NCBI GenBank assembly: GCA_028706295.1
Contig: JAQWBQ010000016.1
Coordinates: 1 to 63,447, forward strand
DNA: 63,447 bases
From: Bacteroidales bacterium
GTDB taxonomy: Bacteria; Bacteroidota; Bacteroidia; Bacteroidales; FEN-979
Direction of reading: 5' to 3'
The notes under the pieces were generated by a model, which worked only from the letters and a program-made list of their open reading frames with translations, made no database searches and had not been told where the DNA came from. Below, piece by piece: positions 1 to 63,447 of the stretch (position 1 is the stretch's first letter; each line of letters begins with the position of its first letter). Both the position numbers and the translations under genes were made by a program.

Positions 1-523
1 GGTCCATTATACCGCAGTTTACGCCTACAAACGCATTCTCGGCCCGCTGTGAACGCTTAACCAGGTCGATCATGGTCAGATGGTCGGCGCCAAGGAGTTT
101 TGAGAGCGCATAGGCCGTCACCATTTCGATGGAAGCCGATGAGGATAACCCGGCGCTGTTCGGAATATCACCCGAATAGAGCATGTCGAACCCGGTTGCG
201 GCTATGTTCAACTGTCTGAACTGATCAAATACGCCGAGGGGATAATTCACCCACTCTTTCCCCACCTTATTCCCCAGTTCCTGCAATGGAATGTCGGCCT
301 GGTAATCCATATTGGTTGATATGAGTCTTAACCGGTCAGTAAGGTTACGACGGATCAACAGGTAGGTTCCATACTGCAAGGCGCAGGGCAGTACGAATCC
401 TCCATTGTAATCGGTATGTTCGCCGATCAGATTCACCCTGCCCGGGCCGAAAAAACAACGTGGATTATCGTCTGAGGAACCAAACCGTTCCCGGAAAAGG
501 CGTTGAAGTTCACTTATATTCAT
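1..523 (-). CDS. galK: Galactokinase, N-terminal part (3' end cut by the window)
   Basis: Phosphorylates alpha-D-galactose to galactose 1-phosphate with ATP, the first committed step of the Leloir pathway, in the cytoplasm. The visible 174 codons read MNISELQRLFRERFG, then the galactokinase signature GPGRVNLIGEHTDYNGG (about residues 26-42) and, further on, the ATP-binding GHMP motif SAGLSSSASIE. The ATG at 521-523 is chosen because it lies about 25 codons before the signature, as in the family. The C-terminal half lies outside the window. The gene is divergent from the beta-mannosidase gene, with start codons only about 65 bases apart, so the two control regions must overlap. Confidence 0.95.
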   Translation of the reverse strand, partial: MNISELQRLFRERFGSSDDNPRCFFGPGRVNLIGEHTDYNGGFVLPCALQYGTYLLIRRNLTDRLRLISTNMDYQADIPLQELGNKVGKEWVNYPLGVFDQFRQLNIAATGFDMLYSGDIPNSAGLSSSASIEMVTAYALSKLLGADHLTMIDLVKRSQRAENAFVGVNCGIMD

Positions 524-561
524 CTGATTCGGGGATTGCAGGATTTATGATCTTAAAATGG

Positions 562-569
562 TATTTTTG
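562..569 (+). promoter_or_regulatory. Bacteroidota -7 box (TATTTTTG) of the beta-mannosidase gene
   Basis: TATTTTTG fits TAnnTTTG and lies 19 bases before the ATG at 589. A TTG at 536-538 could be the -33 element, but the gap of 23 is a little long. Confidence 0.5.
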
Positions 570-588
570 CACAATCAATCTCAAAGGC

Positions 589-3114
589 ATGGTGCGCAAA
601 TGTAATACTCTTCTGCTGATATTTTTATGGGTCTCTGTTTTTTATTCAAACGCGCAGGATCAGAACAAGATCATGCTCGACGGCGAATGGCAATTCCGCA
701 AAGCCGGCACCAAGGAGTGGCTTCCTGCCCGAGTCCCGGGAACCGTCCATCAGGACCTGATCCGAAACAAATCAATCCCCGATCCCTATTTCGGGGATAA
801 TGAATCGAAGCTGCAATGGATCGGTGAAATCGGTTGGGAATACAAAAAGACCTTCGAATACCGGGAGGATAATTTCCAATGGCGTAACATCGATCTGGTA
901 TTCGAAGGGATCGATACTTACGCGAATGTATATCTCAACGACACCCTGATCCTGGTTGCGAACAACATGTTCCGCAAATGGTATGTAAATGTCAAACTCT
1001 TACTTCATATCGGGACAAATACCCTCAGGATTCAATTTCCGGCCATTGAATCGCAGATAAAAACCGAATACAAGAACCTGCCGTTTAAACTTCCCGGCGA
1101 TGAAAAAGTGGTATGCAGGAAGGCAGCCTATCATTTCGGCTGGGATTGGGGCCCAAAGCTTATCACCAGCGGAATCTGGAAGTCGGTCTATCTCCGTCAT
1201 TGGAATTATGTCAATGTCTCGGATGTGAACATAATTCAAAAATCGCTTACCGACTCGCTTGCCCGCATGTCGGTAGTCTATACCCTGTATGCCACCCTGG
1301 CCGATTCGGCCAATTTCAGGCTTTTTATCGACGATATCGAAATTCTGAACAACAATGTGATGCTGACCAAGGGGGTCAATGTGATCCGGGGCGATTTCAC
1401 CATCCTGAATCCTGAATTATGGTGGCCCAATGGTATGGGTAATCCCAAACTGTATAAATTCCGGTATGATGTATCATTCGGAGCAAGAGTCGTCGGAATC
1501 GGCAAAAAAAAGGTCGGATTACGAACCGTGGAACTGGTACGGCAGCCCGATTCTGTGGGAACCTCCTTTTATTTCAGGATCAACGGCAAGCCGGTATTTG
1601 TCAAGGGGGCCAACTACATTCCCCAGGAAGTACTCCTTCCGGGCTTGACCGACCGCCATTATTACCGGTTGCTCGATGATGTCAGGAAGTCAAATATGAA
1701 TATGCTGCGGGTCTGGGGAGGCGGAATTTATGAGAACGATATATTTTATGATTTGTGCGACGAATACGGGATCATGGTCTGGCAGGATTTTATGTTTGCC
1801 TGTGCCATGTATCCCGGAACCAAATCATTTTTTGATAACGTACGCGACGAAGCGGCTCAGAACATAGTGAGGTTGCGTCGTCATCCCTCCATTGTTATGT
1901 GGTGTGGGAACAATGAGATCGACGAAGGGTGGAAAAACTGGGGCTGGCAGAAGCAGTACGGTTATTCACAGCAGGATTCGGCGGCGGTTTACAAGGATTA
2001 CCGCACCCTCTTCGACTTCATCCTCCCTGCTCTTCTCCGGCAGCTCGATACCCTTCGTCCCTATATTCCATCCTCTCCGTTGCACGGCTGGGGCAGGCCT
2101 GAAAGCATGAAAGCGGGCGATTCGCACTATTGGGGCGTTTGGTGGGGTAAAGAGCCTTTTGATATCTTTAACAAAAAGGTTGGCAGATTTATGTCGGAGT
2201 ATGGATTTCAAGGTTTTCCTGATCAACACACCATTGATGCCTTTACTAAACCTGAAGACCGGTTCACCGGTTCTCCCGTCATGAAAGCCCATCAGAAACA
2301 TCCTACAGGTTATGAGACCATTGACACGTACCTGTTGCGGGACTATAAAAAACCCCGTGATTTTTCGGCTTATGGATATGTAAGCCAACTCCTTCAGGCC
2401 GAAGGCATAAAGACAGCCATTGAGGCACACCGGCGCAACAAACCTTACTGTATGGGAACCCTTTACTGGCAATTAAACGATTGCTGGCCCGTTGTTTCCT
2501 GGTCTTCTCAGGATTATTTCGGCAGGAATAAAGCGCTGGGATACCGGATCCCGGAACTTTTTCAGAAAGTGGTGGCGTTACCAACACTGGAAAACGGCCG
2601 TATTAAAATTTATGTAAACTCTGATGACACCTCCATGGTACAAGCAGTGATGACGGTGAAAGTTATTGACTTTGATGGAAACGTATACAACGATGAAGGG
2701 TTTGCAATCGAAATCCCGGCCAACTCCTCACTCGTATACTACGATACCTTACAAACGCACTTACTAAAAAATCTCAATCCAAACCACACAGCCTTGTTGG
2801 TGACTCTCGACGGGGGCATACACGACTTCAGAACCAGGAACCTGCTCTATTTTGTTGCGCCGAAGGATCTTATACTGCCCGTTCCTGAAATTCGTAAATC
2901 GCTGAAATCAACAGAAGGAGGGTATGTTCTTACGATTTCGTGCGAAAAGTTGGTAAAAAATGTATGGCTCTCAAGTCAGGCGCCCGGAACTTTTTCGGAT
3001 AACTATTTCGATCTCCTTCCCGGTGAGAAAAGGGAAATCTTCTTTTCAACTTCTGCAGAAAATAACCTGACGGAGGATTCGGTGACCATAAAAAGTTTGA
3101 TTGACAGCTACTAA
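589..3114 (+). CDS. Exported beta-mannosidase, glycoside hydrolase family 2
   Basis: Hydrolyses terminal beta-D-mannosides, for example the Man-beta-1,4-GlcNAc of N-glycan cores or mannan oligomers. The frame stays open upstream to 460, but the ATG at 589 is chosen because it begins a signal peptide (MVRKCNTLLLIFLWVSVFYSNAQ region) and sits just after a -7 box. Family features are the GH2 sugar-binding and Ig-like domains in the first 320 residues, then a TIM barrel with WCGNNEIDEGW (acid/base Glu near 443) and FMSEYGFQ (nucleophile Glu near 537). The length of 841 aa is usual for the beta-mannosidase branch. The next gene, an alpha-mannosidase, starts 10 bases downstream, so the two are almost certainly one operon for mannose-containing glycans. 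The exact substrate is inferred. Confidence 0.9.
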   Translation: MVRKCNTLLLIFLWVSVFYSNAQDQNKIMLDGEWQFRKAGTKEWLPARVPGTVHQDLIRNKSIPDPYFGDNESKLQWIGEIGWEYKKTFEYREDNFQWRNIDLVFEGIDTYANVYLNDTLILVANNMFRKWYVNVKLLLHIGTNTLRIQFPAIESQIKTEYKNLPFKLPGDEKVVCRKAAYHFGWDWGPKLITSGIWKSVYLRHWNYVNVSDVNIIQKSLTDSLARMSVVYTLYATLADSANFRLFIDDIEILNNNVMLTKGVNVIRGDFTILNPELWWPNGMGNPKLYKFRYDVSFGARVVGIGKKKVGLRTVELVRQPDSVGTSFYFRINGKPVFVKGANYIPQEVLLPGLTDRHYYRLLDDVRKSNMNMLRVWGGGIYENDIFYDLCDEYGIMVWQDFMFACAMYPGTKSFFDNVRDEAAQNIVRLRRHPSIVMWCGNNEIDEGWKNWGWQKQYGYSQQDSAAVYKDYRTLFDFILPALLRQLDTLRPYIPSSPLHGWGRPESMKAGDSHYWGVWWGKEPFDIFNKKVGRFMSEYGFQGFPDQHTIDAFTKPEDRFTGSPVMKAHQKHPTGYETIDTYLLRDYKKPRDFSAYGYVSQLLQAEGIKTAIEAHRRNKPYCMGTLYWQLNDCWPVVSWSSQDYFGRNKALGYRIPELFQKVVALPTLENGRIKIYVNSDDTSMVQAVMTVKVIDFDGNVYNDEGFAIEIPANSSLVYYDTLQTHLLKNLNPNHTALLVTLDGGIHDFRTRNLLYFVAPKDLILPVPEIRKSLKSTEGGYVLTISCEKLVKNVWLSSQAPGTFSDNYFDLLPGEKREIFFSTSAENNLTEDSVTIKSLIDSY

Positions 3115-3124
3115 TTTTTATACG

Positions 3125-6061
3125 ATGAATCCTAAACTAATTCGGGCACTGACGTGCCTTATGGCCCTTTTCTCCATCGGTTCCTTCGCCCAACAAAATG
3201 TTTTTTTCACCGACTATGTCAACCCGCTGATCGGTACCGGGGGACACGGGCATACTTTTCCGGGAGCCACCGTTCCTTTTGGGATGGTACAGGTGAGCCC
3301 CGACACCCGATTGGAAGGTTGGGACGGCTGCTCAGCCTACCATGGATCCGATTCTGTTATTTACGGATTCAGTCATACCCACCTCAGCGGTACCGGATGC
3401 TCCGATTACGGTGACATACTGATTATGCCGTTCACCGGTAACTATGATCTGAACAAGGGTTCGATTGCCGCGAAATTCAGGAAAGATGATGAGGTTGCTA
3501 CTGCCGGAATCTATCGGGTCGGATTCTCCGAAAAGAAAATCCGGGCCGAGGTCACCGCGACCCTTAGATGCGGGATGCACCGGTACACTTTTGAAGACAG
3601 TGAAAACGCCGGAATCGGACTTGATCTCGAACACCGTGATAAAGTGTTGGAATCGGCCTTAAAGATCAGGGGGAACAACGAATTAGAGGGATACCGGATT
3701 TCGCAAGCCTGGGCTGAAAAACAGATGGTCTATTTTGTCATCAGGTTCTCCGAGCCATTCGATTCCTTCGAAGTCTCCGACAACGGGCAGGTATCATCGA
3801 CACGTAGCGAGTTTACCGGTACTAAAATCAAAGCAAGCTTCAGATTTACCCATAAAAAAACGGTGGTGGTAAAGGTTGGAATCTCGGCAGTCAGCGCCGA
3901 CGGTGCCCGTCAGAACCTCGACGCAGAGATCTCCGGCTGGGATTTCGATCTGATCGCGAACAAGGCTGCATTTGCATGGAACAGCGCCCTCGAAAAGGTA
4001 AAGGTAAACGGCGGCACCCATGATCAACAGGTCACTTTTTATACTGCTCTGTACCACTCCATGACCCAGCCCAATCTTTATTGCGATGTTGACGGCCGGT
4101 ATCGCGGACGTGACCTTCAGGTCCATGAAAACCCAGGTTTCGATTATTATACAGTCTTTTCACTGTGGGATACATACCGTGCAGCGCATCCGCTGTATAC
4201 CATTTTTGAACAGAAACGAACCACCGATTTCATCAATACATTTCTGAAACAATATGAAGAAGGAGGGATGTTGCCGGTATGGGAACTTTCGGGAAACGAG
4301 ACGGATTGTATGATCGGCTATCATGCCGTACCGGTCATTGCCGATGCGTATCTGAAGGGGATCGGCGGGTTCGATGCCGTAAAAGCCCTGGAGGCCATGA
4401 AGCACAGCTCCAACCAGGATCGCCTGGGTTTACAATATTACCGGACAAAGGGTTATATACCTGCCAACAAGGAGCGCGAGTCGGTTTCCAAAACCCTGGA
4501 ATATGCCTATGATGACTGGTGTATCGCGATGATGGCCAAGGCAATGAATAAAACTGACGATTATAAAACATATCTGATCAGGGCACAGAATTATAAAAAC
4601 GTTTTTGATAAAATGACCCGGTTCATGCGGGCGAAATCGAATGAGACCTGGGTTTCCCCTTTTGATCCGGCAGAAGTCAACTTTAATTACACCGAAGCCA
4701 ATGCATGGCAATATAGTTTTTATGCCCCTCAGGATCTGGCTGGGTTGATGATGCTTATGGGAGGCAAGGATCAGTTTGAAAAAAAACTGGATGACCTGTT
4801 TACTGCCGATGCCAGAACAACAGGTAGAAATCAGGCTGATATAACCGGTTTGATCGGACAGTATGCCCATGGCAATGAACCCAGTCACCATATGGCTTAC
4901 CTATACGATTATGCTGGCGTTCCCTGGAAAACACAGGAGATGGTTCACCGTATTTGTCGCGATTTTTACAAAAACAAACCTGATGGATTGATCGGAAACG
5001 AGGATTGCGGACAGATGTCGGCCTGGTACATCTTCAGCGCAATGGGTTTTTATCCGGTGACTCCCGGATCAGGCATTTATGCTATGGGGACTCCCCTCTT
5101 TCCCAAGATGGTGCTTTCCCTTGAAAATGGAAAAACATTCACGATTCGCGCCAACAACCTCGACAGCAATACTTTTTATATTCAATCGGTATCATTGAAC
5201 GGAAAACCGCATACCCGGTGCTATCTCAACCACGAGGAAATCATGAAGGGAGGAGAACTTACTTTCAACATGGGTCCTCAACCCAACAAAGCATGGGGAA
5301 CCGGTTATGGAGCCTTCCCAACAACTTACATTCAGGATTATGCCATAACTCCTGTTCCGGCGCTATATCAAGCGACTCCGACTTTTATTGACTCCACATT
5401 GGTCATCCTGTCATGCGCACTTCCCGGCATTGACATCCATTATACCCTTGACGGGTCGGAACCCACCCTGAAATCTTCCCGGTATCTGCGCCCGATGGTC
5501 CTTCGGAAAACAACCACCCTTAAAGCTTGCGCGATAGGTAAAGATTCGCCTAAGAGCCTCCCTATCGAAGCCAGGTTCATAAAGATCCCAAAGGACCGGA
5601 AGATTGAGTTGAAAACCAAATATGCAAATCAATACAACGCCGGCGGGGATCTTGCACTCATTGATTTTTTACGGGGAGATAAAGATTTTCATACAGGGTT
5701 ATGGCAAGGATATGAAGGTGTTGATATTGTTGCGACTGTTGCCTTTGATGAAATCAAATCCTTTAAGAAAATTTCCCTGGGCTGTTTGCAGGACCAGCGG
5801 TCATGGATTTTCATGCCCCTTTCCGTGACCTTTTTCATTTCCGTCGATGGAAATACATTTGAAGAGGCCGGTACTGTTGTGAACGATATTGACGAGCGCA
5901 ATGAAGAGATCGTGATCAAAGATTTCACGGTTAACCTCAAAGGTAAAAAGGCAAAATACATCAGAGTCATAGCAAAAAACAGAGGTATTTGTCCCGCCTG
6001 GCATCCGGGAAAGGGAGAAAAAGCCTGGATTTTTGCCGATGAAATCATCTTCGAAAACTGA
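3125..6061 (+). CDS. Exported alpha-mannosidase, glycoside hydrolase family 92, with C-terminal accessory domains
   Basis: Calcium-dependent exo-alpha-mannosidase that trims alpha-linked mannose from N-glycans or mannans. ATG 3125 gives the signal peptide MNPKLIRALTCLMALFSIGSFAQ; the TTG further upstream at 3101 is not needed. GH92 hallmarks are PLIGTGGHGHTFPGATVPFG near residue 32, GFSHTHLSGTGCSDYGD, HGNEPSHHMAYLYDY near 582 and GNEDCGQMSAWYIFSAMGF near 624. The barrel is followed by a chitobiase-type C-terminal domain (IHYTLDGSEPT near 770) and a discoidin-like beta-sandwich to the end, so the protein (978 aa) is longer than a bare GH92 of about 750. It forms an operon with the beta-mannosidase. 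The extra domains may bind carbohydrate (inference). Confidence 0.93.
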   Translation: MNPKLIRALTCLMALFSIGSFAQQNVFFTDYVNPLIGTGGHGHTFPGATVPFGMVQVSPDTRLEGWDGCSAYHGSDSVIYGFSHTHLSGTGCSDYGDILIMPFTGNYDLNKGSIAAKFRKDDEVATAGIYRVGFSEKKIRAEVTATLRCGMHRYTFEDSENAGIGLDLEHRDKVLESALKIRGNNELEGYRISQAWAEKQMVYFVIRFSEPFDSFEVSDNGQVSSTRSEFTGTKIKASFRFTHKKTVVVKVGISAVSADGARQNLDAEISGWDFDLIANKAAFAWNSALEKVKVNGGTHDQQVTFYTALYHSMTQPNLYCDVDGRYRGRDLQVHENPGFDYYTVFSLWDTYRAAHPLYTIFEQKRTTDFINTFLKQYEEGGMLPVWELSGNETDCMIGYHAVPVIADAYLKGIGGFDAVKALEAMKHSSNQDRLGLQYYRTKGYIPANKERESVSKTLEYAYDDWCIAMMAKAMNKTDDYKTYLIRAQNYKNVFDKMTRFMRAKSNETWVSPFDPAEVNFNYTEANAWQYSFYAPQDLAGLMMLMGGKDQFEKKLDDLFTADARTTGRNQADITGLIGQYAHGNEPSHHMAYLYDYAGVPWKTQEMVHRICRDFYKNKPDGLIGNEDCGQMSAWYIFSAMGFYPVTPGSGIYAMGTPLFPKMVLSLENGKTFTIRANNLDSNTFYIQSVSLNGKPHTRCYLNHEEIMKGGELTFNMGPQPNKAWGTGYGAFPTTYIQDYAITPVPALYQATPTFIDSTLVILSCALPGIDIHYTLDGSEPTLKSSRYLRPMVLRKTTTLKACAIGKDSPKSLPIEARFIKIPKDRKIELKTKYANQYNAGGDLALIDFLRGDKDFHTGLWQGYEGVDIVATVAFDEIKSFKKISLGCLQDQRSWIFMPLSVTFFISVDGNTFEEAGTVVNDIDERNEEIVIKDFTVNLKGKKAKYIRVIAKNRGICPAWHPGKGEKAWIFADEIIFEN

Positions 6062-6080
6062 TGTTCGGGAAGATATATTC

Positions 6081-6980
6081 ATGAAAAAAGACGTTTCATC
6101 CGAACTGATTCTGCTTCTGGCCGCCATCATCTGGGGCTTTGCCTTTGTAGCCCAACGGATCGGGATGGATTATGTCGGCCCGTTTACGTATAATGGCGTC
6201 AGGTTTGCATTGGGTACGCTGGTCGTCATGCCAATTCTGTTTATTCGGATCAGGAAAAAGAGGGAACTGATACATACTGGATTGTCCATTCCGCAATGGA
6301 AAATTGTTGCAGGATCTATTGTGACAGGGGTATTGCTCTTTGGCGGCGTTGCCTTCCAGCAAGTCGGCCTGCAGTACACGACAGCCGGGAAAGCAGGATT
6401 TATAACAGGATTGTATGTTGTTCTTGTTCCCATTTGCGGACTGTTAATTGGCCGGCGAATGCGATGGCCTATGTGGGCAGGAGCCATCTTATCATTGATT
6501 GGACTGTACTTTCTGAGTATAACCGGTACTTTGGCCATCGGCCGCGGCGATCTGCTTGTTCTTTTCTGTGCGATAATATTCACTTTTCATGTACTTTTCA
6601 TCGCCTGGCTATCACCTCTGATGGATAGTTATGCACTGGCTGTTATCCAGTTTTCGGTTTGCACAGTTTTGAACCTGATTGTTGCATTTGTTACAGAGCC
6701 GGTTCTGATAGAAACCATCCTTCAAGCCTGGATTCCGATTGCTTACGGGGGTGTATTGTCCGTAGGAATAGCTTATACCCTTCAGGTCGTGGCGCAAAAA
6801 ACCGCGCATCCCGCCTATGCTTCCATTATTCTTAGCCTGGAGGCAGTATTTGCTGTGATCGGTGGCTGGATGATCCTCCATGAAGCGTTGACCCAACGCA
6901 TGATCCTGGGTTGCGGACTTATGTTGTCAGGCATGGTAATGGCTCAGATAAACACGGTGAAGCGTGAAATGGTAAGATAA
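6081..6980 (+). CDS. EamA/DMT-family membrane transporter
   Basis: Drug/metabolite-superfamily permease with about ten hydrophobic segments arranged as two EamA repeats (residues about 5-145 and 155-295). The first repeat starts LILLLAAIIWGFAFVAQRIGM and the second ends in a conserved stretch with a glutamate (SLEAVFAVIGGWMILHE). ATG 6081 is preferred over longer in-frame starts because MKKDVSSEL directly precedes the first membrane helix. It lies 19 bases after the GH92 stop and is probably in the same transcript. The substrate cannot be read from sequence; export or uptake of a small metabolite is the usual family role. Confidence 0.85.
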   Translation: MKKDVSSELILLLAAIIWGFAFVAQRIGMDYVGPFTYNGVRFALGTLVVMPILFIRIRKKRELIHTGLSIPQWKIVAGSIVTGVLLFGGVAFQQVGLQYTTAGKAGFITGLYVVLVPICGLLIGRRMRWPMWAGAILSLIGLYFLSITGTLAIGRGDLLVLFCAIIFTFHVLFIAWLSPLMDSYALAVIQFSVCTVLNLIVAFVTEPVLIETILQAWIPIAYGGVLSVGIAYTLQVVAQKTAHPAYASIILSLEAVFAVIGGWMILHEALTQRMILGCGLMLSGMVMAQINTVKREMVR

Positions 6981-7000
6981 ATCTCCGGTTAAGTAAAATA

Positions 7001-7008
7001 TAGTTTTG
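7001..7008 (+). promoter_or_regulatory. Bacteroidota -7 box (TAGTTTTG) of the M64 peptidase gene
   Basis: TAGTTTTG fits TAnnTTTG, 22 bases before the ATG at 7031. No convincing -33 element is visible. Confidence 0.5.
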
Positions 7009-7030
7009 AAATAAAATAAATAACCCGAAT

Positions 7031-8386
7031 ATGAAAAACCATCTTTTTCTTTCAGTTTTATTCGCAACGGCACTTTTTTGCCAACCCACGCTGATTTCAG
7101 CACAAAAGTCCAATGACGGAATAAAAAGTGAATCGGCTTCTCAATTTACATTTAAAGAGTATTTTACCGACAAGACCCTTCGCATCGATTACCTGCTTGC
7201 CGGGGATGCCAGCTCGGAGATTGTTTACTTTTCCGGTATGCGGGAGGAACCACAATGGGGCGGGCCTCATAATAACCTGATCGATCCGTTTGGGTATGGT
7301 ACTTACCGCTACATGGCCTACGATTCGGCATCGGGAAAACTGATCTTCTCACGAGGATACAGTTCCCTGTTCCAGGAATGGAAAGGAACACCGGAGGCAA
7401 AAATCATGAAACGCGCATTCTCAATGGTTGCCGTAATGCCATTTCCACAACGCACCATCCGGTTTGTTATTGAAAAAAGAAATTACAACTCCAACCAGTT
7501 TGAGTCCATCTTTGAAAGAATCATTGCACCCACCGACTACTTTATCACAAAAGAAAATATCCATCGTTACCCGGTTACGGAAATATACCATTCAGGAGAT
7601 CCGGCCAACCATGTCGACATTGCCTTTCTTGCAGAGGGATATACGACTCTGGAGATGGACAAATTCAGAAACGATGCCCGAAGCATGTTCGATTATTTCA
7701 TGACCGTTCCACCCTATAATGGAATGAAAGACCGGTTCAATTTCTACGCGATCGAAGCGCCTTCGGATGAATCGGGCGTGACCATCCCCGGAAAGGATAT
7801 CTACGTAAACACCAACATTCACAGCAGTTTCTATACCTTCGACATGGACCGTTACCTCACCACTTCCGATACCCGGGCAGTGTACGACATCGCTGCAAGC
7901 GCGCCATACGATATCGCCTTTGTTCTGGTCAACAGCAAGCGTTACGGGGGAGGTGGATTTTATAACCATTACGGACAAAGTACAGTCGATAACAACCTGT
8001 CAAAAATCGTGGCCATCCATGAGTTCGGACACACCTTTGCCGGACTGGCTGATGAGTACTACAACTCCGAAGTAACTTACTCCGATTACTACAACCTTTT
8101 GTTTGAACCCTGGGAACCAAACATAACGACCCGGGTAAACTTCGATTTAAAGTGGAAAGACAAGGTCGATGCCGAAACACCCATTCCAACGCCAAGGGAA
8201 GATAAGTACAAAAACACGGTTGGTCTGTTTGAAGGCGGAGGATATTTATCGAAGGGGATATACAGTCCGATGATGGATTGCCGCATGAAATCGAACGAAG
8301 CGCCCGGATTCTGCCCGGCCTGCCAGGAAGCAATCCGCAGGATGATCCTATTTTATTGTGATAAAGAAACTACCTCAGGACATTAA
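7031..8386 (+). CDS. Secreted M64 (IgA-peptidase-type) zinc metallopeptidase
   Basis: Signal peptide (MKNHLFLSVLFATALFCQ...ISAQ), an N-terminal beta-rich M64_N region to about residue 165, then the catalytic domain with DIAFLAEGYT, the zinc motif HEFGHTFAGLADEY (His330, Glu331, His334, Asp341) and a late conserved MMDCRM...FCPAC segment. 451 aa is normal for Bacteroidota M64 proteins, whose founding member cleaves IgA; most family members have unknown substrates. It is followed after 18 bases by the glycyl-radical activase, suggesting co-transcription. A role in releasing peptides for the downstream hydroxyproline pathway is inference. Confidence 0.88.
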   Translation: MKNHLFLSVLFATALFCQPTLISAQKSNDGIKSESASQFTFKEYFTDKTLRIDYLLAGDASSEIVYFSGMREEPQWGGPHNNLIDPFGYGTYRYMAYDSASGKLIFSRGYSSLFQEWKGTPEAKIMKRAFSMVAVMPFPQRTIRFVIEKRNYNSNQFESIFERIIAPTDYFITKENIHRYPVTEIYHSGDPANHVDIAFLAEGYTTLEMDKFRNDARSMFDYFMTVPPYNGMKDRFNFYAIEAPSDESGVTIPGKDIYVNTNIHSSFYTFDMDRYLTTSDTRAVYDIAASAPYDIAFVLVNSKRYGGGGFYNHYGQSTVDNNLSKIVAIHEFGHTFAGLADEYYNSEVTYSDYYNLLFEPWEPNITTRVNFDLKWKDKVDAETPIPTPREDKYKNTVGLFEGGGYLSKGIYSPMMDCRMKSNEAPGFCPACQEAIRRMILFYCDKETTSGH

Positions 8387-8404
8387 AAAAAGGGTATTGA
8401 AACC

Positions 8405-9268
8405 ATGGAGGGTTTAATTTTCGATATCAGGCGCTTTTCAGTCCATGATGGTCCGGGAATAAGAACTACTGTTTTTATGAAGGGATGCCCGCTGACTTGC
8501 CAGTGGTGTCACAACCCGGAAAGCAGGCTGAGCGAACCCGAAGTTACTGTAAAAAGGCGGGTTCTGGAAGGCCGGAATATCTCTAAACCTGAAACAACAG
8601 GATACCGGATAAAACCCTCCGATTTAATTCATGAAATTACCCGGGACCGGATTTACTTTGAAGAATCGGGAGGCGGAGTAACTTTCTCGGGAGGTGAGCC
8701 GTTGTTCCAGCCTGATTTCCTTTCAGCGGTCCTTGAAATGTGCAAACAAAAAGGGATCGAAACGGCTGTTGATACTTCGGGTTATGCCGACCTGGAATTA
8801 TTTCACCGCATCGCTCCACTTACTGATTTATTCCTTTATGATCTGAAAATCATTGACCATGAAGATCATTTGCACTTTACCGGGGTCTCAAACGAATGCA
8901 TAAAACAAAACCTGAAATACCTGATTCATTCCGGTAAGAATGTATTGTTACGTTTTCCGGTGGTGCCCGGCATATCAAACACCCGCAAGAATATTGAAGA
9001 ACTAAAGGCTTTTATTTTAAACGAACTGCTTTATAAAGGAAAAACAGGTCACATTTCCTTAAAGGATCACAGGATATTTTCAGAAGGAACGGTGATCAAG
9101 CCAATCCGGCTCTCTCTTCTCCCCTATCATTCAATGGCCCGGGAAAAATATCACCGGTTTCACATGACCAATCCACTGAAGGGATTACCTGACCTGCAAG
9201 CCAGAGATATGGATTCTCTGAAACAAGAATTGGAATCGATGGGTCTTTCGGTCACGATAGGTGGTTAA
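8405..9268 (+). CDS. hypE: Glycyl-radical-enzyme activase (radical SAM), HypE-like
   Basis: Uses a [4Fe-4S] cluster and S-adenosylmethionine to abstract hydrogen from the glycine of a partner glycyl-radical enzyme. Visible features are DGPGIRTTVFMKGC with CxxxCxxC at Cys28, Cys32 and Cys35, the SAM-binding VTFSGGEPLFQ, and a DLK motif. The stretch after the cluster (about residues 40-75), which in many dehydratase activases holds two extra ferredoxin-type clusters, is present in shortened form and contains no cysteine. The expected partner is the dehydratase starting at 10297; the two are separated by an oppositely oriented gene. The activase call is firm; the HypE assignment rests on that neighbour. 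Confidence 0.85.
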   Translation: MEGLIFDIRRFSVHDGPGIRTTVFMKGCPLTCQWCHNPESRLSEPEVTVKRRVLEGRNISKPETTGYRIKPSDLIHEITRDRIYFEESGGGVTFSGGEPLFQPDFLSAVLEMCKQKGIETAVDTSGYADLELFHRIAPLTDLFLYDLKIIDHEDHLHFTGVSNECIKQNLKYLIHSGKNVLLRFPVVPGISNTRKNIEELKAFILNELLYKGKTGHISLKDHRIFSEGTVIKPIRLSLLPYHSMAREKYHRFHMTNPLKGLPDLQARDMDSLKQELESMGLSVTIGG

Positions 9269-9286
9269 GGGGCAAAATCGGACTAA

Positions 9287-9979
9287 TTATTTATTACCAA
9301 GGTACAGGGTGTAGCCGGCTGTAAAGCCAGCCGACTGACTTCTGGCTACGACAAAAGGATCTTCCAGTACATCACTCAATCCATACTGGTAATTCAATTT
9401 TATACCGACCGCCCCCGGGCCCAGTTTGTAAAAAACTCCGAACTCGGCCCGCCAGGTTACATCCACCTCGTTAAACCTCGAAAAAGGCATAAAAAACCTG
9501 CTATAAGGTCCCGAAAATAATGATCCTTCATTGGGCGCTCCGATCGCAAAATCAATTTGTGGACCGGTTGCGATCTGGATCCCGAACCGGCTGTTGCGGA
9601 TCGCAAAGCGGTAACCAATGAGTACTGACAATCCGCCGTAATGCTGTCGTGCCGGAGTGTACCAGATGTAACCAGTGGAATCTGTGAAGTCGACTTCTGC
9701 AAATCCCTTTTGACAATAATGAAATCCGGGAGATAGGTAAATTCCTTTACCAAGAGATATCTCCGTTTGAATTGCAACCTGGATCGATCCAACATTGCTG
9801 TAAATATTCATCGAATCGAGCAGGTGATCGAGGCGGCCGATGCGGGGGTACTCTGCAATGCTTGTAAATGTACCCAAAAAACCTGCCTGTAATCCAATGC
9901 CATTCTGAGCGCTGGCTTGACTTATCGCACAGGCGATTGTAATGAAAATCAGCTTTCTGATACGGATCATAATTATCAT
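9287..9979 (-). CDS. Outer-membrane beta-barrel protein
   Basis: Signal peptide (IRIRKLIFITIACAISQASAQ) followed by alternating hydrophobic/aromatic strands typical of eight-stranded Bacteroidota PorT/OmpA-like barrels, for example GIYLSPGFHYCQKGF, GLSVLIGYRFAIR and a final strand ending GYTLYLGNK. It is 230 aa from ATG 9979; an ATG at 9970 would give an equally good signal peptide. The gene sits between the activase and the dehydratase on the other strand. Its function is unknown. It could be a small porin or a structural barrel. Confidence 0.75.
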   Translation of the reverse strand: MIIMIRIRKLIFITIACAISQASAQNGIGLQAGFLGTFTSIAEYPRIGRLDHLLDSMNIYSNVGSIQVAIQTEISLGKGIYLSPGFHYCQKGFAEVDFTDSTGYIWYTPARQHYGGLSVLIGYRFAIRNSRFGIQIATGPQIDFAIGAPNEGSLFSGPYSRFFMPFSRFNEVDVTWRAEFGVFYKLGPGAVGIKLNYQYGLSDVLEDPFVVARSQSAGFTAGYTLYLGNK

Positions 9980-10046
9980 GTTTTCTAACGACTGTAAGAA
10001 TCCTAAAAACAGATCCTGTTTGGTCGGACATCGATAAAACTATTGA

Positions 10047-10054
10047 CAAATATA
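10047..10054 (-). promoter_or_regulatory. Bacteroidota -7 box (TATATTTG on the minus strand) for the barrel gene
   Basis: CAAATATA on the plus strand reads TATATTTG on the minus strand, 67 bases before the ATG at 9979. Confidence 0.4.
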
Positions 10055-10105
10055 CAATATCCCAGTTTTGTTATACCGAAATCGGAACTTGTCCGAAATG
10101 ATTGG

Positions 10106-10136
10106 ACTGCAGTTTATCGCGGGATTACTGCAGTAA
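10106..10136. promoter_or_regulatory. Pair of ACTGCAGT palindromes, candidate operator upstream of hypD
   Basis: ACTGCAGT occurs at 10106-10113 and again at 10127-10134, exactly 21 bases apart, which places both on one face of the helix. The second copy extends to a perfect 12-base palindrome, TTACTGCAGTAA (10125-10136). It lies in the 317-base gap between the barrel gene and hypD, about 105 bases before the hypD -7 box. No regulator gene is adjacent. Confidence 0.4.
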
Positions 10137-10239
10137 ACCGAATAAGGCTTTCAATTTTCATCAAGATGCAAATAATTCAGGATGAAATTTGCGCCATATC
10201 TTAAATCCAATGACGGCCGTGAGTGAATACTTTTTGCTC

Positions 10240-10247
10240 TAAATTTG
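10240..10247 (+). promoter_or_regulatory. Bacteroidota -7 box (TAAATTTG) of hypD
   Basis: TAAATTTG fits TAnnTTTG, 49 bases before the ATG at 10297. The rest of the 9980-10296 gap shows only the twin palindromes and the minus-strand box listed separately. Confidence 0.45.
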
Positions 10248-10296
10248 CATTCTGTGCAAGAAATGTTGTGCGAAGATTATAAAAAATCCCTTGACC

Positions 10297-12741
10297 ATGA
10301 CCGACCGTATTCAACGATTGAGAGAAAAAAGCCTGAATGCTGTGAACTGTATTTCGGCGGAACGTGCGATGCTGATCACAGAATTCTATGAGACCGGCAT
10401 TGACCGTGAAGTCTCAGTTCCGGTCATGCGCGCACTCAGCCTGAATTACTTTCTCACTCATAAAAAGTTATGCTTCAACGAAGGTGAATTGATTGTCGGA
10501 GAGCGGGGCCCCGCTCCAAAAGCGTGTCCCACTTTTCCCGAGATCTGCGTTCATACACTGGAGGATTTGGATATTCTGAATACCCGGAAGAAAGTTTTTT
10601 TCAAAGTCGATTCCGAAACACGCAAACTTTATGAGGAGCGGATAATACCCTTCTGGACTGGCAGGAGCAACCGCGACCGGATCATGCGGACACTGCCCGG
10701 GGATTGGCTGGATTCCTATAAAGCGGGCATTTTCACCGAATTTCAGGAACAACGGGGTCCGGGTCATACCGTTGCCGGTGATAAAATTTACCATAAAGGT
10801 ATGCTTGACCTGATTGATGAAATCCATGAATCGTACCATCGAATCGATCTTTTAGAGGATCCTCATGCACTTGAGAAACAGGAGGAGCTTAAAGCTATGG
10901 AGATAGCCGCCAACGCCCTGATTATGTTTGCAAACCGTTATGCTGACTGGTTGCTGGAACTCTCTGAGGTTCTTCCTGACAGTAGTATTTCCGAATATGA
11001 AATGGCAGGTAATCCAATGCACTTTGGAGAGAGGTCCCGTAAAAAAACATCATCTGAATTTTCCCGACGCAAAAAAGAGCTCAGAAAGCTTGCTGGTATT
11101 TGCAGAAAAGTTCCTGCCAACGCCCCGACCACCTTTCACGAAGCGCTTCAATACTACTGGTTTGTACATCTGGGTGTGATTTCTGAATTGAATCCCTGGG
11201 ATTCGTTCAATCCCGGTCGTCTCGACCAACACCTTTTTCCCTTCTATCAACGGGAGATTGAAGCCGGAACCCTTACGTCTGAATCCGCAGTTGAACTACT
11301 TCAATCGTTCTGGATCAAATTCAACAACCATCCGGCTCCTCCGAAAGTGGGGGTGACAGCTCAGGAAAGCAATACCTATACTGATTTTTCACTAATCAAC
11401 CTGGGTGGCATCAAACCCGATGGTTCCGATGCGGTAAATGAACTCACCTACCTGATACTCGATGTAATTGAAGAAATGAGACTGTTGCAACCCAGTTCAA
11501 TGGTACAGATATCCAAAAAAAATCCGGATTCATTCATTCATCGGACCTTAAAAATTACCAAAACCGGGTTCGGCCAACCCTCTTTTTTCAACACCGATGC
11601 GATCGTTATGGAGTTGGTCAGGCAGGGAAAAGAGATAACCGATGCCCGGAAAGGGGGCGCCAGCGGGTGTGTCGAAGCCGGTGCATTCGGAACTGAAGCC
11701 TATATCCTGAGCGGCTATTTTAACTTGCCAAAGATCCTTGAGATCACTTTACATAATGGATTTGATCCCCGGACAGGAAAACAGATCGGACCTGAAACAG
11801 GTTCTCCCGAAGATTTTGCCACATTCCGTGATCTCGTCAATGCATTCCATCTTCAACTCAACCATTTCATCAACATCAAAATCAGGGGTAACAACCTGAT
11901 TGCACAAACTTTTGCCCATTATCTGCCTGTCCCCTTTCTCTCCCTGATCATTGATGATTGCATTGCAAATGCCACAGACTACAACGCGGGAGGGGCGCGA
12001 TATAATTCGACCTATATCCAGGGTGTCGGGCTGGGAAGTGTGACCGATTCGCTTACAGCCCTGAAGTTTCATGTCTATGAAAAAAAGACCATCAGCATGA
12101 AAGGAATGTTAAAAGCGCTTACCCGGAATTTCGAAGACTTTGATGATTTGCATGCATTGCTGCTGTTTGAGACTCCGAAATGGGGGAACGACGAAGATGA
12201 GGCTGATGATCAAGCCAGGCTGGTGTTTGATCTCTTTTTTCAAAGCGTTGATAACCGGCCCAACGCTCTGGGGGGCAGGCACCGGATCAACATGCTTCCA
12301 ACCACCTGTCATGTTTATTTCGGAAGCGTTATTGGAGCCTTGCCCGATGGAAGAAAAGCAGGAATGCCACTTTCCGAAGGAATTTCACCGGTTCAGGGTG
12401 CCGACACCAAAGGTCCGACGGCGGTATTGAATTCAGCGGCAAAAATCGATCATATCCGGACCGGGGGAACCCTTTTAAACCAGAAATTTACACCTGACTT
12501 CTTTAATGACGAGACCGGAATTCGGAAAGTCTCCGCATTGATCCGATCCTATTTTAAAATGGATGGGCACCACATCCAATTCAACGTGGTGTCGGCTAAA
12601 ACATTACGCGACGCCCAGAAACACCCGGAAAAGTATCGTGATCTGATCGTCAGGGTCGCAGGCTACAGTGATTATTTCAATGATTTAGGCGAGGATCTAC
12701 AGAACGAAATTATCAGGCGCACCGAACAGGGTCAGGTATAA
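10297..12741 (+). CDS. hypD: trans-4-hydroxy-L-proline dehydratase (glycyl-radical enzyme)
   Basis: Removes water from trans-4-hydroxy-L-proline to give 1-pyrroline-5-carboxylate, which P5C reductase can convert to proline. ATG 10297 (MTDRIQRLREKSLNA) is preferred to the TTG at 10291. The sequence closely follows the HypD family as I remember it: ELIVGERGPAPKA, NNHPAPPKVGVTAQES, QPSSMVQISKKNPD, GGASGCVEAGAFGTEAY with the thiyl Cys458 and Glu460, and the glycyl-radical loop IVRVAGYSDYF with Gly789 near the C-terminus. At 814 aa it is about 25 residues longer than usual, the extra being a polar stretch near residues 222-255. The glycyl radical implies anaerobic function. Assignment within the family is by motif memory; other amino-acid or polyol dehydratases are less likely. 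Confidence 0.85.
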   Translation: MTDRIQRLREKSLNAVNCISAERAMLITEFYETGIDREVSVPVMRALSLNYFLTHKKLCFNEGELIVGERGPAPKACPTFPEICVHTLEDLDILNTRKKVFFKVDSETRKLYEERIIPFWTGRSNRDRIMRTLPGDWLDSYKAGIFTEFQEQRGPGHTVAGDKIYHKGMLDLIDEIHESYHRIDLLEDPHALEKQEELKAMEIAANALIMFANRYADWLLELSEVLPDSSISEYEMAGNPMHFGERSRKKTSSEFSRRKKELRKLAGICRKVPANAPTTFHEALQYYWFVHLGVISELNPWDSFNPGRLDQHLFPFYQREIEAGTLTSESAVELLQSFWIKFNNHPAPPKVGVTAQESNTYTDFSLINLGGIKPDGSDAVNELTYLILDVIEEMRLLQPSSMVQISKKNPDSFIHRTLKITKTGFGQPSFFNTDAIVMELVRQGKEITDARKGGASGCVEAGAFGTEAYILSGYFNLPKILEITLHNGFDPRTGKQIGPETGSPEDFATFRDLVNAFHLQLNHFINIKIRGNNLIAQTFAHYLPVPFLSLIIDDCIANATDYNAGGARYNSTYIQGVGLGSVTDSLTALKFHVYEKKTISMKGMLKALTRNFEDFDDLHALLLFETPKWGNDEDEADDQARLVFDLFFQSVDNRPNALGGRHRINMLPTTCHVYFGSVIGALPDGRKAGMPLSEGISPVQGADTKGPTAVLNSAAKIDHIRTGGTLLNQKFTPDFFNDETGIRKVSALIRSYFKMDGHHIQFNVVSAKTLRDAQKHPEKYRDLIVRVAGYSDYFNDLGEDLQNEIIRRTEQGQV

Positions 12742-12941
12742 ATTTATGGGTAGTTCTATATCGAATTGAACAGGAACTGCACAAAATAAAATCCCGCATT
12801 ACAATATTCAGCAACACATTGATGAGCATTCATTCATGTTCATCAAGATGCTATATGGTTATACTACAACTCTTTCCTGCTCCCGTTGCAGAAGTTCCAT
12901 GATACCACACCGGTCTTTTTGCAATAATTCCTGTATCCCTA

Positions 12942-13808
12942 TCAGGACTTCTCCTTCAGGGGAATAACACCGGCCATTTCACCCAGCACATTAACCAGAT
13001 CAGCGCCTGTGGGCACTACAATTTTGGCATTGTCTTTCAATGAAGTCTCCATGGCCTGTATTTTCCGAAGGATTTGTGCATTCCCGATAAAATATTTCTC
13101 AGCGGCCTCATTGACAAGCGCGATAGCCTGGGCCTCACCCTCTGCCTTTAAAATTGCTCCTTGCTTGATCCCTTCTGCCCTTCGAATTTCTGCACGTTTT
13201 TCACCATCGGCTTTGGTTTCCGCTGCCGTTGCGAAATCGACGGCAGCTATCTTTTCGTTCTCTGCCTTGACGATCTTGTTCATGGTCTCCTGAACATCCT
13301 TGGGAGGATCGATCTCCTTAAGCTCTGTTCGGATGATTTGGATCCCCCAGCTTTTTGTCTCTTCCAGTAATGTTGCATGCAATTCCTTGTTAATCTTTCC
13401 ACGCTCGCTGTTGGCCGATTTCAGCGTCATGGTACCAATAATGTTACGAAGTGTGGTCCTTGCCAGGTTCACAATCTGGTACTCAATGCTGTTGACATTG
13501 TACTGGGAATTCTTCACACTATCCTCATCATTGTTGATCTTGAAGTAAACCTGAGCATCCACCTTGGCATTCAGGTTGTCGTTGGTGATGATCTCCTGTG
13601 GTTCCGCGTTGATCATTTTTTCAGTAATATTCACCTGGTACATCTTTTCGATTCCCGGGATGATCCAGTGAAAGCCGGGTGAAGCAAACCTGCGGTATTT
13701 GCCCAAAAATTCAATAAGCCCCCGATGGGTGGGCCTGACGATTCTGACGCCGGCCAGAAACAGAAGAATAACAACCACAACAATGGTTGTAATGACTACA
13801 TTGCTCAT
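12942..13808 (-). CDS. SPFH/Band 7 membrane protein (stomatin-like)
   Basis: One N-terminal membrane helix (VVITTIVVVVILLFLAGV), then an SPFH domain starting RIVRPTHRGLIEFLGKYRR and a helical, alanine/glutamate-rich coiled coil with AEGEAQAIALVNEAAEKYF. 288 aa is normal for bacterial stomatins, which oligomerise at membranes and modulate proteases or channels. No NfeD-type partner lies beside it. The 200 bases between hypD and this gene hold no credible gene. Its role here is unknown. Confidence 0.88.
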   Translation of the reverse strand: MSNVVITTIVVVVILLFLAGVRIVRPTHRGLIEFLGKYRRFASPGFHWIIPGIEKMYQVNITEKMINAEPQEIITNDNLNAKVDAQVYFKINNDEDSVKNSQYNVNSIEYQIVNLARTTLRNIIGTMTLKSANSERGKINKELHATLLEETKSWGIQIIRTELKEIDPPKDVQETMNKIVKAENEKIAAVDFATAAETKADGEKRAEIRRAEGIKQGAILKAEGEAQAIALVNEAAEKYFIGNAQILRKIQAMETSLKDNAKIVVPTGADLVNVLGEMAGVIPLKEKS

Positions 13809-13911
13809 AGCGAATCTCTTTAAATTTATATTTCGGATATCTCAGACAAACTTAAGAAATAAATCAACTTTTCTTATTATTTTCGTTGACACTTTTAAAA
13901 CAAAAACGAAT

Positions 13912-15561
13912 ATGACAGTCCGTAATTCTTTAATGATGATGATCCTGTTAACCCTTTTCGTTGCAGGATGCCAGCCAAAAAGTGAAAAGACCGCCCTAAG
14001 TCCTCAGGATTCGCTGATGCTGGCGAAGGTGAATGATTTCGCAGTCGTTACTTTGACGACCGATCTGGGTAAATTGACAGAAAAAGAAAAGCAAATGATA
14101 CCACTGCTTATCGAAGTTGCCGATATTATTGACAATTTATACTGGTTACAGACTCTTGGAGATAAGACCGCTTTTCTCGATTCGATAAAAGACACGATTA
14201 CCCGTCAATTCGCAGAAATCAACTATGGTCCCTGGGAACGGCTGAATGGCAATAAACCTTTTGTAGAAGGGTACGGAGAAAAACCGGCCGGAGCAAACTT
14301 TTACCCTGCTGACATGACCAAAGAGGAATTCGAAAAATGGAATGATCCCAATAAAACCAGCCAGTACACGCTGATTCTCCGTGCCGATGACCGGTCTCTT
14401 AAAGCCGTTTGGTATCATGAAGCATATAAGGATCAGATTACCCGGGCAGCCGACCTGTTAAATAAAGCGGCAGGATTTGCAGAGGATGCCGGACTAAAAA
14501 AATACCTGGAACTTCGGGCCGAGGCCTTCCTGACCGATGATTATTTTGCCAGTGATATGGCCTGGATGGATATGAAAACCAATACGATTGATTTTGTTAT
14601 TGGTCCCATTGAAAATTATGAAGATGAGCTTTTCGGTTATAAAACTTCTTACGAAGGGGTTGTGTTAGCAAAAGACCAGGAATGGAGCAAGCGGCTCGCA
14701 AAATTCGCCTCCCTGCTTCCCGAATTACAAAAGAATCTACCGGTTGATCCCAAATATAAAAAGGAGAAGCCGGGAACCGATTCTGATCTCAACGCATATG
14801 ATGTGATTTACGTTACAGGACAAGCGAATAAAGGCAGCAAGACCATCGCGATCAACCTTCCGAATGATGAAAAAGTGCAGTTGGCGAAAGGATCGAGAAG
14901 GCTTCAATTGAAAAATGCCATGAAAGCCAAATTCGACAAGATCCTGTTGCCTATTTCGGAAGTGTTAATTGATTCGGGACAAAGAGCTAACATTAAATTT
15001 GATGCATTCTTCTCCAACGTTATGTTCCACGAAGTTGCCCACGGTTTGGGCATTAAAAATACCATTACCGGCAAAGGTAACGTGAGGGAAGCATTAAAAG
15101 AGAAGTATTCCTCATTTGAAGAAGCAAAGGCCGATATTCTTGGTTTATACATGACTACCAGACTGATTGAGATGGGTGAAATCAAAGATATTACGGTTGA
15201 AGACTGCTTTATTACATATATGGCGGGACTTTTCCGCTCGGTCCGTTTTGGCGCAGCAAGTGCGCATGGGAAAGCCAACATGATGTGCTATAACTATTTT
15301 GAAGATAAAGGAGCATTCGAACGCCTTCCCGAAGGTACTTACCGGGTGAACATGGATAAGATACGTACTGCAATGAATGAATGGGCAGCCAAGGTATTAA
15401 TGATTGAAGGAGACGGTGACTACCAGGGGGCTGTTACCTACCTGGATGCCAACGGAAAGATCAGGGAGTCACTTCAGGCAGATCTTGACCGGTTGAAAAC
15501 TGCACGGATCCCGGTTGATATCGTTTACGACCAGGGGCCAAAGGTTTTGGGATTGAATTAG
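13912..15561 (+). CDS. Lipoprotein zinc metallopeptidase, dipeptidyl-peptidase III (M49)-like
   Basis: ATG 13912 gives a lipoprotein signal (MTVRNSLMMMILLTLFVAGC, lipobox cysteine at residue 20); the open frame further upstream runs through the promoter region of the SPFH gene and is ignored. The zinc site is FHEVAHGLG (His373, Glu374, His377) followed by FEEAKADILGLY (third ligand Glu404 region), arranged like the HExxGH/EExxAD pair of M49 peptidases. The spacing between the two motifs (about 30 residues) is shorter than in eukaryotic DPP III and the first motif is the five-residue HExxH form, so placement in M49 is likely but not certain. It would act in the periplasm or on the outer-membrane surface. 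Confidence 0.7.
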   Translation: MTVRNSLMMMILLTLFVAGCQPKSEKTALSPQDSLMLAKVNDFAVVTLTTDLGKLTEKEKQMIPLLIEVADIIDNLYWLQTLGDKTAFLDSIKDTITRQFAEINYGPWERLNGNKPFVEGYGEKPAGANFYPADMTKEEFEKWNDPNKTSQYTLILRADDRSLKAVWYHEAYKDQITRAADLLNKAAGFAEDAGLKKYLELRAEAFLTDDYFASDMAWMDMKTNTIDFVIGPIENYEDELFGYKTSYEGVVLAKDQEWSKRLAKFASLLPELQKNLPVDPKYKKEKPGTDSDLNAYDVIYVTGQANKGSKTIAINLPNDEKVQLAKGSRRLQLKNAMKAKFDKILLPISEVLIDSGQRANIKFDAFFSNVMFHEVAHGLGIKNTITGKGNVREALKEKYSSFEEAKADILGLYMTTRLIEMGEIKDITVEDCFITYMAGLFRSVRFGAASAHGKANMMCYNYFEDKGAFERLPEGTYRVNMDKIRTAMNEWAAKVLMIEGDGDYQGAVTYLDANGKIRESLQADLDRLKTARIPVDIVYDQGPKVLGLN

Positions 15562-15587
15562 TCTCAAACACTTTTATTTCATGTTGG

Positions 15588-16634
15588 TCATGCCGGGTCC
15601 TGCATAAAAGGCCTCAGGAAAGAAAGTACGTTGGCAGCGAGGTAATCGGTATTGTATCCGCCTTCCATGATCACGAGAATTGGAATTTCAAGTTCGGTAA
15701 TCAGTATTTGTGATAATCTGGAGTACTCAGGTGAAGTCAGTTTGAAATCGCCCAACTGATCAAATTCAAAAGTATCAACCCCCAGAGAAACAATCAGATA
15801 ATCGACCCCGAATTTTTTAATATCCGTAACTGCACGCTGAAATACCGATTCGTATTCTTTATCGGTCGTTCCTGAAGGCAAAGGGTAATTAATGTTTTTT
15901 TCACTATTCTCTGCAACCGATCCCGTCAGATAAGGATAATTGTAATCGGGATCCCCATGAATAGAAACAAAAAGTATGTTCTCCTGGCGTTGTACAACAT
16001 CCTGGGTCCCGTTGCCATGATGAAAATCAATATCAAGAATTGCGACCTTTTTCTGACTAAATGTGGTAGCCGAACCAACGTCAATCAGATATCTTGCCGC
16101 AATAGCCGCATTGTTTAAAAAACAATATCCGCCTGAATAGTCGTACCCAGCATGATGACCCGGTGGTCTGCAAAGGGAGAACACCACTGCATCTCCATTC
16201 AAGAGATTTTGTGCTCCGGTCAGCGCGGTATAAGCTGAATGTCTTACAGCTTCCCAGGTACCCTTGACAATCATGGTGCAACTATCGGTCATGTAATAGC
16301 CGGCCTTCCCAACCGGACTTTTCCCGGGCGAATTTTGCCGGATACGGCCAAGGGCAAAGAATTCGGGCAAAACCCCTTCGCTCCATAATCCTGCTTCAAT
16401 CCAATCATCGTAAGCTGTTTCAAGGTATTTTATATACTCCTCAGAATGAACTTTAAGAAGGTGATCGATTGAGAATTCGACCGGACGAATCACCTCAATT
16501 CCAGGCAAATCCATGAGCGCTTCAAAAATCAGTTCAGCCCGGAATGGAGATTCCCCGTAATTTTCTATATGATTAGAAATAAATTCTTTGGGAGGGTCAT
16601 GCAGAATATGGTAGGGCGAATAAACAACTTTCAT
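15588..16634 (-). CDS. Histone-deacetylase-like amidohydrolase (acetylpolyamine amidohydrolase/AcuC type)
   Basis: Zinc-dependent removal of acetyl groups from acetyl-lysine or acetylpolyamines. ATG 16634 (MKVVYSPYHILHDPPKEF) is chosen; an upstream GTG at 16670 would overlap the preceding gene. Family motifs are RPPGHHAG (catalytic His pair), GYCFLNNAAIAARYL, the metal-binding DIDFHHGNGTQ, and a later GVDTFEFDQLGDFKLT with another metal ligand. The DPPKEF start is typical of the bacterial acetylpolyamine branch. It begins 13 bases after the stop of the ATPase-acetyltransferase fusion and must be in the same transcript, which makes an acetylation/deacetylation pair. The real substrate is unknown. 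Confidence 0.87.
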   Translation of the reverse strand: MKVVYSPYHILHDPPKEFISNHIENYGESPFRAELIFEALMDLPGIEVIRPVEFSIDHLLKVHSEEYIKYLETAYDDWIEAGLWSEGVLPEFFALGRIRQNSPGKSPVGKAGYYMTDSCTMIVKGTWEAVRHSAYTALTGAQNLLNGDAVVFSLCRPPGHHAGYDYSGGYCFLNNAAIAARYLIDVGSATTFSQKKVAILDIDFHHGNGTQDVVQRQENILFVSIHGDPDYNYPYLTGSVAENSEKNINYPLPSGTTDKEYESVFQRAVTDIKKFGVDYLIVSLGVDTFEFDQLGDFKLTSPEYSRLSQILITELEIPILVIMEGGYNTDYLAANVLSFLRPFMQDPA

Positions 16635-16647
16635 AAATGATCCTGAA

Positions 16648-18141
16648 TTAATCGATAATGTTGGGGTCACGCTCCCGTATATAGTTCATCAGTTCTTTTG
16701 CGATGTCGGTCACCAGTTGAATTTTACCATAATCAAGATCCACATTGTTAAGATACTGCAGGATGATAGCATCCCCGATTCTTGATTCCGGTAATATCCC
16801 TGCGAAGAAAAATCCTAATTTCTCCAACTCGGCCGTGTATTTTGCTGAGAGTGGATCTTTCAGTTTCAGAAACAGGTTGATGGCTGCCATTCCATTAAGA
16901 CAGTAGTGTCGTACCGACTTACGTATTTGCTTGATCAGGTCCTGACCAAATTCCATTACGAAAATTTCGGCACAGCCTTCCAGTTCGTTAGCACCATTGC
17001 TGATCACCGACTCCGCCCGGGTACAAACCAACTGTTCAGCAGTCGGCACCAGGTAGCGGTGATTGGCGCCAACATTACGGTACAACTTTTCAACCATTTC
17101 CTGATGGTGCGGCGGGACATAGAGATCGTAAACCAAAGGGGGTTCAAGGTACTTGAATGAAAGCAGGACACTAATCCGCTGTGTAGTATCTTCCGATATT
17201 CCCTTGAACTTCCAGGAAGCAGGGCTTGTTGCCAGCAATAATCCGCAATCGTTGATCTGAAATTTGATCATTGATTTCTGTGTAAATGGATGGTTGGTAA
17301 CTGCATAAGCATACATTCCCCTCAATTCCCGTTTTTTGGGAACAGTGAATAGATAATCAACCAACCTGTTCAGAGCGCCCTGTCCCCGGTATTCCACATT
17401 CACAAAAACGAAAGTAAGTTCCGCGATCACATCCTCGGGATATTGATACAGAAACGCGGAGTGGCCCATGAACGTCCCATCGGCAGTTACTGCTACAGCA
17501 GATATCATTTCATGCTTCCTGTTCATTTCGACCAATCGTTCCGGAAAATAGATATGATCATCAAAAAAAGTATAGCCGTGTGTTTTGTAGGCACACCGTG
17601 AAACCTCTATGGCTTCTTCCTCGGCTAATGCCCTGACCGTATAATCAATTTTTTCCTTAATGACAGCAGGTTCTTTATTCCCAGCCTGCTGATCGGTAAC
17701 GACACCCTTTTGCAGCTCATCGGGTAAAAATTTTATCATTACCGTCTCCTTGCCCTGAGTTCCCAGGTTATGGAATTCAAGATGATCCATCACATTCTGA
17801 ATCAGGTAAATACCTAAACCGGAAGTTGAAAGATCATCGAGATTCCCACTTACCTCATATTTTCTGATGCCCTCCGGGTTGAATGGGATACCCATTTCTT
17901 TAATGATGATCCTGATACCCCCTGCGATATGATCACAAATAATATCGAAGGTCGGATTCCCTTCATCATGGGTATGGATCATCACATTTGACACTGCTTC
18001 TTCAAGAGCAATATCAATCTTATTAAGTTCATCGCCTGTAAAGCCGATCATCTTGGCAATTTCCCTTACAAATTGCTGAACCAAATAGGAATATTCAAGC
18101 TTATTGGGAAATGTTAACTTAATGCTGTCGCCTTGTACCAT
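16648..18141 (-). CDS. RsbW-type ATPase fused to GNAT acetyltransferase
   Basis: Residues 1-140 form a GHKL/HATPase_c domain of the anti-sigma serine-kinase type: N-box ALEEAVSN (Glu47/Glu48, Asn52), G1-like EMGIPFNP (84-89, with Glu where Asp is common) and G2 SGLGIYLI (107-114). After a short linker (about 145-165) comes a GNAT fold with VFVNVEYRGQGALNRLVDYLF, whose RGQGAL loop (252-257) would bind acetyl-CoA. The last 160 residues look like a second, more degenerate GNAT-like half (ending near GFFFAGILPESRIGDAIILQYL). No membrane segment is seen. The downstream deacetylase and the divergent STAS gene suggest a partner-switching pathway that controls acetylation. The domains are seen; the pathway is inferred. 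Confidence 0.85.
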   Translation of the reverse strand: MVQGDSIKLTFPNKLEYSYLVQQFVREIAKMIGFTGDELNKIDIALEEAVSNVMIHTHDEGNPTFDIICDHIAGGIRIIIKEMGIPFNPEGIRKYEVSGNLDDLSTSGLGIYLIQNVMDHLEFHNLGTQGKETVMIKFLPDELQKGVVTDQQAGNKEPAVIKEKIDYTVRALAEEEAIEVSRCAYKTHGYTFFDDHIYFPERLVEMNRKHEMISAVAVTADGTFMGHSAFLYQYPEDVIAELTFVFVNVEYRGQGALNRLVDYLFTVPKKRELRGMYAYAVTNHPFTQKSMIKFQINDCGLLLATSPASWKFKGISEDTTQRISVLLSFKYLEPPLVYDLYVPPHHQEMVEKLYRNVGANHRYLVPTAEQLVCTRAESVISNGANELEGCAEIFVMEFGQDLIKQIRKSVRHYCLNGMAAINLFLKLKDPLSAKYTAELEKLGFFFAGILPESRIGDAIILQYLNNVDLDYGKIQLVTDIAKELMNYIRERDPNIID

Positions 18142-18306
18142 AATTTTTTGTATATAGGTTGTTACTGTATGGATAATAGAAAATCAGACAATAATCCATG
18201 TCGATAACCGGGCATGTAAATGTTTAAAAAACAAATAAAATTAGACAATAATTTCAAATTGGTTTCAGAATTTAGGATATCATTAAAGTTAAATCAAACA
18301 ATTTGT

Positions 18307-18314
18307 TATATTTG
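18307..18314 (+). promoter_or_regulatory. Bacteroidota -7 box (TATATTTG), likely start of the STAS transcript
   Basis: TATATTTG fits TAnnTTTG but lies 187 bases before the STAS ATG, implying a long leader. The 18142-18500 gap is AT-rich in its first half; its second half holds a short open stretch (18394-18489) that I do not call as a gene. Confidence 0.4.
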
Positions 18315-18500
18315 AACAACATAAATCAGCGGATAAACGGAGAATATCACAGCGAAGCACTTACTGAATATTCAAAGGGTTTGTTACAGAAAGGTGAATA
18401 AGAACTGGCATGAAATGGATCCGGACCGGTATTATGACACTTCTCTGGATGAAGCGCAACTTAGTAAAGAATATACAAAAAGTCACTAAATCATACAACC

Positions 18501-18821
18501 ATGTTAACCATTCAACACCAACCCGAGAATGACCTCCTGGTATTTTTGTTTTCAGGGAGGCTTGACACTGTTGCCAGTGGACCCATTGCAGAAGAAATCG
18601 GACGCAAGATTGATAAGATCAGGGAGGAAGCCGGGAACATCCCTTACAGGATTGTTTTCGATCTGAATGAGGTTGACTATATCTCATCATCTTTTATCAG
18701 GATATGTGTCAACACTGCAAAACAATCACAATTAAAGGGTTTCTCAATCATCCATTGTAAACCATTCCTGAAAAGCACATTCAAGATTTCGGGGCTCGAT
18801 GAAATACTTAATGTTTCATAG
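18501..18821 (+). CDS. STAS-domain protein, anti-sigma-factor antagonist type
   Basis: 106 aa consisting of one STAS domain: an N-terminal strand pair (LLVFLFSGRLDTVAS), a central VFDLNEVDYISSSFIRI and a C-terminal helix-strand ending KSTFKISGLDEIL. Ser62-64 lie where RsbV/SpoIIAA proteins carry the serine phosphorylated by an RsbW-type kinase. It is divergent from the ATPase-GNAT fusion, whose N-terminal domain is such a kinase. This protein is the natural partner candidate (inference). No sigma factor is adjacent. Confidence 0.85.
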   Translation: MLTIQHQPENDLLVFLFSGRLDTVASGPIAEEIGRKIDKIREEAGNIPYRIVFDLNEVDYISSSFIRICVNTAKQSQLKGFSIIHCKPFLKSTFKISGLDEILNVS

Positions 18822-18946
18822 ACCGACGACCAAAATCTGAATCAGGTTACTGTTAAACAGCCGGGGTTGTGTTATTAAACAGGAAAAGAGTTCCTGCGTT
18901 TAAGGTAACCCTGATCCTTCAAATCCCGGTAACAAAATGGCCGGTT

Positions 18947-21900
18947 TTATCCCCGTGGATCGCCTTTCAATGGCATTTTGGCCATTTTCCCGACTTCCAG
19001 GCTCGGGAATCCGAATTCCTCAACAATTCGCCCCTTGATAAGATACACGCCGTCGCCTCTGAACGGATACTCCGTCACTGCTTTTGGAAAATGTACCGTA
19101 TCGAAGAAGTGTCCGTTGACATCGATAAAAGTACCGAAATGCATCCATTCCTTCTTCACGGTCCTAACATACTTGATTGTGACAAGCAATCCCATCATCC
19201 TGCGTGTTTTACCAACATTTTCCGACATCTCATGAGCCAGGATATCTCCCCTGAATTTCGTTTCAAGGAGGTCGAAGTAGCTGTATGATACCGGGAACCC
19301 CAGCAATTCGATTTCATCGTACACATCTGCCAGCAGGTTCTGTTCAAGAACAGGGAGCTCATATCTGCGTTGTGGTAATTGACAAGTTACAATTGACAAT
19401 TGACAATTAGCGGGTATTTCGGAGGGTTCTGGTAAAAAATGTGAAGCCGGAACTGAGGCCTGAGGAGCGTCCATGGCAGAATGATTCAACTTCTTCAATG
19501 CACCAGGCTTTGCAATACCCTCCTGGTTCTGGCCCTTTCCGAGCAGCATGTGCGCTTCCCATAGCAAGGCGGCTTTTGGTTTCCCGGTGAATCTGAAAGC
19601 GCCCACCCGAATCAGAATGATCAATTGATCGAGGGTAACAGGCACCCTGGTGACAAAATCTTCAAGACTTCGGTAAGGGATTTCCCCGCTATTCTGTTGT
19701 TCATGATTTAGCTGCATCTCATCTCCTTTTCGCTGCCCCACAGTTCCAACTTTATACGCTCCAACCTCCAGCGCGTCTCCATTTATCATTTGCATGACGC
19801 CATTTGGCATTCGCAAATCGGCTATGCTTTTCCCCAATGCTGCTTCCAGTCCGGCCACATGAACGAAACCCAGGAATATATCCTTTCCCTGGATACCGGT
19901 CATGTATGTACTCCGGTTCACGCAAGGCGGGTGTAGGTCCGCTCCCGAAATCTTCGCTTCATTAAAGTAGACCCAGGAGGGGTAAAATCCTCCGAAATTA
20001 TTGATCACACCGGTAATGAATTCAAGTGGGAAATGGGCTTTCAGGTAAAGGCTCTGGTAACTTTCAACCGCGTAGGAGGCCGAATGGGCTTTGGAGAAAG
20101 AATAACCAGCAAATGATTCGATTTGCCTCCATACCTCTTTTGTCACTTCCTCGGGATAGCCGAACTGTCTGCAATTCTCAAAGAATTTATCGATAATCCG
20201 CTGCAACTCTTTCTTCGACCGGTACTTGCCGCTCATGGCACGTCGGATCACGTCGGCATCAGCAAGATCAAGGCCCGCAAAATGGTGGCAGATCTTAAGC
20301 ACATCCTCCTGGTACACCATAACCCCAAAGGTCTCTTTGAGTTGTTCTTCCATCACCGGGTGCAGGTATTTGAATTTTCCGGGATTATGAAAACGGTGAA
20401 TGTATTCCTTCATCATCCCTGACCGGGCCACTCCCGGCCTGATGATCGAGCTAGCGGCAACCAGGGTCCGATAGTTATCGCATCTCAGTTTTTTTAACAA
20501 TCCCCGCATAGCCGGGCTTTCAACATAGAAACATCCGATGGTCCTTGCACTTCTTAGTTGCTCCTTGACCAGTTCGTCCTCCCTGAACGATCTGACATTA
20601 TGTACATCAATGCTAAGCCCCTGGTTCTTTCTTATTAATGCTGCTGTCTCATAAATATGTCCGATACCCCGCTGGCTCAGTATATCCAGTTTTTCAAACC
20701 CGATGTCCTCTGCCACATACATGTCGAATTGTGTTGTCGGAAAGCCCTTGGGCGGAAGATCAAGCGCCGTGTAATTGGTGATGGGTTCTTCAGAGATCAG
20801 TACCCCGCCTGCATGAATACTGCGAAGGTTGGGAAAATCCGCCATCATTTCACCCAATTCACTGATTTTGCGAATTATATGATTCTTATGAATGGCCTCT
20901 TCAGGATATTTCAGGAATGCGTCAATTTCGACCTTGGGAAGGCCGTGTACCTTTCCCAACTCCCGGTAGATCGATTTATCGCGAAAGGTCGACATGGCGC
21001 CCAACAAGGAGGTATGTTCATGACCGTATCGTTTGAAAATGTAATCGATCACTTCGTTCCGCTCTTTCCATGAATAGTCGATGTCGAAATCGGGGGGTGA
21101 GGTTCTTTTGGGATTGATGAACCGTTCAAAATAGAGATCGAGTTCAATCGGATCAACGTCGGTGATCCTCAGGCAATATGCGACCATGCTGTTGGCCCCG
21201 CTTCCGCGTCCCACGTGATAAAAGCCGCGCGACATCGAATAACGGATAATGTCCCACGCTATAAGAAAATATGCAGCAAAACCCATTTTGTCTATTATAT
21301 CAAGTTCATGCCGGATCCTGCGCATCGCTTCCCCGTTTTTGTTTCCGTATCGATAGCTAACTCCATCGTGCGCAAGTTTTTCAAGCAGGATACGGTCATC
21401 ATAACGACTTCCCGTAAAGGTCTTTTTATTCTTACATGACTTGAAATCAAAATCGATATTACATGTTTCAATGATCCGGATTGTATTGGTGAGAATCTCG
21501 GGAAAATCCTTGCACAATTCTAGCAGTTCCGGCACCCTCAGCATAAACTCGTCGGTAGCTGCAACCTGGTGTGATTCCAGCCGGGTCAGCAATACATTGT
21601 GATCAACAGCCCTGAAATTACGGTGCAGCTCATACTCCTTTTCATTCCGAAAAGTAACCGGAGCCAATAGTACCATGCGGGGAACAAGGTCCCGGTGGCG
21701 TGAAAGCAACAACGGATTGAGTTCTGAAGGGCGGATGCCAACGAAAGTGAAAGGCGAAATAGCAAAATGGCTAAATGGCGAGATAATTGATTGATTTACA
21801 TTATTTTTCACTATTTCGCCATTTCGTTTTTCACTTTTCGTTTTTTCGATATTTGCCAGTGGCAATATCCAGTACACATTTCCCAATTGCTCTGGCACAT

Positions 21901-22282
21901 CGGGCAATGGATGACCGGTGAGGTTGTGCCGGCTCAGGAAATCGTTCAATTCACGGAAACCATCATTGTTTCGTGCCATGCCCACATAAAGCAACGTGTC
22001 ATTGCGCCTGAACTCAATGCCCGCGATCGGTCTGATGGCTTTTTCACGACAAACCGATATAAATTCCATGATTCCTGTGGAATTGTTGATGTCGGTCAAC
22101 GCCATGGCGGGCGCAATATCCCTGACGACAGTTGCGGCCAGACCTGATGTGGTCCGGCCAGCTGGTTTCGATGCCACGCCACCAGCCCCACTGGAATAGG
22201 CAGTAACCGCCTCGTCGACAAGCGTTTCAACCGACATCGTGCCGTAGCGGAGTGAATAGTATGAGTGACAGTTGAGAAACAT
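18947..22282 (-). CDS. DNA polymerase III alpha subunit, second copy type (DnaE2/ImuC-like)
   Basis: C-family replicative-type polymerase, 1111 aa, shorter than the usual housekeeping DnaE. Domains in order: PHP domain at the N-terminus (NCHSYYSLRYG, with the first His of the usual HxH pair replaced), palm with PPDFDIDYSW (catalytic Asp pair near 395) and EKLDILSQRG (third Asp near 530), fingers with YSFSKAHSASYAVESYQS, helix-hairpin region and a C-terminal OB-fold. Position next to a Y-family polymerase and an XRE-S24 repressor fits a damage-inducible mutagenesis cassette. Two stretches look inserted: repeat-derived residues near 145-180 (21742-21849) and a heptanucleotide repeat (19377-19408), both in frame. 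ATG 22282. Confidence 0.88.
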   Translation of the reverse strand: MFLNCHSYYSLRYGTMSVETLVDEAVTAYSSGAGGVASKPAGRTTSGLAATVVRDIAPAMALTDINNSTGIMEFISVCREKAIRPIAGIEFRRNDTLLYVGMARNNDGFRELNDFLSRHNLTGHPLPDVPEQLGNVYWILPLANIEKTKSEKRNGEIVKNNVNQSIISPFSHFAISPFTFVGIRPSELNPLLLSRHRDLVPRMVLLAPVTFRNEKEYELHRNFRAVDHNVLLTRLESHQVAATDEFMLRVPELLELCKDFPEILTNTIRIIETCNIDFDFKSCKNKKTFTGSRYDDRILLEKLAHDGVSYRYGNKNGEAMRRIRHELDIIDKMGFAAYFLIAWDIIRYSMSRGFYHVGRGSGANSMVAYCLRITDVDPIELDLYFERFINPKRTSPPDFDIDYSWKERNEVIDYIFKRYGHEHTSLLGAMSTFRDKSIYRELGKVHGLPKVEIDAFLKYPEEAIHKNHIIRKISELGEMMADFPNLRSIHAGGVLISEEPITNYTALDLPPKGFPTTQFDMYVAEDIGFEKLDILSQRGIGHIYETAALIRKNQGLSIDVHNVRSFREDELVKEQLRSARTIGCFYVESPAMRGLLKKLRCDNYRTLVAASSIIRPGVARSGMMKEYIHRFHNPGKFKYLHPVMEEQLKETFGVMVYQEDVLKICHHFAGLDLADADVIRRAMSGKYRSKKELQRIIDKFFENCRQFGYPEEVTKEVWRQIESFAGYSFSKAHSASYAVESYQSLYLKAHFPLEFITGVINNFGGFYPSWVYFNEAKISGADLHPPCVNRSTYMTGIQGKDIFLGFVHVAGLEAALGKSIADLRMPNGVMQMINGDALEVGAYKVGTVGQRKGDEMQLNHEQQNSGEIPYRSLEDFVTRVPVTLDQLIILIRVGAFRFTGKPKAALLWEAHMLLGKGQNQEGIAKPGALKKLNHSAMDAPQASVPASHFLPEPSEIPANCQLSIVTCQLPQRRYELPVLEQNLLADVYDEIELLGFPVSYSYFDLLETKFRGDILAHEMSENVGKTRRMMGLLVTIKYVRTVKKEWMHFGTFIDVNGHFFDTVHFPKAVTEYPFRGDGVYLIKGRIVEEFGFPSLEVGKMAKMPLKGDPRG
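19377..19408. repeat. Heptanucleotide repeat (AATTGAC) inside the dnaE2-like gene
   Basis: Reads as four heptads, AATTGAC, AAGTTAC, AATTGAC, AATTGAC, plus AATT. It encodes the odd NCQLSIVTCQLPQ stretch between polymerase core and OB-fold. Seven is not a multiple of three, so gain or loss of one unit would break the frame. Confidence 0.75.
21742..21849. repeat. GCGAAA-type interrupted palindromic repeat inside the dnaE2-like gene
   Basis: Two arms rich in GCGAAAT/TCGCCATTT run in opposite directions around a central AT stretch. On the coding strand they give low-complexity KTKSEKRNGEIVKNN and SPFSHFAISPF, unlike the surrounding polymerase sequence. A relative is found at 23779-23922. Confidence 0.6.
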
Positions 22283-22308
22283 ATATAAAATGGCGAAATG
22301 ACAATTTT

Positions 22309-22349
22309 TTGATTATTTTTTAATCAAAGCAACGATAACAATATAATCA
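22309..22349. promoter_or_regulatory. Candidate repressor operator upstream of the dnaE2-like gene
   Basis: A perfect inverted repeat TTGATTATTTTTTAATCAA (22309-22327) is followed after TAATCA by 11 bases and then ACAATATAATCA (22338-22349). The same two blocks with the same 11-base spacing occur at 25098-25137, between the Y-family polymerase and the repressor gene. Sharing of site, spacing and flanks argues for one regulator. Confidence 0.65.
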
Positions 22350-22378
22350 AAAAAATGATGAAGTGGAAAAATAAAATA

Positions 22379-22410
22379 TTTGTATTTTACCCGATATTTT
22401 TGTAACTTTG
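22379..22410 (+). promoter_or_regulatory. Promoter of the AAA/DUF4143 ATPase gene
   Basis: TTTG (22379-22382), a 20-base gap, then TAACTTTG (22403-22410): a full match to the Bacteroidota -33/-7 pattern. The expected start of RNA is near 22417, giving a leader of about 35 bases. Confidence 0.7.
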
Positions 22411-22434
22411 TTTTTAATTTTATCGGGTAAAATA
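22383..22434. promoter_or_regulatory. 14-base inverted repeat flanking the ATPase -7 box, likely operator
   Basis: TATTTTACCCGATA (22383-22396) and its exact reverse complement TATCGGGTAAAATA (22421-22434) flank the -7 box. The left arm lies between the -33 and -7 elements and the right arm at the transcript start, so a bound dimer would block transcription. An RNA hairpin is unlikely because only the right arm would be transcribed. Confidence 0.65.
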
Positions 22435-22451
22435 ATAATCTCTTTTTTTTT

Positions 22452-23831
22452 ATGATTCAAAGATATATTCTTGATGAAATAAAATCCCATCTGAACCAGC
22501 CGGAAATGACATTTATCAGCGGAGCAAGGCAAGTGGGCAAAACAACCCTCATGAACCTGCTGATGGATGATCTCGTTAAAACCGGAAGGCGGGTGATTTC
22601 TTTAAGCCTCGATTTCGAAAACGACGAAGTGTTCTTCAGCTCGCAAGCCAGGCTGATCGAACGCATCCGCCTTGAATTCGGAGATGAACCGGGATATGTT
22701 TTTCTTGATGAGATCCAGCGCAAGGAAAATGCCGGGATATTCCTGAAGGGTCTTTTCGATATGAAGCTTCCCTGGAAATTCGTTATTTCCGGATCGGGAA
22801 GCATCGAATTAAAGGAAAAGATTTATGAGTCTCTTTCAGGCAGGAGAAGAATTTTCGAAGTGTATCCTGTCACATTCCATGAATTCCTTGATTTTCGGAC
22901 GGGGTACAAATATTCCAAGCGAGTGAAAGACTTTGTCAATCTCAACACTCAGAAATCCCTCGAATTTCTTAACGAGTATCTGAACTTCGGCGGTTATCCG
23001 CGGGTGATTACATCCCAAACAATCAGGGAAAAGATACTCACGATCAATGAAATCTTCCAATCTTATATCGACAGGGATATCAGGCAAGTTATTAAAGGAG
23101 AGCAACCTGAAGCCTTTAAGAGGTTAATCCGGCTTCTTGCTGCCCAGACAGGTCAAATGATCAATCTGAGTAACCTTTCGAATGAAGCGCAACAGTCTTC
23201 TCCGACCATTCAAAAAAATCTTTGGTTGGCTCAAAAGACCTATTTTATCAGGCTGATTGAACCATTTTTCAATAATCCGGCAAAAGAAATCACAAAATCA
23301 CCTGTTTTATATTTTTCCGACCATGGCATGCGAAACTTTGCTATTTCATCTTTTGGAAATATTCAAAACAGGCAGGACTATGGTTTTGCATTTCAGAATC
23401 TTGTAGGGAACACGCTACTACAAAAACTGTACGGAACTCCGTTCACCTTACATTACTGGCGAACCACCGATAAAGCCGAAGTCGATTTTGTCATTTCACG
23501 TCAAAGGGATCCGATTCCTGTGGAAGTCAAATTTTCAAACCTCAATAAGCCTGCTGTTACCCGGTCGCAGCGCAGTTTCATTGAAAAATATCACCCGTCA
23601 GAGGCCTGGGTCGTTAATCTTACTTACTCCAATGTCACCGAGATCGGGTCAACGAATATCAGGTTCATTCGTTTTTTTGATCTCCCTGTTGTTCTTGATG
23701 ATCTGGTTTCTTCCATTGAAAAGGTTTTTCTTGTAGAGGAATCGAGATTCCCATATGGTTTGCAAGGAAGAAAAAAAAATGGTGAAAAGCGAAAGACGAA
23801 AAGCGAAATACAGCATCGTACTTCTCCATAA
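22452..23831 (+). CDS. AAA-type ATPase with DUF4143 C-terminal domain
   Basis: AAA_14 domain with Walker A GARQVGKTT (Lys30), Walker B YVFLDEIQ (Asp86, Glu87) and sensor SGSGSIELK, then the SGRRRIFEVYPVTFHEFL linker and a DUF4143 domain. The latter ends with AEVDFVISRQ..PIPVEVKF (about 342-360), which resembles a PD-(D/E)xK nuclease-like core. 459 aa; the last 20 residues, low in complexity, come from a GCGAAA repeat that also overlaps the end of the neighbouring polymerase region. Such ATPases are common, often horizontally spread and of unknown role. Here it interrupts an otherwise continuous mutagenesis cassette and has its own palindrome-flanked promoter. Confidence 0.85.
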   Translation: MIQRYILDEIKSHLNQPEMTFISGARQVGKTTLMNLLMDDLVKTGRRVISLSLDFENDEVFFSSQARLIERIRLEFGDEPGYVFLDEIQRKENAGIFLKGLFDMKLPWKFVISGSGSIELKEKIYESLSGRRRIFEVYPVTFHEFLDFRTGYKYSKRVKDFVNLNTQKSLEFLNEYLNFGGYPRVITSQTIREKILTINEIFQSYIDRDIRQVIKGEQPEAFKRLIRLLAAQTGQMINLSNLSNEAQQSSPTIQKNLWLAQKTYFIRLIEPFFNNPAKEITKSPVLYFSDHGMRNFAISSFGNIQNRQDYGFAFQNLVGNTLLQKLYGTPFTLHYWRTTDKAEVDFVISRQRDPIPVEVKFSNLNKPAVTRSQRSFIEKYHPSEAWVVNLTYSNVTEIGSTNIRFIRFFDLPVVLDDLVSSIEKVFLVEESRFPYGLQGRKKNGEKRKTKSEIQHRTSP

Positions 23832-23922
23832 GGAACGTTTATCCATTAATCCGTCAACCATCAAAAGGGAATACGTTTTAAAAAACTTTGCCATTTTGCT
23901 TTTCACTATTTCGCTACTTCGC
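23779..23922. repeat. GCGAAA-type interrupted palindromic repeat at the ATPase/dinB junction
   Basis: Left arm 23779-23810 (GTGAAAAGCGAAAGACG and similar units), right arm 23890-23922 (TTTTCACTATTTCGC and similar units), in opposite orientation around about 80 bases. It contributes the C-terminal codons of both convergent genes. It is related to the element inside the dnaE2-like gene. Confidence 0.6.
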
Positions 23923-25072
23923 TAACTGCATACGCCACTCCCCTCCTCACGATCTTCTGCCCGTACTTTCTCCGAATCCGGTCAAGGGCCTGGTAGAGGC
24001 TGACCATCTCCAGGTTATCGTCGAACATGTTCAGTTGGGGATTGCCTGAGATCAACCCGCTGAAGCGTACTCCGATTAGGCGGATCAGCATCCTGCGCTG
24101 GTAGAGGCGATCGAAAAGCTCCTTCACGACCGGGATGAGCTGGTGGTCGAAAGACGTATAGGGCACCTGCTTCTGCAACGTATGCGTATCGAAATTGGAA
24201 TAGCGGATCTTGACGGTAATGCAGGATGTCAGCTTTTGCTTGTCGCGCAGTTCAAAGGAGATCTTTTCCACCATTTTCACGAGGATCTCCTTCATCCGGA
24301 TGATGTCGATGCTATCCTGGTCAAAAGTGGATTCAGTGCTGACCGATTTGGCTTCATGGTAGGGATAGACCGGGGTGGTATCAATGCCGTTGGCCTTTTC
24401 CCAGATCACGATGCCATTCTTTCCAATCACGCGTTCCATCATATCGACAGGTATCCGGCTGAGGGTGTCGATGGTCACCACCCCCATGGAGCGCAGCAAG
24501 CGGTAGGTCTTCTCCCCGATCATCGGGATCTTTCGGATCGAAAGCGGCGCCAGGAAAGGTTGTACGGCATCGCAGCCCACGAAGAGTTCCCCGTTAGGCT
24601 TGGCCTCTCCCGTTGCAATCTTCGAAACGGTCTTGTTCACAGAAAGTCCGAAAGATATTGGCAGCCCGGTATTTTTGATGATCCGTTCGCGCAGCTCATG
24701 TGTCCACTTCTGTACTCCGAAGAAACGGTCCATTCCGGTCACGTCGATATAGTGTTCGTCGATAGATGCCTTTTCATACAGCGGGGCCTTCTCGGCAATG
24801 ATCTCCGTGACCTCATGTGAATACTTCGAATAGCGTTCCATGTCACCTCTGACCAGGATTGCATCACCGCACAGCGCCCGGGCCATCTTCATCGGCATGG
24901 CCGAATGGACGCCGAATTTTCTCGCTTCATAGGAGCAACTGGCTACCACGCCGCGATCGGAGGTACCGCCAATGATGACCGGTTTCCCAACCAGTTCGGG
25001 GCGAACCAGGCGCTCCACCGACACAAAGAAGGTGTCGAGGTCAAGGTGGACGATATTGCGGGAGAGAAACAT
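23906..25072 (-). CDS. dinB: Y-family DNA polymerase IV (DinB-like)
   Basis: Translesion polymerase without proofreading. Catalytic residues are visible in HLDLDTFFVSVE (Asp11) and SIDEHYIDVTG (Asp105, Glu106; His replaces the more usual Ala/Ser after the Glu). Helix-hairpin residues and the little-finger domain follow. QLNMF at 346-350 is a likely sliding-clamp binding motif. 388 aa from ATG 25072 is normal. Its upstream region is a near copy of that of the dnaE2-like gene and is shared with the divergent XRE-S24 repressor, so control by that repressor is expected (inference). Confidence 0.93.
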   Translation of the reverse strand: MFLSRNIVHLDLDTFFVSVERLVRPELVGKPVIIGGTSDRGVVASCSYEARKFGVHSAMPMKMARALCGDAILVRGDMERYSKYSHEVTEIIAEKAPLYEKASIDEHYIDVTGMDRFFGVQKWTHELRERIIKNTGLPISFGLSVNKTVSKIATGEAKPNGELFVGCDAVQPFLAPLSIRKIPMIGEKTYRLLRSMGVVTIDTLSRIPVDMMERVIGKNGIVIWEKANGIDTTPVYPYHEAKSVSTESTFDQDSIDIIRMKEILVKMVEKISFELRDKQKLTSCITVKIRYSNFDTHTLQKQVPYTSFDHQLIPVVKELFDRLYQRRMLIRLIGVRFSGLISGNPQLNMFDDNLEMVSLYQALDRIRRKYGQKIVRRGVAYAVSEVAK

Positions 25073-25079
25073 AAATAGC

Positions 25080-25093
25080 GAAATAGCTATTTC
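25080..25093. repeat. Perfect 14-base palindrome GAAATAGCTATTTC in the dinB leader
   Basis: Part of a GCGAAATAGC-type unit just upstream of the dinB start. A similar GGCGAAATG unit lies at 22292-22300, at the same place before the dnaE2-like gene. Confidence 0.5.
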
Positions 25094-25097
25094 TTTT

Positions 25098-25137
25098 TGT
25101 TTATTTTTTAATCATTTTTATGACTACAATATAATCA
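25098..25137. promoter_or_regulatory. Candidate repressor operator shared by dinB and the XRE-S24 repressor gene
   Basis: TGTTTATTTTTTAATCA (25098-25114), 11 bases, then ACAATATAATCA (25126-25137). This matches 22309-22349 in both blocks and spacing. The second block ends two bases before the repressor's -7 box, so binding there would silence the repressor as well as dinB. Confidence 0.65.
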
Positions 25138-25138
25138 T

Positions 25139-25146
25139 TATATTTG
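25139..25146 (+). promoter_or_regulatory. Bacteroidota -7 box (TATATTTG) of the XRE-S24 repressor
   Basis: TATATTTG fits TAnnTTTG, 20 bases before the ATG at 25167. Confidence 0.6.
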
Positions 25147-25166
25147 CAGTGACCAAATTTTTAACC

Positions 25167-25970
25167 ATGTTTTTCAGCAGCAACATAAAATTTTTACGGA
25201 AACGCAGGGAACGGACTCAGGACGACGTTGCCGTTGCCCTCGGAATGAAACGTTCAACCCTGAGCGGGTACGAGAATAACATCGCCCAGCCGGGATTTGA
25301 AGCCCTGATTGCTTTTTCGGGGTATTATAACGTGGCCATCGACACCCTCATCCGGGTTGACCTGACACGGCTTCCTGAAAGCCAGCTCCGGCAACTGGAG
25401 CGGGGGTACGATGTTTTCATCAAAGGTTCAAACCTCAGGATATTGACTACCACCGTCGGTTCCGACAACGACGAGAACATTGAACTTGTTTCGGAGAAAG
25501 CGAAGGCAGGGTACACCAGTGGTTTTGCCGATCCTGAGTATATCAGCATTCTTCCTACATTCCGGCTCCCGTTTCTTTCGAAACAGAAAAAATACCGGAC
25601 ATTTCAGGTTCACGGTGATTCGATGTTACCTATTCCGCACGGGGCTTGGGTCACCGGGGTGTTTGTTCAGGACTGGATGACCATCCGGAGCAAGGATGCA
25701 TACATCCTTCTCACCATGGACGAAGGGATTGTTTTCAAGGTTGTCGAAAACCGGATCAAACAGGAAGGAAAATTAATCCTTCATTCTCTGAATCCCATCT
25801 ATGAACCCTTCGAAATCAATGTAACCCAGATCCGGGAAGTTTGGCATTTTGTTCATTTCATCAGTTCGCAGATCCCCGAGAATTCTCATTCTGAAACCTG
25901 TCACCTTACGCAAACGGTGAACCAAATAAAACAGGATATCAGAGCAATCCAAACCAAACTGAATATCTGA
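25167..25970 (+). CDS. XRE-family repressor with S24/LexA-type self-cleavage domain
   Basis: ATG 25167 starts a helix-turn-helix domain (residues about 5-60: IKFLRKRRERTQDDVAVALG, KRSTLSGYENNIAQP). After a linker comes an S24 domain with a plausible Ala-Gly scissile bond in KAKAGYTSGF (114/115), catalytic Ser in HGDSMLPI (Ser152) and catalytic Lys in GIVFKVV (Lys191). The arrangement equals LexA/CI: DNA damage would trigger autocleavage and relieve repression. It is divergent from dinB with the operator between them. It is therefore the likely regulator of dinB and the dnaE2-like gene. A coiled tail of about 40 residues closes the 267-aa protein. Cleavage has not been shown; the residues are as seen. 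Confidence 0.88.
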   Translation: MFFSSNIKFLRKRRERTQDDVAVALGMKRSTLSGYENNIAQPGFEALIAFSGYYNVAIDTLIRVDLTRLPESQLRQLERGYDVFIKGSNLRILTTTVGSDNDENIELVSEKAKAGYTSGFADPEYISILPTFRLPFLSKQKKYRTFQVHGDSMLPIPHGAWVTGVFVQDWMTIRSKDAYILLTMDEGIVFKVVENRIKQEGKLILHSLNPIYEPFEINVTQIREVWHFVHFISSQIPENSHSETCHLTQTVNQIKQDIRAIQTKLNI

Positions 25971-26031
25971 CCGCCTCCCGGGATCGCGTAAATTGTTCCC
26001 TGATTGGAGGTAGACATAACTGTATCTAAGC

Positions 26032-26051
26032 GATTTTGCTTTCGCAAAATC
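26032..26051. repeat. Perfect hairpin GATTTTGC-TTTC-GCAAAATC
   Basis: Eight-base stem with a four-base loop in the gap between the repressor gene and the UDP-glucose dehydrogenase gene. No T-run follows, so it is not a clear terminator. Confidence 0.4.
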
Positions 26052-26096
26052 ACCAAGATTCAGTATAAAACTATTATATATTGAACATTTTTAATT

Positions 26097-26104
26097 TATA
26101 TTTG
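26097..26104 (+). promoter_or_regulatory. Bacteroidota -7 box (TATATTTG) of the UDP-glucose dehydrogenase gene
   Basis: TATATTTG fits TAnnTTTG, 30 bases before the ATG at 26135. Confidence 0.5.
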
Positions 26105-26134
26105 TTCAAATTTTCTAACCTAAACCACCAACTC

Positions 26135-27460
26135 ATGAAAGTCGCAATCGTAGGATCCGGATATGTAGGATTGGTCACCGGCACATGTTTTGCCGAAGTA
26201 GGCATCGATGTCACCTGCGTTGACATCGATCAAAAAAAAATCGAGAACCTTCAGAATGGCATAATTCCAATTTATGAGCCCGGACTGGAGGAGATGGTTC
26301 ACCGAAACATGAAAAAGGACCGTCTCCACTTTACAACCAGCATAGCTGAAGCACTCGAGGACTGTGAGGTCATTTTCAGCGCTGTTGGAACTCCACCTGA
26401 CGAAGACGGCAGTGCAGACCTTAAGTATGTGCTCAGTGTTGCGCGTGATTGCGGAAGATTCATGAAGAATTATCTACTGATTGTCACCAAAAGCACAGTA
26501 CCTGTCGGCACTGCAGATAAAGTCCGTAAAGTGGTTGCCGAAGAGCTGAAGAACAGGAGTGTTTCCATTGATTTTGATGTGGCATCGAATCCTGAATTCC
26601 TGAAGGAAGGAGCAGCGATCGACGACTTCCTGAAGCCGGACCGGATCGTAGTTGGTTGCGACTCGCAACGTGCAGAGGAACTGATGAAAGCGCTCTATAA
26701 ACCTTTCACGCTGAATGGTCATCCAGTCATTTTCATGGACATTACTTCTGCTGAAATGACCAAGTACGCTGCGAATTCCATGTTGGCAACCAAGATCAGC
26801 TTCATGAATGACATGGCAAACCTGTGTGAGATTGTCGGGGCTGACATCAATATGGTCAGGAGGGGCATTGGCTCAGATTCAAGGATTGGCAATAAATTTA
26901 TTTATCCTGGTGTGGGATATGGAGGCTCCTGTTTCCCGAAAGATGTGAAGGCTCTTATACATACTGCCGATGAATTTAAGTACAATCTTAGGGTTTTAAA
27001 GGCCGTGGAAGCGGTTAATGATGATCAGAAGGAGGTTCTTTATAACAAGTTTGAACAACATTATAAAGGTGATCTTCGAGGGAAAACGGTTGCATTATGG
27101 GGTCTTTCCTTTAAACCCCAGACTGATGACATGAGAGAGGCACCCTCGTTGAAAATCATTAAAAAGCTACTGGAAGCTGGCGTTAAAGTAAAAGCATATG
27201 ATCCGGTTGCCATGAGTGAGGCGAAGCGCATCCTCGGCGATTCGATTTATTACGCCCCGGATCAGTATGATGCTCTGATTGATGCTGATTGCCTGATGCT
27301 GGTCACGGAATGGCCTGAGTTTAAGTTCCCCAACTTCAATATCGTAAACAAGTTGTTAAAAGCGCCGGTAATATTTGATGGCCGTAACATTTATGAGATT
27401 CCGGAAATGAAGCGTAAAGGATTCACTTATTACTGTATCGGGGTTAATACATCGCGTTAA
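26135..27460 (+). CDS. UDP-glucose 6-dehydrogenase
   Basis: Oxidises UDP-glucose to UDP-glucuronate with two NAD+, in the cytoplasm. ATG 26135 puts the Rossmann motif [15 protein letters not shown] at the very N-terminus; an 18-codon upstream extension is ignored. The catalytic cysteine lies in [14 protein letters not shown] (Cys266), and the C-terminal UDP-binding domain contains [17 protein letters not shown]. 441 aa is typical. The next gene uses the product to make UDP-xylose, so this and the following four genes form a nucleotide-sugar run. GDP-mannose dehydrogenase is less likely given that neighbour. Confidence 0.92.
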
Positions 27461-27539
27461 AGTCCGTCAACTGCCTCCCCTGTTCCATCGCCGGAGGCAT
27501 CCAGGAATCTCGATCGGTTAACTTGCTAAAACATAGAAA

Positions 27540-28478
27540 ATGATCAGAAAAAAAATACTCGTCACCGGGGGCGCAGGATTTCTGGGCTCTCATTTATGTG
27601 AAAGGCTTCTGAATGAAGGCAATGAGGTAGTCTGCCTCGATAATTATTTTACCGGACAGAAACAAAACGTCGTACACTTATTGAAGAATCCGTTTTTTGA
27701 ATTGATCCGTCACGATGTTATCATGCCATTTTATATTGAGGTTGATGAGATATATAATCTGGCATGTCCTGCCTCCCCCATCCACTACCAGTTCAATGCC
27801 ATAAAGACCGTTAAGACATCGGTCATGGGTGCGATCAATATGCTCGGATTGGCGAAGCGTACAAAAGCAAGAATTTTGCAGGCATCGACCAGTGAGGTTT
27901 ATGGGGATCCGGAAGTACACCCTCAAGTTGAGAACTACTGGGGTCATGTCAATCCCATCGGGATCCGGTCGTGTTATGATGAGGGGAAGCGGATCGCTGA
28001 GACCCTGTTCATCAATTATCATCAGCAAAATAAGGTTCGCATAAAAATCATGCGGATATTCAACACCTATGGACCTCGTATGCATCCCAACGACGGGCGT
28101 GTGGTGTCGAACTTTATCGTCCAGGCGCTTCGAAATGAAGATATTACAATCTATGGCGACGGTAGTCAGTCGAGAAGTTTCTGCTATGTGGATGATTTGC
28201 TTGAAGGGATGATCCGGCTGATGAATTCGAGGGAGGAATTTACCGGCCCCGTCAACATTGGCAATCCTAATGAATTCACGATCCTTGAACTTGCACAAAA
28301 AGTAATAGGTCTGACAGGTTCCAGATCCAAGATCATTCATATGCCACTTCCATCCGACGATCCGACACAACGCAAGCCTGATATAACACTTGCCAGGAAA
28401 GAGTTGAGATGGGAACCAACAGTAATGCTTGAAGAAGGGTTGCTCAAAACCATCAACTATTTTAAAACCATAATCTGA
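27540..28478 (+). CDS. UDP-glucuronate decarboxylase (UDP-xylose synthase), SDR superfamily
   Basis: Converts UDP-glucuronate to UDP-xylose. The extended SDR fold starts [17 protein letters not shown] (NAD binding). Typical UXS segments follow: [26 protein letters not shown], the catalytic [11 protein letters not shown] (Tyr-x-x-x-Lys) and [20 protein letters not shown]. 312 aa is usual for the bacterial enzyme. It is 79 bases downstream of the dehydrogenase that makes its substrate. Confidence 0.92.
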
Positions 28479-28489
28479 ATCCTCGATCA

Positions 28490-29356
28490 ATGAAAGTCCT
28501 TGTCACGGGTTCCAATGGTCAGTTGGGAAATGAGATCCGGCGATTGGCTCCACAGTTTCCTGAATTAACATTCATCCACACCGACATTCAGGAGTTGGAC
28601 ATTACCAGTGAAAAAGCGCTGGAAGGGTTTTTCGAAGTGGAAAAGCCTGAGGTTGTAATCAATTGCGCAGCATACACGGCAGTTGATAAAGCGGAACAGG
28701 AGGAAACTCTGGCTTACCTGATCAACTCCAATGCTGTCGGCAACCTGGCCAGAGTTACTGCCCGCAACCAGGCGCATTTGATCCACATTTCCACTGATTA
28801 TGTTTTCGATGGCAGGGGATTCAGGCCCTATACCGAGACGGATGTTGCCAACCCTGTCTCAACGTACGGGAAAAGTAAATTTGCCGGTGAAAAGATGATC
28901 CAGTCCCACGCTGTTTCCAGCACAATTATCAGAACTTCCTGGCTGTACTCTGAATTTGGTGGTAATTTCGTAAAGACCATCCTGAAACTTGCCCTGGAAC
29001 ATGGGAAAATCAATGTCGTGTATGATCAGATCGGATCACCGACTTATGCCGGTGATCTTGCAGAAGCAATCCTGATAATTATTCGGGATCAGCGGTTAAC
29101 TGAACATGTGGAGGTTTTTCATTATGCCAATGAAGGGGCGGTCAGCTGGTTAGATTTTGCTCATGCCATCATTGAACTGACGGGAATCGAATGTACCCTC
29201 AACGCGATTGAAACCAAAGATTTTCCGCGGCCGGCTGTACGTCCTTTTTACAGTGTTCTGAATAAAACAAAGATAAAAAACAGGCTGCAGATTGAGATTC
29301 CATACTGGCGTAACAGTTTAAAAGTGTGCCTTGACCGGCTGATGAATCAGGAATAA
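28490..29356 (+). CDS. rfbD: dTDP-4-dehydrorhamnose reductase
   Basis: Last step of dTDP-L-rhamnose synthesis, NAD(P)H dependent. Starts MKVLVTGSNGQLGNEI and contains CAAYTAVDKAEQE, HISTDYVFDGR, PVSTYGKSKFAGE (catalytic Tyr/Lys) and IIRTSWLYSEFGGNFVKT, all characteristic of RmlD. 288 aa. It begins 12 bases after the UDP-xylose synthase gene. The partner genes rfbA, rfbB and rfbC are not in the window. Confidence 0.93.
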   Translation: MKVLVTGSNGQLGNEIRRLAPQFPELTFIHTDIQELDITSEKALEGFFEVEKPEVVINCAAYTAVDKAEQEETLAYLINSNAVGNLARVTARNQAHLIHISTDYVFDGRGFRPYTETDVANPVSTYGKSKFAGEKMIQSHAVSSTIIRTSWLYSEFGGNFVKTILKLALEHGKINVVYDQIGSPTYAGDLAEAILIIIRDQRLTEHVEVFHYANEGAVSWLDFAHAIIELTGIECTLNAIETKDFPRPAVRPFYSVLNKTKIKNRLQIEIPYWRNSLKVCLDRLMNQE

Positions 29357-29383
29357 TGAACACTGAAAATCGTTAATAAAATT

Positions 29384-31123
29384 ATGATTAATACTGATGC
29401 TGAAATCACAAGACGGGCCCAGGGATGGCTGTCTGAAAATTTCGACGAGGAAACCCGACAAGCAGTTGCTTCGATGATGGAATCCAATCCATCTGAGCTG
29501 ATCGATTCTTTTTACCGGGATCTGGAATTCGGAACCGGTGGATTGCGTGGAATCATGGGAGCCGGCACGAACAGGATGAATAAATACACCGTCGGGATGG
29601 CAACACAAGGGCTGGCCAATTATCTAAAGCGGATGTTTCCATTGGTTCAGCCTGTAAGCGTTGTCGTTGCACATGACAGCAGGAACAACAGCAGTTTTTT
29701 CGCAGAAATCGTCGCCCAGGTCTTTTCTGCCAACGGGTTTCGGGTTTACCTGTTCGAAGGGCTTCGCCCGACCCCGGAATTGTCATTTGCAATCAGACAT
29801 TTCGGCTGCCAGAGTGGTGTTATGATAACAGCTTCTCACAACCCGAAAGAATATAACGGATACAAAGCCTATTGGGACGATGGGGCACAGATGATCGCTC
29901 CCCATGACGAGAATGTGATCAGAGAGGTTAAAATGATCACTTCCGTCGAAGATGTTCTCTGGAAAGGAAATCCGGAGCTGGTTATCCCCATCGGGTCAGA
30001 GATAGACTGTCTTTACCTGGATCAAATTGCCGCGTTATCACTTTCGCCAGATGCGATTAAACGAAACAAAAACCTGAAGATCGTTTATACCCCTTTACAC
30101 GGGTGCGGCCGTACCCTGGTTCCTGAGATTTTAAAGCGGTTCGGGTTTGAAAATGTTACTATCGTCAGCGAACAAGCCACTGCCGACGGCAATTTTCCGA
30201 CAGTCCATTCGCCCAATCCTGAGGAGCATGAAGCGCTGAACATGGGTATTCATCTGGCAGAGGAATTACAAGCTGATCTTGTCATGGCTACTGACCCGGA
30301 TGCTGACCGGGTGGGGATTGCAATTCGAAATAACCGGGGGAAGATGATCCTCCTGAACGGAAATCAAACGGCTGCCCTGTTATTTTACTACATACTGACC
30401 CGGTGGAGTGAAAGAAAAAAGTTGACGGGTAGGGAGTACATTGTCTCTACCATCGTGACCACCCGGTTACTCTCAGAAATTGCGCGGAAGTTCGGTGTTG
30501 ATTATTTTGAAAGTCTGACGGGGTTCAAATTCATTGCCGATGTCATCCGAAAGCATGAGACTGATCAGATCTTCATTATCGGGGGTGAGGAGAGTTACGG
30601 GTATCTGATCGGGGATTTTGTCCGTGATAAGGACGCCGTAAGTTCCTGTGCCATGATCGCAGAAGCTGCAGCGTGGATGGCTGATCGGGGCAAGACACTT
30701 TTTGATCTGTTGCAGGAGATCTATCTTGTATTCGGCTTTTATAAAGAGACCCTGCTCTCAGTGACAAAAAAGGGAAAAACGGGTGCCGAGGAGATCCAGC
30801 GGATGATGTTTGATTACCGAAATCATCCTCCTGACACGATCAATAATTCAAAGGTTGTCTGCATAAAGGATTACCAGGAGCTTATCGAAAGGGATATCTT
30901 AAATGGAACCACCAAAAAGATAGATCTGCCCGTTTCCAATGTTCTTCAATTTATTCTGGAGGATGGAAGTATCATCAGCATGCGTCCATCGGGAACTGAA
31001 CCCAAGATTAAATTCTATTTTGGTGTAAGGCAAAATCTTCAGTCATCCGGGGAATTCGAAATCACTGAAGAACGGCTTGACCGCAAGATCAGCGGAATCA
31101 TTACCGCTCTGAATCTTAAATAG
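29384..31123 (+). CDS. Phosphohexomutase (phosphoglucomutase/phosphomannomutase type)
   Basis: Interconverts hexose 1- and 6-phosphates, supplying glucose 1-phosphate or mannose 1-phosphate for nucleotide sugars. Four-domain alpha-D-phosphohexomutase: FGTGGLRGIMGAG near residue 50, the phosphoserine loop MITASHNPKEYNGYK (Ser151), the metal loop DPDADRVG, the sugar loop GGEESYGYL, and the phosphate-binding MRPSGTEPKIKFY. 579 aa fits the long PgcA-like branch rather than GlmM. Located 27 bases downstream of rfbD. Confidence 0.92.
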   Translation: MINTDAEITRRAQGWLSENFDEETRQAVASMMESNPSELIDSFYRDLEFGTGGLRGIMGAGTNRMNKYTVGMATQGLANYLKRMFPLVQPVSVVVAHDSRNNSSFFAEIVAQVFSANGFRVYLFEGLRPTPELSFAIRHFGCQSGVMITASHNPKEYNGYKAYWDDGAQMIAPHDENVIREVKMITSVEDVLWKGNPELVIPIGSEIDCLYLDQIAALSLSPDAIKRNKNLKIVYTPLHGCGRTLVPEILKRFGFENVTIVSEQATADGNFPTVHSPNPEEHEALNMGIHLAEELQADLVMATDPDADRVGIAIRNNRGKMILLNGNQTAALLFYYILTRWSERKKLTGREYIVSTIVTTRLLSEIARKFGVDYFESLTGFKFIADVIRKHETDQIFIIGGEESYGYLIGDFVRDKDAVSSCAMIAEAAAWMADRGKTLFDLLQEIYLVFGFYKETLLSVTKKGKTGAEEIQRMMFDYRNHPPDTINNSKVVCIKDYQELIERDILNGTTKKIDLPVSNVLQFILEDGSIISMRPSGTEPKIKFYFGVRQNLQSSGEFEITEERLDRKISGIITALNLK

Positions 31124-31125
31124 AT

Positions 31126-33096
31126 GTGATACTTTCGTTCATACAGACACTGCTGATCCTTTTCGGAGTCCATGCCGATTTCCAGAATCGCATTCCAATG
31201 CCGGATGTTCAGGTTGAGCAATCCGACACCATTAAAATAAGAAAGGGCACCTATTTTCTTACAAAGTCACTGGTCGTTGAAATTCCCGGCGACACTTTTT
31301 TTCTGGTCACAAATCAGCAAATGTTTTCAAATGATTCACTTGCGCAAATAAGGTCCAGAACATTTTATGACACCCTGTATAAAAAGCTATCACGCAAGAA
31401 AATAACCCGGCTCCTTTATCCCCTTGCATTCGTGGAACCGCAGCCTGTGAATCCGGTCCGGACTGAACAGGTGGTTAAAAGCACCACGGATTTTGAATCA
31501 TTTAAAGGTAAAGTAATCCGGAATATCCGGATCGTGATTCTTTCGCCTTTCGGGACATCCATATTTGACACATTGCGGGTGTCAACATCCGGGGCAGGCA
31601 GAGCCCTTAACAATGTGCACATGAACACCCGAAAATTTATCATAAAACGGAATCTGTTATTTAAGAAAGGTGATCGGATCAATCCCGCTGAGATCGCCGA
31701 GAATCAACGTATTCTGAAGGATCTTGATTATATCGATGATGCCCGGATCCTGCTGAAAGGAACCGGGATAGTGTCTGACAGTGTGGATGTCACAGTCATC
31801 GCCAAAGATGTCTGGTCGATCGGGATTGATATTCCTGGGGTAACCATAGAACGGATCACCGTTCGACTTTATGATGCCAATTTCCTGGGACTGGGTGATA
31901 GACTGACCGTCAATACTTCAGCCGACCTGTACCGTGCCCCGTTTTTTTTAATCAGCGGTTTATCCTACAAGTATTCAAATATCGGTGGAAGCTTCATTGA
32001 TGGAATAATAGAGTATACTGCCGGAGACGAGGGTGGGAGAAATTTCAGAGTGGGGCTGAACCGTTCGTTTCTAACGAACCAGACTAAATGGGGTGGAGGT
32101 TTAAACGCTGCATTTGTGAAAGATATTTATGAGTTGACCGACAGCACCGATATCATATCATTTTACAACCAACAGGGGGCATGGTTTGGCAAAGCATTTC
32201 CATTAAAAAACCTGAAAAACAATCAACGGATCATCGTTACTGCAGGAATCTACCTGAAACAGTTTACCTCCCGGCCATTGGTGACAATCGATTCCAACCG
32301 AGCCTATTACAACCAGAAACAATTTCTGACTTCGGTTTCTTTTTCCAGCAATAACTACTATCTGACAGAATATGTTTCAAAATTCGGGAAAGTCGAGAAT
32401 TTACCATATGGTGCTCTTGTTCAAATTACGGCAGGTCTTGATCACACCGATTACTATTTACGATTTTATTCAGGTGTCCGGTTATCTGCGGGTAATTATT
32501 TTCGGAATTTTGGTTTTCTCGAAGGATATTTGAAATTCGGTGGTTTTTTGAATCGGACTTCCTTTGAAGATGCTGTTTTTAAGGTGAATCTAAGATATTT
32601 TACCCCGTTATACAAATCTCCCGATAAACGGTTTAAATTCCGTGCCTATCTAAATTCAGATTACAGGACCGGGATCAATCTGCGATCCAACAATCTGGAT
32701 GCATATGATGCGAACCTGGATTTCAGGATCAACAAGGTCGATTACTACGATGATTTTTACGGAACTGAAATGTTTTATTCGAGAGCGATCCTTGTCGCCT
32801 TCACGCCATGGAACTTTTATGGTTTTAACTTTGCTCTGACGGCGAATTTTCAGATCGGGTTGGTCGCGCAGAAACACGAATATCTTTTTCAAGAGCCTTT
32901 TTTCAGTGGAATCGGGCTGGGCGTTCTCATCAAAAATGATAACCTTGTTTTTCCTCCTTTCCAGATTTCTGCCACCATTTATCCTTCACCGGCGGGAAAT
33001 CTGAGCAGATTTCAATATTTGTTCAGCTCGGTCCCGGAAATCCAGTATTATGATTTTGTTCCCGGGGCACCTTATGAGGAAACACTTGGAAACTGA
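31126..33096 (+). CDS. BamA/TamA-like outer-membrane protein
   Basis: 656 aa. The GTG at 31126, two bases after the mutase stop, is taken as start because it gives a signal peptide (MILSFIQTLLILFGVHA); the ATG at 31124 is out of frame. A POTRA-like region with NTRKFIIKRNLLFKKGDRI and AENQRILKDLDYIDDARI (about 165-210) is followed by a strand-rich barrel to the C-terminus. It probably belongs to the Omp85 superfamily branch common in Bacteroidota. The partner or substrate is unknown. Other membrane barrel families remain possible. Confidence 0.75.
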   Translation: MILSFIQTLLILFGVHADFQNRIPMPDVQVEQSDTIKIRKGTYFLTKSLVVEIPGDTFFLVTNQQMFSNDSLAQIRSRTFYDTLYKKLSRKKITRLLYPLAFVEPQPVNPVRTEQVVKSTTDFESFKGKVIRNIRIVILSPFGTSIFDTLRVSTSGAGRALNNVHMNTRKFIIKRNLLFKKGDRINPAEIAENQRILKDLDYIDDARILLKGTGIVSDSVDVTVIAKDVWSIGIDIPGVTIERITVRLYDANFLGLGDRLTVNTSADLYRAPFFLISGLSYKYSNIGGSFIDGIIEYTAGDEGGRNFRVGLNRSFLTNQTKWGGGLNAAFVKDIYELTDSTDIISFYNQQGAWFGKAFPLKNLKNNQRIIVTAGIYLKQFTSRPLVTIDSNRAYYNQKQFLTSVSFSSNNYYLTEYVSKFGKVENLPYGALVQITAGLDHTDYYLRFYSGVRLSAGNYFRNFGFLEGYLKFGGFLNRTSFEDAVFKVNLRYFTPLYKSPDKRFKFRAYLNSDYRTGINLRSNNLDAYDANLDFRINKVDYYDDFYGTEMFYSRAILVAFTPWNFYGFNFALTANFQIGLVAQKHEYLFQEPFFSGIGLGVLIKNDNLVFPPFQISATIYPSPAGNLSRFQYLFSSVPEIQYYDFVPGAPYEETLGN

Positions 33097-33107
33097 TTGT
33101 CGTTTCA

Positions 33108-33115
33108 TATATTTG
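33108..33115 (+). promoter_or_regulatory. Bacteroidota -7 box (TATATTTG) of the DUF5063 gene
   Basis: TATATTTG fits TAnnTTTG, 16 bases before the ATG at 33132. Confidence 0.55.
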
Positions 33116-33131
33116 CGATAAAAAATGATCC

Positions 33132-33680
33132 ATGAATGAAGAGCAACAATCCGGGAATGATGAACCGGTTTACTCCAGGCATGTTCTGGATTTTCTCACC
33201 GTGGCCAATGAGTACTGTTTATCGCTTGAAAAGAGCCAGCAGTATACCCGGAACGAATTGTTTTCGTTTTTACAGAAGATAGCACCCATGATCTATCTCA
33301 AGGCGGTTCTGCTCCCTGATACAGAATCGTCGGATGAGGAGGCAACCGAACATTTTGTCACCGAGGAAGAATGGGAAACAATGTTTAACGAACTGTACAG
33401 GAAATTCGGGGAAAATGACTCATTTTCGTATGTCGATCTTCGTGAAAACAGCCATCATGACCCGATAAAGGCAAGTCTGGCAGAGTGTTTCACGGATGTT
33501 TACCAGGACCTTCGCGATTTTATACTGCTTTATCAGAAACCCCGGAAGGCTCATAAAGAAAATGCGGTCAGGGAGTGCAGGAAGTTATTTGAGAACCGTT
33601 TCGGGTATCGTTTACTGATTGCGCAGGCGGCGATTCACAATATTCTTTATGTATCAACGGACAATATATACGAATTTTAA
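33132..33680 (+). CDS. DUF5063-type protein of unknown function
   Basis: 182 aa, acidic, all-helical by appearance, no signal or membrane segment. It begins MNEEQQSGNDEPVYSRHVLDFLTVANEYC and carries a conserved-looking MIYLKAVLLP and DVYQDLRDFILLYQ. I recognise it as resembling DUF5063 proteins, whose function is not known. It has its own promoter box. The orphan HPt gene starts 58 bases downstream. Confidence 0.7.
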   Translation: MNEEQQSGNDEPVYSRHVLDFLTVANEYCLSLEKSQQYTRNELFSFLQKIAPMIYLKAVLLPDTESSDEEATEHFVTEEEWETMFNELYRKFGENDSFSYVDLRENSHHDPIKASLAECFTDVYQDLRDFILLYQKPRKAHKENAVRECRKLFENRFGYRLLIAQAAIHNILYVSTDNIYEF

Positions 33681-33715
33681 TTTCACAGTATTATTTAAAA
33701 ATGTCTTTACTTTAA

Positions 33716-33723
33716 TATATTTG
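33716..33723 (+). promoter_or_regulatory. Bacteroidota -7 box (TATATTTG) of the HPt gene
   Basis: TATATTTG fits TAnnTTTG, 15 bases before the ATG at 33739. It supports that start over the longer open frame from 33619. Confidence 0.55.
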
Positions 33724-33738
33724 TATAAAATATCTACT

Positions 33739-34083
33739 ATGATAGACCGGAAGAAATTCAATGAAAATTTCCAATATTTCGACAAAGAAATTATTATTGA
33801 GATTATTGACATCTTCTTTTCTGAGTACGATGAACGTTTTGAAAAGCTTTCAAAAAACGTGAAGGAACAGGATTTCGTTCAGTTGAAATTTAACGCACAC
33901 AGCTTGAAAGGGGTCGTTGCAAATTTCATGGATCCGGTCACCATAGATCTTTCCCGGAGGCTGGATGAAGCAGCGAAAAACAAAGAGAAAACCGGACTCG
34001 ATATCCTTTACCAGGATCTGGTTGAAAACACCGCCAAATTGCTTGAGGAACTGAAGGTTATCCGGAAAGAACTCACTTCCTGA
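33739..34083 (+). CDS. Orphan histidine-phosphotransfer (HPt) protein
   Basis: 114 aa, a single four-helix HPt domain with the phospho-accepting motif FNAHSLKGVVANF (His54). ATG 33739 (MIDRKKFNENF) follows a -7 box closely. HPt proteins shuttle phosphate between hybrid kinases and response regulators, yet no kinase or receiver gene lies in the window. Its 3' end overlaps the convergent TPR gene by 11 bases. Confidence 0.85.
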   Translation: MIDRKKFNENFQYFDKEIIIEIIDIFFSEYDERFEKLSKNVKEQDFVQLKFNAHSLKGVVANFMDPVTIDLSRRLDEAAKNKEKTGLDILYQDLVENTAKLLEELKVIRKELTS

Positions 34084-35095
34084 TCTCTAACTTGTCAAGT
34101 CGGTTAAGTCCTTCTACTGCTTTATCGTAGTTTACCAGAATCTTCAGGGCTTGTTTATAATCCTCCCGGGCATGAGCATAATTACCGGAAAGTTCATACG
34201 CGTATCCCCTGTTATAGTAAGCCTGGTAATACATGGGGTCCTTTTTCAGGGCTTCATCAAAGAAACGGATTGATCTTTTAAAGTCCTTCAGGTAAACCAG
34301 ATATATGTAACCAATGTTGTAAGGAGCATCCCGGAAAGAAGTGTCAATTCTGGCTAAATTTGTATAGATCGAAACGGCTTTTTCGTATTGACCCGTTTCC
34401 TGGTAGAACATACCAAGCATGTAGAGCGCTTCTTTGCTATCAGGCCGCAGGTTGAGCGCATTTCTCAGGTAGGTTTCGGCAACTTTGTCTTTACGAATCG
34501 AAAAAAGTTCACCCAGTTCGATATATGCTTCGTAGAATTCCTGATTTTTATCGGCTGCTTTCAGAAGGTCGCCCACTGCACGGTTTGTGTCGCCCTGTTC
34601 GAGCAGTCCAATAGCCCGGGTATAATGTGCCTGAGCATTATTATGATCAAGTGTTAACAACTCATTGACCGTGGCATAACAGTCTTTATAATCCTTGACA
34701 ATCAGATACAATTTTGCCAATTTCAACAAAGCCTTGGTGTTTCCCGGTTCCAGTTCCCTGGCTCTGAGAAGGGCGTCGCGGCTGTTATCGGGTTGCCCCA
34801 TTACCAGGTAGGTATCAGAGAGTGTGATATAATATTCACCCTTCCTGGAATCGATGGATATTGCTTTATTGACATCCCTGAGCGCCAGGTCAAGTTGCTT
34901 GTCGAAAATATAGTATTGCGCTCTCGTGTTATAGAGTTCCGCATTGGAGGCGTCTTCTCGGATCTTTTCCGTAAGTTGTGAGATCCTCGATTTGATGGTA
35001 TCGCCGGCATCGCGGGCCTGATTTTTTTCGGCTGCACGGTCACACGAAGCCAGCATCCACCAAATCGCCAGAAAACCGAAAATGATTTTTTTCAT
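34073..35095 (-). CDS. TPR-repeat lipoprotein
   Basis: ATG 35095 gives a lipoprotein signal, MKKIIFGFLAIWWMLASC (Cys18). The rest is about eight tetratricopeptide repeats, for example AELYNTRAQYYIFDKQLDLALRD, AQAHYTRAIGLLEQGDTNRAVGD and YYQAYYNRGYAYELSGNYAHA. It likely serves as a protein-binding scaffold at the periplasmic or outer face. It starts 7 bases after recA and is probably co-transcribed with it. Specific function unknown; 340 aa. Confidence 0.85.
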   Translation of the reverse strand: MKKIIFGFLAIWWMLASCDRAAEKNQARDAGDTIKSRISQLTEKIREDASNAELYNTRAQYYIFDKQLDLALRDVNKAISIDSRKGEYYITLSDTYLVMGQPDNSRDALLRARELEPGNTKALLKLAKLYLIVKDYKDCYATVNELLTLDHNNAQAHYTRAIGLLEQGDTNRAVGDLLKAADKNQEFYEAYIELGELFSIRKDKVAETYLRNALNLRPDSKEALYMLGMFYQETGQYEKAVSIYTNLARIDTSFRDAPYNIGYIYLVYLKDFKRSIRFFDEALKKDPMYYQAYYNRGYAYELSGNYAHAREDYKQALKILVNYDKAVEGLNRLDKLEIRK

Positions 35096-35102
35096 CAGAG
35101 GA

Positions 35103-36104
35103 TCACTGTGAATTAATAGTTTCTTTGATTTTTTTCTCAAGTTCATCGGCAAGCTCAGGATTATCCTGGATGATCTTTTTAACGGCATCCCTACCCTGTC
35201 CCAGTTTGGTATCGCCATAACCGAACCAGGAACCGCTTTTCTTTATAATATTCATTTCAGTGGCGAGGTCAATAATCTCATAACCCCTCGAAATTCCTTC
35301 GCCGAAGATGATATCAAATTCTGCTTTACGGAAGGGAGGCGCCACTTTATTTTTTACAACTTTAACTTTAACATGGTTGCCGATAATTTCCTCTCCTTCT
35401 TTTAACTGGGTTTGTCGCCGGATATCGATCCTTACTGAGGCGTAGAATTTAAGCGCGTTACCGCCGGTTGTTGTTTCAGGGTTACCGAACATGACACCGA
35501 TCTTCTCGCGTAACTGGTTGATAAAGATACAGCAAGTTGCAGTTTTACTGATGGTGGCTGTAAGCTTTCTCAGGGCCTGCGACATCAGCCGGGCCTGAAG
35601 GCCCATTTTTGAGTCGCCCATTTCTCCCTCGATTTCACTTTTCGGAGTAAGTGCGGCAACCGAATCGATGACAATGATATCGATGGCGCCGGAACGGATC
35701 AGGTTTTCTGTAATCTCCAGCGCCTGTTCCCCATGATCAGGTTGCGACACCAGCAGGTTTTCCACGTCCACGCCCAGTTTCCCGGCATAGAACCGGTCGA
35801 ATGCATGTTCGGCATCGATAAATGCCGCAATTCCTCCGCGTTTTTGTGATTCCGCGATGGCATGGAGAGCCAGTGTTGTTTTCCCGGATGATTCGGGTCC
35901 GAAGATCTCTATGACCCTTCCTTTGGGAAATCCGCCGATCCCTAGGGCTGCATCCAGTCCGATGGAACCGGTAGGAATTACGTCAACGGCTTCAATTGCG
36001 TGATCGCCAAGCCGCATTATGGTTCCTTTTCCATAAGTTTTTTCAAGCTTGTCAAGGGTCAGTTGCAAAGCTTTTTCTTTTTCCTTGTTTACTTCTGTAG
36101 CCAT
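35103..36104 (-). CDS. recA: RecA recombinase
   Basis: ATP-dependent strand-exchange protein and coprotease for LexA-type repressors, relevant to the XRE-S24 repressor at 25167. ATG 36104 ([15 protein letters not shown]) is set by a strong Shine-Dalgarno. Walker A is GPESSGKTT, then [10 protein letters not shown], the L2 region [15 protein letters not shown], and the C-terminal domain. 333 aa is slightly short, lacking a long acidic tail. Followed closely by the TPR lipoprotein. Confidence 0.97.
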
Positions 36105-36110
36105 AAGTTT

Positions 36111-36119
36111 TCCTCCTTT
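36111..36119 (-). promoter_or_regulatory. Strong Shine-Dalgarno site of recA
   Basis: On the minus strand AAAGGAGG ends 7 bases before the ATG at 36104. Most genes in this window have no such site, so it stands out and fixes the recA start. Confidence 0.75.
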
Positions 36120-36186
36120 TTTGGGGTCATGAAGTTTCACGGTCACGAAATCTTACGACCCACATTGGGGTTTGTTAACTCCCCGG

Positions 36187-36651
36187 TTAATAATCCAGTT
36201 CCTTCAGGATCTGGGCAGTGTGATTTTTTGTGTCGACTTTCGAAAAAATATGTTCGATAACACCTTCTTCGTTCAGTATATAAGTCATCCGAAGAATACC
36301 TTCATAAGTTTTCCCGTAAAGTTTTTTTTCACCCCACGCCCCATAATCCCTGATGATATTTTTTGTTTTATCGGGGATCAGTATGAAAGGTAATGCATTT
36401 TTTTCGGAAAATTTTTGGTGTGAGATTTCGTCGTCGGCACTAACCCCGATGATAAAAAAGCCTTTTGCGGTCAGAAGCTGATAATTATCTCTCAGGTTAC
36501 ACGCTTCAGCGGTACACCCGGGAGTCAAATCCCTGGGATAAAAATAGAGAATTACCTTTTTCCCTTTTAAATCTTTTAATGAGATGCTATTCCCAGATTG
36601 GTCCCTGAAAGTAAAATCGGGGGCACGATCACCTATCTTTAAATTTCTCAT
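36187..36651 (-). CDS. bcp: Thioredoxin-dependent peroxiredoxin of the BCP/PrxQ type
   Basis: Reduces hydrogen peroxide and organic hydroperoxides using thioredoxin. 154 aa with the AhpC/TSA fold: APDFTFRDQSG, then YFYPRDLTPGCTAEAC, with peroxidatic Cys46 and resolving Cys51 five residues on as in PrxQ. The minus-strand TAATTTTG box at 36695-36702 gives it its own promoter. Cytoplasmic. Confidence 0.94.
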   Translation of the reverse strand: MRNLKIGDRAPDFTFRDQSGNSISLKDLKGKKVILYFYPRDLTPGCTAEACNLRDNYQLLTAKGFFIIGVSADDEISHQKFSEKNALPFILIPDKTKNIIRDYGAWGEKKLYGKTYEGILRMTYILNEEGVIEHIFSKVDTKNHTAQILKELDY

Positions 36652-36694
36652 ATTCCGACATTTGAATAACCCTGTGAACGCAAGTCTGCGGATT

Positions 36695-36702
36695 CAAAAT
36701 TA
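36695..36702 (-). promoter_or_regulatory. Bacteroidota -7 box (TAATTTTG on the minus strand) of bcp
   Basis: CAAAATTA on the plus strand, 43 bases before the ATG at 36651. Confidence 0.45.
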
Positions 36703-36753
36703 TTAATATAAAGGTCTTCAACCGGAAATTCCAGCATCAAGTTATTAACAGAT

Positions 36754-37404
36754 TCACCCTTTAAACTTAGTCAGGAAATACTTGCAATAGTTCGCCAGTC
36801 CACAGGAAGCACATTTGGGATTCCTTGCCATGCAAACGTATCTGCCATGCAGGATCAGCCAATGGTGCGCCACCGATCGCTGATTTTCCGGTATATACTT
36901 AATGAGTTGATTTTCTGCCTGCAACGGGTTCTTTGCACGGGTAGTCAAACCGATTCGTGCTGCTACGCGAAAAACATGTGTATCGACTGCAAGCGCCGGC
37001 TTATTGAAGAGTACGGAAGCAAGGACGTTGGCTGTTTTGCGACCGATCCCCGGGATTTTTTGCAGCTCCGTTACTTCTTCCGGAAAGTTCCCGCCGAAAT
37101 GTTGCAGTACAGTCTGTGCCATTGCAATAAGATTCCGGGTTTTGTTGTTCGGATAGGAACAACTTTTAATCAACCCGAAAACTGCCTGCGAATCAGCTTG
37201 TGCGAGTTCCGTAAGACCGGGAAAAATCCTGAAAAAATCAGGTGTGATCATGTTGACACGCTTATCGGTACATTGTGCCGACAAAACAACTGCAACTGCC
37301 AGTTCGTAAGGTGATTTATACTTCAGCTCTGTTTGTGCATCCGGATTATGTTCACGAAAATAGCTGAGAACCTTTTCGAAACGTTCTTCTTTTTTCATAT
37401 CCAT
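36754..37404 (-). CDS. nth: Endonuclease III (DNA glycosylase/AP lyase)
   Basis: Excises oxidised pyrimidines and cuts the abasic strand. Helix-hairpin-helix LQKIPGIGRKTANVLA with catalytic Lys123, catalytic Asp141 in AVDTHVFRVAAR, and a C-terminal [4Fe-4S] loop with cysteines 191, 198, 201 and 207 (C-x6-C-x2-C-x5-C). 216 aa is normal. ATG 37404; an ATG two codons later is also possible. It starts 11 bases after the type IX cargo gene and is likely co-transcribed. Confidence 0.96.
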   Translation of the reverse strand: MDMKKEERFEKVLSYFREHNPDAQTELKYKSPYELAVAVVLSAQCTDKRVNMITPDFFRIFPGLTELAQADSQAVFGLIKSCSYPNNKTRNLIAMAQTVLQHFGGNFPEEVTELQKIPGIGRKTANVLASVLFNKPALAVDTHVFRVAARIGLTTRAKNPLQAENQLIKYIPENQRSVAHHWLILHGRYVCMARNPKCASCGLANYCKYFLTKFKG

Positions 37405-37415
37405 ATCTGAAATGA

Positions 37416-38534
37416 TTATTTCCCCCGCAGGATCGTCACGGAACCCTTGAAGACATCATCACTGTATTGACCGTGACATTTCAGGATATAAAAATAGGTT
37501 CCGTCAGAAAGGTTCCCGCCATCCCAATCCTCGCTCTTGTAGTTATCCTGGTGAAATACCTTTTTCCCCCACCGGTCGAAGACCATGAATTCGTTGCTCA
37601 GGTATGCCTGTCGGTAATCCTCCCGGTCTGATTCGTCTTTGATCTTGATTTTGAATTTATCATAGATCCCATCACCGTTAGGCGTAAAAATATTCGGGAT
37701 AGATAGCTCAACAACCTTGACCAGGAGTTCAACCAGCAGTGTTGTGTCACAACCGTTGAGGTCGGTAAAACTGAGCCTGACATTGAATTTTCCGGTACGG
37801 TCGTAAGTATGGTAAGCCGGGTTTGCATTCTGAATTTTGGCGCTATCCCCGAAATCCCAGGTCCAGTTCAACATCTGCACCCTCATTGAATCGGGAAATT
37901 GTACCTGGATATTCGGGTTTGTCAGATAGACCGTATCTTTTGGAAGAATGTCAAAGGTGACTTTCGGAGATTTCAGTACATCAACATAATAAGTGGTATC
38001 GATATGGCATCCAACAGAGTCGGTAACAGTGAGGGTATATTTACCCCGACAAAGTCCGAACACAATGGTATCCTGAGAATGTCCACCATTCCAGTCATAG
38101 ATGTATGGCGGATAGATACTGAACGGAACGCCGCCAGATATCGCGGTTTTGAATTGCCCTTTACATTCGCTCGGGCAGCCGAGTGGATTGTACCGGTACA
38201 GGGTGTCCACATTGATTTTTGGATGCATCGTCAACCGGGCATCATTGCTTGTATCTATCTCGCTACCCATGGTAACGATGCACCGGTAAATTCCGGTGTA
38301 CGATCCACTCACAAACGGAATTGCATAAAGGGAATCCCGGGCATCCGGGATATCAACCAGATTTTTCTGCCATTGATAGGTTACCGTGGTGGTAACAGTA
38401 CCCGAAATATCTGCCACAAATGCAACGCTGTCGCCATAGCACAGCAACGTATCCACAGGTCTCACGGTTACCGTGATCTGGGCAGTCGCGGCATAAGTGA
38501 AGAGGCATAAGGCAAAGACGAGGAAATGTTTCAT
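37416..38534 (-). CDS. Type IX-secreted protein with Ig-like/PKD domains and C-terminal gliding-type sorting domain
   Basis: Signal peptide MKHFLVFALCLFTYAATAQ, an Ig-like domain (to about residue 105), a repeat-like SprB-type segment (ISGGVPFSIYPPYIYDW, GLCRGKYTLTVTDSVGC), a PKD domain (WTWDFGDSAKIQNANPAYHTY) and the CHU_C sorting domain (IPNIFTPNGDGIYDKFKI...MVFDRWGKKVF...WDGGNLSDGTYFYIL). The sorting domain marks it as a cargo of the type IX secretion system, anchored to or released from the surface. 372 aa. The machine itself (Por/Gld/Spr genes) is not in the window. The adhesive role is inferred. Confidence 0.9.
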   Translation of the reverse strand: MKHFLVFALCLFTYAATAQITVTVRPVDTLLCYGDSVAFVADISGTVTTTVTYQWQKNLVDIPDARDSLYAIPFVSGSYTGIYRCIVTMGSEIDTSNDARLTMHPKINVDTLYRYNPLGCPSECKGQFKTAISGGVPFSIYPPYIYDWNGGHSQDTIVFGLCRGKYTLTVTDSVGCHIDTTYYVDVLKSPKVTFDILPKDTVYLTNPNIQVQFPDSMRVQMLNWTWDFGDSAKIQNANPAYHTYDRTGKFNVRLSFTDLNGCDTTLLVELLVKVVELSIPNIFTPNGDGIYDKFKIKIKDESDREDYRQAYLSNEFMVFDRWGKKVFHQDNYKSEDWDGGNLSDGTYFYILKCHGQYSDDVFKGSVTILRGK

Positions 38535-38553
38535 CAGAGGTTATAAACAGGCA

Positions 38554-38561
38554 CAAAAATA
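38554..38561 (-). promoter_or_regulatory. Bacteroidota -7 box (TATTTTTG on the minus strand) of the type IX cargo gene
   Basis: CAAAAATA on the plus strand, 19 bases before the ATG at 38534. The remainder of the gap to clpB shows no clear gene. Confidence 0.55.
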
Positions 38562-38790
38562 AGAATTTCTTTGGATTTTATAACGACAGGCGACCGGTGT
38601 TATTATCCACGGGAAAGCGAAAAACCGGTCAAAACGGCCGGTCAGCTAAAGAAAATCATGACAGATTTTCAACAGATCCATAAGGTATCCACATGGCAAA
38701 GAGTTTGTGACCTTCACAGCCAAAACAAAAAGTATAAGCGAGCCGTTCCGGTTACCGAAAGCCGGAAAGTTATAAAATAAAGTGTATCCT

Positions 38791-41382
38791 ATGAATTATA
38801 ATCAATTCACAATCAAATCGCAGGAAGCGATACAAAAAGCAGGCGAAATAGCAAATGCATTTCAGAACCAGTCGGTAGAGAACCTGCATTTATTAAAAGG
38901 AATCCTTAGTGTGGATGAAAATGTCGTACCCTACCTGCTGAAAAAGAACAATGTCAGTGTCGAAAAGGTTCTTTCTGCAACCGAACAAAAGCTGTATGCA
39001 TTACCGAAAGTAAGCGGAGGGGAACAGTTTTTATCGAATGATACAACCCGGGCGCTTCAGAAGGCAACAGATTATTCGAAAGCCATGAAGGATGAGTTTG
39101 TATCGCTGGAGCATCTTTTACTGGGGATATTATCGGTTAATGATCAGGCATCTCAAATTTTAAAGGATCAGGGAGTAACTGAAAATGATCTCAAGACGGC
39201 AATTCGTCAGCTCCGGCAGGGTTCGACGGTTAAAAGTCAGACGGCTGAGGAGACGTATCATGCATTGAGTAAATATGCCCGGAACCTGAACGATCTGGCA
39301 CGGGATGGCAAGTTGGATCCCGTCATTGGCCGTGATGAGGAGATCCGGAGGATTCTTCAGATATTATCAAGAAGGACAAAAAACAATCCGATCCTGATCG
39401 GGGAGCCTGGTGTTGGAAAGACCGCCATTGCCGAAGGGCTTGCCCATCGAATCATCGACGGGGACGTTCCTGAGAATCTGAAATCGAAGCAGATATATTC
39501 ACTCGACATGGGTGCATTGATAGCCGGTGCGAAGTACAAGGGTGAATTTGAAGAGCGCTTGAAAAGTGTTGTGAAGGAGGTAATCGGAAGTGACGGGGAG
39601 ATCATCCTGTTTATCGATGAGATTCACACCCTGGTCGGCGCCGGTGCCAGCGAGGGGGCAATGGATGCAGCCAACATCCTCAAGCCGGCTTTGGCACGGG
39701 GTGATTTAAGGGCGATCGGCGCGACAACCCTCAAGGAATATCAACGGTATTTCGAGAAGGACAAAGCGCTGGAGCGCAGGTTTCAGCAGGTCATGGTACT
39801 GGAGCCGGACACACTGGATGCCATATCGATCCTTCGCGGTTTGAAGGAACGTTATGAAACGCACCATCAGGTCAGGATCAAGGATGAAGCAATCATCGCT
39901 GCAGTCGAATTGTCGCAACGATACATTTCCGAGCGTTTTCTTCCGGATAAAGCCATTGACCTCATCGATGAAGCAGCCTCAAAACTCCGGCTTGAAATAA
40001 ATTCCTTACCCGAGGATCTGGAGAAGATTGAAAGGCGGTTAAGACAAATGGAGATTGAGCGAGAGGCCATTAAGCGCGAAAATGACGGGGAACGGCTCAC
40101 GGCTTTGAACAATGAAATCGCCAACCTCAAGGAGGAGCAGAAAAGTCTGCGCGCCAAGTGGAAATCGGAGAAGGAGCTGGTTGATAAAATCCAGAACCGC
40201 AAAAATGAAATCGAGAATCTGAAACTTGAGGCAGAGCAGGCCAACCGTGCCGGCAATCTGGGAAAAGTGGCGGAAATAAGGTATGGTAAAATTCCACAGG
40301 CTGAAAAGGATATTCAGAATTTCAAAAGTCAACTTTCAGCTATCCAGAAAGACACTCCGATGGTCAATGAAGAAGTTGGCGCTGAAGAGATTGCCGATAT
40401 TGTCTCGAAATGGACGGGGATACCGGTTTCGAGAATGCTTCAAAGTGAGCGGCAGAAATTGCTGGAGTTGGAAAAGGAACTGCATTCGAGGGTTGTCGGG
40501 CAGAATGAGGCCATAACGGCGGTCGCTGATGCGATCAGGCGAAGCCGGGCAGGTTTGCAGGATGCCAAGCGGCCGGTTGGATCCTTTATTTTCCTGGGAA
40601 CAACCGGAGTTGGAAAGACTGAACTGGCAAAAGCCCTGGCCGAATTTCTTTTCAATGATGAAAACAACATGATCCGGATCGACATGTCGGAATACCAGGA
40701 GCGGCATACCGTTTCGAGACTTATCGGAGCTCCTCCCGGATATGTCGGTTATGAGGAGAGCGGTCAGTTAACCGAGGCCGTGCGAAGGAAACCTTATGCG
40801 GTTGTGCTGCTTGATGAGATCGAAAAGGCACATCCCGATGTCTTTAACATCCTGCTTCAGGTTCTGGATGACGGCCGGCTTACCGACAACAAAGGAAGGA
40901 CGGTTGATTTCAAAAACACGATCATCATCATGACCTCCAATATCGGATCGTTGATCATTCAGGAAAACCTTGAAAAAGTAACCGATTCGAACCGCGATCA
41001 CATCATCAATATCACGAAAGAAGCGGTTTTCGATCTGCTTAAAAAAAGTATCAGACCTGAATTCCTGAACCGTGTTGATGAGATCATTATGTTCCAGCCT
41101 TTGACTAAAGAGGAAATTTACCAGATCGTCGAACTGCAACTTCAGATCATCAGGCGGATGTTGTCGAAAAACGACATTTCCCTGAATGCTACTCCCGAAG
41201 CCGTCAGGCTCATCGCCGATCAGGGATTTGATCCGCAATATGGCGCCAGGCCTATCAAACGGTTAATCCAGAAACAGGTATTGAATGAACTTTCCAGAAT
41301 GATCCTATCGGGGAAAGTGGATCGAAATATGGATATCGAGATCGATGCGGAAGGGCATAACCTGGTTTTCAGGAACCGGTAA
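38791..41382 (+). CDS. clpB: ClpB disaggregase (Hsp100 ATPase)
   Basis: Hexameric ATPase that rescues aggregated proteins with DnaK. ATG 38791 ([18 protein letters not shown]) is preferred to the GTG three codons upstream. N-domain repeats to about 150, first AAA module with Walker [10 protein letters not shown], middle coiled-coil domain (about 400-525, [16 protein letters not shown]), second AAA module with GTTGVGKTE and [17 protein letters not shown], and a C-terminal D2 small domain. 863 aa is the family norm. The stop codon directly abuts the stop of the convergent MORN gene. Confidence 0.97.
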
Positions 41383-41402
41383 CTATTTGGCAACCGGTTC
41401 CT
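41371..41402. terminator. Hairpin over the abutting 3' ends of clpB and the MORN gene
   Basis: AGGAACCGGT (41371-41380) and ACCGGTTCCT (41393-41402) form a perfect ten-base stem with a 12-base loop containing both stop codons. There is no T-run on either side, so it may be a weak bidirectional terminator or an RNA 3'-end stabiliser. Confidence 0.35.
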
Positions 41403-42090
41403 CTCTTGATCTCAGCAGGGTACCTTTATCATATTGCTCTTGTTTGGTCAGTTTGCCCTTCTCTGTATAATAGTTCCATATGCCGTCCTGATGTCCCGAC
41501 AGGTAGTGTCCGGAGATCATTGCCTGTCCGGAATTGTAAAAAATGGTAAGTGCGCCCTGTTTTTCACCGTTCAGGTATGCACCACGCAATTTCAATTTGC
41601 CGTCCAAATAAAATTGTTCCCATAATCCCGATTTCAGGCCATTTTTATAACTGAAAGTTTCGGAAACGCCGCCATCGGGATAAAAAATCTTCATGGTGCC
41701 TTCCCTGATCCCGTTCTGATAGGTTTCCTCGGAAACCAGTCCACCGTCGTACTCATTGAAAAACTTCCAGATGCCATCTTTTTTTTCGTTCAGATAACAT
41801 CCGGATGCCATCTTCAATCCATTCTTATAATACGAGACTGTGGATGACCGCTTTCCATTATCCGAAAACATGGAAACGGCTTTCAACTTTCCACCGGGAT
41901 AGAAGTACCGGAATTCACCGGCAGGTTTTCCGTCAATAAAACGGCCTGTATATATGGTCATTCCGGCAGAATCGATTTTTCGCCAGTAACCTTGTTTAAG
42001 GCCTCCGGCATCGGTACTGTTCAATGTATCCTGGGCCATGAGTACCGGAGTAAAAAAATAGAGAAGAATGAATGGGAGGTACTTAAGCAT
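41383..42090 (-). CDS. Exported MORN-repeat protein (YwqK-like)
   Basis: ATG 42090 gives a signal peptide (MLKYLPFILLYFFTPVLMAQ). It is followed by about nine repeats of the type GKPAGEFRYFYPGGKLK, EKKDGIWKFFNE, GIREGTMKIFYPDGG and HQDGIWNYYTEKGK. Such proteins are sometimes named YwqK-family antitoxins, but no toxin gene is adjacent, so that name should not be taken as function. 235 aa. It is convergent with clpB with no bases between stops, and divergent from recR. Confidence 0.82.
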   Translation of the reverse strand: MLKYLPFILLYFFTPVLMAQDTLNSTDAGGLKQGYWRKIDSAGMTIYTGRFIDGKPAGEFRYFYPGGKLKAVSMFSDNGKRSSTVSYYKNGLKMASGCYLNEKKDGIWKFFNEYDGGLVSEETYQNGIREGTMKIFYPDGGVSETFSYKNGLKSGLWEQFYLDGKLKLRGAYLNGEKQGALTIFYNSGQAMISGHYLSGHQDGIWNYYTEKGKLTKQEQYDKGTLLRSREEPVAK

Positions 42091-42102
42091 GTTATAAAAA
42101 AT

Positions 42103-42110
42103 TACTTTTG
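42103..42110 (+). promoter_or_regulatory. Bacteroidota -7 box (TACTTTTG) of recR
   Basis: TACTTTTG fits TAnnTTTG, 20 bases before the TTG start at 42131. It supports that unusual start codon. Confidence 0.55.
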
Positions 42111-42130
42111 CAAAATAAATACTTTTTCCT

Positions 42131-42754
42131 TTGCAATCATACCCGACCAAACTGCTGGAACAAGCCGTTCATGAACTGACAAGGCTGCCCGGAATCGGAC
42201 GAAAAACTGCGATCCGGATGGCGTTACACCTGCTGAAAAGGCCCGCCGTTGAGGTTGAATCTTTAGGAACCGCAATCATCCGTCTGCGCACTGAGATTCA
42301 TTATTGTTCACGATGCATGAATATTTCGGAAGAGGAGGTTTGTGCTATCTGCAGCAATCACAAAAGGGACCAGCATCAGATCTGTGTCGTGGAGGATATC
42401 CGAGATGTGATGGCCATTGAAAACACGAATCAATACAACGGCCTCTATCATATTCTGGGTGGAATTATTTCTCCCATTGAAGGGGTCTCTCCGCAGGATC
42501 TCAACATTGAAGCACTTCTAAACAGGATCCGACCGGAAGGGATCCGGGAAATTATTCTTGCATTGCCCACAACCATTGAGGGCGACACAACCAATTTCTT
42601 TTTATTCAGGAAGCTCAAGCCTTACGAAATAATGCTTACCGCGATCGCACGCGGTGTTTCGGTGGGTGATGATCTGGAACATGCAGATGAAGTGACGTTG
42701 GGACGGTCGATCCTAAACCGCACCCCATATGAATCATTGCTCAACAGGAAATAA
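42131..42754 (+). CDS. recR: Recombination protein RecR
   Basis: Works with RecF and RecO to load RecA on gapped DNA. Starts with TTG: an in-frame stop lies just upstream (42116-42118), no ATG is available, and the -7 box sits 20 bases before. HhH motif LPGIGRKTAIRMALHLL, a C4 zinc finger (CSRCMNISEEEVCAIC, about 57-72), the Toprim domain starting QICVVEDIRDVMAIE, and a Walker-like C-terminal region. 207 aa is normal. Confidence 0.95.
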   Translation: MQSYPTKLLEQAVHELTRLPGIGRKTAIRMALHLLKRPAVEVESLGTAIIRLRTEIHYCSRCMNISEEEVCAICSNHKRDQHQICVVEDIRDVMAIENTNQYNGLYHILGGIISPIEGVSPQDLNIEALLNRIRPEGIREIILALPTTIEGDTTNFFLFRKLKPYEIMLTAIARGVSVGDDLEHADEVTLGRSILNRTPYESLLNRK

Positions 42755-42757
42755 AGA

Positions 42758-42982
42758 TCAAAAAAGCTGAAGTTGGTTGACGCTGATGTGTTGCGTATTT
42801 ACCTCAAGTCCTGCATAGTTGCTAAGGAGCGGTTTCAGAACTTTTTTTATCATTTTATTCGGGGTGGTATGGCGGGATTTGCAAAAATTCAGGAGGGATT
42901 TTTTCTGCCTGTCCGTAACCTTGAAAGTAATTGTTTTGTATTTTACCTTCCGCCTTGGTTTTTTAGTTTTTCTACGGGTCAT
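42758..42982 (-). CDS. Small basic protein, ribbon-helix-helix-like, linked to GlmM
   Basis: 74 aa, strongly basic N-terminus (MTRRKTKKPRRKVKYK), then a strand-helix-helix pattern (TITFKVTDRQKKSLLNFCKSR, TTPNKMIKKVLKPLL) like a ribbon-helix-helix fold, and a QLQLF tail that resembles a clamp-binding motif. It starts 3 bases after the GlmM-type mutase stop and so is translated from the same message. I believe similar small proteins occur in related genomes, but I cannot verify it. DNA or RNA binding is inferred from charge and fold. Confidence 0.6.
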   Translation of the reverse strand: MTRRKTKKPRRKVKYKTITFKVTDRQKKSLLNFCKSRHTTPNKMIKKVLKPLLSNYAGLEVNTQHISVNQLQLF

Positions 42983-42985
42983 TCT

Positions 42986-44380
42986 TCAGATTTCTTTTAG
43001 AATTTCGCTAAAGTCACTGATGATTTTTTTCGCCAGGTTTTCCGCTTTGGCCGGGGCATCACTCTCCGCATAGATCCTGACAATGGGCTCGGTGTTTGAT
43101 CTTCTCAGGTGTACCCACTCGTTGCCGAAATGAATCTTCACACCATCGATGGTAATAATCGGCTGAGATTTATATTTATCAACCAGTTTTGTCAGAACTT
43201 TTTCAATATCGGTGTTTTGTCCAAATTCAATTTTATTCTTGGAAATATAGAAAGCCGGATATTGGTCCCTTAGTGCGGAACATTTCTTTCCTGACTTTGC
43301 CAGGTAGGTAAGGAAAAGAGCGATTCCCACCAGTGCATCGCGCCCAAAGTGAAGTTCAGGATAGATAACACCGCCATTACCCTCACCGCCAATAACCGCC
43401 TGGTGAAGTTTCATGGCTTCTACTACATTAACTTCACCCACAGCAGCTGCAAAATAGGATCCGCCTGCCCGTTCCGTTACAATTTTAAGGGCGCCGGTTG
43501 ACGACAGGTTTGAAACGGTATTCCCCGGCTGATGGCTGAGAATATAGTCGGCTACTGCAACCAGGGTGTATTCTTCACCAAAAGGTTCTCCCATTTCATT
43601 GATAATGGCGAGCCGGTCAACATCGGGGTCGACAACAAAACCAACATCTACATTATTTTTTTCTATAAATGAACATATTTCGGTCAGATGTTCAGGCAGT
43701 GGTTCGGGATTATGCGGAAAATCTCCGGTCGGATCGCAAAACAACCTGTCGATTTTATTGACTTGTAAGGCTTCCAGTAACGCCGGGACTGCAATTCCCC
43801 CGGTGCTGTTGACCGCGTCGACGGCAACCCGCAATCTGGCTTTTCTTATTGCATCCACATCAACCAGGGGAAGCTCAAGGATCATTTCAATGTGGCGCCG
43901 GATGAAAGTGTCATCAGTTCTGTAGGTCCCGAGTTCCTGCACCCTGGCATAACTGAAATCCATCGCATCAGAAAGTCTCAAAATTCTCTGACCATCGGTT
44001 GCAGAAAGAAATTCACCCCGGTTATTCAGCAATTTCAGCGCATTCCAGTTTTTGGGATTATGACTTGCGGTTAGAATGATCCCGCCGTGGGATCCGGTTC
44101 CGGTAACCGCGATCTCGGCTGTGGGTGTCGTGGTAAGCCCGATGTCGATCACATCGGCACCCATACCCAATAACGTTCCTACCACGAGATTGTTGACCAT
44201 GGAGCCTGAAATCCTGGCGTCCCTCCCGACAACTACCTGCAACCGGCTTTCCCTGTGAATTTCACGTAAAAAAGCAACGTAAGCGGAAGTGAATTTAACA
44301 ATGTCCAAAGGGCTCAGGGTATCGCCCGGGGGACCTCCAATGGTCCCGCGGATACCTGAAATGGATTTGATCAGCGGCAT
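42986..44380 (-). CDS. glmM: Phosphoglucosamine mutase-type phosphohexomutase
   Basis: Likely converts glucosamine 6-phosphate to glucosamine 1-phosphate for UDP-GlcNAc and cell-wall synthesis. ATG 44380 (MPLIKSISGIRGTIGG) is preferred to a TTG six codons upstream and lies 15 bases after a minus-strand -7 box. The phosphoserine loop is ILTASHNPKNWNALK (near residue 100), the metal loop DPDVDRLA, the sugar loop GGEGNGG and the phosphate loop LRRSNTEPIVRIY. 464 aa. The GEGNGG variant of the sugar loop is typical of Bacteroidota/archaeal GlmM-like enzymes; phosphomannomutase activity cannot be excluded. Confidence 0.88.
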   Translation of the reverse strand: MPLIKSISGIRGTIGGPPGDTLSPLDIVKFTSAYVAFLREIHRESRLQVVVGRDARISGSMVNNLVVGTLLGMGADVIDIGLTTTPTAEIAVTGTGSHGGIILTASHNPKNWNALKLLNNRGEFLSATDGQRILRLSDAMDFSYARVQELGTYRTDDTFIRRHIEMILELPLVDVDAIRKARLRVAVDAVNSTGGIAVPALLEALQVNKIDRLFCDPTGDFPHNPEPLPEHLTEICSFIEKNNVDVGFVVDPDVDRLAIINEMGEPFGEEYTLVAVADYILSHQPGNTVSNLSSTGALKIVTERAGGSYFAAAVGEVNVVEAMKLHQAVIGGEGNGGVIYPELHFGRDALVGIALFLTYLAKSGKKCSALRDQYPAFYISKNKIEFGQNTDIEKVLTKLVDKYKSQPIITIDGVKIHFGNEWVHLRRSNTEPIVRIYAESDAPAKAENLAKKIISDFSEILKEI

Positions 44381-44395
44381 AGTAACTTTTTTAGG

Positions 44396-44403
44396 CAAAA
44401 GTA
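44396..44403 (-). promoter_or_regulatory. Bacteroidota -7 box (TACTTTTG on the minus strand) of glmM
   Basis: CAAAAGTA on the plus strand, 15 bases before the ATG at 44380; the leader would be under ten bases. Confidence 0.55.
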
Positions 44404-44486
44404 ACGTATTTTGAATTTTATGTTTCTTCTGTTAACAAAATTTGAAATCTCGTGAATCAATCATGATTCCGAATTGCATTTTTACG

Positions 44487-44494
44487 TAACTTTG
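44487..44494 (+). promoter_or_regulatory. Bacteroidota -7 box (TAACTTTG) of the TPR-comA-aroE operon
   Basis: TAACTTTG fits TAnnTTTG, 41 bases before the ATG at 44536. Confidence 0.5.
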
Positions 44495-44535
44495 CCAAAC
44501 AAAATCGCCCTGTTTCCTGGGATGTATTCAGACTG

Positions 44536-45978
44536 ATGGAAGAATCTTTTGAATCCTATTTTGACCATGAAACCCTTTCATTGGTCAGTCGTTTCGAAAA
44601 AATGATCCAGGAAGATCAATTTTGTTTTTTTGATGTTGATGAATTTGAAGAAATCATTGAGTATTATTTTTTCAAAAATGAACAGCGAAAAGCACAACTG
44701 ACGATCCGGGAAGCGTTGATCCAGCATCCCGGGGCACCTTCATTGCTGATAAAACTCGCACAATACCAGATCAACACCAAGAAGGATCATGAGGCGCTTA
44801 AAATCCTGAAGGATGTTGACTTTGCTGCTTCAACCGACAGCGATCTCCTGATTGCCAAAGGCAATCTTTACAGTCAGCTTGAAAAACCCGAAAAAGCCAT
44901 TGAGGAATACCAGAAAGCCATTGAGGGTGCAGATTACGCCGATGAGATTTACGCCAGCATTGCCTACGAATATGAAAATTTAGGCCGTTATGATAAGGCG
45001 ATCGAGAATTTGTTGAAAGCTATTGATCTGAATCCGGAAAATGATGCCGCGATCTATGAATACGCCTTTTGTTGTGAAATTTCTCAGCAAACCGGTCAAA
45101 GCATATCTTTTCTTGAAAAATTTCTCGATACACATCCCTATTCGGTTTCAGCCTGGTTTAACCTGGGAATCGCATTCGGCAATGCAGAATTATTTGAAAA
45201 AGCTATTGAAGCCTATGATTTTGTCATAGCCATCGACGAAACTTTTTCATCGGCCTACTATAATAAAGCAAACTGTTTTGCCAATATCGGCCATTTTGAA
45301 GAGGCGATTGAAACTTACTTTGAAACTTTTTATTACGAAGATCCGGAGCCTGTTACCCATTATTACATTGCCGAGTGCTATGAAAAGCTAAAAAAGTTCG
45401 ACAAGGCAGCCGAATATTATCAGAAAGCGGTGGCTTTGGATCCTGAATTTGCCGATGCCTGGCTTGGGATCGGGATATCTCGGGACGAGCTCGGAAATCC
45501 GCAGGCAGCCCTGCCCTACATTCAAAAAGCAATAAAACTGTCGCCTTCCATTGCCGAGTATTATTTTATTCTCGGTGATTTGCAGATCAAATTGTCGAAA
45601 ATTGAGGATGGCATTGCTTCCTATCGCAAAGTCATTGAACTCGGGCCCGAAGATCCTGACATCTGGCTTGATCTGTCAGTAGTCTACGCGGATCAGAAGG
45701 ATTATCAGGCAGCACTGGATGTTCTTTCCGAAGGGATGAATTACCACCCTGCCCATATCGATTTTCTGTATCTGAAGAGCTGGTACCTGATTCTGCTGGG
45801 AAAAACCCGGGAGGCCTCCGGTCTTTTCTGCCAGGCACTCAGCACCGAGTATGAGGGATGCAAAAGGCTTCTGACCACCTTCCCGGATGCTTCAACACAC
45901 CCGGTCATTATTGATTTATTACAAGAATTCAACGATTCTCATTCTGAAATTACAGCAACAAAAAAAACCGATACATGA
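44536..45978 (+). CDS. Cytoplasmic TPR-repeat protein
   Basis: 480 aa of about eleven TPR units (for example EKPEKAIEEYQKAIEGADYADE, GRYDKAIENLLKAIDLNPEND, KKFDKAAEYYQKAVALDPEFAD) with no signal peptide and an acidic N-terminus. It is the first gene of an operon: its stop overlaps the start of the phosphosulfolactate synthase gene by four bases (ATGA). It presumably acts as a scaffold. No specific partner is visible. Confidence 0.88.
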   Translation: MEESFESYFDHETLSLVSRFEKMIQEDQFCFFDVDEFEEIIEYYFFKNEQRKAQLTIREALIQHPGAPSLLIKLAQYQINTKKDHEALKILKDVDFAASTDSDLLIAKGNLYSQLEKPEKAIEEYQKAIEGADYADEIYASIAYEYENLGRYDKAIENLLKAIDLNPENDAAIYEYAFCCEISQQTGQSISFLEKFLDTHPYSVSAWFNLGIAFGNAELFEKAIEAYDFVIAIDETFSSAYYNKANCFANIGHFEEAIETYFETFYYEDPEPVTHYYIAECYEKLKKFDKAAEYYQKAVALDPEFADAWLGIGISRDELGNPQAALPYIQKAIKLSPSIAEYYFILGDLQIKLSKIEDGIASYRKVIELGPEDPDIWLDLSVVYADQKDYQAALDVLSEGMNYHPAHIDFLYLKSWYLILLGKTREASGLFCQALSTEYEGCKRLLTTFPDASTHPVIIDLLQEFNDSHSEITATKKTDT

Positions 45979-46763
45979 CCGAGATTCAGCTTCCATTCTT
46001 ACCCGACAGGACGAAAAAACCCAGGCAATCGGGAATTACCATGATCATGGATAAAGGATTGAGTACCCGTGAATCAGCCGATTTCATTGAAGTATCCGGT
46101 CATCTGGCCGATTTCGTTAAACTTGGGTTCGGAACTGCGATGGTCACCAAAGGAGTCCGGGAGAAGATAAAATTATACCAGGAGGCCGGCATTAAGGTTT
46201 ATCTCGGTGGAACTTTGTTTGAAGCCTTTGTCATACGTAATAAATTTGAGGATTACCTGCGCTATGTCGATAAATTAAACCTTGATACCGTCGAGGTTTC
46301 TGACGGTTCCATGTTCATGGAGCATGACATAAAATGTGAATTCATCCACAATCTTTCAAAACGATTCATGGTCCTTTCTGAAGTCGGTTCCAAAGAATCG
46401 GGTATCCTGATTGCGCCAGGGCGGTGGATCGAGATGATGCAAGCCGAGTTACAAGCCGGTTCGTTCAAAGTCATCGGCGAGGCTCGTGAAAGCGGAAATG
46501 TCGGGATTTACCGACCAACGGGGAAAGCCCATGTAACCCTGATCAACAAGATCCTTTCGAAGGTTGAGGCCGATAAAGTCATCTGGGAATCACCGCTAAA
46601 ATCGCAGCAGGTGTGGTTTATTAAAAATTTCGGAGCCAATGTCAACCTGGGAAATATATCACCCATGGAATTAGTTCCCCTTGAAACGCTAAGACTGGGT
46701 TTGCGGGCCGACACATTCTTCACCTTTCTCCCTGAAAAATACAACGCCTTCCAGCCGAAATAG
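45975..46763 (+). CDS. comA: Phosphosulfolactate synthase (ComA family)
   Basis: Adds sulfite to phosphoenolpyruvate to form (2R)-phospho-3-sulfolactate, known as the first step of coenzyme M synthesis in methanogens. The sequence follows the family throughout: GITMIMDKGLS, DFVKLGFGTAMVTK, IKVYLGGTLFEAF, DTVEVSDGS, VLSEVGSKE, IGEARESGNVGIY, WESPLKSQQVWFIKNFGANVNLG and ETLRLGLRADTF. 262 aa. Overlaps the TPR gene by four bases and is followed by aroE after 5 bases. In Bacteroidota a role in sulfonate or sulfonolipid synthesis is plausible but inferred. Confidence 0.9.
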   Translation: MTEIQLPFLPDRTKKPRQSGITMIMDKGLSTRESADFIEVSGHLADFVKLGFGTAMVTKGVREKIKLYQEAGIKVYLGGTLFEAFVIRNKFEDYLRYVDKLNLDTVEVSDGSMFMEHDIKCEFIHNLSKRFMVLSEVGSKESGILIAPGRWIEMMQAELQAGSFKVIGEARESGNVGIYRPTGKAHVTLINKILSKVEADKVIWESPLKSQQVWFIKNFGANVNLGNISPMELVPLETLRLGLRADTFFTFLPEKYNAFQPK

Positions 46764-46768
46764 CGCCG

Positions 46769-47545
46769 GTGATACAATACGGACTGATCGGATTCCCACT
46801 GGAACACTCCAAATCACCTGAATGGTTCAGCAAAAGGTTCTCAGAACTTTCCGGACCGGAGCGATCATACCGACTTTTTTGTCTTAAGAATCTGGATCAT
46901 TTTGATCGGTTCCTTGCTGAATACCCCTTTCTCGCTGGTCTGAACGTAACTATTCCCTACAAAGAGCAAATCCTGCCCTTGTTGACAGTTCTGGATTCTT
47001 CAGCACAGGAAACAGGCGCCGTCAATACCATCACCATCAGCAGGGTTTCCGGGAGACACATTCTGACAGGATACAATACCGACTGGGCCGGCTTTTTCGA
47101 CACCATACCACCTGAAATGCAAGGGGAGCGCGCGTTGATACTGGGTTCGGGTGGATCTTCCAAGGCTGTCGGATACGCTTTAAAGAGAGCCGGAATTCCA
47201 TTTTTAACAGTTTCGCGGTCAAAAACGGGGCCAGGTATTATCGCCTGGGAAGAGCTAAGCGATGAAATGGTCCGATCACACCGGTTTATCATCAATACTA
47301 CACCTCTTGGCATGTTTCCGGAAATGAATCAGGTGCCTCCTCTTCCCTACCAAGCTATCACACCGGACCATCACCTATACGACCTGATCTACAATCCGGA
47401 AATGACGGTTTTCCTGAAGACAGGGAGGGAGAAGAATGCCCGGACAACAAACGGGCTCCGGATGCTGCACAATCAGGCCGCGCGTACCCTTGAGATTTTT
47501 CTGCGGCATGAGCAGGAAGCGTGGTTACATCAGGTCTCCGGATGA
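46769..47545 (+). CDS. aroE: Shikimate dehydrogenase
   Basis: NADPH-dependent reduction of 3-dehydroshikimate to shikimate in aromatic amino acid synthesis. GTG start at 46769 (MIQYGLIGFPLEHSKSPEWF) puts the substrate-binding SKS motif at its normal place. NVTIPYKEQ holds the catalytic Lys, then GAVNTI, the GSGGSSKAV Rossmann loop, NTTPLGMFP and DLIYNPEMT. 258 aa. The 3' end overlaps the convergent DUF4342 gene by 16 bases. Confidence 0.94.
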   Translation: MIQYGLIGFPLEHSKSPEWFSKRFSELSGPERSYRLFCLKNLDHFDRFLAEYPFLAGLNVTIPYKEQILPLLTVLDSSAQETGAVNTITISRVSGRHILTGYNTDWAGFFDTIPPEMQGERALILGSGGSSKAVGYALKRAGIPFLTVSRSKTGPGIIAWEELSDEMVRSHRFIINTTPLGMFPEMNQVPPLPYQAITPDHHLYDLIYNPEMTVFLKTGREKNARTTNGLRMLHNQAARTLEIFLRHEQEAWLHQVSG

Positions 47546-47820
47546 GAATCGTCGGGGCTGTCAGCCTTTTTTGCCGGTTCTTCATTCCGTACCACCTCAA
47601 TTTTCAGGTTTGCTACCATGGCTGCAACCGCACCAACCGCTGCAAGCATCGGTGCCAGAAGGGCACCAATCACGCCGAAAGTGACGGGGATTTCCAGGTA
47701 GACCTTACCATCTTCATCTTTAATGATTAAACGGCGTACATTTCCTTCATGGATGAGTTGCCGGACTTTTTCGACAAGCTCCTCTCCTTTTACCCTAAAT
47801 TCTTCATTCAGATTTCCCAT
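47530..47820 (-). CDS. DUF4342-type protein
   Basis: 96 aa. N-terminal helix EFRVKGEELVEKVRQLIHEGN, a beta hairpin (VRRLIIKDEDGKVYLEIP), then a hydrophobic helix (GVIGALLAPMLAAVGAVAAMVANL) and a short charged tail. This matches DUF4342 proteins, which I recall as small membrane-associated proteins of unknown function. 19 bases downstream of the SDR gene on the same strand. Confidence 0.78.
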   Translation of the reverse strand: MGNLNEEFRVKGEELVEKVRQLIHEGNVRRLIIKDEDGKVYLEIPVTFGVIGALLAPMLAAVGAVAAMVANLKIEVVRNEEPAKKADSPDDSHPET

Positions 47821-47839
47821 ATTCTAAAATATTTTATGG

Positions 47840-48661
47840 TCATTTATTGATGTGGCCCTTGAAACCGGCCATTGATTTGTAGATTCCCAGCCAGCGTCCG
47901 ACAAACAGGTCAAAGAGTCTGACCGGTAAAATTCCTTTCACAAATGGCAGCAAGCGTACCAGAACCGGGGCCCTGACCCAAATCCGGTCAGCTTTAATGG
48001 CACGGACAACACGGGCAGAGATTTTTTCCGGTTTTAACAGGGGCAGTATGAGAGGTACTGTGACCCCGGTAAACATACCCGTTGAAATGTAAGATGGGCA
48101 AACCGTGGTCACCCGGATTCCCGACCGGGACTGTTCCATCTCGATGCGCAAAGAATCCGACCAACCCGCAACCGCCCATTTACTGGCGCAATAAACCGAC
48201 ATCTTCGGGATGGATATCATCCCTGCAGCCGAAGATATATTAACGATATGCCCTCCACCTTTTGCCTCCATCGCGGGTAAAAATGCGCAGGTGACATGCA
48301 TCAGGGCAGCGGAATTGACCGACATGGTGCGGTCGATCTCGTCATGGGTCATTTCCCGGAAATCCCTGTTTCCGGTTATAATTCCGGCGTTGTTGATCAG
48401 CACATCGATCGGTCCGTGTTCCGAGATATTCTTTTCGGCCAGGGCCAGCATTTCGTCAGTTCTGGTGACATCAATCAGGTAGGGATGTATGATAAAATGG
48501 AAGGCCCGGAGTTCGCGGGTTGTCACATCCAGTTTTTCTTTATTAAGATCCCAGATGATCAACTGTTTAGCGCCTTCCTGCAGGCACATATCACCCATCA
48601 GCCGACCGATTCCCGAGGCGCCGCCCGTTACCAGTACCGTTGTTCCGCGTAGTTTTGTCAT
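47840..48661 (-). CDS. Short-chain dehydrogenase/reductase
   Basis: NAD(P)-dependent oxidoreductase with classical SDR motifs: TTVLVTGGASGIGRLMGD (cofactor loop), INNAGII, ISSAAG with catalytic Ser, and VYCASKWAV with the Tyr-x-x-x-Lys pair. A C-terminal segment of about 60 residues with GILPVRLFDLFVGRWLGI may associate with membrane. 273 aa. The substrate is not predictable; related proteins act on lipids or steroids. Confidence 0.88.
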   Translation of the reverse strand: MTKLRGTTVLVTGGASGIGRLMGDMCLQEGAKQLIIWDLNKEKLDVTTRELRAFHFIIHPYLIDVTRTDEMLALAEKNISEHGPIDVLINNAGIITGNRDFREMTHDEIDRTMSVNSAALMHVTCAFLPAMEAKGGGHIVNISSAAGMISIPKMSVYCASKWAVAGWSDSLRIEMEQSRSGIRVTTVCPSYISTGMFTGVTVPLILPLLKPEKISARVVRAIKADRIWVRAPVLVRLLPFVKGILPVRLFDLFVGRWLGIYKSMAGFKGHINK

Positions 48662-48689
48662 GGCATTTCGATTTCAGGTCATGATGAAT

Positions 48690-48697
48690 CAAAAGTA
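48690..48697 (-). promoter_or_regulatory. Bacteroidota -7 box (TACTTTTG on the minus strand) of the SDR gene
   Basis: CAAAAGTA on the plus strand, 28 bases before the ATG at 48661. Confidence 0.5.
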
Positions 48698-48735
48698 ATG
48701 TTTTATTAATAAAAAACAGGGATTTTAAAGATTTA

Positions 48736-48767
48736 TTTGGTTTATTATAATGAAAACCGTACTTTTG
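48736..48767 (+). promoter_or_regulatory. Promoter of rpsO
   Basis: TTTG (48736-48739), 20 bases, TACTTTTG (48760-48767): complete Bacteroidota -33/-7 pattern. RNA start near 48774, leader about 44 bases. Confidence 0.7.
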
Positions 48768-48817
48768 CACCCCGATAAAAAAGCTGAAAAGTCGTAACAG
48801 TAACAACAAGAACATCC

Positions 48818-49087
48818 ATGAATTTAGCTCCAGAAGTAAAAAAGCAGGCATTTAAGGAATTTGGAAAGTCAGAATTTGACAGTGGTTCAACCGAGGCGCA
48901 GATCGCCCTATTCACCATGAAAATTCAGCATCTGACCGAGCATCAGAAGGTCAATAAAAAAGATATGGTGACCGAACGGTCGTTGGTGATCATGGTCGGA
49001 AAACGCAGAAAATTGCTCGACTATCTGAAATCAAAGGACATTGAGCGTTATCGTGCGATCATCAAGAAACTTGGGATCCGCAAATAA
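48818..49087 (+). CDS. rpsO: 30S ribosomal protein S15
   Basis: 89 aa. Binds 16S rRNA in the platform. Sequence hallmarks are GSTEAQIALFTMKIQHLTEH and VGKRRKLLDYLKSKDIERYRAIIKKLGIRK. ATG 48818. Followed by a terminator hairpin and then pnp, the conserved rpsO-pnp order. S15 often controls its own translation through the leader; I see no specific structure here that proves it. Confidence 0.97.
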   Translation: MNLAPEVKKQAFKEFGKSEFDSGSTEAQIALFTMKIQHLTEHQKVNKKDMVTERSLVIMVGKRRKLLDYLKSKDIERYRAIIKKLGIRK

Positions 49088-49112
49088 CATAAAAATAACT
49101 ATAGCATTTTGG

Positions 49113-49140
49113 AAGAGGCAATTCATAATTGCCTCTTTTA
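49113..49140 (+). terminator. Rho-independent terminator after rpsO
   Basis: AAGAGGCAATT (49113-49123), a loop of three, then AATTGCCTCTT (49127-49137) and further Ts. It lies between rpsO and pnp and its end is 22 bases before the pnp start, so pnp may be expressed by read-through. Confidence 0.75.
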
Positions 49141-49161
49141 ATATCTGAAAGAAGGAAAAAG

Positions 49162-51384
49162 ATGATTGGAATTTCGAAAACATTTGCACTCGCCGATGGG
49201 CGGGAAATCACCCTTGAGACCGGGAAACTCGCTAAACAGGCCGACGGCTCCGTGGTTGTAAAGATGGGTAACACGATGTTACTCGCTACCGTGGTCGCGG
49301 TACAGGAAGCAAAGGAGAATGTCGATTTTATGCCGCTCTCGGTAGAATATCGTGAAAAATATGCCGCGGCAGGAAGATTTCCCGGTGGATTCTTCAAAAG
49401 GGAAGCCCGACCCTCAGACTATGAAGTACTGATCTCGAGGCTTGTTGACCGGGCGCTCCGTCCGCTCTTCCCCGATGATTTTCATGCTGAAGTTCAGGTT
49501 ATCGTGACCCTGATATCGGCCGATAAAACCACTTTACCCGACTCGCTTGCTTGTCTTGCAGCCTCCGCAGCGCTTGCTGTCAGCGATATTCCTTTTAACG
49601 GACCCATATCGGAAGTCAGGATCGGCCGTGTTAATGGCCGGTATATCGTTAATCCTACTCTTGCCCAGATGGCAGAATCGGATATCGACATTATGGTTGC
49701 CGCCTCACTTGAGAACATCGTGATGGTTGAAGGCGAATTGAAGGAAGTTTCCGAATCTGATATGGTTGAGGCCATCCGGGTGGCTCATGAAGCGATTCGC
49801 GAACAGTGCCTTGCCCAGCAGGATCTTGCCGCGATGGTTGAAAAATCAAAGACCAAGAGAACCTACTGTCACGAGACCCATGATCCCGAGTTTAAAGAGC
49901 GGCTGAAGGATGCCACCTATCAGAAAATCTATGACATGGCTGCACAGGGAATCCCAGGTAAACAGGAACGTAAAAATATCCTTGAATCTGTGAAAGCCGC
50001 GTTTGTTGCTACTTTGACGCCGGAAGAGGCTGAAGAAAAGGCCGCCATGATAAGCCGTTATTTCCATGAGATTGAAAAGGATGCTATTCGCAATGCCACC
50101 CTCGACAACCGGAAACGGGTCGATGGACGTCAGCTGGATGAAATCAGACCCATCTGGACTGAAGTCGATTACCTGCCCTCTGCACACGGGTCGGCGATAT
50201 TTACCCGTGGCGAAACCCAGTCTCTGACAACGGTCACCCTGGGCACAAAGCTCGATGCGCAGATGATCGATGGCGCCGTCATTGAGGAAACGGTTAATTT
50301 TCTATTGCATTACAACTTCCCGTCTTTTGCAACGGGTGAGGTAAAACCGATCAGAAGTACGGGACGCCGGGAGATCGGACACGGAAACCTGGCCCTCCGC
50401 GCTTTAAAAAACATGATTCCGCAGGGACCTGATAATCTTTACACCATCCGTGTTGTCTCTGATATTCTCGAATCGAATGGTTCTTCTTCCATGGCGACCG
50501 TCTGCGCAGGCACGATGGCGTTGATGGATGCCGGTGTGAAGCTCATCAAACCCGTATCGGGAATTGCCATGGGACTGATCACCGATAACAAGCGTTATGT
50601 GGTATTGTCCGACATTCTGGGCGATGAGGATCATCTGGGTGATATGGATTTTAAAGTATGCGGAACCCGTGATGGAATTACTGCCTGTCAGATGGACATC
50701 AAGGTCGACGGCCTTTCGTACGATATTCTTAAAGAAGCCTTGGAACAGGCCCGTCGCGGACGGATGCATATCCTGGGTGAAATGGAAAAGACGATTTCTG
50801 CACCAAGGGAAGACTACAAGCCCTTTGTTCCGAGAATTTTCCAGATGAAGGTTCCCAAAGAATTCATTGGCGCCATTATCGGCCCCGGTGGTAAGGTCAT
50901 CCAGGAAATGCAGCGCGAAACGGGTACGACCATTGTCATCGAAGAGGTAGGCGATTTCGGGGTCGTCGACATTGTTGCCGACAATCTTGAAGCTCGCGAC
51001 AAGGTCATCGAAAAGATCCGCAGGATCGCCTCTGTTCCCGAGGTCGGAGAAATCTATAGAGGAAAAGTCAAGAATATCCAGTCGTTTGGTGCCTTCATCG
51101 AAATACTCCCCAACCAGGACGGTCTGCTTCACATCTCCGAGATCGAGTGGAAACGGCTGGAAAAGGTCGAAGATGCCCTCAAAGTCGGCGATGAAGTGGA
51201 GGTCAAGCTTATCGACGTTGACAGCAAAACGGGTAAACTGAAGCTGTCCAGAAAAATTCTGCTGCCCAAGCCTGAAGGATACCAGGAACGGAAACAGGAA
51301 CCCCGTCAGGAAGGTCGTCCGGATCGCACCGGTGATCGCGGAGGAGAACGTCACGGCGGTGATTACCGCGGTCACAGAAAATAA
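49162..51384 (+). CDS. pnp: Polynucleotide phosphorylase
   Basis: 3'-5' phosphorolytic exoribonuclease of RNA turnover. ATG 49162 ([16 protein letters not shown]) follows a GAAGG-like ribosome site; a TTG-type extension upstream runs into the terminator. Two RNase PH domains (about 10-230 and 310-545, with [20 protein letters not shown] and [15 protein letters not shown]), a helical linker, KH domain ([17 protein letters not shown]) and S1 domain ([19 protein letters not shown]). A Gly/Arg/Glu-rich tail ends the 740-aa protein. Confidence 0.97.
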
Positions 51385-51454
51385 TTTAATGTAACCAAAA
51401 CCTGATTTTTTCGTAAACTGAGCCAAATCCGGGTAAACATTAAATCGCGTTTGA

Positions 51455-52318
51455 ATGAGGCAGTTAAAAATTACCAAACAGGTTACAAATCGTGAAACCG
51501 CTTCTCTGGATAAGTACCTCCAGGAGATTGGCAAAGTAGAACTCATCACTGCAGATGAAGAAGTTGCATTGGCGCAACGCATCAAGCAGGGTGACATGGC
51601 TGCGCTTGAAAAACTGACTAAAGCAAATCTTCGTTTTGTTGTTTCCGTTTCCAAACAATACCAGAACCAGGGGTTAAGTCTCCCGGATCTTATCAACGAA
51701 GGGAATCTGGGGCTGATTAAGGCTGCTCAGCGCTTTGACGAGACCCGTGGATTTAAATTCATCTCCTACGCGGTATGGTGGATCCGTCAGTCGATCCTCC
51801 AGGCGCTGGCCGAACAATCGCGGATCGTCAGGTTGCCGCTAAACAAAATCGGGTCTATCAACAAGATCAATAAAGCCTATGCCCAGTTGGAACAGCAATA
51901 TGAGCGGGAACCCAACGCCGGCGAGATTGCCCATCTACTGGAAGTTTCGGAAAATGAAGTAAAGGAATCCCTGCGTAATTCCGGTCGTCATGTTTCCATG
52001 GATGCTCCGTTGATTCAGGATGAAGATAACACCATGTACGATGTTCTCCGGAGTGAGGAGAATACGACACCCGACAACGGATTGCTCTATGAATCACTGA
52101 AAAAGGAGATTGAAAGGGCTGTTTCAACCCTGACGCAACGCGAGGCGGATGTTATCCGGTTGTACTTCGGACTAAACGGAAGCCACCCGATGACTCTTGA
52201 AGAGATCGGCGAGAAATTCGACCTCACCCGTGAAAGAGTGAGGCAGATCAAAGAGAAGGCCATCCGCCGGCTGAAACATACTTCGAGGAGTAAGATCCTG
52301 AAAACCTACCTTGGATAA
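51455..52318 (+). CDS. rpoD: Primary sigma factor RpoD (Bacteroidota type)
   Basis: Directs RNA polymerase to housekeeping promoters of the TAnnTTTG type. 287 aa, lacking the long region 1.1 and non-conserved region of proteobacterial RpoD. Region 1.2 ([21 protein letters not shown]), region 2 ([40 protein letters not shown]), region 3, and region 4 HTH ([29 protein letters not shown]). ATG 51455, 70 bases after pnp. Confidence 0.95.
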
Positions 52319-52383
52319 CTACACACCCTTATTAAACCCGATTCCTATCTCAAAATCGTCAATCGTAAATTGTTAATCATTTC

Positions 52384-53034
52384 GTGCCCCTCATTGCTCC
52401 ATCGCTCCTTTCGGCCGATTTTCTGAATCTTCAGAAAGAGATCGAAATGGTAAACAAGAGCGAGGCTGACTGGCTGCATCTTGATGTGATGGATGGGGTC
52501 TTCGTTCCCAATATTTCATTTGGTTTTCCGGTGATCGAGAAGGTCTCGCGGATATCGGTCAAACCGCTTGATGTTCACTTGATGATCACGAATCCGGAAC
52601 CGTATCTCGAACGTTTTCGAAATGCAGGAGCCGATATCATCAGTGTTCATGCCGAGGTATGTCCCGATCTTCAGGCGGTTCTCACAAAGATCAGGGTGAC
52701 CGGTGCAAAAGCCGGTATCGTCGTCAATCCGGAGACCGACATCACCCGGATTTTCGAAAGTATCGAATTTGCCGATATGGTACTGGTTATGGCTGTCCAC
52801 CCGGGATTCGGCGGGCAAAAGTTTATTCCCGGAACCTTTGAAAAGCTTGCCACACTCAGGAGCTATCTCCGTGATCGGGAACTGCAATGCCTGGTTGAAG
52901 TGGATGGCGGAGTGGATCTGAACAACGCCCGTCCCCTTGTCGAAGCGTCGGTTGATATTCTGGTAGCCGGCAATACGGTCTTCTCATCACCCGATCCGGC
53001 AGAAACCATCCACAGATTGAAAAATATCTGCTGA
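52384..53034 (+). CDS. rpe: Ribulose-phosphate 3-epimerase
   Basis: Interconverts ribulose 5-phosphate and xylulose 5-phosphate in the pentose phosphate pathway. TIM barrel starting at GTG 52384 (MPLIAPSLLSADFLNL) with the conserved DWLHLDVMDGVFVPNISFG (metal and catalytic residues), LDVHLMI, VMAVHPGFGGQKF and VEVDGGV. 216 aa, normal. Confidence 0.95.
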   Translation: MPLIAPSLLSADFLNLQKEIEMVNKSEADWLHLDVMDGVFVPNISFGFPVIEKVSRISVKPLDVHLMITNPEPYLERFRNAGADIISVHAEVCPDLQAVLTKIRVTGAKAGIVVNPETDITRIFESIEFADMVLVMAVHPGFGGQKFIPGTFEKLATLRSYLRDRELQCLVEVDGGVDLNNARPLVEASVDILVAGNTVFSSPDPAETIHRLKNIC

Positions 53035-53101
53035 TTTCAGATTGATTCTTTGCAATGCGGTCGGTCCCCGTTTTTTTTCTATTTTAGCAAAAAAAACTTC
53101 G

Positions 53102-53713
53102 GTGGACTTCAACGGCGCACGGGATTATATTCTTCACAGGTTAAGGACTGAGCTGAATCCCTCATTGTTTTATCACAGTGTGGAACATACCATTGATGTT
53201 TACGAAGCTACCCGCCGGTTAACCGAGGTTGAAAATATCGAAGGGAAATCCAAGATACTGCTTGAGACCGCTGCATTGTACCACGATTCAGGAATGCTGA
53301 TACAGTATGAAAATCATGAGGAAATTTCATGCGACTTTGTTAAAAAGGTTCTTCCCGGATTTGGATACACGACCTCGGAGGTTGATGAGATCACTTCCCT
53401 GATTATGCTGACAACGATGCCTCAGAAAGCGGTATACCTGCCCGATCAGATACTTTGTGATGCCGATCTCGATTACCTGGGACGGGATGATTTCTTCATT
53501 CATTCCTTTCAGCTTCAACTCGAATGGCAGGTAAACGGCATTATGTCGACGAATCTGGCGGAGTGGCTTGAAATCCAGAAATCCTTTTTATCAAGGCACA
53601 ATTACTATACAAAGGGAGCGTTTGCCATGAGAAATGAAAAGAAACTCCGGAACCTGGCTGAAATCGAATACATTCTGAATCCTGAAACCTGTTCACTAAA
53701 CCATCACAAATAA
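53102..53713 (+). CDS. HD-domain metal-dependent phosphohydrolase
   Basis: 203 aa from GTG 53102 (MDFNGARDYILHRLRTEL); a longer frame opens at TTG 53042 but a TATTTTAG box (53080-53087, one mismatch to TAnnTTTG) sits inside it. HD motifs: LFYHSVEHTIDVYEA, AALYHDSGM (His-Asp pair), DADLDYLGR. Such small HD proteins hydrolyse nucleotides or phosphoesters, but the substrate here is unknown. It lies 67 bases after rpe. Confidence 0.78.
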   Translation: MDFNGARDYILHRLRTELNPSLFYHSVEHTIDVYEATRRLTEVENIEGKSKILLETAALYHDSGMLIQYENHEEISCDFVKKVLPGFGYTTSEVDEITSLIMLTTMPQKAVYLPDQILCDADLDYLGRDDFFIHSFQLQLEWQVNGIMSTNLAEWLEIQKSFLSRHNYYTKGAFAMRNEKKLRNLAEIEYILNPETCSLNHHK

Positions 53714-53746
53714 GATCACTATTTTATTGCTTAAAATCAACAGAAA

Positions 53747-54628
53747 ATGGCAAAAACAAAAACGGAAAAGAAGTATAACAACATTGTACTTATCCCCACC
53801 GATTTCTCGGAAGTGTGCGGAAATGCTATTTCCCACGGTGTTAAACTGGCTAAGTTTCTGGGCTACAAAGTCTGTATACTGCACATCATTAACAAGGAGA
53901 CCAAGGCAGCCCTGAAGAAAAAAAATGTCGGTATCGACTACGTCGATTGGCGGCTGAAGGAATACAAAAAGTACTACACAAAAAAGTACGAGATCGAAAT
54001 TGACACCATGGCCGTGGAAGGGAGTATCTTCTCCACCATTAACGAGGTTGCTGCACAGATAAAGGCAAACCTAATGATATTGGGAACCCATGGAAAGAAA
54101 GGTTTACAGCATGTTTTCGGAAGTTACGCGCTGAAGGTGGTCATTGAGTCGCCAATTCCGGTTGTGGTGGTGCAGAAGCGATCGTTCAAGGAGGGATACA
54201 AAAACATTGTGTTCCCGGTAAGCAATGATCTGGAACCCCGGCAGGCTGTTCAATGGGCAAAACTCATCGCCAAATTGTTCTCCGCGAACATCAGCATTTT
54301 CCTGTCGCCCGAGAAAGATCCGGCGCTTAAAAGCAGGGTCACCATCATCACAAAACAGATCACTGATATTTTTGATCAGGAAAAGGTTCCCTACAATGTA
54401 ACTTCGGCTTCAAAGTCGGTTAATTTTGCCGAGCAGGTCATCTCATACAGCGTGACACGCCATGCCGACCTGATCATGATTATGACCCGCCCGAACATCG
54501 ATATCCCCGGTTTCAGTCTTTCGGCCTGGAATGAAAGGCTGATGTTCAATGAGGCCCAGATCCCCGTCATGTGCGTGAATCCCGTCGAATTCGGTTACCA
54601 TTATTATGAATGGATCATGCTTGCCTGA
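53747..54628 (+). CDS. Universal stress protein with two UspA domains
   Basis: 293 aa. First Usp domain (about 8-148) keeps the ATP-binding loop LGTHGKKGLQHVFGSYALKVV; the second (about 152-290) has a divergent loop (MTRPNIDIPGFSLSAWNER), so only the first is likely to bind nucleotide. Cytoplasmic. 33 bases after the HD gene. Role in stress survival is generic for the family. Confidence 0.88.
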   Translation: MAKTKTEKKYNNIVLIPTDFSEVCGNAISHGVKLAKFLGYKVCILHIINKETKAALKKKNVGIDYVDWRLKEYKKYYTKKYEIEIDTMAVEGSIFSTINEVAAQIKANLMILGTHGKKGLQHVFGSYALKVVIESPIPVVVVQKRSFKEGYKNIVFPVSNDLEPRQAVQWAKLIAKLFSANISIFLSPEKDPALKSRVTIITKQITDIFDQEKVPYNVTSASKSVNFAEQVISYSVTRHADLIMIMTRPNIDIPGFSLSAWNERLMFNEAQIPVMCVNPVEFGYHYYEWIMLA

Positions 54629-54640
54629 TAGTGCATCTCT

Positions 54641-54661
54641 CTTCCCGAACATACCGGGAGG
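54641..54661 (+). terminator. Imperfect hairpin after the universal stress gene
   Basis: CTTCCCG and CGGGAGG pair with one wobble around a seven-base loop. There is no strong T-run, so this is a weak terminator candidate. Confidence 0.3.
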
Positions 54662-54683
54662 CGGTTAATTAGATTGGGATCAG

Positions 54684-56240
54684 ATGAATGCAAATGTATT
54701 TGTAAAGAGATATTGGGATGAGCATCCATTGGCCGTGATCATGGGGTTGGCTGTAGTATTTCGTATACTGGCCTCCGTGTTTGCCAAAGGATGGGGAATG
54801 TTTGATGATCATTTCATTGTCATCGAATCGGCCGGATCATGGGTTGCCGGGCACGACTATAATGACTGGTTGCCGGGAAGTCCGGGCAATCACGGTCCTA
54901 CAGGTCATAATTTCTTCTACCCCGGTCTTAATTTCATCTTCTTCCTCTTCCTGAAATGGTGCGGGATCACCGATCCCCAGACGAAGATGTTTTTTGTTCG
55001 TCTGGTTCACGCCGCAATATCGCTGGTGACTGTTTACCTGGGATACAGGATTGCAGAAAAGCTACAGGATAAAAAGGCGGCCAGGCTTGCCGGGATCCTC
55101 CTTGCCATTTTCTGGTTTATGCCCTGGATGAGTGTCAGAAACCTGGTCGAAATGGTCTGCATTCCCTGTATTATGGCCGGATACTGGATTGTGATCAAAA
55201 AAGGATCTGACCCACGGGTCTTTCTAACCTGGTTTCTTTCAGGATTGTTTTTCGGACTTGCCGTGAACATACGTCCGCAGACTGTTTTCTTTCCCATCGG
55301 GATCGGATTGGTGTTGCTATTCAAACTTAAGTGGAAAGAGTTGTCAGGCTTATCGCTGGGTTCCATAATAATCTTTACCCTGATCCAGGGTGGAATTGAC
55401 CTGGTGATTTGGGGAAAGCCGTTTGTTGAACTCCTTGAATACGTAAATGTATGTTTTACCGAGCGAAACGATTACATTTCCCTGCCATGGTACAACTATT
55501 TTCTGACCATTTTCGCCATGTTGATCCCCCCGGTCAGTTTTTTCATTTTCTTCGGATACATCAGGACCTGGAGAAAACTGCTTCTATTTTTCATACCCAT
55601 TCTGCTCTATTTTGCTTTTCATTCCTATTTTCCCAATAAACAGGAACGATTCATCCTTCCGATGATCCCGGTTTTTATCGTAATCGGAACCATGGGATGG
55701 AATGATTTTCTCAAAAAATCGAAATTCTGGCAGCATCACGGCCGCCTCCTGCACTCTTGCTGGGTGTTTTTCTGGATCATCAACACCATCCTTCTGGTGA
55801 CTTTTACCTTCACTTACTCCAAAAAGGCCCGGGTCGAAGCGATGCATTATTTATCGAGATACCCCCACATCAGGGCCATGGCTGTCGTTGATGAAGAGAA
55901 CAGTCCGGAGCTGATGCCCAAATTCTATCTGGATCAATGGCCGGTTTCCTACAATGAATTCGTAGGCGACCTGAGCGCCGATTCCATTCTTGCCACGGCT
56001 TACCGTTACCGGGATACCAACCCGCCGGGATTTATCCTGTTTTCAGGTGACAAAAATGTGCAGCCCCTCGTGGTTAAAGCAAGAAAGTATTTTCCTTACC
56101 TGGTTCATGAGACGACCATCGAACCCGGGTTCATCGACCGTTTTGTTCACTGGTTAAATCCTATCAATAAAAACAGAAGGCTTTTCATTTACAGGAACAC
56201 CGCCTTGTTCCCAGAACAAATAACCCCCACGGATGAGTGA
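54684..56240 (+). CDS. GT-C membrane glycosyltransferase, family 22-like (mannosyltransferase type)
   Basis: 518 aa with about ten membrane helices. The first outer loop carries an acidic GT-C motif (MFDDHF, 39-44), and a later SYFPNKQERFILPMIPV matches the H/N-K-E-x-R-F motif of GT22 (Alg9/PIG-B-like) mannosyltransferases. Family knowledge: such enzymes use a polyprenyl-phosphate sugar donor and act on the outer side of the membrane. The downstream Dpm1-like gene could make that donor. The C-terminal 130 residues are soluble. Overlaps the aminotransferase gene by eight bases. Confidence 0.75.
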   Translation: MNANVFVKRYWDEHPLAVIMGLAVVFRILASVFAKGWGMFDDHFIVIESAGSWVAGHDYNDWLPGSPGNHGPTGHNFFYPGLNFIFFLFLKWCGITDPQTKMFFVRLVHAAISLVTVYLGYRIAEKLQDKKAARLAGILLAIFWFMPWMSVRNLVEMVCIPCIMAGYWIVIKKGSDPRVFLTWFLSGLFFGLAVNIRPQTVFFPIGIGLVLLFKLKWKELSGLSLGSIIIFTLIQGGIDLVIWGKPFVELLEYVNVCFTERNDYISLPWYNYFLTIFAMLIPPVSFFIFFGYIRTWRKLLLFFIPILLYFAFHSYFPNKQERFILPMIPVFIVIGTMGWNDFLKKSKFWQHHGRLLHSCWVFFWIINTILLVTFTFTYSKKARVEAMHYLSRYPHIRAMAVVDEENSPELMPKFYLDQWPVSYNEFVGDLSADSILATAYRYRDTNPPGFILFSGDKNVQPLVVKARKYFPYLVHETTIEPGFIDRFVHWLNPINKNRRLFIYRNTALFPEQITPTDE

Positions 56241-57350
56241 CCAAAAAAAATTCAGTATTGCTCGTCCCTCCTTTAAAGGAAATGAGAAGGCATATCTTCT
56301 CGACACCATTGAAAGTGGCTGGATCAGTTCCATCGGTCCTTACATTGAACGTTTTGAACAGGAATTTGCCCGGTATCATGGTGTAAAGCACGCCGTAGCC
56401 ACACACAACGGTACGATCGCACTCCATCTTGCCCTTGCTGCTGCCGGGATCGGACCGGGTGGCGAAGTAATTGTCCCCGATTTTACCTTTATCGCAACTG
56501 CAAACAGTGTCAGATATTGCCAGGCAACTCCCATTCTTACCGATATTGACCCGGATGACTGGAACATATCCCCTGCAGCAATCTCTGAGAATATCAGCTC
56601 ACGTACCAGGGCCATTGTACCGGTACATCTTTACGGCAATCCTGCCCGCATCCGTGAGATCATGGCAATTGCCCGGAAGCATGACCTTATCGTAGTGGAA
56701 GATTGCGCAGAAGCGCTGGGCGCCGAGTACAATCAGAAAAAAGTGGGAACATTCGGCGACATTGGTTGCTTTTCTTTTTTCGGAAATAAAATCATCACGA
56801 CCGGTGAAGGGGGCATGTGTATTACCAACCGGGATGACCTGGCTGAACGGATGCGGATTCTTCGGGACCATGGCATGAACCGCGAAAAAAAGTACTGGTA
56901 CGACTTTCCCGGCTTCAACTACCGGATGACCAACATGCAGGCTGCCGTGGGGCTTGCCCAACTTGAACAGATCGAATCATTATTATCGGAGCGTGATCAG
57001 ATCCTTTCGCATTATCAGGATGCCTTCAGCGGGAACCAAATGATTGTGACGCAAGACCACCATAATCAACGAAATGTAAATTGGATGTTCACCATCAGGC
57101 TGAAAGGGATCACGGAACCGGGCAGGGATGATCTTATGTATAAGCTGAAAGAAAAGCAAATCGACTCACGACCGGCATTTTATCCGATCCACCGGATGTC
57201 GTTTTATCAAACCGGCGGGTTCTTCAGAAGCATTCCGGAGAACAGTATCAGGATCTCATCGGAAAGCTTAAGTCTGCCAACCTACATCGGACTAACCCGC
57301 GAGGATATCGATTATATTGCCACCCGGGTAAACGAAGTAATCCATGTAGT

Positions 57351-57354
<4 letters not shown>
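56233..57354 (+). CDS. DegT/DnrJ/EryC1-family sugar aminotransferase
   Basis: PLP-dependent transamination of a nucleotide-linked keto-sugar, similar to GDP-perosamine synthase. 373 aa: FIPARP-like start (FSIARPSFKGNEKAYLLDTI), SGWISSIGPYIERFE, VEDCAEALGAEY, and the Schiff-base lysine in FSFFGNKIITTGEGG (Lys186). The overlaps at both ends (eight bases upstream, four downstream) show tight translational coupling with the two glycosyltransferases. Product identity is inferred only to family level. Confidence 0.88.
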
Positions 57355-60161
<2,807 letters not shown>

Positions 60162-60163
<2 letters not shown>

Positions 60164-60190
60164 AAAAAAAGCAGCCGGATTCCCGGCTGC
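60162..60190 (-). terminator. Rho-independent terminator of the minus-strand ECF operon
   Basis: Stem GCAGCCGG (60171-60178) and CCGGCTGC (60183-60190) with loop of four. On the minus strand the stem is followed by nine Ts. It lies beyond the DUF2807 lipoprotein stop and abuts the ligA stop. Confidence 0.85.
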
Positions 60191-60213
60191 CACATTCACA
60201 GGGTTCATTCCTG

Positions 60214-60945
60214 TTACGGTACTTTTTTGATGGAACCGGCACCCGAAACATTCTGATCTATTTCTGAAGGAGAACCTTTGTATTTTACAGTTCCTGCGCC
60301 TGAAATTTCGGCTGCGATTTTTTTGGTCACATTGATCTGAGCCTCCCCTGCCCCACTGATTTCAATATCGTAAGTTTCAGCAACCATATCGTAGGCAAGA
60401 ATATCGGAGGCTCCTGAAAGGTCCATCTCCACATCCCCTGCGGTACCATTCAACCTGATTTTGCTAGCTCCGCTGCAATCGATGTGAAGTTTCCTTATGG
60501 TAAGATCCAACTTGGTGTCGGATGCGCCGCTGGCATCAAAATTCAGCTCCGGGATATTCAGCATCCCTTCCGATATAATGTCGACTGCACCGCTCAGATC
60601 AAGTTTATTCAGATCTTTAAAGGTGATGTAAACTTTTAATGTTGAAACATGGCTGATGGGTTTCTTTGTTTCAATCTTCAGGGTGCTCCCGTACACTTCA
60701 GTCTTTACCAGCGGTAGAATATTTTCGTCGGTTTCAACCACGAGTTCTTCAGTTGATCCTTGTTTCAGAAAGACTTTAAAGGCTCCTGAAACCTCAATTC
60801 CGTTGAAAGACGAGATTTTGCGGCTTTCTTTTTTAACATCACCGTTTCCACGGACACCAACCAGGTTACAACCGGCGACCAGGCCGGAAAGGCTCGTAAA
60901 CATACTGATAATCAACAGAAAGAAAAAGATTCGTTTTGTTTTCAT
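60214..60945 (-). CDS. DUF2807 (putative auto-transporter adhesin, head GIN) lipoprotein
   Basis: ATG 60945 gives MKTKRIFFFLLIISMFTSLSGLVAGC, a lipoprotein signal with lipobox GLVAGC. After it comes a head GIN domain: SSFNGIEVSGAFKVFLKQGS, then short beta repeats LDLSGAVDI, FDASGASDT, IDCSGASKI, MDLSGASDI, ISGAGEAQI, typical of a beta-helix fold. 243 aa. Last gene of the four-gene ECF operon and followed by its terminator. Family function is unproven; surface or periplasmic location likely. Confidence 0.9.
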   Translation of the reverse strand: MKTKRIFFFLLIISMFTSLSGLVAGCNLVGVRGNGDVKKESRKISSFNGIEVSGAFKVFLKQGSTEELVVETDENILPLVKTEVYGSTLKIETKKPISHVSTLKVYITFKDLNKLDLSGAVDIISEGMLNIPELNFDASGASDTKLDLTIRKLHIDCSGASKIRLNGTAGDVEMDLSGASDILAYDMVAETYDIEISGAGEAQINVTKKIAAEISGAGTVKYKGSPSEIDQNVSGAGSIKKVP

Positions 60946-61011
60946 AAAATTGGGTTTTAAATATTTGACGTAAAAAGGCATATTAAGTTACAATTCTGAT
61001 ACCGTGGCAAA

Positions 61012-62067
61012 CTACTGGATGGATACATTTCCGAATTCACTCTTTACGATGACTTTACCGGCCGGGGCCTCGGTTCCTCCGATCACTCCGTGGTACGATT
61101 TCTCGGTATCCCGAATGGAACGGTAAGAAAATTTAGCTTTCTCTTCGGGATAATTGAGGTCACAGAATTTCAGATCGGCATCCAGGGTATATTTTGCCTG
61201 GGAATCCAACCCGACCGACACATTGCCGTACTTATTCCGTATGTTCACGGTCGTGAAATCGGCAGGCATTTCGTGAACATCGCAATTGCCGTATTGGATG
61301 TCGAGGTTCAGGGATTGTTCGATGCGCCGGATATCCAGGTCTGAAAACTTCGATTTGCTGTCGACTGCCGACGAATTCTCCATATTCAGCTTACCTCCTT
61401 CAAAGCTGACATTCAAAGCGATGATCTTTCCGGCATCGAGGTTTGAAAATTTCGAATCGAGCCTGAGGCTTCCCGCGTATTCTAATGCCAGGTCGGAGTA
61501 CTTCAGCATAAGGACTGCGCCTTTCATCCAGTTGATGCGGGCTTTACTGAATTTGATATCCAAAAGATTATCGGAGTTGTTGAGTTTGTTGACCTCCAGA
61601 TTTCCGTAACCGAGATTCACCTTGAATTTCCCGGTAATTTCATTCAGATATATATCACCGAATTTATTGGTGATATCGGCATTCAGTGTTACCGGAAAAT
61701 GGACCTGGTAATCGATGGAGAACCTCCCCTTTCCTGATCCACCGTGGTTATCGTTAATTGTGGTTACCGCATTTACATTGGTTGGATTCCCGTTTATATC
61801 GATGTTAATCCTCCGGAATTGCTTTTCGGCCGACTCCTCGTTCCCCGCGGTCACAGTAATCCGAACTTCGATGGCCACGACATTTTTTTCCCAATTGCTG
61901 CAATGAACCTTACCAAACCGGTTGTTAATAGTCAGTTGGGCGTCGGGGTTCACCGTGAATTCTTTCGAAATGGTTTTCGTAAATTCATCGTGTGCTTTGA
62001 CTCCTTTGATGCCCAAAAGGAGGCAGAAGAGCAACAGAAACAACGCTATTTTCAAACAGGTTTTCAT
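61012..62067 (-). CDS. Exported beta-helix protein, DUF4097-like
   Basis: Signal peptide MKTCLKIALFLLLFCLLLGIKGVKA. The rest is repetitive beta structure with FGKVHCSNW, FGDIYLNEITGKFKVNLGYGNLEV, KFSNLDAG, KFSDLDI, YGNCDVHEM, KYGNVSVGL and a final FGNVSIQ. This is the pattern of DUF4097-type solenoids. 351 aa. It sits 10 bases after the anti-sigma candidate and 66 bases before the DUF2807 gene, so it is part of the same operon. Function unknown. Confidence 0.82.
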   Translation of the reverse strand: MKTCLKIALFLLLFCLLLGIKGVKAHDEFTKTISKEFTVNPDAQLTINNRFGKVHCSNWEKNVVAIEVRITVTAGNEESAEKQFRRINIDINGNPTNVNAVTTINDNHGGSGKGRFSIDYQVHFPVTLNADITNKFGDIYLNEITGKFKVNLGYGNLEVNKLNNSDNLLDIKFSKARINWMKGAVLMLKYSDLALEYAGSLRLDSKFSNLDAGKIIALNVSFEGGKLNMENSSAVDSKSKFSDLDIRRIEQSLNLDIQYGNCDVHEMPADFTTVNIRNKYGNVSVGLDSQAKYTLDADLKFCDLNYPEEKAKFSYRSIRDTEKSYHGVIGGTEAPAGKVIVKSEFGNVSIQ

Positions 62068-62077
62068 ATTCTTAAGA

Positions 62078-62620
62078 TTAGTTGGTTTTTAAAATCGTTA
62101 CATTTTGTAAGATGGTATTGAGAATCGATTCTTTCATCTGTTGGTTTTGAATGATGGCGGCCTGGAGCCGTTCATTACCCGGATTTTCACCGAGAGATTT
62201 CTGCAGATCGTTGGTTGCTGCATCGAGATTGTCAAGATCACGTAGAACGGTAGCTTGCATTTTTCTGACTTCCGGTGAAGTCCGGGCAAGAATTTCGAGC
62301 TGGCCCAATTTATCGAGCGTCTGGTCATTATAGTATTGGATTGCCTCTTTCATTTCCGGGGTCATATGTGAAGTTTCATTTGTTTTAAAGATCCTTTGCA
62401 TAAATGAACCGGCAATGAACTCTGTGGCAATTACACCGACTGTGATCAGTACCAGGATAACAGCTGCCAGTTTCAGCACATAGAACCGGCCGGGCTGCGA
62501 TCGTGGCCTGTCGGCATCCTGTTGCAGTTTCAATGCAAACCTTTCAAAATGTCCTTCCCCGGGTTCGGCTCCGTCCATTTCGGGACGGTGTTCTTCGATG
62601 AAATCTTCCAGCCTTTTCAT
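62078..62620 (-). CDS. Single-pass membrane protein, candidate anti-sigma factor
   Basis: 180 aa from ATG 62620 (MKRLEDFIEEHRPEMDG); a GTG start nine codons upstream is also open. Cytoplasmic N-terminal 48 residues with EPGEGHFERFALKL, one membrane helix (about 49-70, VLKLAAVILVLITVGVIATEF), then a helical outer part. Directly downstream of an ECF sigma gene, the usual place for an anti-sigma factor, though it lacks a zinc-binding HxxxCxxC motif. Role is inferred from context. Confidence 0.7.
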   Translation of the reverse strand: MKRLEDFIEEHRPEMDGAEPGEGHFERFALKLQQDADRPRSQPGRFYVLKLAAVILVLITVGVIATEFIAGSFMQRIFKTNETSHMTPEMKEAIQYYNDQTLDKLGQLEILARTSPEVRKMQATVLRDLDNLDAATNDLQKSLGENPGNERLQAAIIQNQQMKESILNTILQNVTILKTN

Positions 62621-62660
62621 AAGTTCAGCATTGTTTTTACGATACACATGGATATCAATT

Positions 62661-63233
62661 TCAATTATTGCAACAGGAATGGAGTCGGTCCTTTTCTTTA
62701 AGGACGGATATCAGCTTTTGACGGGCCCTCGAATACCGGGTTCTTGAAAGCTGGTTGGTTATGTTCAGAATCTGTGAAATCTCTTCATGGTCATATCCTT
62801 CCAGTAAAAAGAGCGAGAGGATGATCCGGTAGTCATCAGGAAGCTCCGATATGGCTTTACAGACCTCAGCAACCTGACAATGAATCATTTCATGGTACCC
62901 TGAATCGTTATCATCGGGCAGATCGAGGGTTTGCATCTCAAGGGGTACGGTCTCCTTATATTTCCGAAGGTAGTCGAGCGAACGGTTGACCACGATCCTT
63001 TTCAGCCAGGACCCAAAGCTCCCTTCCCCGGAATAACTTCCGATCCGGCGAAAAGCATCCAGAAAACATTCCTGCATGATATCCTCGGCTTCAGCTGAAT
63101 TGTTAACGATGCGGAGACTGGTATTATACATGGCTTTGTAATAGAGTTTATATATTTTGAATTGTGCATCCCGGTCGCCACGACTGCAGGCCTCGATCAA
63201 TTCCTGGTGTATGTTGACATAGATACTGTCCAA
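62661..63233 (-). CDS. ECF-type RNA polymerase sigma factor
   Basis: 190 aa. Region 2: AQFKIYKLYYKAMYNTSLRIVNNSAEAEDIMQECFLDAFRRI and SFGSWLKRIVVNRSLDYLRK. Region 4: LPDDYRIILSLFLLEGYDHEEISQILNITNQLSRTRYSRARQKL. No ATG fits the frame: the TTG at 63233 gives DSIYVNIHQELIEACSRGD in the normal position, and a stop-free stretch upstream has no better start. First gene of the ECF operon, likely autoregulated (inference). Confidence 0.92.
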   Translation of the reverse strand: MDSIYVNIHQELIEACSRGDRDAQFKIYKLYYKAMYNTSLRIVNNSAEAEDIMQECFLDAFRRIGSYSGEGSFGSWLKRIVVNRSLDYLRKYKETVPLEMQTLDLPDDNDSGYHEMIHCQVAEVCKAISELPDDYRIILSLFLLEGYDHEEISQILNITNQLSRTRYSRARQKLISVLKEKDRLHSCCNN

Positions 63234-63308
63234 GTGAACCGTTTTATGACCATGGACTAACCTCTGGTCGAAATGTTACAGTAAAGCCTAAAAATATCAC
63301 AAAAAAAT

Positions 63309-63316
63309 TAATTTTG
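63309..63316 (+). promoter_or_regulatory. Bacteroidota -7 box (TAATTTTG) of the terminal EamA gene
   Basis: TAATTTTG fits TAnnTTTG. The RNA would begin almost at the TTG start at 63323, so either the message is nearly leaderless or translation begins at the ATG at 63368. Confidence 0.45.
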
Positions 63317-63322
63317 CAGCCG

Positions 63323-63447
63323 TTGAAAAAAATCAGGTTACCGGTCCATTTCTACCCACTGACCGCCATGGTCTTCTGGGGGCTGTCGTTCATCTGGTCC
63401 TCATATTTGTTGAAATTTTATGAGCCGGTAACCATTATTTTCATCCG
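63323..63447 (+). CDS. EamA/DMT-family transporter, N-terminal fragment (3' end cut)
   Basis: The visible 41 codons read KKIRLPVHFYPLTAM then VFWGLSFIWSSYLL and EPVTIIFIR, the first helix and following segment of an EamA permease. TTG 63323 is chosen because the residues before the ATG at 63368 look like the usual short charged start, but that ATG is possible. It is divergent from the ECF sigma gene. The rest lies outside the window. Confidence 0.75.
   Translation, partial: MKKIRLPVHFYPLTAMVFWGLSFIWSSYLLKFYEPVTIIFI

Follow-up and report, generated by a model that had tools for sequence, protein, structure and literature searches.

A conserved fusion of an RsbW-like HATPase domain and a GNAT acetyltransferase domain, paired with an HDAC-fold deacetylase in Bacteroidales

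Within a 63,447-nucleotide stretch of Bacteroidales DNA (hereafter the window), we identified one complete open reading frame (16648–18141, minus strand) that joins an RsbW-type HATPase domain, a GNAT acetyltransferase domain and a third, C-terminal domain, and that forms a conserved pair with the neighboring HDAC-fold deacetylase gene. Pfam searches and structural models confirm that this architecture is real. Our leading interpretation, to which we assign a probability of roughly 0.45, is that the fusion is an acetyltransferase gated by its N-terminal RsbW-like domain and that the amidohydrolase encoded next to it undoes the acetylation that the fusion carries out. An initial annotation had placed the fusion, the deacetylase and a divergent STAS gene in a single partner-switching module; its interpretation of this three-gene locus is partly supported. 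Pfam bore out the coordinates, strands and domains of all three genes, and the annotation's view that the layout has no described precedent is consistent with our literature search, in which the matches listed among openly licensed papers contained no description of a HATPase–GNAT fusion.

Domain architecture of the fusion protein

The N-terminal domain (residues 11–137; 17731–18111, minus strand) matched the Pfam family HATPase_c_2 (E = 3.6e-20) and the RsbW structure 6m36 in the PDB (E = 5e-10 by sequence, E = 7e-20 with a family profile), and its best Foldseek matches were RsbW and SpoIIAB. The motifs read earlier from the sequence are all present: an N-box (EEAVSN), a G1-like motif (KEMGIPFN) and a G2 motif (TSGLGIYL), with the N-box Glu and Asn and the G2 glycines in place. 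At the adenine-binding Asp position of G1, the window protein carries Glu82, a conservative change. Neither RsbW equivalog cut-off of NCBIfam was reached (PRK04069, 68.4 bits versus 145; TIGR01924, 62.9 versus 155). N-box Glu48 and Asn52 and the G2 glycines were retained in all 13 aligned close homologues (the window and 12 others), and this Glu and Asn were likewise kept in the four next-closest homologues. Elsewhere in the family, the N-box Asn is replaced by Asp in 14 of 15 members of a branch linked to M20 deacylases and is absent from all 10 members of a GH3-linked branch, so kinase activity cannot be general among these fusions.

The central GNAT domain (about residues 167–306; 17224–17643, minus strand) matched Acetyltransf_1 over residues 203–279 at E = 2.1e-4, with a score of 22.0 bits that lies only just above the cut-off of 20.7. 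Its assignment is corroborated by a profile match to the GNAT 3d8p (E = 5e-5) and by Foldseek matches that are GNATs, from E = 7e-8. The acetyl-CoA loop of GNATs follows the pattern R/Q-x-x-G-x-G/A. The loop previously annotated here does exist (RGQGAL, within residues 247–262), although its last pattern position is Leu and departs from that pattern; fold, Pfam score and loop together indicate a GNAT with putative transfer activity. The initial annotation overlooked a separate domain at residues 308–497 (16648–17220 with the stop codon, minus strand), modeled with a pLDDT of 88.2 and a pTM of 0.84. This domain has no Pfam match, and the 50 Foldseek matches listed for it are all GNATs, weak and none below the best E of 1e-3, which together with the model suggests that it is probably a degenerate second GNAT.

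SpeG spermidine acetyltransferases account for many of the Foldseek GNAT matches of the fusion. We considered reading the GNAT substrate from these fold matches and rejected it: SpeG dominates the list, but its many PDB entries make that predominance weak evidence.

A search of 99 further genomes found full-length copies of the fusion in four (99, 72, 69 and 67% identity). Comparison with the 99% copy, in a sibling genome, gave a dN/dS of 0.03 (3 nonsynonymous and 30 synonymous changes), indicating strong purifying selection. Recurrence in four genomes and this low ratio indicate that the architecture is more than a chance joining.

A conserved pair with an HDAC-fold deacetylase

As initially annotated, an HDAC-like gene (15588–16634, minus strand) lies 13 bases past the fusion stop codon, beginning with an ATG at 16634; the listed GTG at 16670 would overlap the fusion. 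Its product matched Hist_deacetyl (PF00850, E = 1e-65), and its closest PDB matches are the acetylpolyamine amidohydrolases 3q9b (E = 3e-76), 6phr and 9gkz (E = 3e-76 to 9e-72). Similarity to these enzymes, "cluster 4" of PMC11532494, extends over the full length; the catalytic residues (His160/161, Asp203, His205, Asp287 and Tyr327) and the L2-loop region align with them. Unlike those enzymes, the window deacetylase is paired with a fusion gene and has Val108 at the Glu106 position, which is Glu in three relatives (L032–L034). Glu106 is reported to confer polyamine selectivity in the Mycoplana enzyme (PMC11532494). The Val is not decisive, because the promiscuous PsApaH has His at the same position (PMC11532494); one enzyme of this type is described as acting on both acetylpolyamines and acetylated lysine (PMC11532494). 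The deacetylase gene evolves at a dN/dS of 0.13 between the sibling genomes.

The pairing itself, which the initial annotation had pointed out at this locus, is conserved, the deacetylase accompanying the fusion in 13 of 15 close homologues, in 12 on one contig and in one (L108/L180) by inference across two contigs. Among 100 genomes, six contain a close deacetylase, and five of the same six contain a close fusion; in G009, 143 bases remain upstream of the close deacetylase, and no end of a fusion gene lies in them. Two close homologues (L101 and L107) come from genomes with no deacetylase at E = 1e-20, and the four next-closest (L103–L106) have no close deacetylase.

The deacetylase type and, more weakly, the many SpeG matches would suit a purely metabolic cycle of acetylation and deacetylation of polyamines or other amines, in which the HATPase domain would be a structural vestige that regulates nothing. 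Such a vestige is hard to reconcile with HATPase motifs that are invariant in close homologues and with a dN/dS of 0.03 across the whole fusion, and we regard this explanation as improbable.

Origin of the divergent STAS gene

The divergent gene (18501–18821, plus strand) encodes, as annotated, a stand-alone STAS protein (PF01740, E = 1.5e-8) that matches SpoIIAA and carries Ser63 at the SpoIIAA phospho-site position. Its proposed role as third member of the module was weakened. In 21 of 22 other loci, members of this STAS family follow an acylating acetaldehyde dehydrogenase gene, mostly in genomes without a close fusion. The window retains a remnant of such a gene, the last 50 codons plus stop (18337–18489, plus strand), which ends 11 bases before the STAS gene and shares 54–56% identity with dehydrogenase over 50 residues (E about 1e-11). 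This remnant was the best match when its own genome was searched for the dehydrogenase, the only other match being 23% identical. From these sequence relationships, the local STAS gene is probably the orphaned second gene of a dehydrogenase–STAS pair.

Constraint on the STAS gene also appears relaxed, with a dN/dS of 0.73 between the sibling genomes that is based on few changes (5 nonsynonymous, 2 synonymous). These proportions differ from those of the fusion (3 and 30; Fisher p = 0.0015) and of four genes pooled (p = 0.027), and do not differ significantly from those of the deacetylase, DnaE or M49 genes taken singly. No STAS gene was found near the fusion in any of the six close homologues outside the window's family that have roughly 7–10 kb of sequence per side (L094, L095, L097, L098, L101 and L107). 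Within the clade, fusion and STAS gene are separated by 360 bases in the window, 267 in its sibling, about 1 kb in G025 and about 7 kb in G008, and none was seen in the others; linkage within 150 bp occurs in 0 of 15 window-clade loci and is found in other branches.

The alternative that the gene at 18501 is a dedicated partner of the fusion, making the three genes one module, still has points in its favor. The reading frame and the phospho-site serine are intact, and in G008 and G009 a dehydrogenase–STAS pair lies no more than about 7 kb from the pair. G025, from another genus, carries a second STAS gene that lacks its own dehydrogenase, overlaps the deacetylase gene at its 3′ end and is of the window-genus type (75% identity to the STAS of G009, 71% to that of G008); a STAS gene has thus been retained alongside the pair in two different layouts, which speaks against the local copy being purely a relic. 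Set against the dehydrogenase association in genomes mostly without a close fusion, the remnant, the relaxed constraint and the absence from wide-flank homologues, we consider a dedicated partnership unlikely. The acetaldehyde dehydrogenase was itself considered as a general fusion partner and rejected: its proximity to the fusion is confined to the window's family (G008, G009, G025, plus the remnant), and elsewhere it is on other contigs or was not found. No RNA elements were detected in 12700–19300, and a Bacteroidota-type promoter pattern matched four times in the window against 2.06 expected, never between the fusion and the STAS gene.

Partner-switching genes beside other branches

We surveyed 73 fusion ORFs in 71 loci, all drafts or MAGs, scoring at most three candidates per genome. 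Eight duplicates were dropped (L091–L093, L099, L113, L130, L132 and L133), as were two loci without a fusion ORF longer than 200 residues (L070 and L110); near-identical pairs were retained (window/L031, L073/L074, L114/L123 and L115/L117). One locus, L091, the 99% copy, is labeled Alphaproteobacteria, at odds with its Bacteroidota kin, so that at least one such title conflict is present.

A STAS gene lies within 150 bp of 26 of the 73 fusions versus 32 of 626 other genes of the same loci, a contrast obtained with a profile built from STAS genes of those loci and across branches that are not independent. The 26 fall in four parts of the tree (15, 7, 3 and 1 members). The initial annotation had tied its reading to fusions generally accompanied by both neighbors. 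Family-wide, the deacetylase is mostly lacking (about 13 of 73 fusions have one); absence of a STAS gene characterizes the window's clade and does not extend to several other branches. Stand-alone STAS proteins and SpoIIE-type phosphatases adjoin several fusion branches; an Anaerolineales operon of the Chloroflexota (L111) encodes RsbW, STAS, the fusion, a PAS histidine kinase and a receiver–SpoIIE protein. In all 15 loci of one branch, the fusion and STAS genes are followed by an M20 deacylase unrelated to the HDAC-fold enzyme. The idea that the kinase motif and the STAS serine were lost together was not borne out: by eye, Ser, or Thr, is kept in all 34 STAS rows, even where the N-box Asn is lost.

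These neighborhoods bear on a further alternative, that the HATPase domain is solely an energy sensor, adjusting the GNAT through its binding of ATP or ADP and without any STAS partner. The nucleotide-site motifs are kept in close homologues, mostly without a nearby STAS gene, and the nucleotide sensor AcuB is described as tuning the AcuA/AcuC pair in Bacillus (PMC13121692, PMC13039410). Yet four other parts of the tree have STAS genes next to the fusion, also where the nucleotide site seems degraded, and we find this account rather doubtful.

A proposed acetylation switch and its relation to known systems

We therefore return to gating by the RsbW-like domain, an explanation supported by the domain order, the conserved pairing, the preservation of the HATPase and HDAC motifs, the strong purifying selection acting on the fusion and the partner-switching genes beside other branches. 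The RsbW-like domain would bind a nucleotide (ATP or ADP) as well as the unphosphorylated form of a STAS protein, whose binding or release would open or close the GNAT; the state of the STAS protein may be set by phosphorylation, a SpoIIE-type phosphatase and energy charge. The adjacent amidohydrolase would take off the acetyl groups placed by the fusion. Since the deacetylase type acts on both kinds of substrate, the target may be a small amine, for instance a polyamine, or else a lysine in a metabolic enzyme. The STAS partner is more likely encoded elsewhere, for example by the SpoIIE–HATPase/STAS pair on contig C149, than by the neighbor at 18501, which looks like a leftover of a dehydrogenase–STAS operon. 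Besides the latter, the host encodes STAS proteins on contigs C149, C66 and C107.

Likeness to RsbW/RsbV and SpoIIAB/SpoIIAA of Bacillus lies in the HATPase matches and in the STAS and SpoIIE-type genes beside several branches; here, in contrast, one protein joins the kinase-like domain to GNAT domains, and the window clade has Glu in place of the G1 Asp. SiaABCD of Pseudomonas, in which a phosphatase, a kinase and a STAS protein control the diguanylate cyclase SiaD, provides a precedent for partner switching of an enzyme instead of a sigma factor (PMC9239204), although kinase and enzyme are separate there. The AcuA/AcuB/AcuC operon of Bacillus similarly unites a GNAT, an HDAC-fold deacetylase and an adenine-nucleotide-binding regulator (PMC13121692, PMC13039410). 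That regulator is reported to be a CBS/ACT protein whose target is the deacetylase, whereas the present HATPase forms one protein with the GNAT, and the window deacetylase is of the acetylpolyamine amidohydrolase type.

More broadly, and more tentatively, these fusions may constitute a widespread acetyltransferase family under direct partner switching, in which STAS serine phosphorylation gates acetyl transfer and a dedicated deacylase has been recruited twice, from unrelated families (acetylpolyamine amidohydrolase and M20). Partner switching is known mainly as sigma factor control, with few enzyme outputs. If the proposal is true, phosphorylation and acetylation would be joined in one switch, and the acetylation state of metabolites or proteins would follow the same ATP- and phosphatase-driven control; the Chloroflexota and Bacteroidota operons offer complete gene sets for direct testing of such a switch.

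Domain architecture of the fusion protein

The initial annotation had placed the fusion (16648-18141, minus strand), deacetylase (15588-16634, minus strand) and STAS (18501-18821, plus strand) genes correctly, and its reading of the first as an RsbW-type HATPase joined to a GNAT domain was borne out by Pfam, PDB profile and Foldseek searches. Pfam assigned the HATPase domain to HATPase_c_2 (E 3.6e-20), and its match to the GNAT domain barely exceeded the cut-off. RsbW and SpoIIAB emerged as the closest relatives by PDB sequence search, while a family-profile search of the PDB recovered RsbW (E 7e-20) and the GNAT 3d8p (E 5e-5). Foldseek, run on the AlphaFold model (pLDDT 84, pTM 0.74), matched it to RsbW/SpoIIAB as well as GNATs; the final 190 residues, modelled separately (pLDDT 88), matched GNATs weakly (best E 1e-3). 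Based on these domain, PDB-sequence and model matches, we describe the protein as a HATPase with a tandem GNAT, the second GNAT being probable.

The fusion and deacetylase form a conserved pair

The best PDB matches of the deacetylase are acetylpolyamine amidohydrolases (3q9b, E 3e-76), and its catalytic residues align with those of solved members. Among 100 genomes, the window's own included, a close fusion occurs in five. These five are among the six genomes with a close deacetylase, defined as a match at E 1e-200 or better. In the sixth, the 143 bases between the deacetylase gene and the upstream contig end contain no fusion sequence. A genome-collection search added 45 further fusion loci. 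The fusion and deacetylase are a conserved pair: the deacetylase follows the fusion in 12 of the 15 loci of the window's clade, and for a further locus (L108) a second contig of the genome carries the rest of the fusion along with the deacetylase. Genome searches for two near-twin loci (L101 and L107) found no deacetylase, and those for the four next-closest loci (L103-L106) turned up no HDAC-fold gene beyond distant ones. One record with a 99% identical locus (L091, SACF01000012.1) is titled Alphaproteobacteria, probably wrongly, and groups with Bacteroidota in the tree. The window also encodes an 816-residue ORF (10291-12741), which we take to resemble a glycyl radical enzyme.

Origin and constraint of the STAS gene

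Relatives of the window's STAS occur in many genomes without a close fusion. In a sample of 22 (all 18 strong relatives outside fusion loci, E 7e-27 or better, plus the four best from a second search), an acylating acetaldehyde dehydrogenase gene lies 14-32 bases upstream of STAS, measured between matches, in 21 loci (L156-L176; for example, L158:3919-5674). The dehydrogenase is likewise upstream of STAS in locus L032 and of the second STAS in L033, the locus in genome G025. In the window, the fusion and deacetylase genes occupy its place, and 50 codons of its end are still legible directly before STAS (18337-18489, plus strand; 54-56% identity); the window's own genome holds no copy better than this remnant. 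Relative to a 99% identical sibling locus, dN/dS was 0.03 for the fusion, 0.13 for the deacetylase, 0.15 for DnaE, 0.16 for M49, 0.52 for the remnant and 0.73 for STAS. The STAS value reflects seven changes only, whose pattern differed from the fusion (p 0.0015) and from four genes pooled (p 0.027), and not significantly from any other single gene. The dehydrogenase association, the remnant and this dN/dS make it doubtful that STAS is the third member of a three-gene system at this locus, as had been suggested.

In G025, an additional STAS (L033:11952-12263) adjoins the fusion-deacetylase pair, running into the end of the deacetylase gene, with neither its own dehydrogenase nor a detectable remnant. 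It is of the type of another genus, that of the window, which suggests that it moved by transfer along with the pair. STAS is thus retained beside the pair in two arrangements, and may have a function.

Diversity of the wider fusion family

Branches were read from a 68-row family tree and from gene neighbourhoods. Throughout the M20 branch (15 loci), STAS overlaps the fusion's end and an M20 deacylase-like gene follows, with a flavin reductase in 14 (identities from Pfam and NCBIfam runs on representatives). In another branch, the fusion is surrounded by a STAS or STAS-TCAD9 protein, RsbW, receiver-SpoIIE and a further GNAT. One such cluster (L114:9947-16078, L123, L116) comprises receiver-SpoIIE, RsbW, fusion, a STAS-TCAD9 kinase-like protein, a GNAT (Acetyltransf_18), RsbW and STAS. 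Immediately upstream of the fusion, L072, L076 and L077 carry RsbW or other genes, then STAS; L111 (Anaerolineales) encodes consecutively RsbW, STAS, fusion, a PAS histidine kinase and receiver-SpoIIE. Elsewhere the fusion adjoins GH3 enzymes, or LuxC-AMP-binding and LuxE genes. At L037:3284-10254 and L131:8571-15730, fusions with degraded HATPase motifs lie beside paired GH3, RimK-like ATP-grasp and MFS transporter genes; the fusion is doubled in L128 and L131. At L120:7261-9933, an 890-residue LuxC joined to an AMP-binding domain adjoins the fusion, with a LuxE-type gene nearby in the group. STAS lies within 150 bp of 26 of 73 fusions versus 32 of 626 other genes of the same loci, in a comparison whose branches are non-independent and whose STAS profile was built from these loci.

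The N-box Asn, read by eye from the alignment, is kept in all rows of the window's clade (13/13), the next-closest loci (4/4), and the L072 and Syntrophorhabdus groups (3/3 each). Elsewhere it is kept less often (TCAD/LuxE group, 8/15; M20 branch, 1/15; GH3 branch, 0/10), and L111 has His at this position. On this pattern, the window's clade may plausibly have full kinase activity, which is unlikely for others; in those, STAS may act through binding alone.

Proposed mechanism and functional parallels

From gene-level facts, the HATPase domain would sense nucleotide and a STAS protein and thereby gate the GNAT, whose acetylation the deacetylase would undo. The window's own genome encodes three other STAS proteins; one, whose gene follows that of a Cache-HAMP-SpoIIE-HATPase protein, could be the fusion's partner. 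Acetylpolyamine amidohydrolases act on both acetylpolyamines and acetylated lysine (PMC11532494), so either may be the substrate. The fusion family is unusual, and the openly licensed papers searched contained no description of it. The architecture itself is real and unusual, its closest functional parallels being AcuABC on the acetylation side and SiaABCD for the partner switching of an enzyme.
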